Below, piece by piece: positions 1 to 64,000 of a DNA stretch of 64,000 bases. The notes beneath the pieces are model-generated. The model saw nothing but the letters and a program-made list of their open reading frames with translations. It was not told the origin of the DNA and did no database searches. Both the position numbers and the translations under genes were made by a program. Every line of letters starts with the position of its first letter. Positions within the stretch are counted from its first letter, which is position 1. The stretch comes from Microbacterium sp. HD4P20 (GTDB lineage: Bacteria > Actinomycetota > Actinomycetes > Actinomycetales > Microbacteriaceae), in contig NZ_JAHZQZ020000010.1 in assembly GCF_019449275.2 (NCBI RefSeq), forward strand, positions 62,001 through 126,000, written 5' to 3'.

Positions 1-2
1 TC

Positions 3-1028
3 GGCACGGCGATCTTCGGCACCGGCGGCGGCGGCGCGGTGTACACCGCCCAGATCACGGTCGAGAACGCGCTGCGCACGCACGGACCTGTTCCCCTTGT
101 GGCGGTGGACGAGCTCGGTCCCGACGATGTCGTCATCCTGATGTCGGGCATCGGCGCGCCGACCGTCGGCATCGAGATGCTGTCGGCCACCGGCCAGATC
201 CACGCGCTGCTCGCCGAGGCCGAGAGGCTGCTGGGTCGTTCGGTCACCACACTGATGGCCGCCGAGATCGGCGGCAGCAACGGTGTTCAGCCGATCGGTT
301 GGGCCGCGCGACTGGGGTTGAAGGTCCTGGACGCGGACGGTATGGGCAGGGCGTTTCCGAACGCAGCCATGGTCGCGATGAACGTGGCCGGCGTCCCGTG
401 CGAGTGGGCGGTGCAGAGCGACGTCGTCGGCAACATCTCGGTGATGAAGACCATCGACCTGTCCTGGCTGGAACGCCACGCCCGCGCCCTGACGGTCGCG
501 AGCGGGTCGATCTGCATCGGCGCGCACTACCCGATGACGGCCGAGACGGTGAAGGGCGCGGTCATCGAGGGCACGGTGAGCGCGGCCATCCGCGTGGGAC
601 ATGCGCTCATGGGCTCGTCCGACCCGGTCGCGGCGATCTCCGCCGAGCTCGACGCGCGGGTGCTGCTCACGGGCAAGATCAGCGATTTGGATCGCCGCAC
701 CGTCGGCGGCTTCGTCCGCGGCTCGGTCACCATCACGGGCACGGGCGCCGACCGCGGGCGACTGCAGCGGCTGGAGGTGCAGAACGAGAACCTCCTGGTC
801 CTCGAGGACGGCGAGGTGCTCGTCAGCGTCCCGGACCTCATCACCATCATCGACGCCGAGACGGGGCACGCCATCACGACCGAGATGCTCCGGTTCGGTC
901 AGCGCGTCGCCGTCCTGGCGTGGGCCTGCGACCCCATCTGGCGAACACCTCGCGGACTCGAGCTCGCCGGGCCGTCGGCCTTCGGCTACGACCTGCCCTA
1001 CGTCCCGTTCGAAGGAGCCCACCGATGA
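3..1028 (+). CDS. DUF917 family protein (5' end outside window)
   Basis: The reading frame is open from base 3, so the true start lies upstream. The first visible residues form a glycine-rich GTGGGGAVY stretch, typical of the N-terminal loop of DUF917 (S-methyl-thiohydantoin desulfurase-like) proteins, followed by VILMSGIGAP. At least 342 residues are present, about the usual family length, so only a few residues are missing. The stop codon overlaps the ATG of the hydantoinase-like gene (ATGA), so the two are translationally coupled. DUF917 proteins are commonly encoded beside hydantoinase/oxoprolinase-like proteins. A role in opening or modifying a cyclic amide is inferred from that pairing; the substrate is unknown. 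Confidence 0.8.
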   Translation, partial: GTAIFGTGGGGAVYTAQITVENALRTHGPVPLVAVDELGPDDVVILMSGIGAPTVGIEMLSATGQIHALLAEAERLLGRSVTTLMAAEIGGSNGVQPIGWAARLGLKVLDADGMGRAFPNAAMVAMNVAGVPCEWAVQSDVVGNISVMKTIDLSWLERHARALTVASGSICIGAHYPMTAETVKGAVIEGTVSAAIRVGHALMGSSDPVAAISAELDARVLLTGKISDLDRRTVGGFVRGSVTITGTGADRGRLQRLEVQNENLLVLEDGEVLVSVPDLITIIDAETGHAITTEMLRFGQRVAVLAWACDPIWRTPRGLELAGPSAFGYDLPYVPFEGAHR

Positions 1029-2599
1029 CCGCGCGCGACCTCTCGATCGGTGTCGACGTCGGCGGTACGAACACGGACGCCGTCGTGCTCGACGGCGCGG
1101 GCGTCGTGCTCGCCCACACCAAGCGCGCGACGAGTGACGACATCACCGGCGGCATCCGGGCCGGCATCGCCGATGTGCTGGCCGATCTCGGCGACGACCG
1201 CAGCCGGGTCTCTCGCGTGATGCTCGGCACCACGCACGCGACCAACGCCATCGTGCAGCGGCGCGGCCTCGACCGCGTGGCGATGATCCGCCTCGGCGCC
1301 CCCGCCGCGACCGAGTACCCGCCGCTGACCGGCTGGCCACAGGATCTCGTCGACATCGTGCTCGCCGGGTCGGCGATGGTCGGGGGCGGACACATGGTCG
1401 ACGGCACGCCGATCGCTCCCCTCGACCGTGACGGCATCCTTCGATTCGTGGACGGCCTCGACGGCTTCGACGCCATCGCCGTCGCCGGCATCTTCAGCCC
1501 GTCCTCGCCCGACCAGGAACTCGAGGTCGCCGAGCTTCTGCGCCGCCACCTCGGGCCCGACGTACGGGTCTTCCTCAGCCAGGACATCGGTCCCACGGGT
1601 CTGCTCGAGCGCGAGAACGCGACCATCCTCAACGCCGCGCTCTACAGCGTGGCGCGATCGGTGACCGAGGCGCTCGTCACCGCGGTCGCTGAACAGGGGC
1701 TGAACGCGGCCACGTTCTTCGCACAGAACGACGGAACGCTGATGTCCCTGGACCACGCCGCCCAATACCCCGTCCTGACCATCGGCTCCGGGCCGGCGAA
1801 CTCCATCCGCGGCGCGGCGTACCTGTCGGGGCGCGACGACGCGATCGTCATCGACGTGGGCGGCACCACCAGCGACCTGGGTGTCGTCGTCGGCGGTTTC
1901 CCCCGCGAGTCGACGCTTCCGCGTGAGATCGGCGGTGTGCGCACGAACTTCCGCATGCCCGACGTGCTCTCACTCGGCATCGGCGGCGGAACCGTCATCG
2001 ACGTCGCCACCGGACGAATCGGGCCCGAATCGGTGGGCTACCGCATCGACCCGGAGGGGCTCGTCTTCGGCGGCGACACCCCGACCCTGACGGATGCCGC
2101 GGCCCTGACCGGCAGCCCGATCCGCGGCCGGGCGCTGCCCGCCCTGTCACCGTCCACCTCTGCCGCGCTCACCGCCGCGATGGCGGTCGTCGCCGAGCGC
2201 CTCGAGGAGGCCGTCGAGCGTCTGTCGCTCGGCCGGCTCGACCTTCCGCTCGTGGTCGTCGGCGGCGGCGGGTTCCTCGTGCCCGACGATCTGGCAAGCG
2301 CCGGCGAGATTCTCCGCCCCGAGCACGGTGGCGTCGCCAACGCGGTGGGGGCGGCGATCTCGCTCGCCGGCGGGCGCGCCGACCAGATGGCGCCGATGGG
2401 AGACCGCGAGGCCGCCATCGAGGCAGCGTCGGAGGCAGCGATCGCGAAGGCCATTCAGGCCGGCGCCGATCCCCTCCAGGTCTCGGTGGTCGACGTCCTC
2501 GAGACCCATGTGCCCTACACAGCCCAGCCGACGTTGAACGTCACGGTGAAGGCGGCGGGCCCGCTCGCCCGCCTCACTGCCGGCGTCCCGGTCGGCTGA
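1025..2599 (+). CDS. Hydantoinase/oxoprolinase family protein (HyuA-like)
   Basis: A 524-residue protein of the ASKHA-fold hydantoinase/5-oxoprolinase family, whose members use ATP to open a cyclic amide ring. An N-terminal phosphate-binding loop GVDVGGTNTD lies at residues 9-18 and a second nucleotide-binding segment IDVGGTTSDLG near residue 276. It is shorter than full HyuA subunits (about 650-700 residues), as in the short form that pairs with DUF917. The ATG at 1025 overlaps the preceding stop. The frame is open further upstream, but that stretch is the shadow of the DUF917 gene. No separate HyuB-like subunit is seen, so the substrate could be a hydantoin, an oxoproline analogue or another lactam. 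Confidence 0.85.
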   Translation: MTARDLSIGVDVGGTNTDAVVLDGAGVVLAHTKRATSDDITGGIRAGIADVLADLGDDRSRVSRVMLGTTHATNAIVQRRGLDRVAMIRLGAPAATEYPPLTGWPQDLVDIVLAGSAMVGGGHMVDGTPIAPLDRDGILRFVDGLDGFDAIAVAGIFSPSSPDQELEVAELLRRHLGPDVRVFLSQDIGPTGLLERENATILNAALYSVARSVTEALVTAVAEQGLNAATFFAQNDGTLMSLDHAAQYPVLTIGSGPANSIRGAAYLSGRDDAIVIDVGGTTSDLGVVVGGFPRESTLPREIGGVRTNFRMPDVLSLGIGGGTVIDVATGRIGPESVGYRIDPEGLVFGGDTPTLTDAAALTGSPIRGRALPALSPSTSAALTAAMAVVAERLEEAVERLSLGRLDLPLVVVGGGGFLVPDDLASAGEILRPEHGGVANAVGAAISLAGGRADQMAPMGDREAAIEAASEAAIAKAIQAGADPLQVSVVDVLETHVPYTAQPTLNVTVKAAGPLARLTAGVPVG

Positions 2600-2638
2600 C
2601 CACCAAGAGCAATACCCGCACCCGAAAGAGGAATGGAA

Positions 2639-4228
2639 ATGAAACGCAGCACCGCACTACCGGTTGGCGTCGGAATCGCCGCCCTCGCTTTGACGCTCAC
2701 CGCCTGCGGCGGCGCGCCATCCGCTCCCGAAGGCGACGACGCCGTCGTCTCGGGTGGAACATTCCGGCATGCCGTCTTCCCGGAGGTGGGCAGCATCGTT
2801 CCGATGACCGCCACCCAGCCACAGGAGATCCAAGTCATCAGCTATGCGTACGAATCGCTGATCTACATCGACGAGGATGGCGAAGAGCTGCCGTGGCTGG
2901 CGGAGTCGTGGGAGCTGAGCGACGACGGCACCGCCGTGACCTTCGAGCTCAAGGACGGGGTGACCTTCCACGACGGCACCGAGTTCGACGCTGCGGTCGC
3001 TGCCGACAACATCAACTACCACGCCGATCCGGCCAACGCCACGATCCTCGGCGACGTGCTCCCGGCAGGCTTGGCGGCCACCGGGGAGGGGCTCACGCTC
3101 GAGGTCACGGCGGACGTCGCCGACCCCTTCTTCGCGACCATCATCGGCAGCATCGACATGGTCGGCGCGGCAGGGCTGGAGGATCCCGCGAGTCTCGAGG
3201 AGGCCTCCAACGGCACGGGGCTGTATGCACTGACGGATGTGAGCGCCGACCGCTACGTCTACGAGACGCGGGACGACTACACGTGGGGGCCGGACGGCCT
3301 CACGTCAGAGACCGAGGGCCTGCCTGACGGGCTCGAAGTCAGCGTGGTCACCGACGCGTCCACGCGCGCCAACCTGCTGCTTTCGGGTGAGCTGAACGCG
3401 GCCGCGGTCGAAGGACCCGACCAGGACCGCATCGAGGCGGCGGGCTATGAGTTCGCCGGCACGATCAACCCGATCGGCCAGATGCTCTTCAACGAACGAC
3501 CCGACCGCCCGACCCACGATCCACGGGTGCGGGAAGCGCTGATCATCGGGTTCACGCACGAGGATGCGCGAGAGGTGGTCTCGGGCGGGCGGCCGGTGGA
3601 GCTCACGTCATGGATCACCGACGCGCCGTTCACCTGCTTCAACGAGGAGCCGGTCTGGGAGCGGCCCGAAGCGGATGTCGATCGCGCTGCCGAACTGCTG
3701 GACGAGGCGGGCTGGACGGTCGGCGCCGACGGCATGCGGTCCAAGGACGGCGAGCCGCTGACGATCGACTTCATCTACGACGCGACGTCTGCTGCACACT
3801 CCTCCGCAGCCGAGCTTCTCGCCGAGGACTGGGAGCAGCTGGGCATCGTGACCAACCTCACGGCGATGGATGGCGCGGCGTGGTCGGAGTACCTCTACGA
3901 GACCTTCGACTACGACACCGGCTGGATCCAGATCGGCGTGGGGAGCCCCGTCACGCAGAACCTCTTCTACGGCGGCGCATTCCCCGAAGAGGGCGGTCTG
4001 AACTTCATGGGCGTCGCCGACGAGGAGTATCTGGCGCTCGCTGAGCAGGCCGGTTCGGCCGCCGACGCGGACGAAGCATGCGGGTACTGGGAGCAGGCCG
4101 AGAAGCTCGTCGTGGAGAACTTCCACACCTTCCTGCTGACCGGGACGATCCGCCCGACGTACATGTCGGGCGCCACCTTCGAGATCACCGATTACGTCCA
4201 GCCCAGCACCATCCGGATGACCGAGTGA
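2639..4228 (+). CDS. Peptide-type ABC transporter substrate-binding lipoprotein
   Basis: A 529-residue solute-binding protein of the SBP_bac_5 family (oligopeptide/dipeptide/nickel class). A lipoprotein signal peptide ends in the lipobox LTAC followed by GG, so the mature protein is anchored outside the membrane. An ATG also lies at 2633, but the ribosome site AAAGAGG (2625-2631) is one base from it and seven from the ATG at 2639, so 2639 is chosen. Downstream are the matching permeases and ATPases. Family members bind peptides, but with hydantoinase-like and amidohydrolase neighbours the ligand may be a modified amino acid or small amide. Confidence 0.9.
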   Translation: MKRSTALPVGVGIAALALTLTACGGAPSAPEGDDAVVSGGTFRHAVFPEVGSIVPMTATQPQEIQVISYAYESLIYIDEDGEELPWLAESWELSDDGTAVTFELKDGVTFHDGTEFDAAVAADNINYHADPANATILGDVLPAGLAATGEGLTLEVTADVADPFFATIIGSIDMVGAAGLEDPASLEEASNGTGLYALTDVSADRYVYETRDDYTWGPDGLTSETEGLPDGLEVSVVTDASTRANLLLSGELNAAAVEGPDQDRIEAAGYEFAGTINPIGQMLFNERPDRPTHDPRVREALIIGFTHEDAREVVSGGRPVELTSWITDAPFTCFNEEPVWERPEADVDRAAELLDEAGWTVGADGMRSKDGEPLTIDFIYDATSAAHSSAAELLAEDWEQLGIVTNLTAMDGAAWSEYLYETFDYDTGWIQIGVGSPVTQNLFYGGAFPEEGGLNFMGVADEEYLALAEQAGSAADADEACGYWEQAEKLVVENFHTFLLTGTIRPTYMSGATFEITDYVQPSTIRMTE

Positions 4229-4238
4229 GCCACCGGCG

Positions 4239-5255
4239 ATGACCACGACGACAGACACCAGCACGGTCGCACCCGTCCCGGGTCGCCTGCGGCAGCTGAA
4301 GGAGCGGGTGCCCCCACGCGCCGACTTCGCGATCCGCAGGATCGGGCGGCTGGTCGTGAGTCTGATCGTCGTGGTCCTCGCCGCGTTCTTCCTGGTGCAC
4401 ATGGTGCCGGGCGATCCCGTCCGCGCCACGCTCGGCCCGACCGCCCCGGCCTCGCTGGTGGAGGCGACCCGCGCCCAGCTCGGCCTGGACCTCCCCGTTC
4501 TGCAGCAGCTCGGGAACTACCTCACCGGGCTGTTGCAGGGAGATCTCGGCACCTCGATCCAGTCCGGGCTGCCGGTGGGAGCGACCATCGCCTCGCGCTT
4601 CCCCACAACGCTGACCCTGGCGGCGCTCGGCTTCGTCGTCGCGGTCCTCGGCGCTCTGCCCATCGGCATGGGCGCTGCCCTCATCGCCCGCAGCGGACGC
4701 GGGCGGACAGTGAACAGCGGCATCTCCGGGTTCCTCGGCATCCTGATCGCCGTCCCCGACTTCGTGCTCTCGGTCGGATTGATCTCGGTCTTCAGCATGT
4801 GGCTGGCGCTGTTCCCGCCGGCGGGGTGGGGAGACGCGGGAAACGTCGTGCTGCCCGTGCTCGGGCTGTCGCTGGGCGCCATGGCCTACCTGGCACGCAT
4901 CGTGCAGGTCGAGATGATCAAGGTTCTGGACTCGACGTACATCGCCACGGCGAAGGCCAAGCGCCTTCCGCAGCGAGTGATCCTGCTGCGACACGCGCTG
5001 CCGAACATCGTCACCGCCACTCTCACGGTCGGCGGGCTGCTGCTGTCGGGACTGGTGGCGGGCACGGTCATCATCGAGACGATCTTCGCCATCCCCGGTG
5101 CCGGCAACTCGCTGATCTCGGCGATCAGCAGCAAGGACTATCCGATGATCCAGGGCATGGTTCTGGTCTACGCCTTCACGGTGCTCGCCGTGAACCTCGT
5201 CGTGGATCTCATCCTGCTCACGGTCGACCCGCGCACGACGATCGCAGAAGGGTGA
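4239..5255 (+). CDS. ABC transporter permease, DppB type
   Basis: A 338-residue inner-membrane permease of the BPD_transp_1 family, first permease of a dipeptide/oligopeptide importer. It has an N-terminal anchor (around residues 33-55), a periplasmic loop with the DppB-like VPGDPV segment, then five hydrophobic helices. The cytoplasmic EAA-type coupling loop (IATAKAKRLP) contacts the ATPase. The gene starts 10 bases after the binding-protein stop with no clear Shine-Dalgarno, so translation probably depends on read-on from upstream. It should pair with the permease half of the next gene. Confidence 0.92.
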   Translation: MTTTTDTSTVAPVPGRLRQLKERVPPRADFAIRRIGRLVVSLIVVVLAAFFLVHMVPGDPVRATLGPTAPASLVEATRAQLGLDLPVLQQLGNYLTGLLQGDLGTSIQSGLPVGATIASRFPTTLTLAALGFVVAVLGALPIGMGAALIARSGRGRTVNSGISGFLGILIAVPDFVLSVGLISVFSMWLALFPPAGWGDAGNVVLPVLGLSLGAMAYLARIVQVEMIKVLDSTYIATAKAKRLPQRVILLRHALPNIVTATLTVGGLLLSGLVAGTVIIETIFAIPGAGNSLISAISSKDYPMIQGMVLVYAFTVLAVNLVVDLILLTVDPRTTIAEG

Positions 5256-5265
5256 GGGTGCGACC

Positions 5266-7143
5266 ATGATGTCTGCTGCATCCCCTACACCGGGCCCTCC
5301 GCGCACGGCCACCCTCCCGGTGAGACGGCGGCGCCGATCCCGATGGATCAGCGTGCCCGGCGTCGTCGCGATGATCGGCATCACGGCCCTCCTCGCGATC
5401 GCCGTCATCGGCTCCGAGATCTGGGCCGACGCCGCGACCACGCGCAATGTCGCCGAGCGGTGGGCGCCGGCCAGCGCCGCTCATCCTTTCGGCACCGACG
5501 ACATCGGTCGCGACATTCTCGCCCGCGTCATGGTCGCGGCGCGGACCTCGCTGCTGCTGACGGCCGGGGCGACCGCGATGCTCATGATCGGCGGACTCGT
5601 CATCGGCCTCACCGCGGTCATGCTCCCACGGCGGCTGCGCCGCGCGCTCATCTGGGTCATGGACATGCTCCTGGCGTTCCCGTGGCTGCTGCTCGTGCTC
5701 TTCTTCACCGTGATCTGGGATGCCTCGGCCATCGGAGCGATGCTCGCCATCGGCTTCGCCGGCATCCCCAGCGTCACGCGCCTCGTCTACAACATGGCAT
5801 CGTCGGTGTCGGATCAGGATTACGTGCGCGCCGCCCGCGTGGTCGGCGTCGGCAAGCTGGGGATCATGGTCAGGCACATCCTGCCGAACATCGCCAATCC
5901 GCTGTTGGTGCAGTCCGCGGCGGCAGCGACCACGACGCTCCTCGCCTTCGCGGGTCTGTCCTTCCTCGGACTGGGCGTCCAGGCGCCCGAGTACGACTGG
6001 GGCCGACTGCTCAACGAGGGTCTGGTCCACCTCTACACGAACCCGATGGCAGCACTCGGGCCGGGAATCGCGATCGTGTTCGCGGGCCTGGTCTTCACCA
6101 TGATCGCCGAGACCGTCGGTCAGCAGCCCGGCCAAGGCATCCGCGCCGTCGCCAGCGCCAGCCGCACGGCCGTGGCCGTTCGACGCCACGCCCAAGCTGC
6201 GGCGGCCTCCGGTCCGGTCCGGGCCGCCGGGTCGGCGCTCGCAGAGGTGCGGGGGCTGCGCGTGTCGTTCTCCGATGGCGAGGGCGGATTCGTCGAACGC
6301 GTCCGGGGCGTCGACCTCCATGTCGACTCCGGCGAGGTGGTCGGCATCGTGGGCGAGTCCGGATCGGGCAAGTCGCTGACGGCCATGGCTCTCGCGGGGC
6401 TCCTGGACGCGCCCGCGATCGTCGAGGCGGAGGTCCGGCGCTTCGACGACATCGATCTGGAGGCCAAGCCATCGCTCACGGCGCGCAAGAGACTCGGTGT
6501 CGAGCTCGGTGTGATCTTCCAGGATCCCCTCACCTCGCTGAACCCGGCATTGACCATCGGGCGGCAGCTCACCGAGGTTCCCCGGGAGCACCTCGGCATG
6601 AGCAGGGCCGAGGCGCACGACCGAGCCGTGCACGGCCTCGACGCCGTCGGCATCGCCGAACCGGAATCACGGCTGGGCGACTACCCCCACCAGTTCTCCG
6701 GCGGGATGCGGCAGCGCGCGATGATCGGGATGGCGCTGACCGGACGACCCCGCCTGATCATCGCCGACGAGCCGACCACCGCCCTGGACGTGACGGTGCA
6801 GCGTCAGGTGCTCAGTGTGCTCAGACGTGCGCAGCAGGCGACCGGAGCAGGCATCCTGTTCATCTCGCATGACATCGCCCTGGTGTCGGGCTTCTGCGAC
6901 CGGGTGGTGGTCATGAAGGACGGCGAGGTCGTCGAAGAGCTGGATGCGCGGCGCATCAAGGAGCAGGCCACCCATCCGTACACGCAGGGGCTCATCGCGT
7001 GTCTGCCCGATATGAGCTCGGACCGCACCCGACCGCTGCCCGTCATCAGTGACAGCCTGCAGTCCCGTGGCGTGGCGGAGCGCCCCCCTTCCGCCGAGGA
7101 GGAGGGCCTGTGGATGCTTCAGCACGAGGAGGCAAGGCTGTGA
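5266..7143 (+). CDS. ABC transporter permease-ATPase fusion (DppC-DppD type)
   Basis: A 625-residue fusion. Residues 1-290 are a DppC-type permease with an N-terminal hydrophobic segment and the EAA-loop sequence YVRAARVVGVGKLG. After an alanine-rich linker, residues 325-610 form a DppD-type ATPase with Walker A GESGSGKS (about 363-370), signature FSGGMRQR (about 477), Walker B LIIADEPTTALD (about 497) and H-loop ISHD (about 534). The ATG at 5266 has GAGGG seven bases upstream. Such permease-ATPase fusions occur in actinobacterial peptide importers, so this is unlikely to be an assembly error. It completes the importer with the genes on either side. Confidence 0.92.
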   Translation: MMSAASPTPGPPRTATLPVRRRRRSRWISVPGVVAMIGITALLAIAVIGSEIWADAATTRNVAERWAPASAAHPFGTDDIGRDILARVMVAARTSLLLTAGATAMLMIGGLVIGLTAVMLPRRLRRALIWVMDMLLAFPWLLLVLFFTVIWDASAIGAMLAIGFAGIPSVTRLVYNMASSVSDQDYVRAARVVGVGKLGIMVRHILPNIANPLLVQSAAAATTTLLAFAGLSFLGLGVQAPEYDWGRLLNEGLVHLYTNPMAALGPGIAIVFAGLVFTMIAETVGQQPGQGIRAVASASRTAVAVRRHAQAAAASGPVRAAGSALAEVRGLRVSFSDGEGGFVERVRGVDLHVDSGEVVGIVGESGSGKSLTAMALAGLLDAPAIVEAEVRRFDDIDLEAKPSLTARKRLGVELGVIFQDPLTSLNPALTIGRQLTEVPREHLGMSRAEAHDRAVHGLDAVGIAEPESRLGDYPHQFSGGMRQRAMIGMALTGRPRLIIADEPTTALDVTVQRQVLSVLRRAQQATGAGILFISHDIALVSGFCDRVVVMKDGEVVEELDARRIKEQATHPYTQGLIACLPDMSSDRTRPLPVISDSLQSRGVAERPPSAEEEGLWMLQHEEARL

Positions 7144-7919
7144 CGGACGCGCTCGTGATCCAGGATCTGCGGGTCCGCTATGGGCGGCGCGAGGTCGTCT
7201 CCGGAGTGTCGCTCGAGATCGGCGCCGGCCGTACGCTCGGCCTTGTCGGAGAATCGGGTTCGGGCAAGTCGACGATCGCCCAGGCGGCGGTGGGCCTCAC
7301 TCCGATCCACAGCGGCGACATCCGGGTGCACGGCACCAGCGCCGTCGGACGAGGCCGGCAGGCCACCGCGGCGCGTCGCCGGATCCAGATGGTGTTCCAG
7401 GATCCGTTCTCGTCCCTGGACCCGCAGATGTCGATCGGCGATTCCATCGCGGAAGGGCTCAAGGCGACCGGCCGCACGCTCTCCCGCACCGCCCGCCGGG
7501 ACCGGATCGCCGAACTCCTGCGCCAGGTCGAGCTCGATCCGGGCCGCGCGGACGAGCGGCCGCGATCGTTCTCGGGTGGTCAGCGCCAGCGCATCACGAT
7601 CGCCCGGGCACTGGCCGGAGAGCCCGAGATCCTCGTCGCCGACGAGGTCACGAGCGCGCTCGACGTCTCGGTGCAGTCCACGGTGCTGAACCTGCTGCGA
7701 CGGCTTCAGGGGGAGCTGGGCCTGACGATGCTCTTCATCTCTCACAACCTCGCCGTCGTCCGTTACATCAGTGACGACATCGCGGTGATGCGCGGCGGCG
7801 TGATCGTCGAGCGCGGCGAGACGGTGGCGCTGCTCGACAACCCCGTCGAGCCCTACACCCGCGAACTGCTCACCGCCATCCCCGTGCTCGGCCGCGAACT
7901 GGACCTTGACCGTGTCTGA
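7140..7919 (+). CDS. ABC transporter ATP-binding protein, DppF type
   Basis: A 259-residue ATPase, the second nucleotide-binding subunit of the peptide-type importer. Walker A GESGSGKST is near residue 37, the signature FSGGQRQR near residue 144 and Walker B ILVADEVTSALD near residue 163. The GTG at 7140 is preferred over an in-frame start at 7110: it overlaps the previous stop (GTGA) and has GAGGAGG at 7126-7132, seven bases upstream. Its downstream end overlaps the amidohydrolase gene by a few bases, placing all the genes up to 9120 in one transcription unit. Confidence 0.93.
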   Translation: MTDALVIQDLRVRYGRREVVSGVSLEIGAGRTLGLVGESGSGKSTIAQAAVGLTPIHSGDIRVHGTSAVGRGRQATAARRRIQMVFQDPFSSLDPQMSIGDSIAEGLKATGRTLSRTARRDRIAELLRQVELDPGRADERPRSFSGGQRQRITIARALAGEPEILVADEVTSALDVSVQSTVLNLLRRLQGELGLTMLFISHNLAVVRYISDDIAVMRGGVIVERGETVALLDNPVEPYTRELLTAIPVLGRELDLDRV

Positions 7920-9120
7920 GCCCGGCTCAGGGCGGCCGGGCGAGTTCCGCGCCGACGCGGAAGCCCTCCAGCCCCGGCTGGTCGGGATCCGCCGTGAGCT
8001 GCACCGCGCGGTGGAGGTCGGGCTCGACCTCGTCGAGACGCAATCGATCCTGCTGCGCGAGCTCGACGGGCTCGAGCTCGAGATCACGACAGGGCGAGGG
8101 CTCACGTCGGTGACCGCCGTCCTTCGCGGCGGCGCGCCTGGACCGGTCGTCCTGCTGCGAGCAGACATGGACGGGCTTCCGATCGCCGAGGCGACCGGGC
8201 TGGACTTCGCGGCCGAGACGGGCGCGATGCACGCGTGCGGGCACGATCTGCACATGGCCGGACTTCTCGGGGCCGTGCGGCTGCTGGTCGCTCGCCGGGA
8301 GGAGCTGCCCGGGACGGTGATCTTCATGTTCCAGCCCGGTGAGGAGGGTCAGGCCGGCGGTCGGATCATGATCGAGGAGGGCGTGCTGGATGCCGCGGGT
8401 GACCGCCCGGCAGCGGCGTACGCCATCCATGTCGACAGCTCGACACCTCGGGGACAGCTGGTCACCCGGGAGGGGGCGATGATGGCCAGCGCCAGTGCGC
8501 TGCGCCTGACGCTGCGGGGCACCGGCGGCCACGCGGCGTTCCCCCAGCTGGCCGCGGATCCTGTTCCGGTGGCGGCACAGCTCATCCTCGCGGTGCAGGC
8601 CTTCGCGGCCCGGCGTCTTCCGGCCACGGATCAAGCCGTGATCTCGCTGACCCGGCTATGGAGCGACTCCGAGGCGAGCAATGTCCTCGCGGCGGCGGTG
8701 CATCTCGAGGCCAACATCCGTACGCTCTCGGCGGCGACCCTCGAGAAGGTCCGCACCGAGCTGCCGCCGATGCTCACGGGAATCGCCGAGGCCAACGGCT
8801 GCACTCTCGAGGCGGAATTCGTCTCCTCCTACCCTGTGACCTACAACGATCCGTTCGAGACGCGGCAAGTGCTCGCGCTGCTCGACAGCCTGGTCGGCCC
8901 GGATCGGGTGACGCGCCTGGAGGCGCCGTCGATGGCGTCGGAGGACTTCGCCTACATCCTCGAGGAGGTGCCGGGCGCTCTCGTCTTCGTCGGAGCGGCA
9001 CCGGACAGCGGGTCCAACCCGCTCCATTCGGAGCGGGCGACGTTCGATGACCGGGTGCTGGCGTTGCAAGCCGAAATCCTCACCGAGCTTGCCTGGCGCC
9101 GTCTCCATCGGGGGCTGTAG
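7912..9120 (+). CDS. M20 family amidohydrolase (aminoacylase/hippurate-hydrolase type)
   Basis: A 402-residue M20D metallohydrolase that cleaves an N-acyl bond in acylated amino acids. Metal-site motifs are present: ADMDG near residue 84, HACGHD near 107, GEEG near 143 and ASEDFAYI near 343, so the binuclear zinc site looks intact. The lid-domain dimerisation segment GTGGHAAFPQ is also present. The GTG at 7912 overlaps the DppF stop by 8 bases; a TTG two codons upstream is an alternative. As the last gene of the importer operon it probably deacylates or hydrolyses the imported compound, perhaps the carbamoyl or acyl amino acid left after ring opening. Confidence 0.9.
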   Translation: MSEPGSGRPGEFRADAEALQPRLVGIRRELHRAVEVGLDLVETQSILLRELDGLELEITTGRGLTSVTAVLRGGAPGPVVLLRADMDGLPIAEATGLDFAAETGAMHACGHDLHMAGLLGAVRLLVARREELPGTVIFMFQPGEEGQAGGRIMIEEGVLDAAGDRPAAAYAIHVDSSTPRGQLVTREGAMMASASALRLTLRGTGGHAAFPQLAADPVPVAAQLILAVQAFAARRLPATDQAVISLTRLWSDSEASNVLAAAVHLEANIRTLSAATLEKVRTELPPMLTGIAEANGCTLEAEFVSSYPVTYNDPFETRQVLALLDSLVGPDRVTRLEAPSMASEDFAYILEEVPGALVFVGAAPDSGSNPLHSERATFDDRVLALQAEILTELAWRRLHRGL

Positions 9121-9195
9121 CCGCGCCCTGCCGTCGCCCTTTCTACACGTCCTCGCCCCGGATTTCCAGGGGGTGGCGTGCTCCGAAGGCCGGCG

Positions 9196-9201
9196 TAGCG
9201 T
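9196..9201 (+). promoter_or_regulatory. Probable -10 box for the PRC-barrel gene
   Basis: TAGCGT, a TANNNT-type -10 hexamer, lies 29 bases upstream of the ATG at 9231. A purine-rich ribosome site (AAGGGAG, about 9218-9224) lies between. This fits a short-leader promoter. No strong -35 box is visible. Confidence 0.4.
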
Positions 9202-9230
9202 GGCGAGTTGTATTCGAAGGGAGCAACGAC

Positions 9231-9650
9231 ATGAACACATCGAACACCGGAACGCTGCTCAAGCTCAGTGAGATCGATGAGACCGTGGCGAACCCGCAAG
9301 ACGACATTCGCGATCGCGATGTGAAGGACAGGAACGGAGAGGACCTCGGCAAGGTGAAGGACCTGCTGGTCGACCAGTCGGAGAAGCGCGTCCGATTCCT
9401 GGAAGTGGCTTCGGGCGGATTCCTCGGAATCGGGCAGGATACCTCGCTCATTCCGGTCGACGCCATCACCGCGATCACCGACGAGGAAGTGCGTATCGAT
9501 CAGACCCGCGACCACGTCGCGGGGGCTCCGGCCTACGACCCTGCACTGGTGCGGGAGCGCGACGATTACGTCGGCTACCTGGACTACTACGGCTACGGAC
9601 CGTGGTGGGGCGCCGGTTACCGATACCCCGGCTATCCCTACTACCCCTGA
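9231..9650 (+). CDS. PRC-barrel domain protein with Tyr/Gly-rich tail
   Basis: A 139-residue protein. Residues 18-90 form a PRC-barrel domain (DVKDRNGEDLGKVKDLLVD, then a FLGIGQDTSLIPVDAI segment), a small beta-barrel found in photosynthetic reaction-centre H subunits, RimM and many stress proteins. The C-terminal 25 residues are rich in Tyr, Gly, Trp and Pro (ending YPGYPYYP), a low-complexity tail seen in similar actinobacterial proteins. The ATG at 9231 has AAGGGAG upstream. It is cytoplasmic, with no signal peptide. It stands alone with its own promoter; the function is unknown. Confidence 0.85.
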   Translation: MNTSNTGTLLKLSEIDETVANPQDDIRDRDVKDRNGEDLGKVKDLLVDQSEKRVRFLEVASGGFLGIGQDTSLIPVDAITAITDEEVRIDQTRDHVAGAPAYDPALVRERDDYVGYLDYYGYGPWWGAGYRYPGYPYYP

Positions 9651-9673
9651 TCGCGGGCCCTCCCGCTACGGCT

Positions 9674-9702
9674 GCGGCCGCGCTCGCTACGGGCGCGGCC
9701 GC
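9674..9702 (+). terminator. GC-rich hairpin after the PRC-barrel gene
   Basis: A perfect 10-bp inverted repeat (GCGGCCGCGC at 9674-9683, GCGCGGCCGC at 9693-9702) with a 9-base loop sits 24 bases after the PRC-barrel stop. There is no T-run, as is common for actinobacterial terminators, so termination is inferred from position and stem strength. Confidence 0.5.
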
Positions 9703-9792
9703 GTCGGCGGGGGAGGCGGCACTTCCGGATCACCCAGGACGACGGGGCTGCAATCCGGCTGGTCGAGAATTTCCGGCATCGGTCGCCTCGGC

Positions 9793-9819
9793 TTGTAACC
9801 GATGCCGGCGCGTTAGCGT
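9793..9819 (+). promoter_or_regulatory. Promoter of a leaderless cupin mRNA
   Basis: TTGTAA at 9793-9798 (-35 like) and TAGCGT at 9814-9819 (-10) are separated by 15 bases. The -10 box ends seven bases before the ATG at 9827, leaving no room for a ribosome site, so transcription probably starts at or next to the start codon. Confidence 0.55.
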
Positions 9820-9826
9820 GGCCGGC

Positions 9827-10270
9827 ATGACCGGCACTGCGACCGACTCCTCCGCGACCATCCAGCGCCGCGGCGACGATCCCCGTGAGTGGACGCTCTA
9901 CGGCGGCAACGGGACGATCGGCATCGAGTGGTACTTCCGCGAATCCTCGGCTCTGCCGGCGAACGTCATGCTCTATCACCTCGAACCCGGAGCGGAGGAG
10001 GGTTCGCACTTCCACCTAGAGGGGGATCCCCAGAGCTGCTCGGTGAAGAGTTCCGACGAGATGTACGTCGTCACCCGCGGCGAGATCGTCTTCGTGCGCG
10101 GAGACGAGCGCGTCGTGCTTCGGGCGGGCGATGCGGCGTACGCCCCGCACGGCGTACCGCACGGGGTCGTGAACGAGTCGGATGACGTCTCCGAGCTCAT
10201 CCTCGTCTTCGGGCCGCCGCGGGACTCCGCGATGGGCAACGGCGGAGTAGGCGAACTCGAGCAGGGTTGA
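9827..10270 (+). CDS. Cupin domain protein
   Basis: A 147-residue single-domain cupin. The first motif carries the metal-ligand pattern GSHFHLEGD...EMYVV with two histidines and a glutamate; the second motif includes APHGVPHGVVN. The fold supports a metal-dependent dioxygenase, isomerase or ligand-binding role, but the substrate cannot be read from sequence. The ATG at 9827 is chosen because a TAGCGT -10 box lies seven bases before it; the open frame further upstream is non-coding. The last 15 residues overlap the remnant racemase gene on the opposite strand, so this C-terminus may have been altered by the deletion that made the remnant. Confidence 0.85.
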   Translation: MTGTATDSSATIQRRGDDPREWTLYGGNGTIGIEWYFRESSALPANVMLYHLEPGAEEGSHFHLEGDPQSCSVKSSDEMYVVTRGEIVFVRGDERVVLRAGDAAYAPHGVPHGVVNESDDVSELILVFGPPRDSAMGNGGVGELEQG

Positions 10271-10411
10271 AGAGCTGAAGACCGGCAGGTCGATCTCGCG
10301 TTGAACGGCCCTGGCGAAGGGAGGGAAGCCCGTGCACTCCAGGACCATCAGGTTGGGAATGCGGCCGCCGTCCATCGCCCCTTCGACCACGTAGTCACCC
10401 GCGCCCCGCAC
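10235..10411 (-). pseudogene. 3' remnant of an Asp/Glu racemase-family gene
   Basis: In the same frame as the upstream amino-acid ABC ATPase and just after its stop, the minus strand encodes about 57 residues including MVLECTGFPPFARAV and LPVFSSSTLLEF. This is the C-terminal cysteine block (LECT-x-PP) and final helix of aspartate/glutamate racemase-family proteins. The N-terminal two thirds, including the first catalytic cysteine, are missing, and the end runs into the 3' end of the cupin gene. I read it as a deletion remnant of the last gene of the amino-acid transport operon. Confidence 0.6.
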
Positions 10412-10417
10412 GGCCGG

Positions 10418-11194
10418 TCACAGTACCTTGGCGAGGAACGAGCGTGTGCGCTGGCGCTGTGGATCGTCGAGCACTTGCTCGGGCGTTCCGGTCTCGATGA
10501 CCGCGCCGCCGTCCATGAAGGTCACGGAGTCTGCGACCTCCCGGGCGAAGCCGATCTCGTGAGTTACCACGACCATGGTCATGCCGTCGGCGGCGAGGGC
10601 TCGCATGACGTCGAGGACCTCGCCCACCAGTTCGGGGTCGAGGGCCGAAGTCGGTTCGTCGAAGAGCATGAGCTTTGGCCGCATATTGAGGGCGCGTGCG
10701 ATGGCTACGCGCTGCTGCTGGCCGCCCGAGAGGGACCGCGGGTACGCATCGGCCTTCTCGGCGAGACCGACGCGCTCGAGCAGCGCACGACCTCGCTCGG
10801 TGGCATCCTTGACCTTCTCGCGGCGCACTTGAACGGGTGCTTCGATGAGGTTCTGGATCACGGTCATGTGCGGGAACAGGTTGAACTGCTGGAAGACCAT
10901 CCCGATCCGGCTGCGGCGCTCGGCGATCTCGGCGTCGCGCAGCTCGTGGAGCCGGTCGTTCGCTCGCTGGTAGCCGACGAGCTCGCCATCGACGCTGATA
11001 GTGCCGGCGTTGATCTTCTCGAGGTGGTTGATACAGCGCAGGAACGTGCTCTTTCCGGAACCCGACGGACCGAGCAGACACGCGACCTCACCCGCGCGGA
11101 CCTGGAAGTCGATGCCCCTCAGTACCTCGTTGCTCCCGAAGTTCTTGTGCACTCCGCGCGCCTCGACCATCGGGGGAGACTGTGTCTCGTTCAT
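10418..11194 (-). CDS. Amino-acid ABC transporter ATP-binding protein (GlnQ/HisP type)
   Basis: A 258-residue ATPase of the polar amino-acid importer class. It has Walker [10 protein letters not shown], signature LSGGQQQR, Walker [15 protein letters not shown] and H-loop VTHE. The ATG at 11194 is preferred to longer forms: it overlaps the permease stop (ATGA) and has GGAGAG (11199-11204) upstream. The gene lies last in an operon with one permease, one binding protein and a flavin amine oxidase; a decayed racemase gene follows. It energises uptake of an amino acid or N-substituted amino acid. Confidence 0.93.
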
Positions 11195-12168
11195 CGGTGC
11201 TCTCCTTCCACGGGGATGGCCACGGTGACCGGCGCGGGCTCGACATTCGAGCGTCGGGGTACAAGGCCCTCGATCCACGCTCCGAAGTAGGTCTGCTCGG
11301 CGCGGCGATCGCCGCGCCGGAAGCGCCGTTCGAGGAAGTGCTGGCCGATGCTGAGGATCGTGGTCACCAGCAGGTACCAGATGCTGATAGTGATCAGCAG
11401 CGGGATGACCTGGAAATTGCGAGAGTAGATCACCTGCACCGCGTACAGGAGGTCGCCGATGGAGATGACACTCACCAACGAGGTCGTCTTGAGCATCGCG
11501 ATCGTGGCGTTACCTGTCGGCGGGATGATCACACGCATCGCCTGAGGCAGCACGATGCGACGGAAAATCTGTGAGCGGCGCATCCCCAGGGCTTCTGCGG
11601 CATCCGTCTGTCCCGGATCGACCGACAGCAGACCCGCGCGTACGATCTCTGACATGTATGCGCCCTCGTTCAGGCCGAGGCCGAGGATGGCGGCGAAGAT
11701 CGGCGTGATGAGTTGGTTGGTGTCGGCCTCGAAGAAGGGGTCAAGGAACGGGATGCCGAACTCGAGGGTCGGGTAGAGCGCGGCCAGGTTGAACCAGAAG
11801 ATCAGCTGGACCAGCAGCGGTGTTCCGCGGAAGAACCACACGTACGCCGACGCGGCGCCCGACACGACGACGTTGCGTGACTGCCGGCCGACAGCCATGA
11901 TCACGCCGATGACGATGCCCACGGCCATCGCGACGACGGTCAGCCACAGCGTCGTGCCGAGGCCGCGCAGGACCCGGCCGTCCAGGAAGTAGCCGAACAC
12001 CTCGTCCCAGTGGAAGTTGGGGTTTGCCATCACCGACTGCACCAGCAGTGCGAACAGGCCGACGATGATCACCGTGGCGACCCACTGCCCCCAGTGCCTG
12101 ACTGGGATCACGCGGAGCGGGGCCTCCTGTGTGGAGGCCCCCGCTCCTTCTCGATGAACCTGCGTCAT
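11191..12168 (-). CDS. Amino-acid ABC transporter permease (HisM/GlnP type)
   Basis: A 325-residue membrane permease with the His/Glu/Gln-type permease signature [14 protein letters not shown] and the coupling loop [20 protein letters not shown]. It has about six hydrophobic segments, and both termini are hydrophilic, longer than in minimal GlnP proteins. It is the only permease gene in the operon, so it probably works as a homodimer. The ATG at 12168 lies five bases after the stop of the binding-protein gene. Confidence 0.92.
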
Positions 12169-12173
12169 GCTGC

Positions 12174-13094
12174 TCAGTGCTCCGCCTGCGACGGGTCGGT
12201 GTAGATCTCGGCTGTCTCGATGGCGCCGACCTCAACCCCGAAGCGCTCGAGGTTCTCGACGTAGACGCCCTCGTCCATCAGCTTCTGCAGTGCCGCGGCG
12301 ACAGCGTCGGGCAGCTCGCTGCCCTTCGGGAAGGCCAGGCCCCACGGGCTCGGCTTGTAGTTCTCGTCGAGCGCCTCCATGGCGCCGTCGGACTGCGACG
12401 CCTGGTACACCGCCGGCGGCAGTGCGCTGACCGTCGCTTCGACGCGCCCCGATGACAGCGCGAGAACGGCGTCGGCTGCTGTGGGGAAGGTCTGCACGTC
12501 GATGGCCGGTTCGCCCGTCTCCAGGCACGCAGCGTTCCACTCCGGGATGGTCAGAACTTCCTCGGTGGATCCCTTCAGGACGCCCGCGGTGTGGCCGCAC
12601 AGCGTCTCGATCGAGATGTCCTCCGGGTTGCCGTCCGGCACGAGAAGTGTTGTACCGCCCTGGAAGTCGCTGACGAAGTCGACCGTCTCGAGCCGCTCCG
12701 CGGTGATGCCCAGGGATGCCGCGGCCATGTCGACACGCTCGGACTCCAGTGCCGGGAAAAGAGCATCGAACTTGATGTCCTCGAAGACGATCTCGACACC
12801 CAGCACCTCGCCGATGAGACGCACCTCCTCGGGCTGCGAACCCGAAAGGGTCACGCCGTCGTCAGCAAGATCGAGGATGGGCGGGTAGCCGGGGCCGCTG
12901 GCGACGCGGATCTCACCTGCCTCCGCGATGGCGTCCGGCAGCAGATCGGCGATCGACTGATCGAACAGACGGCTCTGCCCCGGCGAGGACTCCTCGGGAG
13001 CGGGAGCGGAGCATCCCGCGAGGACCGTTGCACCAGCCACGACGAGCGCGGTGACGGCCAGAGGGCGATGGGCGGAGAGGGACGTGACGTGCAT
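12174..13094 (-). CDS. Amino-acid ABC transporter substrate-binding lipoprotein
   Basis: A 306-residue SBP_bac_3 family protein. The signal peptide ends in lipobox VLAGC, giving an exported lipoprotein. The domain begins around EAGEIRVASGPGYPP and contains the usual DIKFDALFPALES and VDMAAASLGIT segments. AAGGAG (13100-13105 on the minus strand) lies five bases before the ATG. It supplies specificity for the importer encoded by the next two genes. The upstream sarcosine-oxidase-like gene suggests an N-methylated or secondary amino acid as ligand (inference). Confidence 0.92.
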   Translation of the reverse strand: MHVTSLSAHRPLAVTALVVAGATVLAGCSAPAPEESSPGQSRLFDQSIADLLPDAIAEAGEIRVASGPGYPPILDLADDGVTLSGSQPEEVRLIGEVLGVEIVFEDIKFDALFPALESERVDMAAASLGITAERLETVDFVSDFQGGTTLLVPDGNPEDISIETLCGHTAGVLKGSTEEVLTIPEWNAACLETGEPAIDVQTFPTAADAVLALSSGRVEATVSALPPAVYQASQSDGAMEALDENYKPSPWGLAFPKGSELPDAVAAALQKLMDEGVYVENLERFGVEVGAIETAEIYTDPSQAEH

Positions 13095-13145
13095 AGCTAC
13101 TCCTTGGAGTCGATCGTGGAAAGGATGGGACCACGGGGTCCCGGG

Positions 13146-14321
13146 TTACGACAGGCTCTGCTCGACGATGACAGGACGCGAGTCGACGCCGCCCGTGGGG
13201 TGAACGGCGGCTTGGACGGAGAAGGTTGAGATGTCGTCGCTGGTCTCCCCGTCGACTGCGAGCTCGGCGAGGATGCGACCGATCGTCGGTGTGAACTTGA
13301 ACGCGTGCCCGGCCCCGAGGCCCACAAGGATGTCCGGATGCTCCGGCAGCGGACCGAGCACGAAGTTGCGGTCGGGTGTGATCGCGTACTGGCAGGTCAC
13401 CGTGCGCAGCGGCTCGCCGCTGCCCGGGATCGTCGCGTTCATGAACTCCTCCAGCTGCTGCAGCAGCTCGGGCGAGGGCACGAAGGTGCGCTCCTCGGGC
13501 GTCATGAGGTTGTCGGAGCGGTCGCGGGCGGCTTTGATCGTGGGCTCGCCGTAGGTCGGGAACCCGTAGAAGCAGTGCGTGTCCTCCCAGATCCACACGG
13601 GGAAGCGCTCGCGGTCGTAGGCACCCGCATCCTGCGGCTTGAAGTACGTCACCTGCTCCTGCATCGTGATGAGCGGGATCGACGCCCCCAGCGGCTCCAG
13701 CAGCGCGTTGGTCCACGCGTCCGTTGCCAGGATCACCTTCCCTGCGTGGATGTCGCCCTTGTCGCTGCGCACGACGACGCCGTCGCTGTCGGGGTCGAGG
13801 GAGAGCACGGGCGTGCGATCGCGGATCACGGCGCCGTTCATTCGGGCGTGCATCTGCAGTGCCGCGACGGAGCGGGCTGCGTGCGTGATGCCCGAGTCGG
13901 GGGTGTAGATGGTCTCGACGCCGTCCGGGAGGGAGAACTGCGGCCAGCGCTCGTGCACCTGCGCGGGGGAGAGCAGCTCATGGGGGATCCCGACTTCGTT
14001 GAGACTGTCGACGAAGTCGCGGGCGGAGAAGGGCCCACCGATCGGGATGAAGACGAGCCCGCCGGTGATCACCGTCAGCTGCTCGCCGGTCGTGGCCTCG
14101 AGCTCGGCCCAGTCGCGGTACGACGACTGCGCGAGCCGGACGTACTGCGGGGCGCCGTAGGACGTGCGGATGATGCGGGAGGTGTCGTGCGAGGCGCCGC
14201 GGACGTGCCCGAGCTCGAACTGCTCGAAAGCGACGACGCTCACGCCCCGGCGGGCGAGGTGGTAGGCCGCGGCGCTTCCGAGCGCTCCCATTCCGACGAC
14301 AGCGACGTCGAACTGCTTCAT
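13146..14321 (-). CDS. FAD-dependent amine oxidase, monomeric sarcosine oxidase/N-methyltryptophan oxidase type
   Basis: A 391-residue flavoprotein of the MSOX/SolA family, which oxidises N-methyl or secondary amino acids with O2 to give formaldehyde or an imine plus H2O2. The N-terminal dinucleotide fold is VVGMGALGSAAAYHLARRG. The segment THCFYGFP and a cysteine in VTCQYAITPD align with the region carrying the covalent flavin-linked cysteine of MSOX, followed by GAGHAFKFTPTIG. The substrate cannot be fixed; sarcosine, N-methyl amino acids or pipecolate-like compounds are candidates. It is first in the operon whose other genes form an amino-acid importer, so it probably oxidises the imported compound. 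Confidence 0.88.
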   Translation of the reverse strand: MKQFDVAVVGMGALGSAAAYHLARRGVSVVAFEQFELGHVRGASHDTSRIIRTSYGAPQYVRLAQSSYRDWAELEATTGEQLTVITGGLVFIPIGGPFSARDFVDSLNEVGIPHELLSPAQVHERWPQFSLPDGVETIYTPDSGITHAARSVAALQMHARMNGAVIRDRTPVLSLDPDSDGVVVRSDKGDIHAGKVILATDAWTNALLEPLGASIPLITMQEQVTYFKPQDAGAYDRERFPVWIWEDTHCFYGFPTYGEPTIKAARDRSDNLMTPEERTFVPSPELLQQLEEFMNATIPGSGEPLRTVTCQYAITPDRNFVLGPLPEHPDILVGLGAGHAFKFTPTIGRILAELAVDGETSDDISTFSVQAAVHPTGGVDSRPVIVEQSLS

Positions 14322-14426
14322 GATGTTCCGTTCTGCGAGGTGCGGACTTCGGGGGTGCCCTGGACTGCCCTGTGAAGGGGCGGTCCGGCGGGCTCCGAGC
14401 GAGTGAAGCCATTATTCGAACGTCCC

Positions 14427-14448
14427 AGCACGTGACTGTTACAGTGCT
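14427..14448. promoter_or_regulatory. Palindromic operator candidate between the amine-oxidase operon and its IclR-type regulator
   Basis: In the divergent intergenic region (14322-14503) there is a perfect 11-base palindrome ACTGTTACAGT (14435-14445), with the complementary outer blocks AGCAC (14427-14431) and GTGCT (14444-14448). Its position between the oxidase/importer operon and the tandem IclR gene makes it the best candidate for the regulator's binding site. Confidence 0.4.
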
Positions 14449-14503
14449 CGGCACAAGCAAATCCAGGCGCCTGGGTTTGTTCCTTCTGGAACGGAGGGGT
14501 GGC

Positions 14504-15940
14504 GTGACGGCTCGAGTGGTGGCGGGGCTGCGCGTCGTGCAGGTCGTTGCGGCGCGGGCGGATCCCACGCTCGCGGTCGCCGCCGGGGTGATCGCGCGGG
14601 CGGTAGGTCTGCCGCTGAGCAGCGTGTCGCGCCTATGCGCCGAGTTGGTCGACCTCGGCCTCCTGGCCAGGGGGGAGGCCTACGGGTCCTATCGCGTGGG
14701 GTATGCGGCCCTCGCGCTGTCCGGGCGCGCCGCCGCGCCCTTCGCCCGTGCGGCACGCACCGTCCTCACGCGGATCGCGCAGAGCACCGGCGAGAGTGCG
14801 CTGCTGGCGGCAAGCACGCCCGACGGCATGCGCGTCATCGGCGCGGTGACCTCGCCGTGGACGCTGCACTCACCGGCAACCGTGGGCGAACTCGTCGTCG
14901 ACCCCGCCAGCGCTATCGTGCGCGCTGGGGACCGGAACGGGCAGGTGGTCGAGGCGATCGTCGGCAAGTGCGTCGAGTTGGCCGTCCCTGTGCTGGAGCC
15001 CGGCGGCGAGGCGGTCGCGATAGTGGCCGTGCGGCTTCCCGTGAATAGGGCGAAGGAGGGCGTCGCGGTCGCTCACCGTGCCGCGGTCGCGGCGCGACGG
15101 ACGCTCGAACACGTCCTCAACGAGCACGAGGGCTGCACGCGCCCATTCGCGACGGCGCCGTCTGTGCCTCCAAAATCTGCCCTCGCTGCGGCACAGTTGC
15201 TGCTGGAGATTCTGGCGACGTCTGATGGGACGGTCACCGACCTCGTCCGCGCCACCGGGCTGAGGCGCGACCGGCTGCTGCGACTGGTGGAGTCGTGCAG
15301 ACGTGCTGGATTCCTCCGGGTAGAGCCGGAAGGCACCCGTGTGCGGCTGGACTGGTCACTTCACGGATGGATGCGCGCCGCATCCGGACCCACGCTCGCC
15401 CGCGACGGCGCGCCGATCGTGGCCGACGTGGCGGATCGCACAGGCGTGTGCGCGTTCATCACTGTTCTGCGCGGAATGCGATCGGTGACTCTCGTGGAGG
15501 AGCTGCGAAGCCTCGGGCCGGGGCTGGAGATGACCCGGTGGCTGGGAAGGCCCTGCCCGATCCTCAGCTCCGATGGCGGGCCGGCCCTGGTGATGGACTT
15601 CGACCGGGACGCTATCGCCGCGTTCCTGCCCAAGCGGACCGATCCTCGCGAGGCGGCGGAGTTCTTCCAGCGAGTCGAAACGCTCGCGGAGCATGGTGTC
15701 ATCGCCCGCGAAGCGTTCGAAGAAGCTGGACAGACGGCATTCGCGGCCCCGATCCGTGACTCCAGCGGCGCGGTCGTGGCCGCGGCGTGCCTGGTGGGAG
15801 CGACCGATGAAATGCGCCCGCGCATCGCAGAGCTCTCGACGGTGGTAGGTGAGATGGCCGCGGATCTCTCTGGCCTCGTCGGGGGTGACCGAGCTACTGG
15901 CGGGGACGCGGGGGAGGCGGCACTTCCTTCGCGGCGATGA
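14504..15940 (+). CDS. Tandem IclR-type transcriptional regulator (two HTH-effector units)
   Basis: A 478-residue protein with two successive IclR-like units. The first HTH is around residues 25-55 (IARAVGLPLSSVSRLCAELV) followed by an effector-like domain to about residue 210. The second HTH is around 230-275 (VTDLVRATGLRRDRLLRLVE) followed by another effector-like domain (VADVADRTGVCAFITVLRG through SGAVVAAACLVG). Ordinary IclR proteins have one unit of about 250 residues. The GTG at 14504 has GGAGGGG five bases upstream. It diverges from the amine-oxidase/importer operon and probably controls it. Its last 47 bases overlap the convergent small gene. Confidence 0.8.
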   Translation: MTARVVAGLRVVQVVAARADPTLAVAAGVIARAVGLPLSSVSRLCAELVDLGLLARGEAYGSYRVGYAALALSGRAAAPFARAARTVLTRIAQSTGESALLAASTPDGMRVIGAVTSPWTLHSPATVGELVVDPASAIVRAGDRNGQVVEAIVGKCVELAVPVLEPGGEAVAIVAVRLPVNRAKEGVAVAHRAAVAARRTLEHVLNEHEGCTRPFATAPSVPPKSALAAAQLLLEILATSDGTVTDLVRATGLRRDRLLRLVESCRRAGFLRVEPEGTRVRLDWSLHGWMRAASGPTLARDGAPIVADVADRTGVCAFITVLRGMRSVTLVEELRSLGPGLEMTRWLGRPCPILSSDGGPALVMDFDRDAIAAFLPKRTDPREAAEFFQRVETLAEHGVIAREAFEEAGQTAFAAPIRDSSGAVVAAACLVGATDEMRPRIAELSTVVGEMAADLSGLVGGDRATGGDAGEAALPSRR

Positions 15941-16097
15941 TGTCGGCGACCGCGATGCGTTCGACGCCGCGCTTGCCGTCGACCACCACGGTCTCGGCAT
16001 CCGCGCTCAGCAGTTCGCCCAGTGCGTCGGTCGCCTGCCCCGTCGGCAGCAGGTAGCGCACGACCACGCGGTGCCCGGGTGCCGGCAGGTTCACCAT
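15894..16097 (-). CDS. Small SH3-like domain protein
   Basis: A 67-residue protein containing GHRVVVRYLLPTGQATDALG, then VVVDGKRGVERIAVADIIAAKEVPPPP in two strands. It resembles the N-terminal SH3-like domain that precedes GNAT acetyltransferase domains in some actinobacterial proteins, here standing alone. The ATG at 16097 overlaps the stop of the upstream SDR gene, so it is co-translated. It converges on and overlaps the 3' end of the tandem IclR gene by 47 bases. Function unknown; the resemblance is from recall, not a search. Confidence 0.65.
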   Translation of the reverse strand: MVNLPAPGHRVVVRYLLPTGQATDALGELLSADAETVVVDGKRGVERIAVADIIAAKEVPPPPRPRQ

Positions 16098-17596
16098 GCG
16101 CCCGGCGCGTAGTCCTTGAGGAAGACCCCGAAGAGATCCTCGCCCGCCTCGCCACGCACGATCGGGTCGTACACGCGGGCAGCCCCGTCGACGAGGTCGA
16201 GCGGTGCGTGGAAGCCTTCCTCGGCGAGGCGCACTTTGGTGGGGTGGGGGCGTTCGTCGGTGATCCACCCGGTGTCGACGCTGGTCATGAGGATCCGGTC
16301 GGTCTCGAACATCTCGCGGGCGCTCGTGCGCGTGAGCATGTTGACCGCCGCCTTGGCCATGTTGGTGTGCGGATGCCCCGGCCCCTTGTACCCGCGACCG
16401 AAGACGCCCTCCATGGCGCTGACGTTGACGACGTAGGTGCGCCGCGCGCTGCTGGCGGCCAGCGAGGATCGCAGCCTCGACACGAGCAGGAACGGCGCGG
16501 TCGTGTTCGCCAACTGCACCTCGAGCATCTCGAGCGGATCCACCTCGCCGACGCGCTGGGTCCACGAGTTGACGTGGTCGAGGTCGGGGATGAGCCCGCC
16601 GGCATCGATCGCGGTACCCGCGGCGAGGCGCTCGAGAGAGCTCGAGCCGGCGGCCATCGCCTGCTCGGTCAGCTCGTCGGCTCGCGCTGCGGCGGCGGCG
16701 AGGATGGGGTGGGCGCTCACCGACCGTTCCAGCGCGCGAGGGTGCTGGTCGTTGGTGTGGCCGAACGTCACGAGTTCGGGCAGCGGCCCGTCGGGGAGCG
16801 GCGCCAGCTCGGCGTCGACGAGCGGCTGGTAGGCGCCCGGCGATCGACGCACGGTCTGGGTCGCGTTGTTGATGAGGATGTCGAGCGAACCGGCCGCCGC
16901 GACATCGTCGGCGAGACCGATGACCTGGGCGGGGTCTCGCAGGTCGATACCGACGACCTTGAGGCGGTCGATCCATTCCGGGGCGTCCGGGAGGCTGCTG
17001 AAGCGGCGCACGGCGTCGCGCGGAAAGCGCGTGGTGATCGTCGTGTGCGCGCCGTCGCGGAGCAGGCGCAGCGCGATGTACATGCCGATCTTCGCTCGGC
17101 CGCCGGTCAGCAGCGCCCGCTTGCCGGTCAGGTCGGTGCGGGCTTCGCGCTTGGCATGGCTCATCGCCGCGCAGTCCGGGCACAACTGGTGGTAGAACGC
17201 GTCGACCAGCGTGTACGGCTGCTTGCAGATGTAGCAGGCGCGAGCCTTGAGCAGAGTGCCCGCCGTGGGGGCGGCTGTCGTGGTGCTGATCGGGATGCCG
17301 CGCGTCTCGTCGTCGATGCGGTCGGCGGCGCCGGTGGCCGTGGCGGCGACGACAGCCTTGTCGGCCTGGGCGATCGCCTCGCGGATCTCGCGACGACGCT
17401 CCTTCTTGACGGCCTTGAACATCTTCGCGGTGGCCTGGCGCACGGCGACGAAGTCGGGGTGCGTCTCGTCGAGGCCGGCCATCCCGTCGAGGACGCGGAG
17501 AGTGACCTCGAGATCCGCCGGGTCGATGCCGCTCGGCGGGAGGTCGGAGGCGGAAGGGGTCTCGGCGGGCACACGCGATTCTACGTCGGCCCACAT
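16091..17596 (-). CDS. Atypical SDR oxidoreductase with N-terminal four-cysteine motif
   Basis: A 501-residue protein. Residues 1-110 are a charged helical region. A CYICK...CPDC four-cysteine pattern then suggests a zinc knuckle, followed by an extended short-chain dehydrogenase fold. The nucleotide loop reads TGGRAKIGMYIAL, the NNAG motif is INNATQ, and the catalytic serine is in NVSAMEG. Where the classical YxxxK would stand the sequence is TNMAK, so the usual tyrosine is a threonine. Chemistry may therefore differ from ordinary SDRs. The ATG at 17596 diverges from the NUDIX gene. The substrate is unknown. Confidence 0.8.
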   Translation of the reverse strand: MWADVESRVPAETPSASDLPPSGIDPADLEVTLRVLDGMAGLDETHPDFVAVRQATAKMFKAVKKERRREIREAIAQADKAVVAATATGAADRIDDETRGIPISTTTAAPTAGTLLKARACYICKQPYTLVDAFYHQLCPDCAAMSHAKREARTDLTGKRALLTGGRAKIGMYIALRLLRDGAHTTITTRFPRDAVRRFSSLPDAPEWIDRLKVVGIDLRDPAQVIGLADDVAAAGSLDILINNATQTVRRSPGAYQPLVDAELAPLPDGPLPELVTFGHTNDQHPRALERSVSAHPILAAAAARADELTEQAMAAGSSSLERLAAGTAIDAGGLIPDLDHVNSWTQRVGEVDPLEMLEVQLANTTAPFLLVSRLRSSLAASSARRTYVVNVSAMEGVFGRGYKGPGHPHTNMAKAAVNMLTRTSAREMFETDRILMTSVDTGWITDERPHPTKVRLAEEGFHAPLDLVDGAARVYDPIVRGEAGEDLFGVFLKDYAPGAW

Positions 17597-17621
17597 GGAC
17601 GAAGCCTGTTACCGTGCGACG

Positions 17622-18035
17622 GTGACCTCTGCCAACGCCGCACCCGCTCCGCTTCGGATCCACGTCTCGGCCGCCGTCATCCTGGATGATCGGGGCAGGC
17701 TGCTGCTCGTGCGCAAGGCCGGGACGACGGCGTTCATGCAGCCGGGTGGCAAGCCCGAACCGGGCGAGACGGCGAGCGAGACTCTCAGCCGCGAGCTCGC
17801 CGAAGAACTCGGCATCCGGGTCGATCCGTGGGAGCTGCGTCCTCTCGGAGAGTTCACCGCCGCGGCGGCGAACGAGCCGGGCTTCCTTGTCGTAGCGGAT
17901 GTCTTCGCCGCCGACATCGGCGCGCAGCGTCCGCGGGTCGGCGCCGAGATCGCCGAGCTGCGCTGGGTCGGTGGAGCGGATGCCACGACCCTCGAGATCG
18001 CACCCCTCGCCCGGGAGAACTTCCTCCCGCGCTGA
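17622..18035 (+). CDS. NUDIX hydrolase
   Basis: A 137-residue NUDIX domain protein that hydrolyses a nucleoside diphosphate linked to another group. The full Nudix box is present: GGKPEPGETASETLSRELAE followed by ELGI, with the REL-x-EELG core that binds magnesium. It is close to MutT/ADP-ribose types but specificity cannot be assigned. The GTG at 17622 is chosen because TACCGT (17610-17615) lies six bases upstream, the spacing of a leaderless actinobacterial promoter. An in-frame ATG at 17595 would add nine residues and lies inside the promoter. Confidence 0.85.
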   Translation: MTSANAAPAPLRIHVSAAVILDDRGRLLLVRKAGTTAFMQPGGKPEPGETASETLSRELAEELGIRVDPWELRPLGEFTAAAANEPGFLVVADVFAADIGAQRPRVGAEIAELRWVGGADATTLEIAPLARENFLPR

Positions 18036-18078
18036 GGCCCAGACCGGGCACCGTTTCGGAGTACGCGTCTACTTGCAG

Positions 18079-18092
18079 TTGGAGCGCGCCAA
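18079..18092. promoter_or_regulatory. LacI-type operator O1
   Basis: TTGGAGCGCGCCAA, a near-palindrome (12 of 14 positions symmetric) with the central GCGC typical of LacI-family operators. It sits 17 bases upstream of the -35 box of the 18176 operon. Its centre is 68 bases from O2, suitable for looping. The likely ligand is the LacI protein encoded at 22516. Confidence 0.6.
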
Positions 18093-18109
18093 GAATTCGT
18101 CCCTACGGG

Positions 18110-18138
18110 TTGCATTGCTCGCTTGCTCCGTGTAGCTT
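18110..18138 (+). promoter_or_regulatory. Promoter of the LacI-controlled operon
   Basis: -35 TTGCAT (18110-18115) and -10 TAGCTT (18133-18138) are separated by 17 bases, predicting a transcription start near 18145, just at the O2 operator. This arrangement suits repression at both flanks. Confidence 0.6.
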
Positions 18139-18147
18139 CGCACTGTC

Positions 18148-18159
18148 TGGAGCGCTCCA
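18148..18159. promoter_or_regulatory. LacI-type operator O2
   Basis: TGGAGCGCTCCA is a perfect 12-base palindrome matching the LacI-family core (GG-A-GCGC-T-CC). It covers the predicted transcription start of the operon that contains a lacI-type gene. It shares the half-site TGGAGCGC with O1. Confidence 0.7.
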
Positions 18160-18175
18160 AAATAGAAAGTCGAAG

Positions 18176-19456
18176 ATGACCCACACACAGTTCGCAGCGG
18201 ATCTGCCCGTCTCTGATGTCGACGTTCTGGTCGCCGGTGGCGGTTGCGCGGGATTCGGCGCAGCGCTCGCGGCCGCTCGGGGCGGTGCCCGCACGCTGCT
18301 CGTGGAGCAGTCGGGTTTCATCGGCGGCATTCTGACCCGTGTCGGCAACCCCTGGTTCGACGGCGTCGCCCACCTGACGACCGGTCGTATCGCCCTCGGA
18401 GGCATCCCGATCGAAGTGCTCCAGCGGCTCGGTCTGGCCGAACCGGAACAGACGCACCTGGACCACCCCTTTCTGCCGATCGACCCGGAGGCGTTCAAGC
18501 ACGTCGCCGATCAGATGCTCATGGAGCAGCACGACAACCTCGACGTGCTCTTCCACACGTCGGTCGCGGCTGTCCGTGCCGGCGCCGGCCGGGTGGACGA
18601 GGTCGTGCTCGCCAACAAGGCGGGCCTGTCCGCCGTGCGCGCTAAGGTGACCATCGACGCGACGGGGGACGGCGACGTCGCGGCCTGGGCAGGCGCGCCG
18701 GTCGAGCGAAGCGTTCCGATGCAGCCGCTCACGCTGCACTTCCGCGTCGGGAACGTGGAGGAGACAGACACCCTGACGCCCCGCATGCGTGAGGTCGTCG
18801 AGGACCTCCACGAGACCGGTGCGATCGGGCTGTACTTCTTCCACGCCGAGCACGACGACTTCGCGCACGCGCCCGACGAGCTCGTGTTCAACATCACCCG
18901 CATCCCCGGGGACGGCACCGACCCGGCCGACCTCACCGCCGCAGAGATGCGGGGACGCAAGGACGCCCACGTGCTCGTCTCGGCGTGGCGTGAGCGCGTG
19001 CCCGAGTTCCGCAACGCGTACCTGATCTACAGCGGGCCCTCGGTCGGCGTGCGCGAGACGCGTCGGATCGTCGGCGACTATCAGCTCACCGAAGACGACA
19101 TCCGTTCCGGGCGGCGGTTCGAGGATGCTGTGCTGCAGGGCGTCTTCTACGTCGATGTGCACCCGTCCGATCGAGCGGGAACACACGACTACGACGCGTG
19201 GACGCCCGACCCCTACGACATCCCCTTCCGCACGCTCCTGCCCCGCGGGTGGGACGACCTGCTCGTCGCCGGCCGCTGCCATTCCGCCACGCGCCGGGCG
19301 GCCGGCTCGTCACGCGTCACCGCGACCGCCATGGCCATGGGACAGGCGGCAGGCACCGCGGCGGCGCTGGCCGTCGCATCCGGCTCCCGAGTACGGGATC
19401 TCGACACCCAGACCCTGCAGAATGCCCTACGGGCCGACGGCGTGATCTTGAACTGA
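18176..19456 (+). CDS. FAD-dependent oxidoreductase (FAD_oxidored family)
   Basis: A 426-residue flavoprotein with an N-terminal dinucleotide-binding fold (VLVAGGGCAGFGAALAAARGG, about residues 17-37) followed by the ESGFIGGILTRVG-like segment typical of FAD_oxidored/FAD-dependent sugar-operon oxidoreductases. The C-terminal FAD segment is AGRCHSATRRAAGSSRVT. The ATG at 18176 begins the first gene after the operator-promoter region. Neighbours are a sugar-type importer, LacI and a zinc alcohol dehydrogenase, so it probably oxidises the imported polyol, sugar or sugar acid. It lacks a signal peptide. The exact reaction is unknown. Confidence 0.82.
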   Translation: MTHTQFAADLPVSDVDVLVAGGGCAGFGAALAAARGGARTLLVEQSGFIGGILTRVGNPWFDGVAHLTTGRIALGGIPIEVLQRLGLAEPEQTHLDHPFLPIDPEAFKHVADQMLMEQHDNLDVLFHTSVAAVRAGAGRVDEVVLANKAGLSAVRAKVTIDATGDGDVAAWAGAPVERSVPMQPLTLHFRVGNVEETDTLTPRMREVVEDLHETGAIGLYFFHAEHDDFAHAPDELVFNITRIPGDGTDPADLTAAEMRGRKDAHVLVSAWRERVPEFRNAYLIYSGPSVGVRETRRIVGDYQLTEDDIRSGRRFEDAVLQGVFYVDVHPSDRAGTHDYDAWTPDPYDIPFRTLLPRGWDDLLVAGRCHSATRRAAGSSRVTATAMAMGQAAGTAAALAVASGSRVRDLDTQTLQNALRADGVILN

Positions 19457-19494
19457 CCACCTCGCACCACCCACCAAGAGAGAAGGAGACGACG

Positions 19495-20814
19495 ATGTTT
19501 CTACGCAGAGCAGCGTCTGGAATCGCGGCCGCGGCCGGCCTCACCCTGATGATCGCCGGGTGCGCCGGCGGCGACAGCGGAGACACCGGAGACGACCAGG
19601 ACGACGGGCCCGTGACGATCGAGTTCTGGAGCATGCCGTTCGGCGGCCACACCGAAGAGGATGTCGCCGCATACGTCGACGAGTTCAACGAGAGTCAAGA
19701 CGACATCGTGGTGGAGCTCACCGGCCTGCAGTGGGCCGATGGGCGCGACAAGATCATCCAGGCGGTCGGAGCCGGGACCGGCCCCGATGTGTTCATCATG
19801 GCGCCGGTGAACCAGGACTTCCTCTCGTCGGGATCGCTCGCCTCCCTGGACGACCTCGGATACACCCCGGAGGACGTCGACCCCTTCCTCGACATCATCG
19901 AGGCCGCAGCCGGCTACGACGGCGAGGTCTACGGCGTGCCGATCGGCTATTACACCAACGTCCTCTACTACAACGCCACCGTGCTCGAGCAGTACGGGTT
20001 CGACGGGCCACCCGAGACGTGGGACGAGCTGAAGGAAGCCGCGGCCACCATCACCACCGAGTCCGCCGCGGCGGGTGATCCCGTCATGGGCTTCCAGATC
20101 AAGGGAATGGACGATCACCTCAACGCGATCAACCACACCTGGGCGAACTTCTTCTACCAGGCCGGCGGTGAGCAGCTGATCGACGACCTCACGAAGGCGA
20201 ACGCCGACTCCCAGTCCGGCCGTGAGGCGCTGGAGTATCTGCGCAGCTTCGTCGAGGAAGGCATCACGACCCCCGGTCCGAGCGCCAAGGGCGGGTTCAT
20301 CGACGGCACTGTCGCGATGTTCACGTTCCAGCAGCTGCACCTGCCCGAGATCGAGGCATCCACGTTGGAGGACGAGTGGGGGCTGGCACCCATGCCGGAA
20401 GGCCCCGACACGGCGAGCTCGTACACCGACGGCGAGTTCCTGGTCGCCAACGCCGCCTCCGAAGAGCTCGAAGCCGCCGGCACCTTCATGAAGTGGATGA
20501 CCTCGCCCGAGCAGGGCGTGCGGTACATGGAGAAGGCGCCGCTGTTCGCCTACGAGCTCGACAAGGTCAGCGACGACGTCCGCGAACAGGTCGAGGGGCT
20601 CATCGAGGCCGATCCCAACCGCGGCGCGCTGCTGGAGCAGCTCCAGCGCGCCAGCCTGTCGAACATCGTCGCCGAGCGCTACGCGCAAGCAGCCCGATGG
20701 GAAGCGCAGAAGCAGTACATCGTGGCGGCCATCAACGGCGACATGTCCATCGACGACGCGCTTGCCGCGATCGATGCTGCGGTGGACGAGGCGCTCGAGG
20801 TGGCGAGCTACTGA
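19495..20814 (+). CDS. Carbohydrate ABC transporter substrate-binding lipoprotein
   Basis: A 439-residue SBP_bac_1 family lipoprotein. The signal peptide ends at lipobox MIAGC, followed by an acidic spacer. The mature domain opens with VTIEFWSMPFGGH and shows the family features GTGPDVFIM and YGVPIGYYTNVLYYN. AGAAGGAG lies eight bases before the ATG. It feeds the two permeases immediately downstream. No ATPase gene is in the operon, so it probably uses a shared MsiK-like ATPase encoded elsewhere, as is usual for actinobacterial sugar importers. Confidence 0.92.
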   Translation: MFLRRAASGIAAAAGLTLMIAGCAGGDSGDTGDDQDDGPVTIEFWSMPFGGHTEEDVAAYVDEFNESQDDIVVELTGLQWADGRDKIIQAVGAGTGPDVFIMAPVNQDFLSSGSLASLDDLGYTPEDVDPFLDIIEAAAGYDGEVYGVPIGYYTNVLYYNATVLEQYGFDGPPETWDELKEAAATITTESAAAGDPVMGFQIKGMDDHLNAINHTWANFFYQAGGEQLIDDLTKANADSQSGREALEYLRSFVEEGITTPGPSAKGGFIDGTVAMFTFQQLHLPEIEASTLEDEWGLAPMPEGPDTASSYTDGEFLVANAASEELEAAGTFMKWMTSPEQGVRYMEKAPLFAYELDKVSDDVREQVEGLIEADPNRGALLEQLQRASLSNIVAERYAQAARWEAQKQYIVAAINGDMSIDDALAAIDAAVDEALEVASY

Positions 20815-21698
20815 TGGGGGCGCGACGACGCGGGATGAGCGCGGCGCGGCGCGAAGGTGTCTCTGCGTGGCTGTTCATGCTCCCGGGGCTCATCCCGCTC
20901 GTCGCCTTCCTTTACTGGCCGCTCGGACAGGCGTTCGGGCTGAGCTTCTTCCAGTGGAACCTCCTCGGCGATCCGAAGTTCGTCGGAACGCTGCAGTATG
21001 AGCGGCTGATCGCATCCGAGACCTTCCATCAGTCGCTGATGGTGACGCTGGTCTATACCGTGGGAGTCTCGGTGACCGCCTACGCGCTCTCACTCGGCAC
21101 CGCGGTCATGCTCAACAAGGCGATCGCGGGCGTCAAAGCGGTCCGCACCGTGTCGCTCCTGCCCGCCATCATCCCGATGGTCGTGGCCGGGGTCATCTGG
21201 AAGTTCATCTACGAACCCACCGGCGGGCCGCTGAACCAGATGCTCGCCGTCTTCGGGATCGACGGGCCGGCGTGGTTGCAGGATCCCGCCCTCGCGCTGC
21301 CGTCGGTCATGCTCGTGTCGGTCTGGAAGGACTTCGGCATCTACATGCTCGTCCTCCTGGGCGGACTCCAGCAGATTCCCCGCGAGATCGAAGAAGCGGC
21401 CTCGATCGACGGTGCCAGCGCCACGCAGACCTTCTGGCGGGTCAAGTTCCCCATGCTCGGCGCCGTCAACCTCTTCGTTCTCGTGCTGCTGATCTTCAAC
21501 TCGTTCAAGGTTTTCGACCAGGTCTGGGTGATGACCGAGGGCGGTCCAGGCAACGCCACCCTCACCATCATCACGTTCCTCTACACGCGCATGCAGATCG
21601 ACATCGGATTCGCCGCGGCGGGCACCGCCGTGCTGTTCCTGCTCGTGCTCATCCCGCTCACCCTCCAGCTGATCGCCCGACGGAAGGTCACGGCATGA
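20814..21698 (+). CDS. Carbohydrate ABC transporter permease, MalF/UgpA type
   Basis: A 294-residue permease with six hydrophobic helices, an N-terminal positively charged region and the coupling loop EEAASIDGASATQTFWRV. The ATG at 20814 overlaps the binding-protein stop (TGATG); an in-frame ATG seven codons on is an alternative. It pairs with the next gene to form the channel of the LacI-controlled importer. Confidence 0.92.
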   Translation: MGARRRGMSAARREGVSAWLFMLPGLIPLVAFLYWPLGQAFGLSFFQWNLLGDPKFVGTLQYERLIASETFHQSLMVTLVYTVGVSVTAYALSLGTAVMLNKAIAGVKAVRTVSLLPAIIPMVVAGVIWKFIYEPTGGPLNQMLAVFGIDGPAWLQDPALALPSVMLVSVWKDFGIYMLVLLGGLQQIPREIEEAASIDGASATQTFWRVKFPMLGAVNLFVLVLLIFNSFKVFDQVWVMTEGGPGNATLTIITFLYTRMQIDIGFAAAGTAVLFLLVLIPLTLQLIARRKVTA

Positions 21699-22519
21699 AC
21701 GGCGCACTGAAACGCACGGGCTACGTGGCCGCACTCGTGGGCATCGTCCTGTTCTGCGGGGTGCCGTTCGTCTGGATGGTGCTGGCGTCCCTGCAGCCGC
21801 TGCAGAACCTGCTCGGCGCCCAGATGGACGTGTTCGCCTTCGCGGACGCGACACTCGACAACTACGCACGCCTCTTCGAGCAGAAGGACTTCGCGCGCTG
21901 GTTCGTCAACTCGCTCGTCGTCTGCATCGTCGTCGTCCTTGCCAATCTCGTCTTCGACAGCCTCATCGCGTATCCGCTGGCCCGCATGAACTTCTGGGGC
22001 AAGCCGATCGTGCTGCTGCTGGTGGTCGCGGCGATCATGATCCCGGCCCAGGTCATCCTCGTGCCGCTGTACATCCAGATGCGCGACCTCGGCTGGCTCA
22101 ACTCCTATGCGGCCCTCATCGCGCCCTATGTCGTCAGTCCGACCGGCATCTTCCTGCTGCGGCAGACGTTCATGGCGATGCCGCGCGAGCTCGACGAGGC
22201 GGCGTTCATCGACGGCGCTTCCCGCCTGCGCACGCTGTGGTCCGTGCTTGTGCCCAACGCCCTGGCGATGTACGGGACGCTCGCGGTGCTGAAGTTCATG
22301 TGGACGTGGGGCGAGTTCGCCTGGCCGTCGCTCGCCGTCAATGATGCCGACCTGCGCACCATCCCGGTAGGTTTGGCGAGCATGCGCAGCCAGTTCGCCA
22401 CCGAATGGGACCTGCTGATGGCCGGCTCGGTCGTGGCCATCATCCCGGTCGCGCTGCTGTTCGCCTTCTTGCAGAAGTACTTCGTCGCCGGACTCACCTC
22501 CGGGGCGGTGAAGGGATGA
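21695..22519 (+). CDS. Carbohydrate ABC transporter permease, MalG/UgpE type
   Basis: A 274-residue permease with six hydrophobic helices. It has the MalG-type loop ELDEAAFIDGASRLRTLWSV and the conserved C-terminal end QKYFVAGLTSGAVKG. The start overlaps the previous stop (ATGA), and its own stop overlaps the lacI-type start, showing tight translational coupling through the operon. Confidence 0.92.
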   Translation: MNGALKRTGYVAALVGIVLFCGVPFVWMVLASLQPLQNLLGAQMDVFAFADATLDNYARLFEQKDFARWFVNSLVVCIVVVLANLVFDSLIAYPLARMNFWGKPIVLLLVVAAIMIPAQVILVPLYIQMRDLGWLNSYAALIAPYVVSPTGIFLLRQTFMAMPRELDEAAFIDGASRLRTLWSVLVPNALAMYGTLAVLKFMWTWGEFAWPSLAVNDADLRTIPVGLASMRSQFATEWDLLMAGSVVAIIPVALLFAFLQKYFVAGLTSGAVKG

Positions 22520-23553
22520 CCGCCACCGCGGGGTCGTCCGGCACGCGACGGCCCACGATGTCGGATGTCGCGCGCGAGGCGAACGTGTCGAGGTCGCTGG
22601 TCTCCCTGGTGCTCCAGCACCCCGAGAAGGTCGGCGACAAGCGCAAGCGCGCCGTGCACGATGCCATGCGCCGCCTGGGCTATCGGCCGAATGCGGCGGC
22701 TCGTCAGCTCGCCAGTCAGCGCACCGACACGTTCGGCGTGCTCGTGTCGGACCTGCACAATCCGTTCTACACGGAGGTGATCGACGGCATCCTCGAGGCG
22801 GCGGAGGACTTCCGTCACCAGGTGCTCATCGCGAGCGGCGAGCGCGACCCGTCCAAAGAGAAGGCCGCAGCCGAAGCGTTCGCCGAGCTGCGGGCAGAGG
22901 GCGTGATCCTGATCACGCCGACCATGAGCACGGAAGACATCGAGGCGATCGCCCTGGCCGTGCCGACGGTGATCGTCGGGCGACCGGGGCCTCGGCCCGT
23001 CGGAACCGGACGCGTGCTCACCGACGACGAGCGCGGTGTGCGCGTCGCGCTGGACCACTTGCTGGCGCTGGGCCACCGCGAGATCGGGTTCGTCGCGGCC
23101 GGCGAGAATCCCGGAGCTCGAGCCCGCGAGGACGCCTTCCTCGCCGCAATGACCGGCGTGGGCCTGGCCGACCGTGCGCACATCGCGTCGGCTGCTCCCA
23201 ATCAGGAGGGCGGGTACGCGGCCGGCCGCGAGATGCTCACCGCGGCTCGGCGGCCCACGGCCATCCTCGCGTCCAACGACCTCGCGGCACTGGGCGTGCT
23301 CGGTGCGGCAGCCGACCTGAACCTTCGCTGGCCGACCGATCTGTCGGTCGTCGGCTACGACAACACGATCCTCGCGCAGCTGCAGCCCATCGCGCTGACC
23401 AGCGTGAACCAGCCGCGGCGGCTCATGGGACGCACGGCCACCACGCTCCTGCGCGACCTCACGCGCGGCGGGGAGCCCTCGTCGGTGACGCTGGACCCCG
23501 AGCTGGTCGTACGCTCGACCACCGGTCCGGCGTCCCCTTCCCCGAGCCCGTGA
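22516..23553 (+). CDS. LacI family transcriptional regulator
   Basis: A 345-residue repressor-type regulator. The LacI HTH lies at residues 15-34 (MSDVAREANVSRSLVSLVLQ) and the hinge helix is NAAARQLASQ. The periplasmic-binding-like sensor domain follows, with GVLVSDLHNPFYTEV and the C-terminal SVVGYDN. It is encoded inside the operon it probably controls, overlapping the second permease gene (ATGA). Two LacI-type palindromes flank the promoter at 18110-18138, making autoregulation together with the transport genes likely. The effector is presumably the imported compound or a metabolite. Confidence 0.92.
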   Translation: MTATAGSSGTRRPTMSDVAREANVSRSLVSLVLQHPEKVGDKRKRAVHDAMRRLGYRPNAAARQLASQRTDTFGVLVSDLHNPFYTEVIDGILEAAEDFRHQVLIASGERDPSKEKAAAEAFAELRAEGVILITPTMSTEDIEAIALAVPTVIVGRPGPRPVGTGRVLTDDERGVRVALDHLLALGHREIGFVAAGENPGARAREDAFLAAMTGVGLADRAHIASAAPNQEGGYAAGREMLTAARRPTAILASNDLAALGVLGAAADLNLRWPTDLSVVGYDNTILAQLQPIALTSVNQPRRLMGRTATTLLRDLTRGGEPSSVTLDPELVVRSTTGPASPSPSP

Positions 23554-23578
23554 GGCAGAGATTCGAGAGGAACAGCGA

Positions 23579-24697
23579 ATGGTCACCGACGTCCCCGAGC
23601 TGATGAAGGCCGCCGTCTGGGACGGCGGAGAAGCACGTCTGCAGATCGAGCAGATCCGCACGCCCCAGCCGCTTCGGGGTGAGGTCCTCATCCGTGTCGC
23701 CGCGTGCGGCGTCTGCCACACCGACCTCCACGTCCTGAAGGGCGAAGTCGCCTTTCCGGGGCCGGCCGTGCTCGGCCACGAGGTCAGCGGTGTGATCGTG
23801 GCGATCGGCGACGACGTCGAAGGCTTCCACGTCGGCGACAGCGTGATCGGAGCCTTCATCATGCCGTGCGGCACGTGCGACCTGTGTCGTCGCGGTCGTG
23901 ACGACATGTGCTCCACCTTCTTCCGCGAGAACCGACTCGGCGGCAATCTCCTCGACGGCACGTCGCGCCTGCGCCGCGCCGACGGGAGCCGGCTCTCGAT
24001 GTACTCGATGGCCGGGCTCGCCGAGTACAGCGTGATCCCGGCGACGGCGATCACGCGGCTTCCAGAAGGACTGCCTCTCGAGGAGTCGGCGGTCCTGGGG
24101 TGCGCCGCCTTCACCGCGTACGGAGCGCTCGCGGCGTCGGGGCTCGAATCGGGCGAGTCGGTCGCCGTCGTCGCCACCGGCGGCGTCGGGTCGAGCATCG
24201 TCCAACTCGCCGCTCATCTCGGCGCCGCACACGTCATCGCGATCGACGTCAGCGACGAGAAGCTCGCCGCGGCGACGGAACTGGGCGCGACTGCGGTGGT
24301 CAACTCCGCGACGACGGATGCCGCCGCCGCCGTCCGCGCGATCGTCCCCGGCGGTGTCGACATCGCGTTCGAGGCGCTCGGACGCAGCGAGACGTTCGAG
24401 CAGGCGATCACCCTCCTGGCCGACGGCGGTCGCATGGTCGCGGTGGGCATTGCGGCGGGTGCCGCCGTCGGGCGGGTGCCGATCACCCAGCTGGTGCGAC
24501 GCGGGCACACCGTGCGCGGTTCGTTCGGCGCGCGCACGCGCCGCGACCTGCCCCGCGTCGCCGCGCTGGCCGCAGAGGGCGGATACGACGTCCAGCGCGC
24601 CGTGACGAGGCGATTCTCGCTGGACGATGCGGATGCCGCGTACCAGGCCCTCGCGCGCGGCGAGATCACGGGCCGCGCGATCGTCGTGACGGGCTGA
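23579..24697 (+). CDS. Zinc-dependent alcohol dehydrogenase (MDR family)
   Basis: A 372-residue medium-chain dehydrogenase. The catalytic zinc region is ACGVCHTDLH with GHEVSG downstream. Structural zinc cysteines lie in PCGTCDLCRRGRDDMC. The NAD-binding loop reads VVATGGVGSSIVQLAAHLG. A GAGAGGA ribosome site precedes the ATG at 23579. As the last gene of the LacI-controlled operon it probably oxidises an alcohol group of the imported compound or reduces a catabolic aldehyde. Which alcohol cannot be told from sequence. Confidence 0.9.
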   Translation: MVTDVPELMKAAVWDGGEARLQIEQIRTPQPLRGEVLIRVAACGVCHTDLHVLKGEVAFPGPAVLGHEVSGVIVAIGDDVEGFHVGDSVIGAFIMPCGTCDLCRRGRDDMCSTFFRENRLGGNLLDGTSRLRRADGSRLSMYSMAGLAEYSVIPATAITRLPEGLPLEESAVLGCAAFTAYGALAASGLESGESVAVVATGGVGSSIVQLAAHLGAAHVIAIDVSDEKLAAATELGATAVVNSATTDAAAAVRAIVPGGVDIAFEALGRSETFEQAITLLADGGRMVAVGIAAGAAVGRVPITQLVRRGHTVRGSFGARTRRDLPRVAALAAEGGYDVQRAVTRRFSLDDADAAYQALARGEITGRAIVVTG

Positions 24698-24703
24698 CCG
24701 GAT

Positions 24704-24721
24704 CCCCGCCGATCTGCGGGG
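24704..24721 (+). terminator. Hairpin after the LacI-controlled operon
   Basis: CCCCGC and GCGGGG form a 6-bp stem with a 6-base loop, seven bases after the dehydrogenase stop, followed by GTTG but no T-run. Position at the end of a six-gene operon supports a terminator. Confidence 0.4.
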
Positions 24722-24808
24722 GTTGTCGGCAACGGTGACCTTTGGTCGTCGTTTGCCGCGAATGTCAAGGCCCATGCCAGGAAGGGTTCCGAGTTCTACG
24801 GTGTGGGC

Positions 24809-25153
24809 ATGAAGCACGTGATGTACGCCGAGAAGTCCCTGCTGATGGGGGATGACGTCGCCGACGCGCTGCTGGAGTACGCGCGGCTTCTTGCGGAGGG
24901 GTTTCACGCCGACACGGTGACCGTGCGAGCGATCGGAGCCGACGGGAACACGGTGGATGCGGCGTTGCTGCTCACTGCGACCAGCGCGATGACGGTCGAG
25001 TCGACGAACTCGACCGTCATCCCTCCCGACAACGCGGAAGCGGTTCGGTACCTTCACGGGTGCATCGAGCGCCTGAACCGGCCCCCTACGGTGCAGGCCG
25101 AGGTGGACGGCGGCATGCTCGATCACGAAGACATCGACCTCCGCGGGGTGTGA
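24809..25153 (+). CDS. Small uncharacterised protein paired with a DUF7882-type gene
   Basis: A 114-residue acidic, probably cytoplasmic protein (KHVMYAEKSLLMGDDVADAL at its start, many Asp/Glu). I recognise no catalytic motif. TACGGT (24797-24802) lies six bases before the ATG, so the mRNA is probably leaderless; a GTG two codons upstream lies inside that spacing and is not chosen. The stop is followed after two bases by the ATG of the next small gene, so they form a two-gene operon. Confidence 0.7.
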   Translation: MKHVMYAEKSLLMGDDVADALLEYARLLAEGFHADTVTVRAIGADGNTVDAALLLTATSAMTVESTNSTVIPPDNAEAVRYLHGCIERLNRPPTVQAEVDGGMLDHEDIDLRGV

Positions 25154-25155
25154 GC

Positions 25156-25485
25156 ATGGGTCATCTGATCTACGGCGTTGCCCCCGCGATCGCCATCGAT
25201 GACTGGGCACTGGAGCACCTGCGCTTCGTCATCGTCACTAAGCTCCGTCGCGACGAGAGCTTCAGTTTCAACTGGGAGAACGAGCCCGATGTCCACGGCG
25301 ACGTCGCGCACGATGCGCCGGGGATCTACGGCACGGTCTGGATCTCGAAGGGTTCTTCGCTCTACTTCAGCTTCGACAAGCCGCGGGCGCGTGATTTGAA
25401 CAGGGCCTGGCTCGACGCGCTCGCGGCCTCCGCGAACAGCGGCAGCGGCCTGCGGCTCGTACCCGAACCGGGCACTACGGAGTAG
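25156..25485 (+). CDS. Small DUF7882-type protein of Microbacteriaceae
   Basis: A 109-residue protein beginning MGHLIYG, with IAIDDWALEHLRFVIVTKLR, SFSFNWE and a C-terminal LRLVPEPG. This matches from memory a small protein widespread in Microbacteriaceae, currently called DUF7882; some database entries mislabel such proteins as ATP-dependent DNA ligase, which this length rules out. It has no signal peptide or membrane segment. Co-expressed with the upstream small gene. Function unknown; useful as a taxonomic hint. Confidence 0.7.
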   Translation: MGHLIYGVAPAIAIDDWALEHLRFVIVTKLRRDESFSFNWENEPDVHGDVAHDAPGIYGTVWISKGSSLYFSFDKPRARDLNRAWLDALAASANSGSGLRLVPEPGTTE

Positions 25486-25511
25486 GAGCGTCCGCGTTCG
25501 AGGACCGCGCC

Positions 25512-26603
25512 CTATGGCGCACTCTGAGCTCCGCCGTCCGACCCGGGCGCGTTGGCGGTCGAAGAGCGCAGAATCAAGCGGGGTTCGACTTGGATCTGCA
25601 GAGGCGGCTCGGCACTCGGCTCGCGGATGAGATCGACGAGCAGGCGCGTCGCCAGAGCGCCCACGCGTCGGCGGTCGGGAGCGACAGCGGAGATCGGGGG
25701 ATCGGCGCGCGCCGAGACGTCGTCGTCGTAAGCGACGATCGACAGCCGATCGGGCACGGAGAGTCCGCGAGCGCGCGCGCTCTGCAGAAGACCGAACAGC
25801 GAATTCTCGTCGCCGTGGCAGAAGAGGGCCGTGGCGCCGATACGCTCCACAGTGTCGAGCACCACGTCCGCGCTTCCGCGCTCCCACCGTGGCCCCGCGC
25901 CGAGCTCGCCCGGTCCGAGAATCGTGCTCTGCTCGTCCAGACCCAATCGGTCCACCGCGTCGCGCCACCCGCGCCGGACGAACTCTGAGCTCTGGGATCT
26001 TCCGCGGCTCACCATCACCAGACGACGATGCCCAAGATCATGCAGGTGACTGAGAGCACTATGGGCGCCGCGCTCATGGGCGGAGCGCACCGACGACACC
26101 GAGCCGAGGCCGCCCCCCGGCATCTCGCGCTCGACGAACACCACGGGGATCTGGAGCCGTTCGACTCTCTCCCGGAACTCGGCAGGCGCCTCGCGCTCTG
26201 AGACCGTTGGCACCCACAGGAGCCCGTCGACGCCCTCGCGGACGAGTTCGTCGATGAGCCGATACTCTTCGTCGAGGTCGTACTCCGAGATCACGAGCTT
26301 CATCTCGCCGGCGACCAGCGCGTCGTCGATTCCCTCCACGACATAGCGGTAGTAGTACGACGTCGGAACCACGACCCCGATCGTGCCGGTGAAGGTCTCG
26401 CGCGTCGAGAGCGGAATGTGATCACTTCGGAGGACAGCGCCGCCGCGCACCTTCTCGAGGAGGTGCTCGGCGACGAGTGCGTCCAGGTCCCGCCGGATGG
26501 TGACATGCGAGACGCCGATGTCGTCGACGAGCGACGCGATGCGCACGGCACCGTCCTGCTGAGCGCGGTCGAGGATCCGTGCGCGACGCTCGGCTGCGAG
26601 CAT
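25512..26603 (-). CDS. DeoR-HTH/LacI-sensor hybrid transcriptional regulator
   Basis: A 363-residue regulator. Residues 1-58 are a DeoR-type winged HTH (ILDRAQQDGAVRIASLVDDI, then VSHVTIRRDLDAL), followed by a LacI/RbsB-type sensor domain (GTIGVVVPTSYYYRYVVEGI to SIVAYDDD). The ATG at 26603 is used because AAGGGG (about 26608-26613 on the minus strand) precedes it and the DeoR domain begins there; a longer open frame upstream is promoter DNA. A 10-base motif in its own promoter recurs at the promoter of the divergent ABC-transporter/GH3/GH38 operon, its likely target. The effector is probably a sugar. Confidence 0.85.
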   Translation of the reverse strand: MLAAERRARILDRAQQDGAVRIASLVDDIGVSHVTIRRDLDALVAEHLLEKVRGGAVLRSDHIPLSTRETFTGTIGVVVPTSYYYRYVVEGIDDALVAGEMKLVISEYDLDEEYRLIDELVREGVDGLLWVPTVSEREAPAEFRERVERLQIPVVFVEREMPGGGLGSVSSVRSAHERGAHSALSHLHDLGHRRLVMVSRGRSQSSEFVRRGWRDAVDRLGLDEQSTILGPGELGAGPRWERGSADVVLDTVERIGATALFCHGDENSLFGLLQSARARGLSVPDRLSIVAYDDDVSARADPPISAVAPDRRRVGALATRLLVDLIREPSAEPPLQIQVEPRLILRSSTANAPGSDGGAQSAP

Positions 26604-26687
26604 GCCGACCCCTTCCCGAGGCTGAATTCGATCCCCATCATAACGCCGCGATCGGTTTCGATCATGCCTGCCAGAAACGAACACTTC

Positions 26688-26716
26688 AGTTAGCGCAATG
26701 TTTACAAATCTTTCAA
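26688..26716 (-). promoter_or_regulatory. Promoter of the DeoR/LacI hybrid gene with embedded operator motif
   Basis: On the minus strand, -35 TTGAAA (26711-26716) and -10 CTAACT (26688-26693) are separated by 17 bases. The -35 overlaps GAAAGATTTG (26705-26714), which also occurs at 27917-27926 beside the target operon. This suggests autoregulation by the encoded regulator. Confidence 0.5.
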
Positions 26717-26822
26717 TCGATCTGATTCTTGTCGGTACGGGCGACGCCGGTGACGACGGTGGCCGAAGCTTCGTGCGCACCGCACCACCGACACGACCTG
26801 ACCCGCGTCCCCGCGGTACGGG

Positions 26823-27863
26823 TCAGGCGATGATGCCGAGCGAGGATCCCGAGACACGGTGCGCCGGCGGGAGTCCCCGGCGCAGCCGCTCGATCTCGTC
26901 GAGTGCCGAGTCGGCGAGACGCCTGGTCTCGGCGTGCATCGCGCCGGCGATGTGAGGGCTCAGGACGATCCCCGGCGTGTCGAAGAGCACCGAATCCGAT
27001 GGCAGGGGTTCGGGGTCGGTGACGTCGAGGATCGCTCGCAAGGTGCCGGCCCGGCAGCGGTGGACGAGAGCATCGGTGTCGACGAGGGATCCTCGCGCGG
27101 TGTTGATCACGACGGCGTGGGGCCGTAGGAGGGCGATCCGTCGCGCGTCCAGGAGGTGGTGGGTGTCGGGCAGTTCGGGAGCGTGCACGGTGACGATGTC
27201 GCTCAGCGCGAGCATCGTGTCGAGGTCCACAAGGCGGGCGCCGACCGCGGCTGCGTCGGCCTGGCCGACGTGCGGATCCGCAACGAGCACCTCGAAGTCG
27301 AACGGCCGCAGCAACTCGGCGACTCGACGGCCGACCCTCGACAATCCGATGACGCCCACTGTGCCGCCGAAGTTGACCACCGGCGGGATGGAGTCCCGCC
27401 ACCGACCGCCGCCGTCGCGATGGCGGCGGTACCCCTCCACGTACTGCGACGCCCGCTTTCCTTCGAGCAGAATCGTCGCCAGCGTGAATTCGGCGACGGG
27501 AATCGCGTTCGCGTCGGCTGCACTCGTGACGAGGATGCCGCGGTCCCAGAATGCCGGCGAGAGGTGCTGCTTGACCGAGCCGCCGGTGTGGATGACCGCG
27601 CGAAGCGCCGGCGCGGTGTCGAGGACTTCTGGCCCGAGGATGGGCGAGCCCCACCCGGTCACCAGGATCTCGACACCGGCGAGCCGGGCAGCGGCATCCG
27701 GGCCGCTCAGATCGTCCAGGCGTTCGGGGGTGTTCAGGTCCAGCAGTCGGTGCAGGCGTGCCAGGCGGCCTGAGTCGAAGAGGTCGGTGAATGTGCGCGC
27801 GCTCATCAGGAGCAGGCCGGCGGGCGGGCCCAGTCCGGCCGGGTCCTCGATGACGTGTGCCAT
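26823..27863 (-). CDS. D-isomer-specific 2-hydroxyacid dehydrogenase family protein
   Basis: A 346-residue NAD(P)-dependent dehydrogenase of the D-2-hydroxyacid family. The cofactor loop is VGVIGLSRVGRRVAELL. The catalytic arginine is in NTARGSLVDT and the catalytic histidine in SPHIAGAMH, so it looks active. It is distinct from the VanH dehydrogenase at 36333 (different lid, no CISVGHKS-type segment). It shares a divergent regulatory region with the importer/glycosidase operon and may reduce or oxidise a sugar-derived 2-keto acid. No good ribosome site is seen at the ATG at 27863, so the start is less certain. Confidence 0.85.
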   Translation of the reverse strand: MAHVIEDPAGLGPPAGLLLMSARTFTDLFDSGRLARLHRLLDLNTPERLDDLSGPDAAARLAGVEILVTGWGSPILGPEVLDTAPALRAVIHTGGSVKQHLSPAFWDRGILVTSAADANAIPVAEFTLATILLEGKRASQYVEGYRRHRDGGGRWRDSIPPVVNFGGTVGVIGLSRVGRRVAELLRPFDFEVLVADPHVGQADAAAVGARLVDLDTMLALSDIVTVHAPELPDTHHLLDARRIALLRPHAVVINTARGSLVDTDALVHRCRAGTLRAILDVTDPEPLPSDSVLFDTPGIVLSPHIAGAMHAETRRLADSALDEIERLRRGLPPAHRVSGSSLGIIA

Positions 27864-27916
27864 GGAGGCAATAAGAGCACACCAGCCACAAACTTCACAA
27901 GTTAGAAAGTTAGATG

Positions 27917-27965
27917 GAAAGATTTGATCTCAAAGCTTGCAAAGTGATCAAACGGTCCCCATACT
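27917..27965 (+). promoter_or_regulatory. Promoter and operator of the importer/GH3/GH38 operon
   Basis: -35 TTGCAA (27937-27942) and -10 CATACT (27960-27965) are 17 bases apart. Over the -35 lies an imperfect 30-base palindrome (27923-27952) with perfect outer arms TTTGATC and GATCAAA. Just before and overlapping it, GAAAGATTTG (27917-27926) repeats the motif found in the regulator's own promoter. The surroundings are strikingly AT-rich for this genome. The remaining part of 27864-28063 is leader and divergent promoter DNA. Confidence 0.55.
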
Positions 27966-28024
27966 GGCCAAGACGCACGACGCGGTGTGACCGGCCCTTC
28001 CGGCTCCGCCTTCGTCGGCGGCTC

Positions 28025-28047
28025 CGCGACCGCAACAGGCGGTCGCG
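28025..28047 (+). promoter_or_regulatory. Leader hairpin before the importer/GH3/GH38 operon
   Basis: A perfect 9-bp stem (CGCGACCGC at 28025-28033, GCGGTCGCG at 28039-28047) with a 5-base loop lies in the about 90-base untranslated leader, eight bases before the GGAGGA ribosome site. A weaker CCGCC/GGCGG hairpin precedes it. It could limit initiation or stabilise the mRNA. Confidence 0.4.
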
Positions 28048-28063
28048 TCCGAACGGAGGAATC

Positions 28064-29446
28064 ATGCACCAGCGCACCCGGGGCGCCCTCGCAGCAATTG
28101 TCGCGGTCCCGCTGCTCGCAGGCACTGCGGCCTGCAGCAGCGGATCGAACGATGCCCCACCCTCAGCCCAAGACGAGAAGGTCACCATCTCGATCATGGG
28201 AAAGCCGCCAGCCACCAACACGGCAGCGGTCGAGCTCTTCGAGCGGCAGGTCGCCGCGTTCGAAGAAGCCAACCCGAACATCACCATCGAGGCGTCCGAC
28301 GTCCCGTGGGACGCGAAGACGTTCGCGACGAGACTCGCCGGAGGCAGCGCGCCCACGCTCCTTCGCGTTCCCCTCACCGAGCCGCCGGCGTTGATCGAGC
28401 GCGGCCAGGTCGCCGACATCGCCGACGCGGCGGCCGAGCTCGAGAGCTTCGACGACCTCAACCCGCGAGTCATGCAGTTTCTCGAGCGCGACGGCGCGGT
28501 CTACGGCATCCCCGAGAAGAGCTATGCGTTCGGCCTCGTCTACAACAGGGATCTGTTCGAGCAGGCGGGACTCGATCCCGACAGCCCGCCCGAGACGTGG
28601 GACGAGGTGCGCGAATACGCGGCGCAGATCGCCGAGACCACGGGCAAGACCGGCTTCGGCGAGATCACGACCAACAACAGTGGCGGGTGGCATCTCACCG
28701 GATACGACTACACGTTCGGTGGCCGGATCATCGAGCAGGATTCGAACGGAGAGTGGAGCGCCGCGTTCAACGACGACGCTGCGCGTGAGGTGCTCGAGCT
28801 GTGGAAGGCGATGCGCTGGGAGGACGACTCCCTGGGCGACAACGTGCTCGGCAAGCAGGAGGACCTCGTCGCCGAATTCACCGCCGGCAATGTCGGCATG
28901 TGGGTGAGCGCTCCGCCCGACGTCTACCCGAACTACATTGCGGCCGGGGGCGACCCGGAGGCGTTCGGAGCCGGTCCGATGCCGCAGGGTGGGGCGGACG
29001 CGACGCTCGCGGGGGCCACAGTGCTCATGGTGAACGCCGCCGCGACCGAGGCGGAGAAGGAAGCCGCGGTCAAATGGATCGATTGGCGAGCGCTCCGGCC
29101 GAATTACGACCTCGAGGTCGCGGCAGAGACGGCGGAGGCCTCGGCAGCCGATGGTTTGCCGGTGGGCGTCCCCGTGTTGCCGATCTTCAGCGATGAGGCC
29201 TACGCCGAGTATCGTGATGCGATCGCTGAGTACGTCAATGTCCCGGTGGAGAACTTCGACCCGTACGTCGAGTCGCTCGGTGCCCTCGAGTACGTGCCAG
29301 AGCCCGAGGTGGCATCCCAGGAGATCTATGCGGCGCTGGACCCCGTCGTCCAGGCGATCCTGACCGACCCCAACGCCGACATCGAGACGCTTCTCGCCGA
29401 TGCCGAGACCCGCGTGAACGCGATCCTGGCCCAGTACGCCTCATGA
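28064..29446 (+). CDS. Carbohydrate ABC transporter substrate-binding lipoprotein
   Basis: A 460-residue SBP_bac_1 family lipoprotein with a signal peptide ending in a TAAC lipobox followed by SSGS. The mature part shows VTISIMGKPP, SYAFGLVYNRDLFEQAG and a conserved domain-closure region. GGAGGA (28055-28060) precedes the ATG. It is the first gene of a five-gene operon with two permeases, a GH3 and a GH38 glycosidase, suggesting uptake of mannose- and glucose-containing oligosaccharides. No ATPase gene is present, so a shared MsiK-type ATPase is presumed. Confidence 0.9.
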   Translation: MHQRTRGALAAIVAVPLLAGTAACSSGSNDAPPSAQDEKVTISIMGKPPATNTAAVELFERQVAAFEEANPNITIEASDVPWDAKTFATRLAGGSAPTLLRVPLTEPPALIERGQVADIADAAAELESFDDLNPRVMQFLERDGAVYGIPEKSYAFGLVYNRDLFEQAGLDPDSPPETWDEVREYAAQIAETTGKTGFGEITTNNSGGWHLTGYDYTFGGRIIEQDSNGEWSAAFNDDAAREVLELWKAMRWEDDSLGDNVLGKQEDLVAEFTAGNVGMWVSAPPDVYPNYIAAGGDPEAFGAGPMPQGGADATLAGATVLMVNAAATEAEKEAAVKWIDWRALRPNYDLEVAAETAEASAADGLPVGVPVLPIFSDEAYAEYRDAIAEYVNVPVENFDPYVESLGALEYVPEPEVASQEIYAALDPVVQAILTDPNADIETLLADAETRVNAILAQYAS

Positions 29447-30393
29447 CGATCGCCCCCGAGCGCCTGAGCGGCACGGTCGACCGTGCCGCTCAGGCCGTGG
29501 GCTCGGTGCGCAGGCGCAATCCGCAACGGCGCCGCGCCGCGATCGCCGCGCTGCTGTTCCTCATCCCGGCGTTGGTCACCTTCGGCTACTTCGCGTGGTG
29601 GCCGATCCTCCAGAGCGCGGCCCTCGCGTTCCAGCAGACGAACCTCATCGAGCCTGCCCAATGGGTGGGGCTGCGCAACTTCGAGATCCTCTTGGCGGAT
29701 CCGCTCCTCCCGAAGGCCGCACTGAACACCCTGTGGTTCACGGTCCTGTCGCTTGCGATCGGCCTGCCCGTGCCGCTGGTCTGCGCAGTCCTCATGTCAG
29801 AACTTCGCCGCGGGGGCACACTTGCACGCGTCCTGGCTTACCTGCCCGTCGTCGTTCCCCCGGTCGTCGCCGTGCTCTTGTGGAAGGTCTTCTTCAGCCC
29901 CGGAGAGACCGGAGTCGTCAACTCCCTCCTGGCTCTGGTCGGGATCGGTCCGCTCCCCTGGCTTCAGTCCCCCGAGCTGGCGATGCCCAGCTTGGTGATC
30001 GTCGCCACGTGGTCCGGCGCGGGCACGGCGATCCTCATCTACCTCGCGGCCCTCGCTGGTGTCAGCACAGAGCTGTATGAGGCGGCCGAACTCGACGGCG
30101 CATCGGTATGGCAACGCGTGCGCTACATCACGCTCCCGCAGATGCGCGGCATCATCCTGGTGCTCCTTCTCCTGCAGATCATCGGCGCGATACAGGTGTT
30201 CACCGAGCCCTACGTGATGACCGACGGTGGGCCCGCGAACGCTACGGTGACGATCCTCTTGATGATCTACCGCTACGCCTTCCTGTTCGGCAATTACGGC
30301 GTCGCGACCGCGCTCAGCGTCTTGCTCGCGATCGTCCTCATCATCGTCTCCGCCGTGTACTTGCGGCTGACCCGTTCCTGGAGCTCCCGATGA
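29443..30393 (+). CDS. Carbohydrate ABC transporter permease, MalF type
   Basis: A 316-residue permease with a cytoplasmic basic N-terminus, six hydrophobic helices and the coupling loop ELYEAAELDGASVWQRVRYI. Its start overlaps the binding-protein stop (ATGA), and its own stop overlaps the next permease start. It forms a heterodimeric channel with the following gene. Confidence 0.92.
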   Translation: MTIAPERLSGTVDRAAQAVGSVRRRNPQRRRAAIAALLFLIPALVTFGYFAWWPILQSAALAFQQTNLIEPAQWVGLRNFEILLADPLLPKAALNTLWFTVLSLAIGLPVPLVCAVLMSELRRGGTLARVLAYLPVVVPPVVAVLLWKVFFSPGETGVVNSLLALVGIGPLPWLQSPELAMPSLVIVATWSGAGTAILIYLAALAGVSTELYEAAELDGASVWQRVRYITLPQMRGIILVLLLLQIIGAIQVFTEPYVMTDGGPANATVTILLMIYRYAFLFGNYGVATALSVLLAIVLIIVSAVYLRLTRSWSSR

Positions 30394-31313
30394 CGGCGCC
30401 CGCGCCCGCGCGCGCCAGGTGGCGGCCCGAGCGCCGCGCACACGAGCGCGGTCTCCTCTCGTCCTTCGACTGGCGGCGTCCCAGGATCTTCGTCGGATGG
30501 CGGGCGATGCACGTCGCCCTCTTCGCCGGCCTCGTCGCGTTCGGCGCGATCCCGATCGTCTGGATGGTGCGCGCCGCGATATCGACGACCACCGATCTGG
30601 TGCAGCGCCCTCTCAGCCTCATCCCCGAACCCGCGCGCTGGGAGAACATCCCGACCGCCTGGGACCTGCTCGATATCGGTCACTACCTGATGAACACCGT
30701 CGTGCTCGTCGGTGGCTCGTGGGTGGTCCAGCTGACCGTGTCGGCGACGGCCGGTTTCGCGCTCGCCGTCATCCGCCCCTGGTACGGCCGGTTCGTGTAC
30801 GGCGCGTTCCTCGTGACCCTGTTCGTTCCTGCAACGGTGACCCTCATCGCGCTCTATCTGACGGTGCTCGATCTGCCCCTGCTCGGAATCGGACTCACCG
30901 ACACGCCATGGGCGGTGTGGCTCCCGGCCGGGGCGAACGCCTTCACGATCCTCCTGGTGAAGCAGTTCTTCGAAGAGATCCCGCGCGATCTGTTCGAGGC
31001 CGCCCAGCTGGACGGGGCCGGTTGGTGGACGATCTTCTGGCGGATTGTGCTTCCCATGTCGCGACCGATCCTCGCGGTCGTGTCTCTGCTGTCGATCATG
31101 ACGGCGTGGAAGGAATTCCTCTGGCCGCTGATCGTGCTGACCGACCCAGCCACACAGCCGCTGGCCGTGGCACTGCCCCGCCTGGCACAGGCGACAGATC
31201 CGGCCTACCTCATCGCAGGCATGCTCATCGCCAGCATCCCGCCGATCCTCATCTTCCTCATCTTCCAGCGATCGATCGTGCGGGGAATCGGCTTCACCGG
31301 CCTCAAGGGCTGA
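30390..31313 (+). CDS. Carbohydrate ABC transporter permease, MalG type
   Basis: A 307-residue permease with a longer than usual basic N-terminal region (about 50 residues before the first helix), six hydrophobic helices and the coupling loop RDLFEAAQLDGAGWWTIFWR. It ends in RSIVRGIGFTGLKG, the usual MalG-type tail. It overlaps the upstream gene by four bases and is followed 28 bases later by the GH3 gene. Confidence 0.92.
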   Translation: MTAPAPARARWRPERRAHERGLLSSFDWRRPRIFVGWRAMHVALFAGLVAFGAIPIVWMVRAAISTTTDLVQRPLSLIPEPARWENIPTAWDLLDIGHYLMNTVVLVGGSWVVQLTVSATAGFALAVIRPWYGRFVYGAFLVTLFVPATVTLIALYLTVLDLPLLGIGLTDTPWAVWLPAGANAFTILLVKQFFEEIPRDLFEAAQLDGAGWWTIFWRIVLPMSRPILAVVSLLSIMTAWKEFLWPLIVLTDPATQPLAVALPRLAQATDPAYLIAGMLIASIPPILIFLIFQRSIVRGIGFTGLKG

Positions 31314-31341
31314 TCTGCCCGACCCGAAAGGAACTCGCACC

Positions 31342-33225
31342 GTGCACGCACGTCTTCCGTCCGATCCGCCCACCGACCTCGTCTGGCGTGACCTCAACGG
31401 CAATGGGCGGCTCGATCCGTACGAGGATCCTCGCCTCGATCCCGTCGAGCGCGCGAGCGACCTGCTCCCGCGTCTGAGCCTCGAGGAGAAGGTGGGGCTC
31501 ATGTTCCACACGGTGATCGAAGCCGGGCCCGAGGGTACCCTCCTGGAGACGCCGGGCGCGCTGAGCAAGTCGCCGACGAGCGCGGTCGTGCTCGGCAAAC
31601 GGATGAACCACTTCAATGTGCATGCTCTCGGTCGCGCACGGGACGCGGCGCGCTGGGCCAACGCGCTGCAGCGGCTCGCCGCCGAGACTCCGCACGGAAT
31701 CCCGGTCACCATCAGCTCCGACCCCCGCCACGGATTCTTCGAGAACGAGGGGGCGTCGTTCGCGGCCGGTTCGTTCTCGCAGTGGCCGGAGCCGCTGGGA
31801 CTGGCGGCGCTGGGGGACGACGACATCCGTGAGTTCGCCGACATCGCACGCCGCGAATACCGGGCCGTGGGAATCCGGATGGCCCTTCACCCCCAGGTCG
31901 ACCTCGCCACCGAACCGCGATGGGGCCGCCAGCTTCACACCTTCGGATCCGACCCCGGGCGCACTTCGCGTGCGCTCACCGCGTACATCGCCGGCCTCCA
32001 GGGTTCCGCTGTCGGGCCGGAGTCGGTCGCATGCGTCACCAAGCACTTTCCAGGGGCGGGGCCCCAGCAGGATGGCGAAGACGCGCACTTCCCTTATGGG
32101 CGCGAGCAGGTCTATCCCGGAGGCGCATTCGACGTGCACCTCGAGCCGTTCCGCAGCGCTATCGATGCGGGAACCGCCGGGATGATGCCGTACTACGGGA
32201 TGCCGGTCGGACTGGAGCGCAACGGCATCCCGATCGAATCCGTGGGGTTCGGCTACAACCGGCAGATCGTGACCGGACTTCTCCGCGAGGAGCTGGGGTT
32301 CGATGGCGTGGTCGTCACCGACTGGGAGCTCGTCAACGACAACGTCGCCCAGGGGCAGGTGCTCCCGGCCAAGGCGTGGGGTGTCGAGCACCTCAGCCCG
32401 CAAGAGCGGCTCCTCATGGTGCTCGAGGCGGGCTGCGATCAGTTCGGGGGAGAGGAGTGCGTCGATCTGCTGATCGATCTCGTGCGCTCGGGCAGAGTGA
32501 GCGAGTCGCGTATCGACGCGTCGGCGCGGCGCCTGCTCGAACTCAAGTTCCGGCTCGGCCTCTTCGACGACCCGTTCGTCGACGAGGAGGCCGCCGACGA
32601 CATCGTGGGTCGCGCCGACTTCCGCGCGGCGGGGCTCCGCGCGCAGGCTGCGGCCATCACGGTCCTCCAGGACGCCGGACGCAACGGTGCTCCGCTTCTT
32701 CCGTTCGCACCATCACGCCACCGTCGGGTGTACGTCGAGGGGATGGACCCGGCCGAGGCCGAGGCGCTGGGAACGGTGGTCGATACGCCCGAGGAAGCCG
32801 ACCTGGCCCTGGTACGCATCGCCGCCCCGTATGACCCGCGCGACGACCTGCTCTTCGAGTCTCGCTTCCGCCAGGGCTCGCTGGAATTTCGTCCGGGACT
32901 CGTCGCTCGCCTTGCCCGCCTCGCCGACGGCATTCCGCTGGTGCTCGACGTCGCGCTGGATCGTCCTGCGATCCTCACCCCGCTGGTTCCGGTGGCGTCG
33001 GTGCTGCTCGCCACTTTCGGGTCGAGCGATGCGGCACTGGTCGCAGCGCTCACCGGCCGCATGACGCCCCGGGGGAACCTGCCGTTCGAGATCCCGCGCT
33101 CGATGGAGGCGGTGCGTGGATCGCGAGAGGACGTTCCCAACGACACCGCAGACCCGCTTTTTCCGGTCGGCTTCTCGGTGGCCGCTGGTTCTGACAGGCC
33201 GACGGCGACCGTGTTCGCGCGCTGA
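31342..33225 (+). CDS. Glycoside hydrolase family 3 protein (beta-glucosidase-like)
   Basis: A 627-residue GH3 enzyme that removes beta-linked glucose or similar sugars with retention. An EF-hand-like DLNGNGRLDPYEDP at residues 14-27 is usual for this GH3 subgroup and may bind calcium. The (alpha/beta)8 domain has KHFPG and the catalytic nucleophile aspartate in VVVTDWE. A GH3 C-terminal sandwich domain follows (residues about 450-620). There is no signal peptide, so it acts inside the cell on imported oligosaccharides. The GTG at 31342 has AAAGGA upstream. Beta-glucosidase, beta-xylosidase or beta-mannosidase-like activity is possible. Confidence 0.88.
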   Translation: MHARLPSDPPTDLVWRDLNGNGRLDPYEDPRLDPVERASDLLPRLSLEEKVGLMFHTVIEAGPEGTLLETPGALSKSPTSAVVLGKRMNHFNVHALGRARDAARWANALQRLAAETPHGIPVTISSDPRHGFFENEGASFAAGSFSQWPEPLGLAALGDDDIREFADIARREYRAVGIRMALHPQVDLATEPRWGRQLHTFGSDPGRTSRALTAYIAGLQGSAVGPESVACVTKHFPGAGPQQDGEDAHFPYGREQVYPGGAFDVHLEPFRSAIDAGTAGMMPYYGMPVGLERNGIPIESVGFGYNRQIVTGLLREELGFDGVVVTDWELVNDNVAQGQVLPAKAWGVEHLSPQERLLMVLEAGCDQFGGEECVDLLIDLVRSGRVSESRIDASARRLLELKFRLGLFDDPFVDEEAADDIVGRADFRAAGLRAQAAAITVLQDAGRNGAPLLPFAPSRHRRVYVEGMDPAEAEALGTVVDTPEEADLALVRIAAPYDPRDDLLFESRFRQGSLEFRPGLVARLARLADGIPLVLDVALDRPAILTPLVPVASVLLATFGSSDAALVAALTGRMTPRGNLPFEIPRSMEAVRGSREDVPNDTADPLFPVGFSVAAGSDRPTATVFAR

Positions 33226-33237
33226 CGGGGGAACGCG

Positions 33238-36200
33238 ATGCACTCCGATCCCCGGCGCGTTCGAGACCGCCTGACCCGATTCGTCGAGGAGAGCCTCCGC
33301 GACGCGGTGCAGCTGCGCACCGCCGAACTCGACATCTCCGGCTGGGCCGTGCCCGGCGAGCCGGTCCGCTTCGATGATGCCCGCCGACAGGCATTCGAGC
33401 CCTTCGCCGTCGGCACGTGCTGGGGGAAGCCCTGGGGCACGCACTGGCTGCGCGTGCGCGGGACGGTTCCCGCCGACTGGATTCTCGACTCCCGCCGGCG
33501 CGCCGAGATCGCGATAGATCTCGGGTTCGACCGGACCGCCCCGGGCTTCCAAGCAGAAGCACTCGCGTTCCGCTCCGACGGGACGATCATCAAAGGCGTC
33601 TCTCCTCGCAATTCCCACGTGCCTGTCGATGCCGGTGGCTCGATCGACGTCTTCCTCGAGCTGGCGGCGAACCCCCGGATCCAGCCCGAGTCCCACTGGG
33701 TGACGACGGGTCTCGGCGACAAGGCCACTGCCGGTGAGGAAGAGCTCTACCGGCTTCGGCGACTCGAGCTCGTGCTCATCGACCGGGAGATCTGGGAACT
33801 GCTCCAGGACATCGATGTCGTGCGCGGCCTCGCCGAACAGCTTCCCAGCGAGAACCCCCGCACCGCACAGCTGTGGGCGGCGCTGGACCGGATGCTGGAT
33901 GCCGCCGATCCGGACGCGGTCGCGGCGACCGCAACCTCAGCCCGGGCAGCTCTCGCGCCGGTTCTCGCAGCCCGTTCGGCACCGAGCGCCCACACCCTCG
34001 TCGCGACAGGTCACGCGCACATCGACTCGGCGTGGCTGTGGCCGGTACGAGAGACGGTGCGCAAGACCGCCCGCACCTTCTCCAATGTCGTCGCGCTGAT
34101 GGACGAGCATCCCGACTTCCGCTTCGCCTGTTCGTCTGCGCAGCAGCTCGCGTGGATCAAGGAGAGTCACCCCGATCTGTTCGCGCGCATCCGCGAGAAG
34201 GTTGCTTCCGGTCAGTTCGTGCCCGTGGGCGGGCAGTGGGTCGAGCCCGATACGAACATGCCCGGTGGTGAGTCGACCGTGCGTCAGCTCGTGCACGGCA
34301 AGCGGTTCTTCCTGCAGGAGTTCGGCGTCGAGACGACCGAGGTGTGGCTCCCTGACACGTTCGGGTACAGCGCATCCCTGCCGCAGCTCATCCGGCTCTC
34401 AGGCTCGGACTGGTTCATGACTCAGAAGATCTCGTGGAATCAGACGAACGCCATGCCCCACCACACGTTCTGGTGGGAGGGCATCGACGGCACGCGGGTC
34501 TTCACGCATTTCCCGCCGATCGAAACCTACAACGCTGAACTGTCGCCGGCCGAGTTGGCGCACGCGCAGCGGACCTACCGCGACCACGGAGCAGGGACCG
34601 TCTCGCTCGCTCCTTTCGGGTGGGGCGACGGGGGCGGAGGTCCGACGCGCGAGATGATCGCGGCCGCGCACCGCCAAGCCGACCTCGATGGGTCTCCCCG
34701 GGTGCGACTCGGCACGCCGCGCGAGTTCTACGATCGGGCACGCACCGAGCGCGACAACGACCTGCCGGTGTGGTCGGGAGAGATGTACCTCGAGCTGCAC
34801 CGTGGAACCCTCACCAGCCAGCTGCGCACCAAGCAGGGGAATCGTCGGGTGGAGCGGCTTCTGCGCGAGGCGGAGCTCTGGGCGACGACTGCCGCCATCA
34901 CCGCGGACCACCCGTATCCGTACGACGCGCTCGAGCGGATCTGGCAGCGGACGCTTCTGCTGCAGTTTCACGACATCCTCCCTGGCAGCTCCATCTCGTG
35001 GGTGCACCGCGAGGCGGAAGCGGACTACGAACGGCTGAGCGAAGAGCTCGATCGGATCGTCGGCGAGGCGCTGCGTGCGGTCGCCGGCGACGGCCCGCGG
35101 CGCCTTCTGGCGAACTCGGCGCCGGTCGCGCTCGCAGGAGTGGCAGCAGGTGCCCTCGGCGAGGCGCCGTCACGCAATCCTCCCCCCGCGACGATCCATC
35201 CCGAGGCCGGGGGCTGGGTGCTGGACAACGGGGAGGTGCGTGTCGTCGTGGACGCGGATGGACTCCTCCGCTCCGTCCGCGGCGCGTCCGGCCGCGACGC
35301 CATCGCCCCCGGCGAACGCGCCGCCCTGCTGCGCCTTCACCGCGACGTGCCCGACAAATGGGATGCGTGGGACATCGACCGGCACTATCGCCACTCCGCC
35401 GTCGACCTCGCCACCGTCGAGCGCATCACGGCGTCCGTCCGCGACGGGGTCGCCGTGGTCGAGGCCACCCGGCGGTTCGGAGCGTCCGTCGCCGTGGAGA
35501 CGATCGCGCTGGCGCCGGGCGAGGCGGCCGTCGACATCACACTCGACGTGGAATGGCGTGAACGGCACAAGCTGCTCAAGCTCGTCTTCCCCTTGGACGT
35601 GCACGCCGACCGGTCGACGTCCGAGATCCAGTTCGGCCACCTCGATCGCCCCACTCACGCCAACACGTCCTGGGACGAGGCTCGATTCGAGTTCGTGGCA
35701 CATCGCTGGCTGCGCGTCGCCGAGGAGGGCTACGGGGTGGCCATCGCGAACGACTCGACGTTCGGACACTCCGTCTCGCGCGACACTCGCTCCGATGGCG
35801 GCACGACGACCTGGGTGGGACTGTCTGTGCTGCGCGCACCCACGTTCCCCGACCCGCAGTCCGATCAGGGGCGGCACACGCTCCGCTTCGCGCTCCGACC
35901 GGAGGCGTCACTCGCGGACGCGGCCGCGGAGGGGCATCGATTGGACCGCTCACTCCGCGAGGCCGTCGGCGGGCGTGCTATCACGCCTCTGGTGCGGTCA
36001 GCCGACCCAGCCGTGCGAATCGAGACGATCAAGCTGGCCGAGGATCGCAGCGGAGACCTCGTCGTGCGACTGTACGAATCGAGCGGGGGGCGCCGCTCGA
36101 CCGTCGTGGCCACCGATGCCGTCGTCGAACACGTGCAGGTCGTGGATCTCCTCGAGCGACCTCTCGTGGGCGCGGCGCCGATCGACGGGCAACCGGATCG

Positions 36201-36258
36201 GGTGACGCTCACCCTGCGACCCTTTCAGGTCGTCACCCTCCGGTACCGGCGCCCGTAG
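33238..36258 (+). CDS. Glycoside hydrolase family 38 alpha-mannosidase
   Basis: A 1006-residue GH38 enzyme that cleaves alpha-mannosides by a zinc-dependent retaining mechanism. Zinc ligands are H261 and D263 in HIDSAWLW. The nucleophile is D373 in WLPDTFG. QWVEPDTNMPGGES and LLQFHDILPGSSI are further family motifs, and the C-terminal beta-sandwich domains are complete, so the length is normal for the bacterial form. It has no signal peptide and is presumably cytoplasmic. It starts 12 bases after the GH3 gene, closing an operon for oligosaccharide import and trimming. Confidence 0.92.
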   Translation: MHSDPRRVRDRLTRFVEESLRDAVQLRTAELDISGWAVPGEPVRFDDARRQAFEPFAVGTCWGKPWGTHWLRVRGTVPADWILDSRRRAEIAIDLGFDRTAPGFQAEALAFRSDGTIIKGVSPRNSHVPVDAGGSIDVFLELAANPRIQPESHWVTTGLGDKATAGEEELYRLRRLELVLIDREIWELLQDIDVVRGLAEQLPSENPRTAQLWAALDRMLDAADPDAVAATATSARAALAPVLAARSAPSAHTLVATGHAHIDSAWLWPVRETVRKTARTFSNVVALMDEHPDFRFACSSAQQLAWIKESHPDLFARIREKVASGQFVPVGGQWVEPDTNMPGGESTVRQLVHGKRFFLQEFGVETTEVWLPDTFGYSASLPQLIRLSGSDWFMTQKISWNQTNAMPHHTFWWEGIDGTRVFTHFPPIETYNAELSPAELAHAQRTYRDHGAGTVSLAPFGWGDGGGGPTREMIAAAHRQADLDGSPRVRLGTPREFYDRARTERDNDLPVWSGEMYLELHRGTLTSQLRTKQGNRRVERLLREAELWATTAAITADHPYPYDALERIWQRTLLLQFHDILPGSSISWVHREAEADYERLSEELDRIVGEALRAVAGDGPRRLLANSAPVALAGVAAGALGEAPSRNPPPATIHPEAGGWVLDNGEVRVVVDADGLLRSVRGASGRDAIAPGERAALLRLHRDVPDKWDAWDIDRHYRHSAVDLATVERITASVRDGVAVVEATRRFGASVAVETIALAPGEAAVDITLDVEWRERHKLLKLVFPLDVHADRSTSEIQFGHLDRPTHANTSWDEARFEFVAHRWLRVAEEGYGVAIANDSTFGHSVSRDTRSDGGTTTWVGLSVLRAPTFPDPQSDQGRHTLRFALRPEASLADAAAEGHRLDRSLREAVGGRAITPLVRSADPAVRIETIKLAEDRSGDLVVRLYESSGGRRSTVVATDAVVEHVQVVDLLERPLVGAAPIDGQPDRVTLTLRPFQVVTLRYRRP

Positions 36259-36269
36259 CTCGACGCGAA

Positions 36270-36299
36270 ATATCGCCCGCATATCGGAAAGCGCATACG
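36270..36299. promoter_or_regulatory. Phased direct repeats upstream of vanH (possible response-regulator site)
   Basis: ATATCG occurs at 36270-36275 and again at 36281-36286, exactly 11 bases apart, and GCATACGG follows at 36293-36300, resembling GCATATCGG at 36279-36287. Direct repeats spaced by a helical turn are typical of OmpR-type regulators such as VanR. They lie in the 74-base gap between the mannosidase stop and vanH. Confidence 0.35.
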
Positions 36300-36332
36300 G
36301 GGTGACAACGGCCCGCTGTCTTGACTGAACGC

Positions 36333-37403
36333 ATGGTCGTTCCCCCTACCGCGCGAACCGGCAGCTTCGGGATGCCGCCGCCCTCGTTCCTCGTCGGATC
36401 CGCTCGTCCCGGGCATGGGTCCGGCGCCGGGCGTCCGACCGCCAGTCTCGAAGTCACCGCCTTCGGGTGCGACGTGGACGAGGCGATGCTGCTCCGGGAG
36501 GTGGCACCGAGGCTCGACGTCACACCTGTCATCACCGGGGCCGCGGTCTCAGAGGCGACGATCGAACTCGCCGTGGGCAGCCGCTGCATCAGCGTCGGGC
36601 ACAAGAGCGACATCACGGCATCGCACCTGACGGCGCTGCGCCGCGCCGGTGTGGAGTACATCTCCACACGCAGCATCGGCTACGACCACATCGACGTGGC
36701 CGCGGCCGAGAGCCTCGGCATCCGCGTCGAGAACGTGGCGTACTCGCCCGCAAGCGTCGCGGACTACACGCTCATGCTGATGCTCATGGCGGTGCGGCAC
36801 GCCGCTTCCGTCCTGCGCCGCGTCGCCGCGCACGACTTCCGGCTGCCCGAGACGCGCGGTCGCGAACTCGGCGACCTCACCGTCGGAGTGATCGGAACGG
36901 GGCGGATCGGCGCGGCCGTCATCGATCGACTGCGCGGATTCGGATGCCGCATCCTCGCGCACGATCAGCGGCAGACGAACCCAGGCCAGGACGTGCCGCT
37001 CGACCAGCTGCTGCGCGAGAGCGACATCGTGACGTTGCACACCCCACTCACACGCGAGACACATCACCTCCTGGATGGGCAGCGGATCGGCCAGCTCAAG
37101 TCCGGCGCCGTCGTCGTCAACACCGCGCGCGGCCCCCTCATCGACACCGATGCGCTGATTCGGGCGCTGGAGGCGGGCCGCGTCGGCGGTGCCGCGCTGG
37201 ACGTCGTCGAAGGAGAGGAGGGCGTCTTCTATGCGGATCATCGCGGCCGGCCCGTCGAGAGCGAGCGGCTGCGGCGCCTGCAGATGCTGCCGAACGTGAT
37301 CATCAGCCCCCACTCCGCGTATTTCACCGAGCGAGCGCTGCGCGACATGGTCGAGAACTCGCTCAGCAACTGCCTGCGATTTGAAGGGAGACACCATGGC
37401 TAG
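36333..37403 (+). CDS. vanH: VanH, D-lactate dehydrogenase for D-Ala-D-Lac resistance
   Basis: A D-2-hydroxyacid dehydrogenase that reduces pyruvate to D-lactate for vanA. From about residue 38 it matches VanH closely: VTAFGCDVDEA, CISVGHKSDITAS, GVEYISTRSIGYDHID, ENVAYSPASVADYTLMLMLM, the NAD loop GVIGTGRIGAAV, DVVEGEEGVFY and ISPHSAYFTERALRD. Catalytic Arg, Glu and His are present. It is closer in recalled sequence to streptomycete than to enterococcal VanH. The first 37 residues lack a counterpart in VanH, and no ribosome site is clear; an ATG at 36372 is an alternative start. The stop overlaps the vanA start. Confidence 0.92.
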   Translation: MVVPPTARTGSFGMPPPSFLVGSARPGHGSGAGRPTASLEVTAFGCDVDEAMLLREVAPRLDVTPVITGAAVSEATIELAVGSRCISVGHKSDITASHLTALRRAGVEYISTRSIGYDHIDVAAAESLGIRVENVAYSPASVADYTLMLMLMAVRHAASVLRRVAAHDFRLPETRGRELGDLTVGVIGTGRIGAAVIDRLRGFGCRILAHDQRQTNPGQDVPLDQLLRESDIVTLHTPLTRETHHLLDGQRIGQLKSGAVVVNTARGPLIDTDALIRALEAGRVGGAALDVVEGEEGVFYADHRGRPVESERLRRLQMLPNVIISPHSAYFTERALRDMVENSLSNCLRFEGRHHG

Positions 37404-38436
37404 AACCCGGATCGGCGTGCTGTTCGGCGGTCGATCGGAGGAGCATCCGATCTCGCTGAAGTCCGCACGCGAGGTGGCGGCGCACCTGGACCTCGAGAAG
37501 TACGAGCCGTTCTACGTCGGCATCACCCCGGAGGGCGCCTGGCGGCTGTGCGACGATCCCGGCGACGGCTGGGACTCGGGCTCGTCGCGTCCTGTGGTGC
37601 TCTCGCCGGATCCCGGGACCCGGGGGCTTCTCGTCCTGGGGGACGAGGGTTACCAGGCGATCGGGCTGGACGTGGTGCTGCCGGTGCTGCACGGCAGGTT
37701 CGGTGAGGACGGCGCGATCCAGGGCCTGCTCGAGCTCTCGGGCATTCCGTACGTCGGCTGTGGCATCCAGTCCTCCGCCGTGTGCATGGACAAGTCGCTC
37801 GCGTATGTCGTCGCGCGCGCCGCGGGGATCGCCACGCCCGACTTCTGGGTGCTCTCGCGGGGGGAGGACATCGATCCGCGGGCGATCCGCTATCCCGTCT
37901 TCGTCAAGCCCGCTCGCTCCGGGTCGTCGTTCGGTGTCAGCAAAGTCACCGGTCCCGAGGGATTCGACGCGGCGGTGGCCGCGGCACGTCGATACGACGA
38001 GAAGGTGCTGATCGAAGCCGCGGTGGTGGGCAGCGAGGTGGGGTGCGCGGTCATGGGGAGCGGCCGCGAGCTGACCGTCGGCGAGGTCGACCGCATCGCG
38101 CTGTCGGGCGGGTTCTTCCGCATCCATCAGGAGAGCGCTCCCGAGACGGGCTCCGAGAACTCGACGCCGATCGTGCCGGCCGACATCCCCGCTCCCTCAC
38201 GGCGGTTGGTGCAGGCCACCGCCGAGGCGATCTACCGGGCGCTGGGGTGCAGCGGGATCGCCCGGGTCGACCTGTTCCTGACCGAAGAGGGCGCCGTCAT
38301 CCTCAACGAAGTCAACACGATGCCGGGTATGACCTCGTACAGCCGGTACCCGCGCATGATGGCCGCCGCTGGCATCCCGCTTTCCGAGCTCATCGACCGA
38401 CTCGCGACCGAGGCGATGGAGGGGGCTCGGCGATGA
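37396..38436 (+). CDS. vanA: VanA-type D-alanine--D-lactate ligase
   Basis: A 346-residue ATP-grasp ligase joining D-Ala to D-Lac, so that peptidoglycan precursors end in a depsipeptide that binds vancomycin poorly. Diagnostic residues are present: H244 in FFRIHQES sits at the position that sets D-Lac preference in VanA (a Tyr-containing loop in ordinary Ddl), followed by the omega loop ETGSEN. Other motifs are LFGGRSEEHPISLKSA, VKPARSGSSFGVSKV and LNEVNTMPGMTSYSRYPRMM. The ATG at 37396 has AGGGAG upstream and overlaps vanH by 8 bases. It could be called a vanA/vanB-group homologue; the D-Lac specificity is well supported by sequence. Confidence 0.94.
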   Translation: MARTRIGVLFGGRSEEHPISLKSAREVAAHLDLEKYEPFYVGITPEGAWRLCDDPGDGWDSGSSRPVVLSPDPGTRGLLVLGDEGYQAIGLDVVLPVLHGRFGEDGAIQGLLELSGIPYVGCGIQSSAVCMDKSLAYVVARAAGIATPDFWVLSRGEDIDPRAIRYPVFVKPARSGSSFGVSKVTGPEGFDAAVAAARRYDEKVLIEAAVVGSEVGCAVMGSGRELTVGEVDRIALSGGFFRIHQESAPETGSENSTPIVPADIPAPSRRLVQATAEAIYRALGCSGIARVDLFLTEEGAVILNEVNTMPGMTSYSRYPRMMAAAGIPLSELIDRLATEAMEGARR

Positions 38437-39059
38437 ACCGCGACTTCGCCTTCGTCGATGAGGTGGTGCCCGGCATCCGTTGGGATGCGAAGTACGCCAC
38501 GTGGGACAACTTCACCGGCCGGCCCGTGGACGGCTACTCGGCCAACCGCATCGTCGGTACCCGCTCGCTCTGCGAGGCGCTCCGCGTCGCGCGGGAGCAT
38601 GCCGCCCAGCTCGGATTCGGCCTGCTGCTGTGGGACGGCTATCGTCCCCAGCGGGCCGTCGACAGCTTCACGCGCTGGGCGCAGCGGCCCGAGGACGGCC
38701 GCACCAAGTCGCGTCACTACCCGAACCTCGACAGGGATGCGATCTTCGAGAGGGGCTATGTCGCGACGAAGTCCGGGCACAGTCGTGGCAGCACGGTCGA
38801 CCTGACGCTCTTTCACCTCGACACCGGCGACCTGGCTGCCATGGGCGGTGGCCACGACCTGATGGATCCCGTCTCGCACCACGATGCGCGAGGGCTCACG
38901 CGCCTCGAGACGGGCAACCGGAGGCGGCTGCGTGCCGCGATGGAGGCATCCGGATTCGTTTCTTACGACACCGAGTGGTGGCACTACACGCTGTGCGATG
39001 AGCCGTATCCCGACACCTACTTCGACTTTCCGATCGCGCAGCCGGGGATGCGTTCATGA
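38433..39059 (+). CDS. vanX: VanX, D-Ala-D-Ala dipeptidase
   Basis: A 208-residue zinc dipeptidase that destroys D-Ala-D-Ala so that only D-Ala-D-Lac enters the cell wall. Zinc ligands H116, D123 ([13 protein letters not shown]) and H184 (EWWHYTL), the base E181 and R71 (DGYRPQRA) all stand at the classical VanX numbering. It has no signal peptide, as expected for the cytoplasmic VanX rather than the VanY carboxypeptidase. The start overlaps the vanA stop by four bases. Length and motifs indicate a functional enzyme. Confidence 0.95.
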
Positions 39060-40399
39060 TTCCCCTCAGCCTCGCCGAGATCGCGCAGATCGTCGGCGGC
39101 CGGGTCGAGGGCGATGTGGCAGTGACGGTGACGGCGCCGGCGGTGCTCGACGGCCGACGCGCGGAGACCGGGGGGCTCTTCGTCGCGTTCGCGGGCGAGC
39201 ACGCCGATGGGCACGACTTCGCGGAGCAGGCGGAGCGAGCCGGCGCCGTCGCCGTCCTGGGCACGCGCCGCACGACCTTGCCCACGGTCGTCGCGGGCGA
39301 CTCGGCGCGAGCCCTGCAGTCGCTCGCCACGCACGTCGTCGCGGGGCTGCGCCCGGAGATGACGGTGATCGGGATCACCGGCTCGCAAGGCAAGACGAGC
39401 ACGAAAGACCTCACCGCGGCGGTGCTCGGCTCGCTCGCTCCGACGGTGGCGACACTCGGAAACTTCAACAATGCGCTCGGGGTGCCGATCACCATGCTGC
39501 GCGCCCAGCCGCACACGCGCTTCCTCGTGCTCGAGATGGGTGCGCGTCGGGTCGGAGACATCGCGACGCTGACCGGCATGGTCGCCCCGGACGTCGCCAT
39601 CGTGCTGAACGTGGGCAAGGCTCACCTGGGTGAGTTCGGATCGCGGTCGGCTATCGCGCGGGGCAAGGCAGAGCTGGTACGAGGGCTCGTGCCCGGCGGC
39701 ACGGCGATCCTCAACGCCGACGATGCGCGCGTGCGGGCGATGCGCGCGCTCACCGACGGGCCGGTGCTCACGTTCGGTCGGGCCGAGGATGCCGACGTGC
39801 GTGTGCAGCACGTCACGCTGGACCGTCTGGGTCGTCCGGAATTCGCCCTGCGAACAGCGGATGCCGCGGCCGCGGTCTCCCTGCCGCTCGTCGGCGCGCA
39901 CCAGGCGTTGAACGCGGCAGCCGCGGCCGCCGCCGGTCTGGTGCACGGGGTTCCGCTCGAACAGGCTGCCGCCGCACTCGCGGCCGCGGCCGACTCGGGG
40001 CAGCGGCTCGAGGTGAAAGAGCTGGAGAACGGCGCGACCCTGCTCGACGACTCGTACAACTCGAGCCCGGGCTCGGTGCGCTCGTCGATCGACGCGCTGG
40101 TCTCGATCAACGGCGGGCGGCGCATCGCCGTGCTCGGCGAGATTCTCGAACTGGGCGACCACAGCGAGTCCGAACACCGCTCCGCGGGTGCGTACGCCGC
40201 CGCCCGGGCCGACATCGTGGTGGGTGTCGGCGAGAACGTGCGCCCGCTCGCCGACGCCGCCGGCGAACGGGGTGTCGCCGTGCCCGACAACGCGGCCGCG
40301 GTCGACTGGCTGCGCGCCAACCTCTCGCCGAGAGACGTCGTGCTGGTCAAAGGCTCGCGCGGGGCGCATCTCGATGAGGTCGTCGCCGCGCTGGAGTAG
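39056..40399 (+). CDS. murF: MurF-type UDP-MurNAc-tripeptide ligase linked to vanHAX
   Basis: A 447-residue Mur ligase that adds the terminal dipeptide, here presumably D-Ala-D-Lac, to UDP-MurNAc-tripeptide. It has the ATP loop [13 protein letters not shown], the central-domain segment [24 protein letters not shown] and the C-terminal [17 protein letters not shown]. The start overlaps vanX (ATGA), so it is the fourth gene of the van operon. A van-linked MurF is known in some actinobacterial glycopeptide-resistance and producer clusters. It may be a paralogue adapted to the depsipeptide; whether the genome has another murF cannot be seen. Confidence 0.92.
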
Positions 40400-40425
40400 C
40401 CCGTTGCGCAACCTGACCGACGGTC

Positions 40426-40454
40426 TTGGCAACGTTGTACGGCGACGCTACGCT
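40426..40454 (+). promoter_or_regulatory. Promoter of the alditol-catabolism operon
   Basis: -35 TTGGCA (40426-40431) and -10 TACGCT (40449-40454) are separated by 17 bases, one of the best matches to a housekeeping promoter in the window. The predicted transcription start is near 40461, just before an operator-like repeat. Confidence 0.65.
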
Positions 40455-40463
40455 GAAACCGCA

Positions 40464-40485
40464 ATTGTTGTTGACGAGAACAAAT
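40464..40485. promoter_or_regulatory. Operator candidate (TTGTT/AACAA repeat) downstream of the start site
   Basis: ATTGTTGTTGACGAGAACAAAT contains TTGTT (40468-40472) and AACAA (40479-40483) as an inverted pair with six bases between, plus a second TTGTT at 40465-40469. Such half-sites occur in DeoR- and ROK-type operators. It sits from +4, where a repressor would block transcription. No cognate regulator gene is adjacent. Confidence 0.45.
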
Positions 40486-40501
40486 ATGCGGAAGGTCAAG
40501 G

Positions 40502-41503
40502 ATGACACAGGGAGCCCGCATGACCGGCCTGACCGCGCAGAACTGGCCTATCGCCGCCGCGGCCCTTCCGTTCCCGGGTCGCCTGCCCGACGGTCGCAGC
40601 GTGACCGATGCCGGGCCCGAGGCGTGGAGCGGCCCGCTGACCGACGTCGCCGACGCCGGCTTCGACCGCATCGACATCACCGACTCCTGGCTGCGCGTCG
40701 GAGACCTGAGCGCTGAGCGCCTGACCGACCTGACCTCTCTGGCCGCCGAGACGGGCGTGGTGCCCACCTCGGTCTCGGCCATCCGGTGCAGCGTGATCGA
40801 CCACGCCGACGGCGAGGCGAACCTCGCCTACAGCCACCGGACGCTGGATGCCGCGGCCGCGCTGGGCATCGAGACGGTGTCGTTCGGTCTGCACCAGGCG
40901 CTGACCCCCGCGCAGCAGGAGCAGCTGTGGTTCTGGACCGTCGAAGGACACCACGACGACCCGGCGGACTGGGATCTCGCGGTCGGCCGGCTGCAGGAGC
41001 TGGGCCGTCACGCGGCCGAGCTCGGCATCCTGGTGTCGCTCGAGATGTACGAAGACACCTTCCTGGGCACCGGGGATTCCGCGGTGCGGCTCGTGGAGGA
41101 CATCGGCATGGAAAACGTCGGGCTCAACCCCGACATCGGGAATCTGGTGCGGCTGCACCGGCCCATCGAGCCGTGGTGGGAGCTGGTCGAGAAGACCGTC
41201 CCGTACGCGAACTTCTGGCACGTCAAGAACTACGCGCGCGATGAAGACACCGCGCGTGGCGCGTACTTCGCGGTGCCGGCACCTATGCAATACGGCCTGA
41301 TCGACTACCGCCGAGCCTTCGCGTACGCGATCGAACACGGGTTCCAGGGCGTGATCTGCGTGGAGCACTATGGCGGCGACGGGCTGAGCGTGTGCGCCGA
41401 CAACCGCGACTACCTGCGCCGGCACGTGCTGCCCAAGCGCCAGGGCTACTCGCTGGGTACAAGCAGGGTGCGTCAGCCGCGCCAGGACGGCGGTGCCGCA
41501 TGA
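40502..41503 (+). CDS. TIM-barrel sugar isomerase/epimerase (AP-endonuclease family 2 fold)
   Basis: A 333-residue xylose-isomerase-like TIM-barrel protein. Likely metal ligands are the Glu in LVSLEMYED, the Asp in GLNPDIGNL, the His in FWHVKNY and the Glu in GVICVEHYGGD. The fold serves aldose-ketose isomerases, ketose 3-epimerases and 2-oxo-tetronate isomerases. Two starts are possible: ATG 40502 (GAAGG six bases upstream) and ATG 40520 (GGGAG six bases upstream). It is the first gene of an operon with a DAK-type kinase and alditol oxidase, so isomerising the oxidase product to a ketose, or epimerising a ketose, is a reasonable inference. Confidence 0.82.
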   Translation: MTQGARMTGLTAQNWPIAAAALPFPGRLPDGRSVTDAGPEAWSGPLTDVADAGFDRIDITDSWLRVGDLSAERLTDLTSLAAETGVVPTSVSAIRCSVIDHADGEANLAYSHRTLDAAAALGIETVSFGLHQALTPAQQEQLWFWTVEGHHDDPADWDLAVGRLQELGRHAAELGILVSLEMYEDTFLGTGDSAVRLVEDIGMENVGLNPDIGNLVRLHRPIEPWWELVEKTVPYANFWHVKNYARDEDTARGAYFAVPAPMQYGLIDYRRAFAYAIEHGFQGVICVEHYGGDGLSVCADNRDYLRRHVLPKRQGYSLGTSRVRQPRQDGGAA

Positions 41504-43227
41504 CCCGCATCGCGAACGACGCCGCGGACTTCGTGCCGCAGGCCCTCGCCGGATTCGTCGCCGCCCACGGCGAGCTCGTGCGCGCTGTCGACGGCGGCGT
41601 CGTGAGGACGAATCCGGCCCCTCGTGGATCGGTCGCCGTCGTGATCGGTGGCGGTTCCGGCCACTACCCGGCCTTCGCCGGGGTGGTGGGTGCCGGCATG
41701 GCGTCCGGGGCGGTCTGCGGCAACATCTTCACGTCGCCGTCGGCGGGGCAGGCGTATCGCGTCGCCAAGGCGGCGCATCGCGGCGGCGGGGTGCTGTACA
41801 GCTTCGGCAACTACGCCGGCGACGTGCTGCATTTCGGCGAGGCCCAGGAACGGCTGCGCGAAGAGGGCATCGACGCGCGCACTGTGCTGTGCACCGACGA
41901 CATCGCCAGCGCGCCCCTCGACGAGATCGACAAGCGCCGCGGCATCGCGGGCGACTTCACCGTCTTCAAGATCGCGGGCGCCGCCGCCGAACGGGGCGAC
42001 TCGATCGATGAGGTCGAGCGGCTCGCGCGCCTGGCGAACCATCGCACGCGCACCCTCGGGGTGGCGTTCGGCGGATGCACCTTCCCCGGGGCTGACGAGC
42101 CGCTGTTCACGGTGCCCGAGGGGATGATGTCGATCGGGCTCGGCATCCACGGCGAGCCCGGCATCCGTGATGTGCCGCGCACGAGTTCGGCCGACCTCGC
42201 CCAGACCCTCGTCGACGAGCTGCTCGGCGATGTGCCCGAGAACCGGGGTGATCGCGTGGCGGTGATCGTCAACGGGCTGGGCACCGTGAAGTACGAGGAG
42301 CTCTTCGTGCTCTTCGGGGACGTCGCGGCCCGGCTCGACGGCGCCGGAATCACCGTCGTGCAGCCCGAGGTGGGCGAGTTGGTGACGAGTCTGGACATGG
42401 CCGGGACATCCGTCACCTTCTTCTGGCTCGATGACGAACTCGAGCCGTTGTGGGCTGCTCCCGCGTACACGCCGGCGTATCGCAAGGGTGCCGTGCAGAT
42501 CGCACGTGCCGATGGCGCTGAAGATCTCGAGGACGAGATCGAGGCGCCGACCGACATCCCCCCGGCGTCGGAGTGGTCTCAGCGCGCCGCGGGCGCGGCG
42601 CTGACGCACCTCGACGTCGTCCGTGCGACGATCCATGAACACGAGACAGAGCTCGGCCGCATCGACGCGATCGCGGGGGACGGCGACCACGGGGTCGGCA
42701 TGCGCACCGGCATCGACGCCGCGACGGATGCCGCAGACCCGGCGCTCGGACTCTCGGGCATGCTCGCCGCCGCCGGCGACGCGTGGAGCGAGAAAGCGGG
42801 CGGCACGTCCGGGGCGCTGTGGGGTGCGATGCTGCGCGCGATCGGGCGCGCACTCGATCACGACGATGCCGACCCGCGCGCGACCGCAGTCGAGGCCGCT
42901 CGCGCCGCGCTCGAGGCCGTCACCTCACGGGGCGGCGCCCGAGTCGGCGACAAGACGATGGTCGACGCGCTCGACCCGTACGTGGAAGCGCTCGCCGAAC
43001 GCCTCGACGCCGGCGCCGAGATCGGCGACGCGCTCGCCGCCGCGGCGCAGGCGGCGACCGACGCCGCGGCGGCCACCTCGACGCTGCGCCCCGCGCTCGG
43101 GAGGGCCCGGCCGCTCGCTGAGAAGAGCCTGGGGCACCCCGACGCCGGCGCCACCTCGCTGGCGCTGATCGCGACCGCGATCGCCGAGGCATCCTCATCA
43201 CGTCCCACCCGAGAGGAAGAGCGATGA
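41500..43227 (+). CDS. Dihydroxyacetone-kinase family ketose kinase (DhaK-DhaL fusion)
   Basis: A 575-residue ATP-dependent kinase with both DAK domains. The DhaK part (residues 1-330) has [25 protein letters not shown] and H217 in GLGIHGEPG, the residue that holds the ketose as a hemiaminal. The DhaL part (about 365-570) has the magnesium-ATP motif [13 protein letters not shown]. Related enzymes act on dihydroxyacetone, D- or L-erythrulose or apulose. With an RpiB-type isomerase next door, a D-erythrulose (DerK-like) role is my preferred reading. The ATG at 41500 overlaps the upstream stop. Confidence 0.9.
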
Positions 43228-43733
43228 CCGAGCCCCTGCGGATCGTCGTCGGAAGCGACGACGCCGGCTACGAGTACAAGTCGGCCCTGAAAGCCCTGCT
43301 GGAGGCCGATCCTCGGGTCGCCTCAGTGGCGGATGTCGGGGTCGGCGGCGATGAGCACACCGACTACCCGCATGTCGCGGTGGAAGCCGCGCGGCGCGTC
43401 GCCGGGGGCGACGCGGACCGTGCGCTGCTCATCTGCGGCACCGGGCTCGGCGTGGCGATCTCGGCGAACAAGGTGCCGGGCGTCCGTGCCGTGACCGCGC
43501 ACGACAGCTACTCGGTGGAGCGTTCGGTGATGAGCAACAACGCGCAGGTGCTCACCATGGGCCAGCGCGTCATCGGTCTCGAGCTGGCCAAGCGCCTGGT
43601 GTCGGAGTGGCTCGGCTACCGGTTCGACCCGACATCCGCCTCGGCGGCGAAGGTGGCGGCCATCGACTCCTACGACCAAGGCGGCCAAGCCGACCAGCAC
43701 CCCGATCACAACACCGCGGAGGCACGCTCATGA
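43224..43733 (+). CDS. RpiB/LacAB family sugar-phosphate isomerase
   Basis: A 169-residue isomerase that interconverts aldose and ketose phosphates. The catalytic cysteine is C71 in [15 protein letters not shown], followed by [19 protein letters not shown], the family's active-site segment. In known tetritol pathways this family supplies D-erythrulose-4-phosphate isomerase; elsewhere it acts on ribose-5-phosphate or allose-6-phosphate. The start overlaps the kinase stop, so the product of the kinase is the likely substrate. Confidence 0.9.
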
Positions 43734-44695
43734 CCCGGATCGCCGTCGTCGGCAGTGGCTACATGGGTGGCGGGATGGCACAGGTGTTCGCGCTGGGCGG
43801 CCACGACGTCGTCATCTCGGACGTCACCGCCGAGATCGCCGCATCGAACCTGGAGCGGATCCGCACCGAGACCGAGCAGTTCGAGCAGCAAGGACTCTTC
43901 GCGGCCGGCGCGACGGCCGTCATCGCCGAGCGGATCACCGCCGCGCAGAGCATCGAGGACGCCGTCGTCGATGCCGAGTTCATCGAGGAGGCGGTGCCCG
44001 AGCGCATCGAGATCAAGCACGAGACGCTGCGGCGCATCTCGCGGGCGAATCCGGCCGCGGTCATCGGCAGCAACACCTCGACGATCTCGATCGCGAAGCT
44101 CGCCGAGGCCGTCGAGCACCCGGAGCGGTTTCTCGGCGTGCACTTCTCCAACCCCGCCCCGTTCGTGCCCGGCGTGGAGCTCATCCCGCACCCGACCACC
44201 GCCGAGAGCGCGATCGTCGCGGCCGAAGCGCTGATCGTCGGAAGCGGCAAGATCGGCGCCCGCGTGAAGGATGCGACCGGATTCGTGCTGAACCGGCTGC
44301 AGTACGCGCTCTTCCACGAGGCGACCCAGCTCGTCGACGAGGGCGTCGCGACCCCGGAGGACATCGACGCGATCGTCCGTTCGACGTTCGGATTCCGCCT
44401 GCCGTTCTTCGGTCCCTTCGCGATCGCCGACATGGCCGGGCTCGACGTCTACGCCTTCTGCTACGCGTCACTGCAGAGCGACTTTCCCGAGCGCTTCGCG
44501 ACGCCGGCCATCCTCGCCGAGCGCATCGAGCGCGGCGAGCTGGGAACCAAGACGGGGGCCGGATTCCGCGCCATCGAGCCGGAACGCATTCCGGAGCTGG
44601 TGGCGTATCGCAACCGCGCGTACGCCAAGATGAAGGAGCTGCTGGACGAGCTCGGCCCCTCGCCGTTCGACGAGCCGGCGGGGAAGGTGCGGTGA
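43730..44695 (+). CDS. 3-hydroxyacyl-CoA dehydrogenase-fold NAD-dependent dehydrogenase
   Basis: A 321-residue two-domain dehydrogenase. The NAD loop is [15 protein letters not shown]. The HFSNP-like segment ([10 protein letters not shown]) contains the catalytic histidine, followed by [19 protein letters not shown]. Members act on 3-hydroxyacyl-CoAs or on sugar acids (L-gulonate 3-dehydrogenase group). No other fatty-acid oxidation gene is nearby, so a polyol or sugar-acid role is more likely (inference). It overlaps both neighbours by four bases. Confidence 0.82.
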
Positions 44696-45966
44696 GCGTG
44701 GCGACAGGGACGATCGGGGAGCGCAACTGGGCATCGAACCTCGTCTACGGATCCGAGCGCATCCTGGCCCCGCGTTCGATCGAAGAGCTTGCGGATGCGG
44801 TCCGCTCCGCGTCACGCGTGAAGGCCCTGGGCAGTCGTCACTGCTTCAACACGATCGCCGACACCGACGGCGTGCACATCGTCACTCGTGAGCTGCCGGC
44901 CGAAGTGGCGGTCGACAGCGAGCGCCGCGTCGTGCGGGTGGCGGCGGGCCTGCGGTACGGGGATGTCGCGCCCCGGCTCGACTCCGAAGGATGGGCGCTC
45001 GCGAACCTCGCTTCACTGCCGCACATCTCGCTCGCCGGAGCGGTGGCCACGGGCACTCACGGGTCGGGCGACGCCGTGGCGTCCCTGGCGGCATCCGTCG
45101 CCGCGGTCGAGCTCGTGACGGCCGACGGCCAGACCCGCCGCTTCGCGCGGGGCGAGGCGGACTTCGACGGGGTCGTGGTCTCACTCGGGGCGCTCGGCGT
45201 CGTGACCGCCCTCGAGCTCGACATCGTGCCCACCTTCGACATCGCGCAGACCGTCTACGAGCGGCTGCCGCTGGACGCCGTGCTCGACGACCTCGACGCC
45301 GTCACGGGCCTCGGCTACAGCGTCTCGATGTTCCACACGTGGCGCGATCCCGCCGTCGTCGACCAGCTGTGGGTGAAGCGACGAGCGGATGCCGCCGGCA
45401 CCGCGCCTGCCGAGGTGCTGGGCTCCGCGCGGTCGGCTGTGAAGCGGCATCCGCTTCCCGACGTCTCGGCGGCGAGCTGCACCGATCAGCTCGGCGAGCC
45501 CGGCCCGTGGTTCGCGCGCCTGCCGCACTTCAAGCTCGAGTTCACGCCGTCCAACGGCGACGAGCTGCAGTCGGAGTATCTCGTGCCGCGACGCAACGCG
45601 GTGGCGGCCATCTCGGCCCTGCGAGAGCTCGCCCCGCGCGTCGCCCCGCTGCTGCAGGTGTGCGAGCTGCGCACGGTCGCGCGGGACGATCTGTGGCTGT
45701 CACCGGCGTCCGAGACCGATGTGCTGGGCCTTCACTTCACCTGGAAGCCGGACCAGCCGGGCGTCGAAGCGCTGCTGCCCACGATCGAGGCCGCCCTCGC
45801 GCCGCTCGAGGCTCGCCCGCACTGGGGCAAGCTGTTCACGCTCGAGGGGGCCGACCAGCGGATGCCGCAGCTCTATCCCCGCTGGAACGACTTCGCCGCC
45901 CTGCGCGACCGCCTCGACCCGCGCGGAGTCTTCCGCAACGACTTCCTGGCCCGGCTCGGACTGTGA
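44692..45966 (+). CDS. aldO: Alditol oxidase (FAD-linked, AldO/xylitol oxidase type)
   Basis: A 424-residue flavoprotein that oxidises the terminal hydroxyl of an alditol with O2 to give an aldose and H2O2. Residues of the characterised Streptomyces AldO are all recognisable: the covalent-FAD histidine (H50 in LGSRHCFN), ATGTHGSG, the Glu/Arg pair in VCELRTV, the Thr in HFTWKPD and the Lys in HWGKLFT. No signal peptide is seen, so it is cytoplasmic. GTG 44692 overlaps the previous stop (GTGA). It is the last gene of the operon. Substrate could be xylitol, sorbitol, threitol, erythritol or glycerol; the kinase/isomerase context favours a short one. Confidence 0.9.
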   Translation: MSVATGTIGERNWASNLVYGSERILAPRSIEELADAVRSASRVKALGSRHCFNTIADTDGVHIVTRELPAEVAVDSERRVVRVAAGLRYGDVAPRLDSEGWALANLASLPHISLAGAVATGTHGSGDAVASLAASVAAVELVTADGQTRRFARGEADFDGVVVSLGALGVVTALELDIVPTFDIAQTVYERLPLDAVLDDLDAVTGLGYSVSMFHTWRDPAVVDQLWVKRRADAAGTAPAEVLGSARSAVKRHPLPDVSAASCTDQLGEPGPWFARLPHFKLEFTPSNGDELQSEYLVPRRNAVAAISALRELAPRVAPLLQVCELRTVARDDLWLSPASETDVLGLHFTWKPDQPGVEALLPTIEAALAPLEARPHWGKLFTLEGADQRMPQLYPRWNDFAALRDRLDPRGVFRNDFLARLGL

Positions 45967-45967
45967 T

Positions 45968-46567
45968 TCAGGGTCGCACGGGCCGGTAGACCATATGGGT
46001 CACGCGTGACGTCGGCCGCACCGAGACGCGTTCGAGCGACTGCGGCGGGACGCCGTCGAACACGCGCTCGCCGGCGCCGAGGATGCACGGCGTGACGTGC
46101 AGCCTCAGCTCGTCGATCATTCCGGCGGCGAGGTACTCGTTCACGGTCGTCGGTCCGCCGGCGATGGAGATGTTCCGGTCGCCGGCGGCGGCCCGGGCCT
46201 GGTCCATCGCGGAGTGGATGCCGTCGGTGACGAAGTGGAAGGTCGTGCCGCCCTCCATCTCGATCGGGTCATGCGCGAAGTGCGTGAGCACGAACACCGG
46301 CCCGTGGTAGGGCGGGTTAGGACCCCACCAGCCGCGCCAGTCGCGGTCCCACTCGCCGCGCACGGGGCCGAACATGTTGCGGCCCATGATGGTCGCACCC
46401 GAGGCGACGATCGCGTCGACTTCGGCCCTGTTCTCGTCGTACGCCTCGAACATCCAGCCGTGCAGCCAGTTCTCGTCGATGTCGCCGAACGGCGCCTCTT
46501 CGCGCTGGTTGAGTCCGGTCGCGAAGCCGTCGGCCGAGACGGCGAGATCGCTGAAAACGATGCCCAT
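45968..46567 (-). CDS. Dihydrofolate reductase/RibD C-domain family protein
   Basis: A 199-residue protein of the RibD_C/DHFR-like fold (MGIVFSDLAVSADGFATG, ATIMGRNMFGP, ISIAGGPTTVNEYLAAGMID). These small actinobacterial proteins bind NADPH; few have known substrates. The ATG at 46567 has AAGGAG seven bases upstream. It diverges from an HxlR-type gene and the two share an operator-like repeat, a frequent pairing. Its 3' end meets the alditol oxidase stop with a one-base gap. Confidence 0.85.
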   Translation of the reverse strand: MGIVFSDLAVSADGFATGLNQREEAPFGDIDENWLHGWMFEAYDENRAEVDAIVASGATIMGRNMFGPVRGEWDRDWRGWWGPNPPYHGPVFVLTHFAHDPIEMEGGTTFHFVTDGIHSAMDQARAAAGDRNISIAGGPTTVNEYLAAGMIDELRLHVTPCILGAGERVFDGVPPQSLERVSVRPTSRVTHMVYRPVRP

Positions 46568-46586
46568 GATGTGCTCCTTTGAACTG

Positions 46587-46643
46587 GTTGTTGATTGCAA
46601 CTGGTTGGCAGGCTAGCGCAGACCAGTTGTAGACTGCAAGTAG
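46587..46643. promoter_or_regulatory. Direct-repeat operator between the DHFR-like and HxlR genes
   Basis: Two 18-base direct repeats, GTTGTTGATTGCAACTGG (46587-46604) and GTTGTAGACTGCAAGTAG (46626-46643), agree at 14 positions. They are spaced 39 bases apart in the 95-base divergent region. They are likely binding sites of the HxlR regulator. Confidence 0.55.
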
Positions 46644-46662
46644 TTGTTCGAAGGAGGCCGGC

Positions 46663-47151
46663 ATGGATCACCGATCCGGATGCCCGATCAACCTGTCGCT
46701 CGAGGTGTTCGGGGACAGATGGTCGCTCATCGTGATCCGCGACATGATGTTCGGCAATCGCCGGCACTTCAACGAGCTGCTGGCGAAGTCCGACGAGGGG
46801 ATCGCCTCGAATGTGCTCGCGGATCGGCTGCAGCGGCTGGTGGGTCTGGGCATGATCTCGCGAGCCCCCGATCCCAGTCACAAGCAGAAGGTCGTGTACA
46901 GCCTGACCGAGCCGGCGATCCAGCTGGTGCCCGTGCTCGCCCACCTCGGTGCGTGGGGGCGCCGCCACCTCCCGGTCAGCCGGGAGCTCTCGGTCCGTGC
47001 AGAGGTGCTCGAACGAGGGGGCCCGGACTTCTGGGACCGCTTCATGGACGAGTTGCGCGAGCAGCACCTCGGCATCACTCGCCCGCCCGGAGCGCCATCG
47101 GCGTTCGGCGAACTGCGCGCGGCCTACGAGGCAGAGCTCGCCCGGGTGTAG
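46663..47151 (+). CDS. HxlR family transcriptional regulator
   Basis: A 162-residue winged-helix regulator. The HxlR core is CPINLSLEVFGDRWSLIVIR at residues 6-25, with the redox-type cysteine C7 near the N-terminus, then FNELLAKSDEGIASNVLADR and RLQRLVGLGMISR. AAGGAGG lies a few bases before the ATG. It probably represses itself and the divergent DHFR-like gene through the repeats at 46587-46643, responding to oxidants or a reactive metabolite. Confidence 0.9.
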   Translation: MDHRSGCPINLSLEVFGDRWSLIVIRDMMFGNRRHFNELLAKSDEGIASNVLADRLQRLVGLGMISRAPDPSHKQKVVYSLTEPAIQLVPVLAHLGAWGRRHLPVSRELSVRAEVLERGGPDFWDRFMDELREQHLGITRPPGAPSAFGELRAAYEAELARV

Positions 47152-47168
47152 CGAGGGCGGGGCGGTGG

Positions 47169-47198
47169 TTGCGTCTATACGCCTCCGGATAATAGCGT
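47169..47198 (+). promoter_or_regulatory. Promoter of a leaderless MOSC mRNA
   Basis: -35 TTGCGT (47169-47174) and -10 TAGCGT (47193-47198) are 18 bases apart. The -10 ends seven bases before GTG 47206, so the mRNA probably begins at the start codon. Confidence 0.55.
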
Positions 47199-47205
47199 GG
47201 GGCTC

Positions 47206-47781
47206 GTGACGAAGACCGAGTCGGACGACAGTGCGAATGCCCTGGCCCGTGAGGTCGTCGGTGTCCATCGCAGCGACTCGCACGATTTCAGCAAGCGGTC
47301 GCAGCCGTTCGTCGACCTCGTGGAGGGGATGGGCGTCGAGGGCGACGCGCATTTCGGAGCGACCGTGAAGCACCGGTCCCGGGTCGCCGCCGATCCGTCT
47401 GCGCCGAACCTGCGTCAAGTGCACCTGATCCACTGCGAGCTCTTCGACGACTTGCGCGCGGCCGGGTATGACGTCGCCCCCGGCGACCTCGGCGAGAACA
47501 TCACGACGCGCGGGGTCGCGCTGCTGGACCTGCCGGTAGGGACGCGGATGGCGATCGGGGATGCTGTCATCACCGTGACCGGCTTGCGCAATCCCTGCCA
47601 GCAGATCAACGACTTCCGCGAGGGACTGCTGAAGCAGGTCATCCGGCGCGACGAAGACGGAAACGTCGTGCGCCTCGCGGGGATCATGGGGATCGTCTCG
47701 CGTTCAGGGCGGGTCGAACCGGGCGCCGCGATTCGCGTGGAGCCGCCTCCCCTTCCGCATCATCCGCTGACTCGCGTCTAG
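47206..47781 (+). CDS. MOSC domain protein
   Basis: A 191-residue MOSC protein, related to the C-terminal domain of molybdenum-cofactor sulfurase. It has GMGVEGDAHFGAT, VHLIHCELFDDL, PGDLGENITTRGV and the conserved cysteine in LRNPCQQIN that would carry sulfur or bind the cofactor. It is probably a YiiM-like enzyme in molybdoenzyme-dependent N-hydroxyl reduction or sulfur transfer, though the partner is unknown. The GTG at 47206 is selected because of the leaderless promoter; a GTG three codons upstream lies within that promoter. Confidence 0.85.
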   Translation: MTKTESDDSANALAREVVGVHRSDSHDFSKRSQPFVDLVEGMGVEGDAHFGATVKHRSRVAADPSAPNLRQVHLIHCELFDDLRAAGYDVAPGDLGENITTRGVALLDLPVGTRMAIGDAVITVTGLRNPCQQINDFREGLLKQVIRRDEDGNVVRLAGIMGIVSRSGRVEPGAAIRVEPPPLPHHPLTRV

Positions 47782-47798
47782 TGGCGGGACGCCGGCGC

Positions 47799-48371
47799 TC
47801 ACGGTGCCGCGAGGCCTCCGGTGCGGCCCAGGATGATCGTCGCCGCATCGGCGACGACCTGGTCGCGCGCGCGGCCGCCATGGTCGGCCGAGATGAGATG
47901 GCGCCCGATGGCAAGGCAGAAGGCGGCCAAGCCGCGAGCCTCCACTTCGTCGGGGTCTGAGCAGTAACTGCCGATCGCCTCGCGGAGCACCTGCATGCGC
48001 CGGTTGTCGACCGTGTGCAGGCGCTCGGCGACGGCCGGGTCGCGCCGCGCCCACGCGCGGACGGCGAGGTCTATCGGCAGCAGTCGGTCGTTCGAGAACG
48101 TCAGCTGGCCCGCGATGCGCGCCTGGTCCACGATGTCGCCCCCCGCCTTGCGTGCGCGCTCGATCACGTCGTCTACGCTCTCGCGCTCCCACGCGTCGAG
48201 CATCGCCGCAAGGAGCGCCTCGCGATCGTCGAAGTATCCGTAGAAGCCGCCTTTGGTCACCCCGAGCGCCCTCGCCAGCACCTCGACGCGCACGGCGTCC
48301 ACGCCCTGCTCGGCGAGCACTCGCAGACCCTCCTCGATCCACTTCTCCCGTGGTGTGCGCAACGCGCCCAT
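47799..48371 (-). CDS. TetR family transcriptional regulator
   Basis: A 190-residue regulator with an N-terminal TetR HTH (LARALGVTKGGFYGYFDDRE around residues 30-50) and a helical ligand domain. The ATG at 48371 has GGAGG five bases upstream; the longer open frame is promoter DNA. It diverges from a small membrane-protein gene at 48500, which is probably its target. Confidence 0.88.
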   Translation of the reverse strand: MGALRTPREKWIEEGLRVLAEQGVDAVRVEVLARALGVTKGGFYGYFDDREALLAAMLDAWERESVDDVIERARKAGGDIVDQARIAGQLTFSNDRLLPIDLAVRAWARRDPAVAERLHTVDNRRMQVLREAIGSYCSDPDEVEARGLAAFCLAIGRHLISADHGGRARDQVVADAATIILGRTGGLAAP

Positions 48372-48403
48372 CTGGACCTCCCATCGAACCGGTTGTGCGG
48401 CAG

Positions 48404-48445
48404 CGTATAACCGGTGTACCTTCAAGTTATTCGGCATCGTATAAC
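48404..48445. promoter_or_regulatory. Repeat in the TetR/membrane-protein divergent promoter
   Basis: CGTATAAC occurs twice in the same direction (48404-48411 and 48438-48445), 34 bases apart, in the 128-base region between the tetR-type gene and the membrane-protein gene. Each copy contains TATAAC, so they may be -10 elements, operator half-sites, or both. Confidence 0.35.
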
Positions 48446-48499
48446 GCCGAGCGGTCAATGGCTTGGCACAGGCTCGGCCCGTCGGAAGGAGAAGATCAC

Positions 48500-48931
48500 A
48501 TGGTCACGTGGGCAGGATGGCTCATCGTCACATTCGCAACGGCGCACACCGTCGGCGCGCTCACCGTTCTGGGAGCCGGGCAGCACGCCGGGGTATGGCT
48601 CACGGGAGGGCTCTGGAACGAGAGCCTGTTCACCACTCTGGGGCCCGCGATGAGCGCGTACTGGCTGAGCATCAACAGCTTCGGCCCGGCGTTGATCGTG
48701 ATCGGCTTCATCGTGCTGTGGCTCGCACGGCGAGGCATCACGCCGCCGGCGTTCATCGGCTGGTCGCTCGGAGGCTGGACGATCGTCGACAACGTGCTCT
48801 CCGGCGTCGGCTTCGGGCAGGGCCTGATCGTGCTCGTGGCGGCCGGGTTGCTGCTGGTCGCAGCGTTTCGTGCGCGGCGTCTCGAGCGTGCCGCCGCCGC
48901 GGGCACACGCCTCGAGCCCGTCGCGTCGTGA
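48500..48931 (+). CDS. Small four-helix membrane protein (DUF6463-like)
   Basis: A 143-residue membrane protein with four hydrophobic segments (about residues 3-25, 45-60, 62-78 and 100-120) and a basic C-terminal tail. The pattern AHTVGALTVL and WLSINSFGPALIVIGF resembles the DUF6463 group from memory. GGAAGGAGAAG precedes the ATG. It is divergent from and probably controlled by the TetR regulator. Function unknown. Confidence 0.7.
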   Translation: MVTWAGWLIVTFATAHTVGALTVLGAGQHAGVWLTGGLWNESLFTTLGPAMSAYWLSINSFGPALIVIGFIVLWLARRGITPPAFIGWSLGGWTIVDNVLSGVGFGQGLIVLVAAGLLLVAAFRARRLERAAAAGTRLEPVAS

Positions 48932-49048
48932 ACGCATCGACGCCGGTCGCGGCGGGCCACGACGTCGGCGATCGAGCCGGGTCCTCACGTGCCCTGGGCG
49001 GGCCCGGCCATGCGGACCGGCCGGTCACGTAGACGCGGAGCGGGCGGG

Positions 49049-49555
49049 ATGCCGCACCCCGCTCGTGCGTTCTCCGCGCCCGCGTCGCGCACCCCGTTGC
49101 TGCGTGCCTCCGCCATCCGCGGGGACTGGACCAGCCGTCAGCGCCAGCCTGTGACGGCGGACGCGTGTGCGGATCCCGCGGTGTGGACGGCCGCGTTGTT
49201 CCACGAGCCCTCGGCGACGATGACCGCGGTGCTGGCGGTGCGTGACCGCCTGGTCGCACTGGTCGCACTGCGGCCGGCTTCGCGCGACAGCTTCCGCGTG
49301 CTGGCGCGGAACGAGGACGAGGTTCTCGTCGGCAGCGACGACCGGCATCTCGACTTCCGCGCGTCGGTGCGCTGCACGCGCCACACTGTAGACGTCGTCA
49401 CGTTCGTCGAAGTGCACAACCTGCTCGGCCGGTTGTATCTGATGCCGGTGCGGATCGTGCACTCTACGATCGTGCGAGGCATGCTCCGCCGAGCGGCGAA
49501 GCGGCTGGATCCCGCCCGTCGCGGCGTTCCCGCGCGAACGCGAGGATCCTCGTGA
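49049..49555 (+). CDS. DUF2867 family protein
   Basis: A 168-residue protein with the DUF2867 pattern: AIRGDWTSRQRQPV, DPAVWTAALF, VLARNEDEVLVGSDDRHLDF and VEVHNLLGRLYLMPVRIVH. This group is related to the START-like C-terminal part of some NAD(P)-binding proteins; its function is not known. The start is set at ATG 49049, after which family similarity begins; a start at 48989 would add 20 unconserved residues. The stop overlaps the first codon of the following broken gene. Confidence 0.75.
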   Translation: MPHPARAFSAPASRTPLLRASAIRGDWTSRQRQPVTADACADPAVWTAALFHEPSATMTAVLAVRDRLVALVALRPASRDSFRVLARNEDEVLVGSDDRHLDFRASVRCTRHTVDVVTFVEVHNLLGRLYLMPVRIVHSTIVRGMLRRAAKRLDPARRGVPARTRGSS

Positions 49556-49850
49556 ATCCTCTCCAGCCGCTCGTCGTCGCCGCGCAGGGCCGGTGGGTGC
49601 GACCGCACGCCCCACCTGCTGCCAGCCGCCGGCGGGCCGACCTCAGGGCTGATCGGCGACTCGCTCGACGAGCCGCTACGGCGGAATGGATGCCGTCGGC
49701 AGACGATCGGGCCGACGTCGGTCCCGACTTCTTCGCTGCCGACGGCTTCCATCCGTCTGCGGTCGGCTACCACCGCTGGACCGACCTCGTTCGCGAGCGG
49801 GTCGTGGCATCCCCTCTCCCGCACGAACGACCGTCGGTTCCTGGCACGGC
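49552..49850 (+). pseudogene. Broken SGNH/GDSL hydrolase gene
   Basis: The frame starting at 49552 opens with PLVVAAQGRWVR, the N-terminal QGR-x-VR segment of an actinobacterial SGNH hydrolase. The expected continuation RTPHLLPAAGGPTSG is present but in the +1 frame, starting near 49605, so a frameshift has occurred. The C-terminal catalytic block DFFAADGFHPSAVGYHRW (Asp-x-x-His) is back in the first frame near 49730. The whole middle, including the serine GDS block, is missing. I see no other gene in 49556-49858. Confidence 0.6.
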
Positions 49851-49858
49851 GCCACCCG

Positions 49859-51172
49859 TCACCGCAGGCGAATCGACTCCGTGAGCACGCGCCCCTCGGC
49901 GCCCGCGGGACCTTCGAATCCAAGGAGTGCGGCGATCGTCGGGGCGACGTCGATGTGACGCGGGTCCTGCGGGGCCGCATGCGGACGGACCCCGGCGCCG
50001 GCGATCACGAGCGGCACGTACAGCTCCCGCGTCGTGCCGTGCGCGCCGGCGGGATCGGCCGGCGTGGCCCCCAGCGACCAGCCCGCCTCGGGCTCGATCA
50101 CGAGCTCGCCGTACTTCGCCGACATGTGCATCGCCTGCTGCTCGGTCTTGTCGTACACCGCGGCGATGTGCGGCAGCGCCGAGACGGCAGCCTCGATCGC
50201 CGCCGCGGCATCCGGATCACCGGCAGACTCGCCGACGAGGTGCAGCGATCCCACTCCGCCCACGACGACGACGGCGTCGGTCTCGGGCTGAGGCGCCTGG
50301 CCGGCGAAGAGCATCTCCGCGTCGAAACCGGCCGTTTCGATCGCGGCGAGCAGCTCGTCGCGCATCCCCTGCGTGAAGGTGCCCATGCCGTGGTCACCGG
50401 TCACGATGAAGGCCGTGCGTCCGTAGATGCCGGCGTCCTTCGTCGCCTGCACGAGCCGGCCGATCTGGGCATCCACCTCGGCCAGGGCAGCCGGCATCCC
50501 CTCCGCTTCGGCGCCGTCGGCGTGGCCGAGCGCGTCCAGGCGGTCGCAGTAGACCGCGATCAGGTCCGGTATGCCGTTCATCTGGACCGGATTGCCTCCG
50601 CTCATGACGGGCTGACCGTCGAGCACCGCGACGGCATCGTCGGTCCGCCGGGCGCAATCCCCGCCCGGCTGTGTGTACAAGCCGTCCGCGTCGCCGAACG
50701 TGACGCCGTAGTTCTGGAGGATGAACCACTGTGCCGACAGAACGGTGCCGCCCTGTTCTCGAATGGCCTGCGCGATCGTGGGCACGGCGAGATCCCGTTG
50801 CGAGCTGCGCGCGACGCCGGTGTCGGTATCGAACCAGAATGCGGTGTTGCCGTGGGTCGCCGGCCACGCGCCGGTGGCGATCGACGACCACGAGGGGTTG
50901 GTGATGGAGGTCATGACCCCCGTCGAGACGCTCAGGCTTCCCCGCTTGGCCAGCGCCTCGAGATTGGGCATCGGGGCGCGGCCGAGGTAGTCGATGTCGA
51001 AGCCGTCGAGGGCGATGAAGACGACATGCTCCGCCGGTGGGGGAGCTGTCGCGGCCTCAGTGGAAGCGGCGCCTTGGGCAGCGGCCGGAAGCGCTCCGGC
51101 GCCGAGCGCCGCGACGGTGAGCAACGCGGCGGCGAGGCGGGCGGGGCGGCGGAATCTGGCGGTGGAGCGCAT
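49859..51172 (-). CDS. Exported type I phosphodiesterase/nucleotide pyrophosphatase family protein
   Basis: A 437-residue alkaline-phosphatase-superfamily enzyme. The signal peptide ends near ALPAAAQG (AxA cleavage), so it is secreted. Metal- and phosphate-binding motifs are D56 in VFIALDGFDIDYL, the nucleophile T91 in SITNPSWSSIATG, a DALGHADG segment and VTGDHGMG. It would hydrolyse phosphodiesters or pyrophosphates outside the cell for phosphate or nucleoside scavenging. The ATG at 51172 has GAGAGGA upstream. It diverges from another exported phosphoesterase across a 302-base gap. Confidence 0.88.
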   Translation of the reverse strand: MRSTARFRRPARLAAALLTVAALGAGALPAAAQGAASTEAATAPPPAEHVVFIALDGFDIDYLGRAPMPNLEALAKRGSLSVSTGVMTSITNPSWSSIATGAWPATHGNTAFWFDTDTGVARSSQRDLAVPTIAQAIREQGGTVLSAQWFILQNYGVTFGDADGLYTQPGGDCARRTDDAVAVLDGQPVMSGGNPVQMNGIPDLIAVYCDRLDALGHADGAEAEGMPAALAEVDAQIGRLVQATKDAGIYGRTAFIVTGDHGMGTFTQGMRDELLAAIETAGFDAEMLFAGQAPQPETDAVVVVGGVGSLHLVGESAGDPDAAAAIEAAVSALPHIAAVYDKTEQQAMHMSAKYGELVIEPEAGWSLGATPADPAGAHGTTRELYVPLVIAGAGVRPHAAPQDPRHIDVAPTIAALLGFEGPAGAEGRVLTESIRLR

Positions 51173-51474
51173 CTTCGGTTCCTCTCGCGGGTCGGCTCGA
51201 ATCCCGGCGGGCCCGGGTGGCCGACTGGCTTTCGACGCTGGCCGGGCGGAGGCCGCGCAGGCAACAGCCCGACCGTCGCGTGCAAGGAATCGCCCATCGC
51301 CGCCTCCGTGTTGCGGAGAATCCGCCACACCGGACGGAGGTGCGCGCTGGTCGCCGGTTTCTTGCGCCGCGGCCTCCGCCCGTGTCGATCCCTCGCAATT
51401 GCGCGCCCGGTGCTTGGCCCGGTCGCGGCATCCGGATTGTGTGCTCGTCGTAGGCACGACGTGAGGAGCAGCGC
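51173..51474. other. Divergent intergenic region between two phosphoesterase genes
   Basis: 302 bases with no gene I can support. It must hold promoters for both neighbours. On the plus strand a GAGGAG ribosome site lies at 51463-51468, and a TAGGCA hexamer occurs shortly upstream as a weak -10 candidate. I see no clear palindrome or Pho-box-like repeat. Confidence 0.5.
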
Positions 51475-53685
51475 ATGGCGGACACGGCGGACACGACACA
51501 GCGGGGTTCGGGGCTCAGTCGCCGCGGATTCCTCGGTCTCTCGGCGATCGGGCTCGGTATGGGCATGGGCTCGACCGCGTGGGGGCCGTGGCCGGGCGCT
51601 GCGGTGGGTTCCCCGCGTTCGCCGGGGGATGCCCCACTGAGGTTCGTCGTGCTCACCGACACCCACGCCAATCACGAAGAGACGGCGCGCCTCGAGAACC
51701 TCCGCCGCGTCTTCGCCGTGGTCGATGCCGAGCAGCCGCAGTTCGTGCTGCACTGCGGTGACATCACCGACTACGGCAGTGACGAGGAGTTCGCGGCCTA
51801 CCGGGCCACGATCCCCGACGGCCTGTGGGACCGCCTGCGGCACGCGCCCGGAAACCACGAGATCCGATGGGACACCAGCGCGCGCGAGCGCTTCCAGCGC
51901 TGGTTCGGGCCGACGAGCTACAGCTTCGATGCCGGCGGCGTGCACTTCGTCGCCCTCGATCCCACCCAGGCGCTGCAGGAGCCCGGCCTGTTCGGTGACG
52001 ACCTGGAGCATTTGCGCGATGACCTGAGTCGTGTCGGCGAGCGGCCGACGGTCATGTTCCTGCACTACCCGCTCGCGGGGCGCAACTACTACGTCAACGA
52101 CGCCGACGCGTTCCTGCGCACGATCGACCCCTTCCCGGTTCGCGGGATCTTCGCCGGTCACATCCACCGCAACGAGATCGACCGCTTCAACGGGCTGACC
52201 CAGGTCGCCGCCGTCGCGACTCGCAGCGGACCCTTCTACCTGCGCGTCACCCAGGTCGACGACGGGGACGGTCGCCGTCTCGTCGTCGAGCAGGTCACGC
52301 TCGGCGCCACCGATGCCGACGCGCCCACTGTCCAGCCGCTCACAGAGATGCCATTGGATGCACCGCCCGCGGGCGCGGAGCCGATCCGGATCGCGGCGCG
52401 ACCCCGCGACACCGCCATCGCCCTCACGGCGGTCGCCGGTCGTGCCGCCACCGCCGTCGAGGCCCGCGTGCACCCCCAGGCGGTGTTCGGCGCGGCCGAG
52501 GACGGCGTGTGGACTCCGCTCGCGCCGCGGGGCGCCTCATGGCACGGCGCGGTGGATGCGGCCGCTCTCGCTGCCGGGGTGCATCGCGTGCAGCTGCGCG
52601 CGACGGATGCCGCGGGCGGCAGGCGCTACGACACTGCCGAGGTCGACCGCCGTGGCGTGACGCGCGCTCGGCCGGCGTGGGAGCTCGCGATCGGAGGACA
52701 GCTGCAGGGGGCGCTCGCCGCGCGCGGGGCCACGGTCGTCGCGGGCTCGACCTCGGGCCGCGTCGCGGCGATCGAGGTCGAGGGCTCCTCCCGCCATCGG
52801 CGCCGGTGGACTGCCGATCTCGGTCCGGTCCACCGCGGAGCGGCCTTCACCACCGACGGCGCCCTGGTGTGCGTGCCCGGCGCCGACCACCGCCTCACCG
52901 CCCTCGACGCGCGCACCGGCGCGGTCGCCTGGGTCAGCAGCTTCGACAAGCCGGTGATGTCGACCCCGGCGGTCTTCGCGACCGGCGAGGGTGACCGCAT
53001 CGTCGTCGCCGCCGAAGACAGGCTGCGGTGCCTCGATGACCACGGTGCGACGCTGTGGGAGGCATCCGTTCCCGTCCTCACCGCCGGTCGCGCCGCCAGC
53101 GACGGGGCGCGCGTCTTCGTCGGGGCCGGAGACGGGCGCGCCTATGCCTACGACCTGGGGACGGGTGAACCGCTGTGGTCCTTCCTCACCAACGAACGGC
53201 CCGACGCGTACCGCCGGCTCATCTACGGCCCCTGGGACGACTGGATCGAGGTGCTCCCGACCGGCGCCGTGCTGGTGAGCACCGTGACGCACGCGATCGC
53301 GATCGATCCCGTGACCGGCGGCGAGCTGTGGCGGGTGGCGGGCAGCCACATCTACGCCCCGAGCGTGATGCTGCCGGACGGCGGACTGCTGCTGACGACC
53401 GAGTGGGGCGTTCTGAGCGTGCTCGACCCTGCCACCGGCGCCGCGCGGTGGAGCGCGCAGGCGGTGCCGCGCGCCTTCAACGCGGGGCCGGCGCTCGACC
53501 CGCGCGACGGCACGGTGTGGCTGGTGTCGGTGGGCGGTCTGCTCGTCGCCGTCGACTCGGCCACGGGCACGGTATCGGTCGACCGGCAGCTGTTCACGGC
53601 GAACACCTTCTCCACCCCGGTCATCGTCGGAGAGCAGCTGGTCGTCGCCGCTCAGGACGGGGTGCTCCGCGGGCTGACGATCTGA
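51475..53685 (+). CDS. Tat-exported metallophosphoesterase fused to a PQQ-type beta-propeller
   Basis: A 736-residue protein. A twin-arginine signal (SRRGFLG at residues 15-21) marks folded export. Residues 55-300 are a calcineurin-like phosphoesterase with all metal motifs: TDTH, HCGDITD, PGNHE, LHYPL and GHIH. A beta-rich linker domain follows (about 300-395), then PQQ-enzyme-like propeller repeats (about 400-736; repeats such as ALDARTGAVAW, AYDLGTGEPLW, AIDPVTGGELW, VLDPATGAARW). The propeller lacks an obvious PQQ site and probably serves as a binding scaffold. GAGGAG precedes the ATG. Its extracellular phosphoester substrate is unknown. Confidence 0.88.
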   Translation: MADTADTTQRGSGLSRRGFLGLSAIGLGMGMGSTAWGPWPGAAVGSPRSPGDAPLRFVVLTDTHANHEETARLENLRRVFAVVDAEQPQFVLHCGDITDYGSDEEFAAYRATIPDGLWDRLRHAPGNHEIRWDTSARERFQRWFGPTSYSFDAGGVHFVALDPTQALQEPGLFGDDLEHLRDDLSRVGERPTVMFLHYPLAGRNYYVNDADAFLRTIDPFPVRGIFAGHIHRNEIDRFNGLTQVAAVATRSGPFYLRVTQVDDGDGRRLVVEQVTLGATDADAPTVQPLTEMPLDAPPAGAEPIRIAARPRDTAIALTAVAGRAATAVEARVHPQAVFGAAEDGVWTPLAPRGASWHGAVDAAALAAGVHRVQLRATDAAGGRRYDTAEVDRRGVTRARPAWELAIGGQLQGALAARGATVVAGSTSGRVAAIEVEGSSRHRRRWTADLGPVHRGAAFTTDGALVCVPGADHRLTALDARTGAVAWVSSFDKPVMSTPAVFATGEGDRIVVAAEDRLRCLDDHGATLWEASVPVLTAGRAASDGARVFVGAGDGRAYAYDLGTGEPLWSFLTNERPDAYRRLIYGPWDDWIEVLPTGAVLVSTVTHAIAIDPVTGGELWRVAGSHIYAPSVMLPDGGLLLTTEWGVLSVLDPATGAARWSAQAVPRAFNAGPALDPRDGTVWLVSVGGLLVAVDSATGTVSVDRQLFTANTFSTPVIVGEQLVVAAQDGVLRGLTI

Positions 53686-53698
53686 GCGGCGGCAGCTG

Positions 53699-54679
53699 TC
53701 AGCCGACCGCCGCGAGCTCTCTCGTGCGTCCCGCGCGCTTTAGTGAATGCAGGGCGACGGCGACGTCGGCGTGTTGCAGCCCGGGCAGCCCGCCGATCGT
53801 GTCGGAGATGAAGCCATACAGCGCGGCGTCCGAAGACAGCGCGACTTCGCCGCACAGATTGCGGTCACCGGTCGTGGCCGAGATCATCAGCATCGAGGGA
53901 TGCTGCGCGAGCAGCTCGCCGGCCCGGCTCAACTGCGTCGGGTTCACACTGAGCGCCACGAACGCGTTGACCGGCAGCCCGATGCGCTCCGGTTCGACGA
54001 CCGTGCGCATCCGCAGCGCTCCCGACGACATCATCGCCTCCGCCCGCCTCCGCACGGTGACGGGGCTCGCATCGCACAGTTCCCCGAGGCGCTGCCAGCC
54101 GAGGCGGCCGTCGGCAGCGAGGGCGGCGGCGATGTGTTCGTCCAGGGCGTCCGTCTTGACGCGGCTGTCGGGCAGCGGATCGCTCCACGGGTCGAGGCGC
54201 TGAGCCCGCAGCTGCTCCACCACGTCGGGCGGCAGGAGATCAGGCAGCCAGCTGTGCGGCGTCGCGAACCGCCGGATGACCTGATTGCTCCACACGGCCA
54301 GCACGCCGTCGAGTGCCGGGAGCTGCTCGAGTGTGATCGCCAGGAGGTGGTCGTTCGAGGTGTAGCTGATCTCGGCGATGCAGTCGACGCTTCCGGTCAG
54401 CAGCTTGACGGATCCGCACTCGGCCCAAGTCGCCAGCCGCTGGGCGGAGCGGTGTGCTTCGCCGGGGCGGCAGCGCAGTCGAACGAACAGCGATCGCGAC
54501 CGACCGGTCGCCTCGCCGTCGAGCACGCCGATCACCCGAGCCGTGCCGTCTCGCATGAGGCGCGCCACGCGCCGAGACGCCGTCGCCTCGGAGGTGAAGA
54601 CGGCCTCGCTGATCTGCGCGTTCGTGGCCCGCGGATTTGCGAGGAGCGCGCCGGTGATGCGCAGGTCGAGATCGTCCAC
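53699..54679 (-). CDS. Two-unit Lrp/AsnC-type transcriptional regulator
   Basis: A 326-residue regulator with two Lrp/AsnC-like halves. The first begins VDDLDLRITGALLANPRATN with its HTH at about residues 18-45 and an AsnC-type ligand domain. The second HTH follows DALDEHIAAALAADGRLGWQ and again a ligand-type domain. The GTG at 54679 is preferred to ATG 54694 because TATGGT (54686-54691 on the minus strand) is six bases upstream, the leaderless spacing. It diverges from the importer/GH89 operon and may regulate it. Confidence 0.8.
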   Translation of the reverse strand: MDDLDLRITGALLANPRATNAQISEAVFTSEATASRRVARLMRDGTARVIGVLDGEATGRSRSLFVRLRCRPGEAHRSAQRLATWAECGSVKLLTGSVDCIAEISYTSNDHLLAITLEQLPALDGVLAVWSNQVIRRFATPHSWLPDLLPPDVVEQLRAQRLDPWSDPLPDSRVKTDALDEHIAAALAADGRLGWQRLGELCDASPVTVRRRAEAMMSSGALRMRTVVEPERIGLPVNAFVALSVNPTQLSRAGELLAQHPSMLMISATTGDRNLCGEVALSSDAALYGFISDTIGGLPGLQHADVAVALHSLKRAGRTRELAAVG

Positions 54680-54696
54680 GAATGCACCATACATTC
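54680..54696. promoter_or_regulatory. Inverted repeat over the Lrp-type gene's -10 box
   Basis: GAATG (54680-54684) and CATTC (54692-54696) form a perfect inverted repeat with a 7-base centre that contains the predicted -10 of the Lrp-type gene. A further GCATTC lies at 54726-54731. Autorepression by the regulator is the simple reading. Confidence 0.45.
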
Positions 54697-54856
54697 ATGA
54701 GTAGCGTCGTGATAGGTGCTTTGTTGCATTCTCGCTCCCGATGTCATCGTGTTTGCTCGCACACCGGCAGGATCGCAGCACCGCGAGAGCACCGACGCTG
54801 CGCCGGTCTCGCCCCCGTTCCGGCGTTCGTCGCCACGACAATGAGGAGTGATGCAT

Positions 54857-56248
54857 ATGACCCGAATGTCCACCGCGCGCATCGCGGCCCCCCTCGCGGC
54901 GATCGCCGCTCTCGGCCTGCTGGCCGGCTGTTCCGCCGATACCGACGGCGGTGGCGGCGAGCCTTCGACAGAAGACCAGAGCGTGGTCTTCTGGACCCCG
55001 CAGACGACGCCCGAGCGCCTGGCCGCACAGGAGGCGGTTGCCGCCGCCTTCACCGACGAGACCGGCATCGAGGTCGAGGTCGTCCCGATGGCGGGCGCTG
55101 ACCAGGATCAGGCGCTCGTGACCGGGTCTGCCACGGGCGACGTGCCCGACGTGATCCTCCACGCCTCGCCACAGACGGGCGTCTGGAGTTCCCAGGGCCT
55201 CCTCGACAGCGAAGCGGCCACCGCCACCGTGGAGGCGCTCGGGATCGACACGTTCAACCAGCACGCCCTCGAGGCCGTCACGATCGACGGCGAGATCGCA
55301 GCCGTGCCCAGCGACGGCTGGACCCATGTGGTCGCGTACCGCAGCGACCTGCTCGAGCAGGCCGGAGTGGATGTTCCCGGCACCGTGGAGGAGCTCGCGG
55401 ACGCCGCGACGACGATCAAGGAGCAACTGGGCATCACCGGGCTGGCCTTCGGCACCCAAGCGGGGACCGCGTCGGCGACCGAGGGGATCCAGTCGCTCTT
55501 CCACAGCGCGGGCTGCGAGCTCGTCACCGACGGCGAAGTCGTCATCGATTCGGATGCCTGCACCGAGGCCGCCGAGCAGTTCCTGCGACTGCGCAACTCG
55601 TCGGTGGCGGGCGACTTCGACGTCACGAGCGCACGCGCCGCGTACATGAACGGCGACGCCGCGATGCTGCTGTTCTCCACCCACATCCTCGACGAACTGG
55701 CGGGCCTGGACGAGGCGACGCCCGCGACGTGCCCGGAGTGCGCCGAGCAGCCGGCCTTCCTGGCCGAGAACACCGAGTTCGTGACGGTTCTGGGCGAGGA
55801 CGACCCGGCGCAGTTCGGCGCGATCCTCAGCTACGGCATCCCGACCGGCGCCAACGTCGAGGCGGCCCAGCAGTACATCGAGTACGTGCTGGACGCCGGC
55901 TACGTCGACACCCTCGCGGTGGCGACGGAGGGCCGCATCCCGCTGCGCAACGGCACCGCCGACAACCCGACCGAGTTCATCGAAGCGTGGGGCGGCCTGG
56001 GAATCGGACCCGCCCACGAGCTCACCTCGGTGGAGATCTACGGCGAGGAGTTCGTGAGCGAGATGGCAGAGGGCATCAACGCCGTCTCGCTGTGGGGTAT
56101 GGGAACGCCCGACGCGACGCTCGCCGGGCTCGTGCACAGCCAGGGCGTGCTCGCCGGTCAGATCGAGCAGCTCTACAACGGAGTGCCCGCGGCAGACGTG
56201 ACAGCCGCGATGAAGGCGGCCGTCGAGGAGGTCCAGGCGGGCCTGTGA
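54857..56248 (+). CDS. Carbohydrate ABC transporter substrate-binding lipoprotein
   Basis: A 463-residue SBP_bac_1 family lipoprotein with signal peptide and lipobox LLAGC, then a Gly/Asp-rich spacer. The mature protein opens VVFWTPQTTPERLAAQ and contains AAVPSDGWTHVVAYRSDLLEQ. AGGAG (54844-54848) is two bases from ATG 54851 but eight from ATG 54857, so 54857 is chosen. It heads an operon of two permeases, a Gfo/Idh/MocA oxidoreductase and a GH89 enzyme, so its ligand is probably an alpha-GlcNAc-containing glycan. No ATPase gene is linked. Confidence 0.9.
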   Translation: MTRMSTARIAAPLAAIAALGLLAGCSADTDGGGGEPSTEDQSVVFWTPQTTPERLAAQEAVAAAFTDETGIEVEVVPMAGADQDQALVTGSATGDVPDVILHASPQTGVWSSQGLLDSEAATATVEALGIDTFNQHALEAVTIDGEIAAVPSDGWTHVVAYRSDLLEQAGVDVPGTVEELADAATTIKEQLGITGLAFGTQAGTASATEGIQSLFHSAGCELVTDGEVVIDSDACTEAAEQFLRLRNSSVAGDFDVTSARAAYMNGDAAMLLFSTHILDELAGLDEATPATCPECAEQPAFLAENTEFVTVLGEDDPAQFGAILSYGIPTGANVEAAQQYIEYVLDAGYVDTLAVATEGRIPLRNGTADNPTEFIEAWGGLGIGPAHELTSVEIYGEEFVSEMAEGINAVSLWGMGTPDATLAGLVHSQGVLAGQIEQLYNGVPAADVTAAMKAAVEEVQAGL

Positions 56249-57204
56249 GCAACGCCATCACCCGTCACCGCTGGGGGCGGCCTCTCAGCCGCTCCCAGCG
56301 GGACAACCGCAACGGGCTGCTCTTGACGACGCCGACGCTCGTCGTCGTCGTGCTCGCCTCGATCATCCCGCTGATCCTCGTCGTGGTCTTCGCCTTCAGC
56401 GAGATCCGATTGGTCGACATCCCCCGCTTGGGGACGGAGCCGGTCGAATGGACGCTCGACAACTTCCGTCGGGCGCTGAACAATCCGTCCTTCTGGCAGG
56501 CGCTCGGCACGACCCTGCTGTACGCGTCGCTCACGATGATCGGATCGGTCGGGGTGGGACTCGCCCTCGCGCTGGCCCTGCGCCGTCCCTTCCGCGGACG
56601 AGGCATCGTCCGCGCGCTGCTGCTGGTGCCCTACGTCCTGCCGATCATCGCCGCCGTGACGATCTGGCAGACGATGCTCAATCCCCAGTACGGCCTCGTC
56701 AACTCTTTCGGCCGCGAGTTCCTCGGCTGGGAGCAGTCGATCGGATTCCTCAACACGACGACCGCGTACGTATGGGGCATCCCCATCCCGCTGTCGCTGC
56801 TGGTCGTCGTGGTGTTCGAGATCTGGGCGTCGGCGCCCCTGTCGTTCCTGTTCATCACCGCGCGCCTGCAGGGGGTCTCCCCCAGTATCGAAGAGGCGGC
56901 CGCCCTCGACGGGGCGAACGGGGCGCAGATCCTGGGCCGCATCGTCATGCCGCAGCTGAAGGGCGTGATCCTGCTGCTGTGCCTGCTGCGGTTCATCTGG
57001 ACGTTCCAGAGCTTCAGCGAGGTGTACCTGCTCACCGAGGGGGCCGGCGGCACGCAGGTTATGGCGCTCAAGGTCTACACCGAGCTCGTGACGCGCGCCG
57101 ACATCGGCAGCGCCGCCGCGTACGGCCTGCTCATGTCGGTCGTCCTGGTCTCGCTGCTGGCCGTCTACGTCGCGCTCTCGCGAAGAAGGGTGGATGTCGA
57201 ATGA
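56245..57204 (+). CDS. Carbohydrate ABC transporter permease, MalF type
   Basis: A 319-residue permease with six hydrophobic helices and the coupling loop IEEAAALDGANGAQILGRIV. GTG 56245 overlaps the binding-protein stop (GTGA); the longer open frame upstream is a shadow of that gene. It works with the next permease. Confidence 0.92.
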   Translation: MSNAITRHRWGRPLSRSQRDNRNGLLLTTPTLVVVVLASIIPLILVVVFAFSEIRLVDIPRLGTEPVEWTLDNFRRALNNPSFWQALGTTLLYASLTMIGSVGVGLALALALRRPFRGRGIVRALLLVPYVLPIIAAVTIWQTMLNPQYGLVNSFGREFLGWEQSIGFLNTTTAYVWGIPIPLSLLVVVVFEIWASAPLSFLFITARLQGVSPSIEEAAALDGANGAQILGRIVMPQLKGVILLLCLLRFIWTFQSFSEVYLLTEGAGGTQVMALKVYTELVTRADIGSAAAYGLLMSVVLVSLLAVYVALSRRRVDVE

Positions 57205-58070
57205 CCCGCCGCCGATCCTCGCTCAGGCCGCATCCGTTGTCGACCGCCGGGCGGTTCGTGTTCATCGCGCTGGCCCTGATCTTCGCGCTCGGCCCGGTGC
57301 TCTACGGCTTCCTGCTGTCCCTTCGCCCGTTCAACGCGATCGTGCAGGAGCCGCTGAACCTGATTCCGTCGTTCGGCGAGATCGACTTCTCGGCGTACAC
57401 GTCGGCGATGCTCGACCCCGCTCAGGGCGGGTTCGGTCTGGGCCGTTTCGTCATCAACTCGCTCGTCGTGGCGCTGTGCACGATCGTCCTGTCGATCGCG
57501 GTGTCGATCCTCGGCGCGTACGCCGCAGCCCGGCTGCGCTACCTCGGCAGGGGCGTCGTGAACGCCATCATCCTCGGCGTCTACCTGTTCCCCGGCATCG
57601 TGCTGTCGGTGCCGTTGTTCGTGCTGCTGGCCAGGGCCGGCCTGACGGGATCGCTGGTCGGCCTGTTCCTGGTGTACGTGGCGACGACGGTCCCGGTGTC
57701 GATCTACATGCTGCGCAACTACTTCCAGGCCCTGCCCGAGAGCATCGAGGAAGCGGCGATCGTGGACGGCGCGTCGCTGTGGCAGATGCTCCGCAGCGTC
57801 ATCCTGCCCGTAGCCCTTCCCGGTGTCATCGCGACGGCGGTCTATGTCTTCATGATCGCGTGGAACGAGTACTTCTACGCGCTGCTGTTCCTGGTGCAGG
57901 ACCGCGCGCTGTGGACGGCGCCGCTCGGCATCTCGCAGCTGGCCGACTTCAACGTCCCCGTGACCGTGCTGCTCGCCGGCGCGCTCGCCGTCACGGCGCC
58001 GGTGGTCGTGCTGTTCTTCTTCGCACAGCGCTACCTCGTCGACGGACTCACCGCAGGAGCCGAGAAGTGA
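57201..58070 (+). CDS. Carbohydrate ABC transporter permease, MalG type
   Basis: A 289-residue permease with six hydrophobic helices, the loop ESIEEAAIVDGASLWQMLRS and the usual C-terminal QRYLVDGLTAGAEK. It overlaps the preceding gene (ATGA) and the following one (GTGA). Confidence 0.92.
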   Translation: MTRRRSSLRPHPLSTAGRFVFIALALIFALGPVLYGFLLSLRPFNAIVQEPLNLIPSFGEIDFSAYTSAMLDPAQGGFGLGRFVINSLVVALCTIVLSIAVSILGAYAAARLRYLGRGVVNAIILGVYLFPGIVLSVPLFVLLARAGLTGSLVGLFLVYVATTVPVSIYMLRNYFQALPESIEEAAIVDGASLWQMLRSVILPVALPGVIATAVYVFMIAWNEYFYALLFLVQDRALWTAPLGISQLADFNVPVTVLLAGALAVTAPVVVLFFFAQRYLVDGLTAGAEK

Positions 58071-59464
58071 CCCGACCGCAGCGCCTCGTCGTGATCGGCG
58101 CCGGCGGACGGGGGCGCGACGCCTACGGCCGCTGGGCGATCGAGCACCCCGACCGCGCGACGATCGTCGCGGTGGCCGACGTCTCGCGCGAGCGTCGATC
58201 AGCGCTGGCGGCCGAGGCGGGAGGGGCGGCGGAGTATCGCGACTGGCGCGACGCCGTAGCCGACCTCGGCGCACTCGGCGCCGACGGCGTCATCATCGCC
58301 GTGCCCGACGCACTGCATGTGGACGTGGCGATCGCCGTGGCCGACGCGGGCGTTCCGTTCCTGCTCGAGAAGCCGGCCGCGCCCACTCTTCCCGAGCTGG
58401 CACGCCTGGCCGGCCACGCCCGCCGCACGTCCTCGCGGCTGGCAGTCGGCCATGTGCTGCGCTTCACGCCGTTCTGGCGCTCGGTCAAGCGCATCGTCGA
58501 CTCGGGCGCGATCGGGCGGACCATGACGATCGAGGTGCGCGAGAACATCGGGTTCTGGCACTTCGCCCACTCCTACGTGCGCGGGAACTGGCGCAACAGC
58601 GCCACTTCGAGTGCGATGGTGCTGACCAAGACCTCGCACGACCTCGATCTCATCCGCTGGATCGCCGGTGCCGCGCCGGAGAGCGTCTACAGCATCGGCG
58701 AACTGACGTGGTTCCGTGCTGAGAATGCGCCCGCCGGCGCCCCGGAGTTCTGCCTTGACGGGTGCCCGGTCGCCGACAGCTGTCCGTTCTTCGCCCCTCG
58801 CTACTATGTCGACGCGCTCGCGGATGTGTCGGGGCATCCCGTGCATCTGCTCGGCCCCGACTCCTCGCCGAGTGGCCGGCTCGCCGCGCTGCGGACCGGG
58901 GACTACGGGCGCTGCGTCTTCCGCAGCGACAACGACGTGGCCGATCACCAGCAGACCGCGATGATGTTCCCCGGCGGAGTGACGGCGACGCTCACCGCCT
59001 CGGCGTTCACCGCCGAGAACACGCGCAACGTCACGATCACGGGCTCGGCGGGTCAGCTGACGGGCCACATGGAGAGCGGCGAGATCGTGGTGGATCTCTT
59101 CTCTCCCACGGCATCGCTGCCCGAGGGGTTGCCCCTGGCGGCCCACGAGGTCGAGACGAAGCCGCCGATGGGACACGCGCGCCACACCGTGCGGGTGCTC
59201 ATGCCCAACGCCGACCTCGGCGACCACGCCGGCCACGCGGGTGGTGACGCGGCCCTGATGTCGGAGTTCGTCGACGCGCTGCGGGAGGGCACCGTGGGTG
59301 AGGGCGAACTCTCGTTCGAGACCGCGCTGGACAGTCACCTCATCGCCTTCGCGGCGGAGGAGTCACGCCTGACGGCCGCGCACATCGACTTCGCAGAGTG
59401 GGTCGGGCAGCTCGGCATTGCCGGCGCGCCGGTGCCCGCCGGCGAGAGGCCACCGTTGCCATGA
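58067..59464 (+). CDS. Gfo/Idh/MocA family oxidoreductase with a cysteine-rich insertion
   Basis: A 465-residue NAD(P)-dependent oxidoreductase. The N-terminal Rossmann loop is VIGAGGRGRDAYGRWA, with the EKPAAPTLPE motif carrying the catalytic lysine. In the C-terminal domain FCLDGCPVADSCPFFAPRYY holds three cysteines (about residues 229-239) in a C-x3-C-x5-C pattern, suggesting a structural metal site. The GH89 partner next door and the importer suggest oxidation/reduction of a sugar, perhaps an NAD-assisted glycosidase step as in GH109-like enzymes (inference). GTG 58067 overlaps the permease stop. Confidence 0.87.
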   Translation: MTRPQRLVVIGAGGRGRDAYGRWAIEHPDRATIVAVADVSRERRSALAAEAGGAAEYRDWRDAVADLGALGADGVIIAVPDALHVDVAIAVADAGVPFLLEKPAAPTLPELARLAGHARRTSSRLAVGHVLRFTPFWRSVKRIVDSGAIGRTMTIEVRENIGFWHFAHSYVRGNWRNSATSSAMVLTKTSHDLDLIRWIAGAAPESVYSIGELTWFRAENAPAGAPEFCLDGCPVADSCPFFAPRYYVDALADVSGHPVHLLGPDSSPSGRLAALRTGDYGRCVFRSDNDVADHQQTAMMFPGGVTATLTASAFTAENTRNVTITGSAGQLTGHMESGEIVVDLFSPTASLPEGLPLAAHEVETKPPMGHARHTVRVLMPNADLGDHAGHAGGDAALMSEFVDALREGTVGEGELSFETALDSHLIAFAAEESRLTAAHIDFAEWVGQLGIAGAPVPAGERPPLP

Positions 59465-61620
59465 CCGAACCGGTCTTCGCCGAGGCGCTGCGGGGTCTCA
59501 TCGCCCGGCTGGGCGGCAATGCGACGCGCGTGCGGATCGAACCGCACGAGAAGGAGACGGATGCCGCGGCCACCGGCGCGTACGCAGCATCCGGCGGGAT
59601 CCTGACCCTGAAGGGAACGGATCTCGTCGCCGCCGCGAGCGCGCTGGCTGCGTACCTGCGTGCGCAGGGCCAGCGCATCACCTGGGAGTCGGCGGTGCTC
59701 GAGGGGGCGTGGGATCGGTGGCCCGATGCCCCGCGGGCGACCGTCCGCACGCCCTTCGCGATCCGCTACCACCTGAACGTGGTGACGCACGGCTACTCGA
59801 CGCCGTTCTGGGACTGGGACCGGTGGGAGCGAGAGCTCGACTGGATGGCGCTGCACGGGGTGACGCATCTCCTGGTTCTCGCCGCCTATGAGGTGGTGCT
59901 GCACGAGACGCTGCGGCGCCGGGGCTGCGACGAGAACGAGGCCGCCTCGTGGGTCGGGGGCGCGCCGCACGTCCCCTGGATGTCGATGGGCGGCATGCAC
60001 GACTTCGGCGGCCCGCTCCCGGCGCGCTGGGCCGAGCGCCGCCTCGACCTGGCCCGGAGGATCCTGGCGCGGGCACGCGAGTTCGGCATGACGCCGGTCC
60101 TGCCGGCGACGGGCGGGCACGTTCCCGCTGCGATCGCCGGTCCGGATGCCGTCGAGATCGAGTGGCAGGGATGGCGCACGCCCATGCTCGATCCGTCGTC
60201 GCCCGCGTACGCCGGACTGATGCGGACCTTCCTCGAGGTTCAGCGCGAGCTCCTGGGCGATCCCGGACGCGACCCGGTCTTCGCCGTCGACCCCTACATC
60301 GAGTCGCTCCCGCCGTCCGGCGATGCGCGCGGGCTCGCGGCCGCGGGGCGCGGCATCCATCAGGCGCTCGCGGCGACGCACCCGACCGCGACGTGGCTGC
60401 TGCAGGGCTGGCCCTTCCACTACCACCGCGGGTTCTGGACACAGGACCGCGTCGCCGCCTACCTCTCACACGTGCCGCATGACCGCCTGCTGTTGATCGA
60501 TCTGTGGGGCGAGCATGCGCCGATGTGGCGCGAGGGCATGCACGGGCGTCGCTGGATCTGGACGGCGGTTCACAACTTCGGTGGGCGCTTCGCGCTCTTC
60601 GGCGACGTTCGGGGCCTCGCGCGCGACCTGTCGGAACTGGCGGAGCTGCGTCCGCAACGCCTCGAGGGCGTCGGCCTCGCGCCCGAGGCCATCGAGAACA
60701 ACACCGTCTTCTACGAGGCCGCCGCCGACCTGGTGTGGGGTCGCATCGACGTCGACGCGTGGCTGGCGGACTTCGCGCGGCAGCGCTACGGCGTCGACGA
60801 CGACGATGCGCGCGAGGCATGGCGTTTGCTCGGCGACAGTCTCTACGGCCCCGGGCGCACCCGCTCCATCCCCTCGCCGGTCATCGCCCGGCCCTGGAGC
60901 GCCGCGGCTCCCTTCGTGGGCCAGCGGCTGGCGGGCGAAGCATTGCCCGAGCCCACGCGCATGTCGGCCAACATCGATGCCGAGAACGACCCCGCGGTGC
61001 TCGACGACCTGCCGTCGATCGCTCGGGCTGCTCGCCTCCTCATCGGGCTCGGCGACCGCGCATCGCGGCGTCAGTCGCTCGAGTGCGACGTCGTCGAACT
61101 GACCGGCCACGTGCTGGCGCAGCAGACGCGGCAGCACATCCGCGGGGTTCTCGCCGGGTATGCCGTCCGCGACGCATCCGCAGTGCGCGGCCACGCGGAG
61201 CGCCTGCGCGACGACTTGCTCGCACTCGATGCCCTCGTGGCGACGCGTGCCGACTCGCGCGTTTCGACCTGGATCGCAGCGGCACGCTCGTGGGGCGACA
61301 CGCCGGACGAACAAGACGTCATGGAACGCGATGCGCGGAGCCTGGTCTCGGTGTGGGGCCACCAGACGAGCGGTCTGCATGACTACTCGGGCCGGCACTG
61401 GGCGGGCCTCATCCGCGACCTCTACGTGGCGCGCTGGAGCGCATGGAGCGACTGGCTCGCCGAGGCGATCGAGCGCGACTCCGAGCCCGATGAGACGGTG
61501 CTGCACGCCGCCATCGTCGAGATCGAGGAGTCCTGGCGCGGGGCTCGGGGCAGTGACGACGTCTCACGAGAAGACCCGCTCGAGGCGGCCTCTCGAGTGC
61601 TGACGCGCCTCGGATTCTGA
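59461..61620 (+). CDS. Glycoside hydrolase family 89 alpha-N-acetylglucosaminidase
   Basis: A 719-residue GH89 enzyme that removes terminal alpha-linked N-acetylglucosamine, the activity of human NAGLU. Family motifs are clear: RYHLNVVTHGYSTPFWDWDR, WERELDWMALHGVTHLLVL, PATGGHVPAAI, VDPYIESLPPSG (with the first catalytic glutamate), AVHNFGGRFALFGDV and GLAPEAIENN (second glutamate). There is no signal peptide, so it acts on imported oligosaccharide. Start overlaps the upstream stop (ATGA). Natural substrates could be heparan-type or alpha-1,4-GlcNAc-capped glycans or bacterial polysaccharides. Confidence 0.92.
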   Translation: MTEPVFAEALRGLIARLGGNATRVRIEPHEKETDAAATGAYAASGGILTLKGTDLVAAASALAAYLRAQGQRITWESAVLEGAWDRWPDAPRATVRTPFAIRYHLNVVTHGYSTPFWDWDRWERELDWMALHGVTHLLVLAAYEVVLHETLRRRGCDENEAASWVGGAPHVPWMSMGGMHDFGGPLPARWAERRLDLARRILARAREFGMTPVLPATGGHVPAAIAGPDAVEIEWQGWRTPMLDPSSPAYAGLMRTFLEVQRELLGDPGRDPVFAVDPYIESLPPSGDARGLAAAGRGIHQALAATHPTATWLLQGWPFHYHRGFWTQDRVAAYLSHVPHDRLLLIDLWGEHAPMWREGMHGRRWIWTAVHNFGGRFALFGDVRGLARDLSELAELRPQRLEGVGLAPEAIENNTVFYEAAADLVWGRIDVDAWLADFARQRYGVDDDDAREAWRLLGDSLYGPGRTRSIPSPVIARPWSAAAPFVGQRLAGEALPEPTRMSANIDAENDPAVLDDLPSIARAARLLIGLGDRASRRQSLECDVVELTGHVLAQQTRQHIRGVLAGYAVRDASAVRGHAERLRDDLLALDALVATRADSRVSTWIAAARSWGDTPDEQDVMERDARSLVSVWGHQTSGLHDYSGRHWAGLIRDLYVARWSAWSDWLAEAIERDSEPDETVLHAAIVEIEESWRGARGSDDVSREDPLEAASRVLTRLGF

Positions 61621-61636
61621 GAGCACCCGAGGCGCG
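61604..61636 (+). terminator. Hairpin over the GH89 stop codon
   Basis: CGCGCCTCGG (61604-61613) and CCGAGGCGCG (61627-61636) form a perfect 10-bp stem with a 13-base loop that includes the stop codon. It lies at the end of a five-gene operon; no T-run follows. Confidence 0.5.
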
Positions 61637-61660
61637 CGATCCTGCAGCGCGCGATCCTGC
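61632..61660. repeat. Two tandem copies of a 15-base unit
   Basis: GCGCGCGATCCTGC occurs at 61632-61645 and 61647-61660, a period of 15 bases, just after the terminator-like hairpin. It is probably a local duplication; its GCGC-rich sequence could extend the hairpin. Confidence 0.6.
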
Positions 61661-61726
61661 GGCGCTGCCAGTACAGTGCAATCGCGACGCAGATCGCACA
61701 GGGGGAGCAGCCGGGAGGGAACGTCC

Positions 61727-62308
61727 ATGCAAGCCGTCATCGAGGGTGCGATCACGCTCGTGCTGTCCAACTTCACCGTCACGCTGTTCCTGCTCGGACT
61801 GCTGACCGCGGGGATCGGGATGCTGCGCGCCCGGCGCCGCGACGGGCTGACAGCCGCCGTCGTGTGGGAGGAGCTTCTCAACCACTTCCTGCTGCTGTCG
61901 GTGGGAGTCAGCTACCTCTACAACTTCGTCATGCACAGCGTGTTCGGCGATTTCACCGCCGAGATCATCGGCTGGGACCAGAGCCCGTTCCAGCTCGAGG
62001 TCGCCTTCGCGAGCCTGGGCTTCGCCGCCGTCGGCTTCCTGGCCTTCCCGCGTCGGCAAGGCTGGGTGGTCAAGCTCGCCGCCCTCCTGGGGCCGGCCCT
62101 GTTCCTGTGGGGCGCGGCGGCGGGGCACATCTATCAGATCGCCACGGCCGGCAACCAGGCGCAGGGAAACGCCGGCAGCATCCTGTACACCGACATCCTG
62201 CTGCCCCTCATCGGCTTCGTGTTCCTGTGGGGCTTCGTCGCGGCGAGCCGCCGCGAGCGACAGGACGCGGAGGTGGACCGTGCCGTTCTCGAGGTGGCAG
62301 AAGCCTGA
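61727..62308 (+). CDS. Integral membrane protein (DUF6790-like)
   Basis: A 193-residue membrane protein with about five hydrophobic segments (residues 8-30, 45-70, 85-105, 112-135 and 155-175), including VGVSYLYNFVMHSVFG and AAAGHIYQI. It resembles the DUF6790 group from memory. GGGAGGG lies seven bases before the ATG at 61727. Function unknown; it stands alone between two operons. Confidence 0.7.
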   Translation: MQAVIEGAITLVLSNFTVTLFLLGLLTAGIGMLRARRRDGLTAAVVWEELLNHFLLLSVGVSYLYNFVMHSVFGDFTAEIIGWDQSPFQLEVAFASLGFAAVGFLAFPRRQGWVVKLAALLGPALFLWGAAAGHIYQIATAGNQAQGNAGSILYTDILLPLIGFVFLWGFVAASRRERQDAEVDRAVLEVAEA

Positions 62309-62349
62309 CCGCTGATCCGCAGGGGATGGCCCGCGCGCGAGAACCTCGC

Positions 62350-62355
62350 TAACCT
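62350..62355 (+). promoter_or_regulatory. -10 box of a leaderless esterase mRNA
   Basis: TAACCT, a TANNNT hexamer, ends seven bases before ATG 62363 with no ribosome site between, matching the leaderless pattern seen at other genes in the window. Confidence 0.5.
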
Positions 62356-62362
62356 CGCGCTC

Positions 62363-63259
62363 ATGGCACCCATGGAGGACGACGGCATCGACGCCGTGCG
62401 GGCGATGCTCGGCGCGAAGGCACGCCCGGTCGGGTGGGTCGAGCGCCGAGCCCGGATCGCCGAGGTGGGCGGGGCATGGCCGCTCGCCGACGACATCGAG
62501 CTCGAGGCGGTCGACGCGGGTGGTGTGCCAGCGGAATGGTCGCGTGCACCCGGCGCCGGAACGGCGGGGGTGCTGCTGTTCCTGCACGGCGGGGGCTACT
62601 GCTCCGGCTCCATCGTCAGCCATCGGACGATGGCGGCGGAGGCCGGGCGCGCGGCCGGGTTGCCGACCCTGGCGGTGGACTACCGCCTCGCACCGGAGCA
62701 TCCGTTCCCGGCCGCGATCGACGATGCGACGACGGCCTGGGAGTGGCTTGTGGCAGAGGGTCACCGGCCGGGCGAGATCATCGTCGGTGGAGACAGCGCC
62801 GGGGGCGGGTTGAGTCTGGCGCTCTGGCAACGGCTCCAGCGTTCCGGACGATCAGGCCCCGCGGGGCTGTGGCTGGTGTCGCCATGGACCGACCTCACCC
62901 TCTCGGGGGCGTCGATGGACGACAACGACGCCGTCGACCCCCTCCTGCACCGCGCCTACCTGGCCGAGCTCGCGGCGGCATACCTGCCGGCTGACGTTCC
63001 GCGAGACGATCCCCGGGTCTCGCCGCTGTTCGCCGATCTCACCGGACTGCCGCCGACGCTGGTGCAGGTGGGCACCGACGAGACGCTGCTCGACGACGCC
63101 GTCCGGCTCGCCCGCGCCGCGGCGGCGGCTGGAGCCGACATCCAGCTGCACGCGTTCCCGCGGATGATCCACGCGTTCCCGCTGTGGAACGCCGTGCTGG
63201 CCGACGCGCGCCGCGCCCTCACGGAATTCGGGGACTTCGCCCGGGCACGACTGCGGTGA
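62363..63259 (+). CDS. Alpha/beta hydrolase of the hormone-sensitive lipase family (esterase)
   Basis: A 298-residue HSL-type esterase. The oxyanion motif HGGGYCSG follows VLLFL at about residues 72-83. The nucleophile serine is in GGDSAGGGLS. The acid is probably the Asp in GTDETLLDD and the histidine is in MIHAFPLW, so the triad is complete. It is cytoplasmic, acting on short-chain esters; the natural substrate is unknown. It has its own leaderless promoter. Confidence 0.88.
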   Translation: MAPMEDDGIDAVRAMLGAKARPVGWVERRARIAEVGGAWPLADDIELEAVDAGGVPAEWSRAPGAGTAGVLLFLHGGGYCSGSIVSHRTMAAEAGRAAGLPTLAVDYRLAPEHPFPAAIDDATTAWEWLVAEGHRPGEIIVGGDSAGGGLSLALWQRLQRSGRSGPAGLWLVSPWTDLTLSGASMDDNDAVDPLLHRAYLAELAAAYLPADVPRDDPRVSPLFADLTGLPPTLVQVGTDETLLDDAVRLARAAAAAGADIQLHAFPRMIHAFPLWNAVLADARRALTEFGDFARARLR

Positions 63260-63309
63260 CCTCGGTCTCGCCGACCTGACCGCGCGCTGACCCGGAATCG
63301 CAGCGCCGG

Positions 63310-63999
63310 TCAGCCGAGGTCGACCGCGCTCTTCGCTCCGGGGTTCCGGTCGCGGTCGCGCACCAGCGACGGCAGATGGTGGTCGAGGAAGGTCAGCACG
63401 ACCGCGATCATGACGCCGATCACCAGGACGATCGCAGAGTTGCGGACCGACTCGGCGAAGCCGATCGTCGCGACGTCCAGGAACGGGTAGGGGTACCAGC
63501 CGGTCACGGCGCCGTGGACGAACGTGTAGACCAGCCACAGCAGCGGCCAGATGAACGCGTAGGCGGTGGTGGACCAGGTCATTCGCGGACGCGGTCCGAA
63601 GATGAGCCAGCCGATGAGGGTCGCCCACGGCGCGATGTAGTGGAAGCCGATCGTGGCGACGAGAGCCCATCCCTGCGGGTCGACGAGCCGGGCGAGCACG
63701 GTCTCGTAGACGAGGCCCGTGATGATGATGCCGAGGAGGGCGTCGAAGCGCAGCACCCGCCAGAGCTTGCCGTCGCGGAAGATGTTGAGCGCCAGAGCGA
63801 TCGACGTGCCGAGCACGAACAGGTTGCTCTGGATCGTGAAGAAGCTGAACAGGCGCACCAGGCGTGTGCCCACCGGCCCCGTCGCGTTCGTCCCCGAGTT
63901 GGCGTCCTGGCCGCCGGTCAGGATCAGCACGATCTGGATGATCAGCGCGATCGCGACCACCACCGCGATCGTGCCGTACCAGATCCGGGCGACGCGCTC
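63310..63999 (-). CDS. Pr6Pr family membrane protein (5' end outside window)
   Basis: At least 230 residues of a six- to seven-helix membrane protein of the Pr6Pr (FAR-17a/AIG1-like) family. It contains VRLFSFFTIQSNLFVLG, FHYIAPWATLIGWLIFGPRP and YPYPFLDV, the usual order of conserved segments. The frame stays open to the end of the window (RVARIWYGTIAVVV before the first internal GTG at 63963), so the start is missing. Function is unknown in bacteria. Confidence 0.82.
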   Translation of the reverse strand, partial: ERVARIWYGTIAVVVAIALIIQIVLILTGGQDANSGTNATGPVGTRLVRLFSFFTIQSNLFVLGTSIALALNIFRDGKLWRVLRFDALLGIIITGLVYETVLARLVDPQGWALVATIGFHYIAPWATLIGWLIFGPRPRMTWSTTAYAFIWPLLWLVYTFVHGAVTGWYPYPFLDVATIGFAESVRNSAIVLVIGVMIAVVLTFLDHHLPSLVRDRDRNPGAKSAVDLG

Positions 64000-64000
64000 T

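Follow-up and report, generated by a model that had tools for sequence, protein, structure and literature searches.

A complete vanH-vanA-vanX-murF operon in Microbacterium with a predicted VanR operator and probable control in trans

Results

The window (the whole 64,000-nucleotide stretch of Microbacterium DNA that was analysed) contains a complete vanH-vanA-vanX-murF operon, best read as an acquired D-Ala-D-Lac resistance operon that is intact and under constraint, with its control probably split in trans. The genes, their intactness, the constraint on them, their phylogenetic class and the operator-like element before vanH rest on sequence analysis. In the account that we consider probable, VanR binds the operator and the operon is switched by the VanR/VanS pair of a locus on another contig, C3. 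The features are as follows:

36270..36309, + strand: predicted VanR-type operator of vanH, repeats ATATCG..CATATCG..GCATACG then GACAAC (position weight matrix, PWM)
36321..36327, + strand: TTGACTG element, 5 bases before the vanH ATG (11 aligned vanH promoters)
36333..37403, + strand: vanH, D-lactate dehydrogenase (NCBIfam)
37396..38436, + strand: vanA-type D-Ala-D-Lac ligase, 346 aa (NCBIfam, tree, structure alignment, residues)
38433..39059, + strand: vanX, D-Ala-D-Ala dipeptidase, 208 aa (NCBIfam, structure alignment, residues)
39056..40399, + strand: van-linked murF, 447 aa (NCBIfam, tree)
40421..40523, + strand: right border of the cassette, leader of a GH3 glycosidase gene, joined to the polyol operon (comparison with M. 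salsuginis and G365)
40502..45966, + strand: polyol/alditol catabolic neighbours (TIM-barrel isomerase-like, DAK kinase, RpiB, 3HCDH, ALO-type oxidase)

Gene content of the operon

The four open frames at 36333-40399 are all intact, with ATG starts and in-frame stops, and successive genes overlap by 8, 4 and 4 bases. The vanH ATG follows the stop of a mannosidase gene (36258) by 74 bases, and 102 bases separate the end of murF from the next start at 40502, which opens the polyol/alditol genes, a context outside the van system. The frames, these distances and the NCBIfam scores given below bear out the initial annotation, which had described four overlapping van genes lying 74 bases after a mannosidase gene and about 100 before an alditol operon. 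A generic scan for sigma-70 promoters and terminators returned 0 and 0, which says little for an actinobacterium.

VanA scored 564.6 bits against the NCBIfam D_ala_D_lac model (NF000206, cut-off 550) and VanX 377.7 bits against NF033115 (cut-off 320). Both align without gaps to solved structures (1e4e and 1r44, respectively), and a direct check found the residues named initially, namely His244 (VanA numbering) and the GSEN omega loop in VanA, and R71, H116, D123, E181 and H184, the zinc and catalytic residues, in VanX. For VanH the best model was vanH_gen (483.7 bits, under its exception cut-off of 540); the six top-scoring models were all VanH, and the score is far above that of the best model outside the VanH set, a D-lactate dehydrogenase model (200.5). 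In a VanA phylogeny that included ordinary Ddl (three loci were dropped beforehand, 102 to 99), the window ligase falls among the D-Ala-D-Lac ligases and the Ddl of its own genome apart. Two duplicate rows labelled 'other' (L002 and L211) inflate the change count of this tree, and nothing was drawn from that count. Score, tree position and His244/GSEN thus agree on a D-Ala-D-Lac-type ligase, not a Ddl.

The linked MurF scored 396 bits (NCBIfam cut-off 288.6). In its tree (nine duplicate rows removed beforehand, 61 to 52), 37 van-linked rows, among them an M. salsuginis row with an out-of-frame N-terminal part, lie on one side of a branch with an SH-aLRT of 95 and no bootstrap, and 13 housekeeping plus two Ktedonobacterial rows, both on branches flagged as long, lie on the other. 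This tree places the window MurF in the van-linked (MurF2) clade, apart from the second, housekeeping MurF of its own genome. A housekeeping Ddl/MurF reading was ruled out by the NCBIfam scores and both trees. The window MurF carries an unusual YNSSPGS motif.

Established pathway knowledge, applied to the window genes, supports the D-Lac logic initially ascribed to them: D-lactate would be made by VanH and joined to D-Ala by VanA, D-Ala-D-Ala would be destroyed by VanX, and the depsipeptide would be loaded onto UDP-MurNAc-tripeptide by the linked MurF, giving a lipid II that ends in D-Lac and should bind vancomycin-type drugs poorly. The genome keeps an ordinary Ddl as well as its second MurF, which would fit a D-Lac wall that can be switched better than one that is fixed.

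The vanH promoter and its operator-like element

Upstream of vanH lies a 40-bp repeat element that most of the actinobacterial vanH promoters examined share and that recurs beside vanR and, in several loci, before murF. The PWM scored it at 56.4 bits (position 36270), the next best site in the 64-kb window reaching 0.1 bits. This matrix has 40 columns and was built from 79 other vanH promoters, leaving out weak ones (<22 of 30 seed matches) as well as those of the window and of M. salsuginis (two rows). Loci in which the element is reported here also supplied training promoters, and the sites independent of the training are limited to those in the window and in M. salsuginis, those at vanR, vanY and murF, and those at VanR loci across the genus. 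Five column-permuted matrices gave 0, 0, 1, 0 and 1 matches in 1.6 Mb against 184 for the real one, and with a stricter pattern (<=3 mismatches) the vanH site was the only match in the genome. The site was also found beside vanR in 30/30 VanR loci, the 30 best of 201 VanR-positive Microbacterium genomes and none a training row, and was adjoined by a VanY-like frame in 28 of them; one of the 30 loci, G138, had also contributed to the VanY HMM, which was built from five seeds. The element at 36270-36309 is, from its sequence and recurrence, very probably a VanR operator, and we infer that VanR binds it before vanH.

The TTGACTG motif is invariant or nearly so in the 11 aligned vanH promoters, including that of an operator-free Galbitalea, and probably serves as the core promoter element for a leaderless transcript. 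The operon would be off until phospho-VanR activates this leaderless promoter.

A vanYRSZ locus on another contig

No vanRS genes were found beside the operon within the window with our VanR and VanS HMMs, which were built from reference van loci (VanS and VanY frames were taken from stop-to-stop translation and an ORF listing). Adjacency was not treated as essential, since a VanS-type kinase above 550 bits was present in 58 of 80 reference loci, nine of them HMM seeds and some represented by stretches ending at contig ends. The initial statement that the operon does not sit beside vanRS therefore stood as to adjacency but was incomplete, as vanH has an operator and the genome carries a vanY-vanR-vanS-vanZ locus on contig C3.

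Among the VanR matches in the genome the C3 protein ranks first; it is VanR-O-like (376 bits, next model 160, curated cut-off 505), and its VanS is VanS-O-like (240 bits, next model 132, curated cut-off 720); the vanHAX-linked reference pair L133 is likewise below the curated cut-offs (454.6 and 488.7). The C3 VanR is 76% identical to another Microbacteriaceae VanR, that of L133, which is encoded next to vanHAX; 19/21 residues are alike in a helix stretch that we take to be the DNA-recognition helix, and 79/100 are identical in the DNA-binding (C-terminal) half. In a comparison with two family genomes in which VanS adjoins vanHAX and scores 591 and 665 bits, the C3 VanS reached 377 bits. Given this lower VanS score and the 79/100 identity, the pair may sense another signal or read vanH poorly.

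The VanY of the locus is divergent (Pfam 43.5 bits, cut-off 25). Such an enzyme would be expected to remove terminal D-Ala, not to install D-Lac. Like other Microbacterium vanYRS loci, the C3 locus bears the same operator class, here as a weak copy of 14.1 bits against 56.4 at vanH, with no match within three mismatches of the stricter pattern; a looser pattern, drawn up once both sites were known, matches it with 0 mismatches. G365, a related genome lacking vanHAX, has the same vanYRSZ locus, indicating that the locus is not kept for vanHAX.

A working operon under the control of its operator that answers to another two-component system, or to none, in place of the C3 pair is unlikely. A second VanRS-like pair on contig C17 (278 and 295 bits) and the weakness of the C3 operator speak for this, but the 14 kb around the C17 pair contain no operator-like site (best -17.2 bits), and the top VanR match lies on C3. 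Somewhat more doubtful still is a constitutive operon free of VanRS control, as in Amycolatopsis balhimycina, whose vanHAX lies apart from vanSRY (PMC8698665, PMC9779433) and is constitutive according to the portion of PMC9779433 drawn on here. Consistent with it, no vanRS adjoins the operon in the window or in M. salsuginis, where VanS is split over two frames. However, the window has kept its operator and the genome encodes VanR/VanS-type genes in trans, whereas Galbitalea sp. SE-J8, which gave no VanR at E <= 1e-50 and no kinase >101 bits, also lacks the operator, a contrast that is a single case. Control by the C3 pair in trans remains the reading that we prefer.

Cassette borders, constraint and distribution

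VanX above the family cut-off was found in 2/366 Microbacterium genomes, and four more had weaker VanX-family matches. M. salsuginis carries 4.1 kb of the same cassette, 85% identical and with sharp ends. In G365 the downstream polyol operon is kept, no van genes occur at the site, and no VanX match was found genome-wide. This gene-order comparison with a cassette-free relative, together with the rarity of VanX, supports the initial view of a cassette between sugar operons. The GH3 glycosidase gene of the right border is present in M. salsuginis and absent here, and a ~780-aa gene occupies the same place in G365.

The dN/dS between the window and M. salsuginis cassettes was 0.10-0.30 (for murF, over the C-terminal 382 codons), indicating purifying selection. 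An acquired operon that is now decaying or non-functional is very improbable: it would fit the rarity in the genus, the murF and VanS frames, each broken in M. salsuginis, and the MurF motif of the window, but all four frames are undamaged in the window and retain the cited residues, dN/dS lies well under 1 for vanH, vanA, vanX and the murF codons compared, and the operator is preserved.

Close relatives on plasmids were sought: 450 plasmid records matched, 396 from Enterococcus, but all fell short of 80% coverage of the cassette, and the best had 71% identity over 63%. At the cassette ends, a search of 801 and 601 bases for direct repeats as a sign of transposition gave nothing convincing.

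Comparison with known van systems

Actinobacterial vanHAX clusters (VanO/VanSc/VanI-type ligases) have the same gene order, enzyme classes and vanH operator. Of 567 relatives the best 80 were kept; the window VanA is 92% identical to that of M. salsuginis and 67-72% identical to those of the 79 other loci. Unlike these clusters, the window has no adjacent vanRS, and its linked murF ends a co-directional four-gene operon. The order vanH-vanA-vanX-murF without adjacent vanRS is shared by M. salsuginis and Galbitalea sp. SE-J8.

Published examples exist both of vanHAX accompanied by murF and vanRS and of vanHAX located away from vanSRY. In the teicoplanin (tei) cluster of Actinoplanes teichomyceticus, as described in the part of PMC4790382 consulted, murF2 adjoins vanHAX with a two-component pair; there the resistance genes form one end of a biosynthetic cluster, with vanHAX expressed constitutively, whereas the window genes lie by a polyol catabolic operon. 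Am. balhimycina differs in genus and in its reported constitutive expression, and the cited portions mention no linked murF.

A broader proposal, which we hold to be evenly balanced, is that a single conserved operator (three ATATCG/ATACG-type repeats ahead of a leaderless TTGACTG promoter) may define a VanR regulon across Actinobacteria, with linked murF as a regular and probably D-Ala-D-Lac-specialised member, and that resident Microbacterium VanYRS may stand ready to control an arriving operator-bearing vanHAX-murF in trans. The operon is a rare, intact addition to Microbacterium, of a kind that adjacency-based surveys can misfile as unregulated, and the operator offers a sequence-level test separating switchable from orphan van operons where vanRS is not adjacent. 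If trans control is true, a common resident VanRS might ease the entry of incoming resistance operons; VanR-type regulators were found in 201/366 Microbacterium genomes.

The van operon and its host genome

The operon is composed of four open frames, confirmed by translation, with overlaps of 8, 4 and 4 bases between successive genes:

36333-37403, + strand, vanH
37396-38436, + strand, vanA
38433-39059, + strand, vanX
39056-40399, + strand, murF

In NCBIfam searches the VanA ligase scored 564.6 (D-Ala-D-Lac ligase cut-off 550), VanX 377.7 (family cut-off 320) and the linked MurF 396 (cut-off 288.6), all over threshold; the top matches of VanH were six VanH models, all below their exception cut-offs. 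These frames and matches indicate that the four overlapping genes proposed in the initial annotation are real, and the residues it named for VanA and VanX are present in the translations and in the gapless alignments to the solved proteins 1e4e and 1r44, respectively. The nearest named relative found was M. salsuginis (VanA, 92%), against which dN/dS was 0.30 for vanH, 0.10 for vanA, 0.14 for vanX and 0.16 for murF (C-terminal 382 codons).

The genome of the strain comprises 4.03 Mb in 22 contigs (the window is C2:62001-126000) and encodes a second MurF and a Ddl on contig C17, so the ordinary D-Ala-D-Ala route is present too. In a VanA tree of 99 rows (quick method), the window VanA grouped with M. 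salsuginis and stood well away from the strain's own Ddl. A 3.6-kb M. salsuginis stretch (L096, from genome G147) is identical to L015.

Cassette borders and distribution

Positions 36270-40401 are common to M. salsuginis and the window, with 85% DNA identity; their polyol operons downstream match at 89%, and directly upstream of the cassette the two sequences differ. Gene order was also compared with G365, a Microbacterium relative without vanHAX; of the 58 genomes searched, a listing that did not include M. salsuginis, it has the best polyol-operon match apart from the window's own. In G365 the GH3 position is taken by a 780-aa gene that leads directly into the polyol operon, with no vanHAX. 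The idea of a cassette set between sugar operons holds on both comparisons. In M. salsuginis the van cassette precedes a GH3 gene leading into the same polyol operon; the window has no GH3 gene, and its leader and first bases are joined to an isomerase-like gene, a structure most simply read as a deletion of GH3. No close plasmid relative of the cassette was found, and a search for repeats marking its borders yielded none that were convincing.

Two of 366 Microbacterium genomes have VanX over the family cut-off and four more have weaker family matches; VanA at E <= 1e-80 occurs in 16 of the 398 family genomes sampled (14 of 85 genera). Another locus, L150 (G110, contig C28), encodes a VanX-like peptidase distantly related to the window VanX (37%), close to a Ddl-like ligase whose branch is very long.

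The vanH promoter element

The vanH promoters share an order of elements: the consensus ATATCGtCGGCaTATCGAAAACCGCATACG, a few bases, GGCAAC, then TTGACTGG, then ATG. A 40-column PWM of this putative operator, built from 79 vanH promoters that excluded the window and both M. salsuginis rows, scored 56.4 bits at 36270-36309, the next best site in the 64 kb scoring 0.1 and five shuffled windows peaking at -18.4 to -10.6. Sites of >= 5 bits were found in 88/96 vanH upstream stretches (including the window, M. salsuginis twice and Galbitalea sp. SE-J8 twice). The eight stretches without one belong to two Ktedonobacteria, a Saccharibacteria MAG, Galbitalea twice, two Streptomycetaceae, with operator sites further upstream of vanH, and L146, with a site before murF, which there precedes vanH. 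At the same threshold 100 loci contained 184 sites, and five column-permuted PWMs gave 0, 0, 1, 0 and 1. Other sites are adjacent to vanR or upstream of divergent murF genes. Streptomyces acidiscabies (L061) has separate VanR-type sites at 6926, 9655 and 13383: one precedes vanH, one a co-directional murF, and one is close to a vanS-type gene.

No published description of the element was found in the literature searched (listings and passages of papers outside subscription). The S. coelicolor vanH promoter is vancomycin-inducible, and the reverse complement of one reverse primer printed for it (PMC9779433) contains AAAGCGCATACG, as does the window element.

A candidate regulator in trans

VanR and VanS HMMs built from reference loci found no vanRS in the window, in agreement with the initial annotation, which placed none beside the operon. 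A VanS-type kinase over 550 bits lies within 58 of the best 80 of 567 locus stretches (nine are HMM seeds, and contig ends truncate some loci); the same search found none in the stretches from the window, M. salsuginis and Galbitalea.

On contig C3 the strain encodes a response regulator of VanR-O-like type, which scored 376 bits with the next model at 160, and a VanS-O-like kinase, at 240 bits with the next model at 132; both fall below the curated cut-offs, as does the pair adjoining vanHAX in the Microbacteriaceae locus L133. A VanY gene (Pfam VanY 43.5 bits, cut-off 25) is divergent from vanR, a VanZ-family gene (65 bits) is convergent, and an operator-like site of 14.1 bits lies between vanR and vanY. 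With <= 3 mismatches, the only genomic match of a stricter operator pattern was the vanH site, and the C3 site was missed. A looser pattern, drawn up after inspection of both sites, matched both at 0 mismatches and two others at 3, and its reverse matched nothing in the genome. A second, more distant VanRS-like pair is found on C17 (L169 6191-8031), with no operator-like site found there.

The C3 VanR shares 76% identity with the L133 protein overall, 79 of 100 residues in the C-terminal half and 19 of 21 in a stretch that we take to be the recognition helix. The C3 VanS scored 377 bits, versus 591 and 665 in G742 and G409, genomes with VanRS adjoining vanHAX. A vanYRSZ-type locus is also present in G365 (L171), which lacks vanHAX. 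In M. salsuginis the VanS-like kinase (L170 6852-8741) and the N-terminal part of murF (L151 9726-10055) are each in two frames; this species may be losing its van system, or these may be assembly indels or sequencing errors. Because of the lower VanS score, the VanR differences, the G365 locus and the broken M. salsuginis frames, control of vanH by the candidate C3 VanR/VanS pair in trans is only the likeliest reading of the sequences.

Galbitalea gives a contrast to a putative operator with VanR in trans: its vanHAX-murF operon keeps TTGACTG without the operator, no VanR was found at E <= 1e-50, and its best kinase scored 101 bits.

VanR-type regulators at E <= 1e-100 were found in 201/366 Microbacterium genomes, and VanX over the cut-off in 2/366, which makes VanR a common and vanHAX a rare feature of the genus. 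Among the 30 best Microbacterium VanR loci, all have an operator site and 28 a VanY-like frame (VanY HMM built in this analysis). These many loci are at odds with the low order-level count in a passage of a published survey, which screened 2020 genomes for van genes at cut-offs of its own.

Relation to known systems

According to passages of the literature, the teicoplanin cluster carries murF2 along with vanHAX and a two-component pair (PMC4790382), and in Am. balhimycina vanHAX lies apart from vanSRY (PMC8698665, PMC9779433). The kind is therefore already known, and the Microbacterium operon adds a further member, whose regulatory arrangement is informative. No report of vanHAX-murF in Microbacterium was found in the literature searched at listing level, and the stem 'microbacteri' is absent from the main text of PMC8698665 and PMC9689679.

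The linked MurF

In a MurF tree of 52 rows (quick method), a branch with SH-aLRT 95 separates all 37 van-linked rows from 13 housekeeping and two Ktedonobacterial rows; the tool warned of long branches meeting between the latter two groups. At a level of 90% or more, 33 alignment columns (7 gapped in one group) distinguish linked from housekeeping proteins, among them P-loop residue 111 of the window protein, Gln in linked and Asn in housekeeping MurF. In Galbitalea (G417; L132/L060), whose genome is 96% complete in 50 contigs, the family search found the linked MurF alone; this bacterium might rely permanently on the van MurF, or another copy might lie in a gap. Around residue 331 both Microbacterium linked proteins have YNSSPGS, where, among the rows displayed, four other linked rows have YNANPDS and six housekeeping rows YNASPDS.
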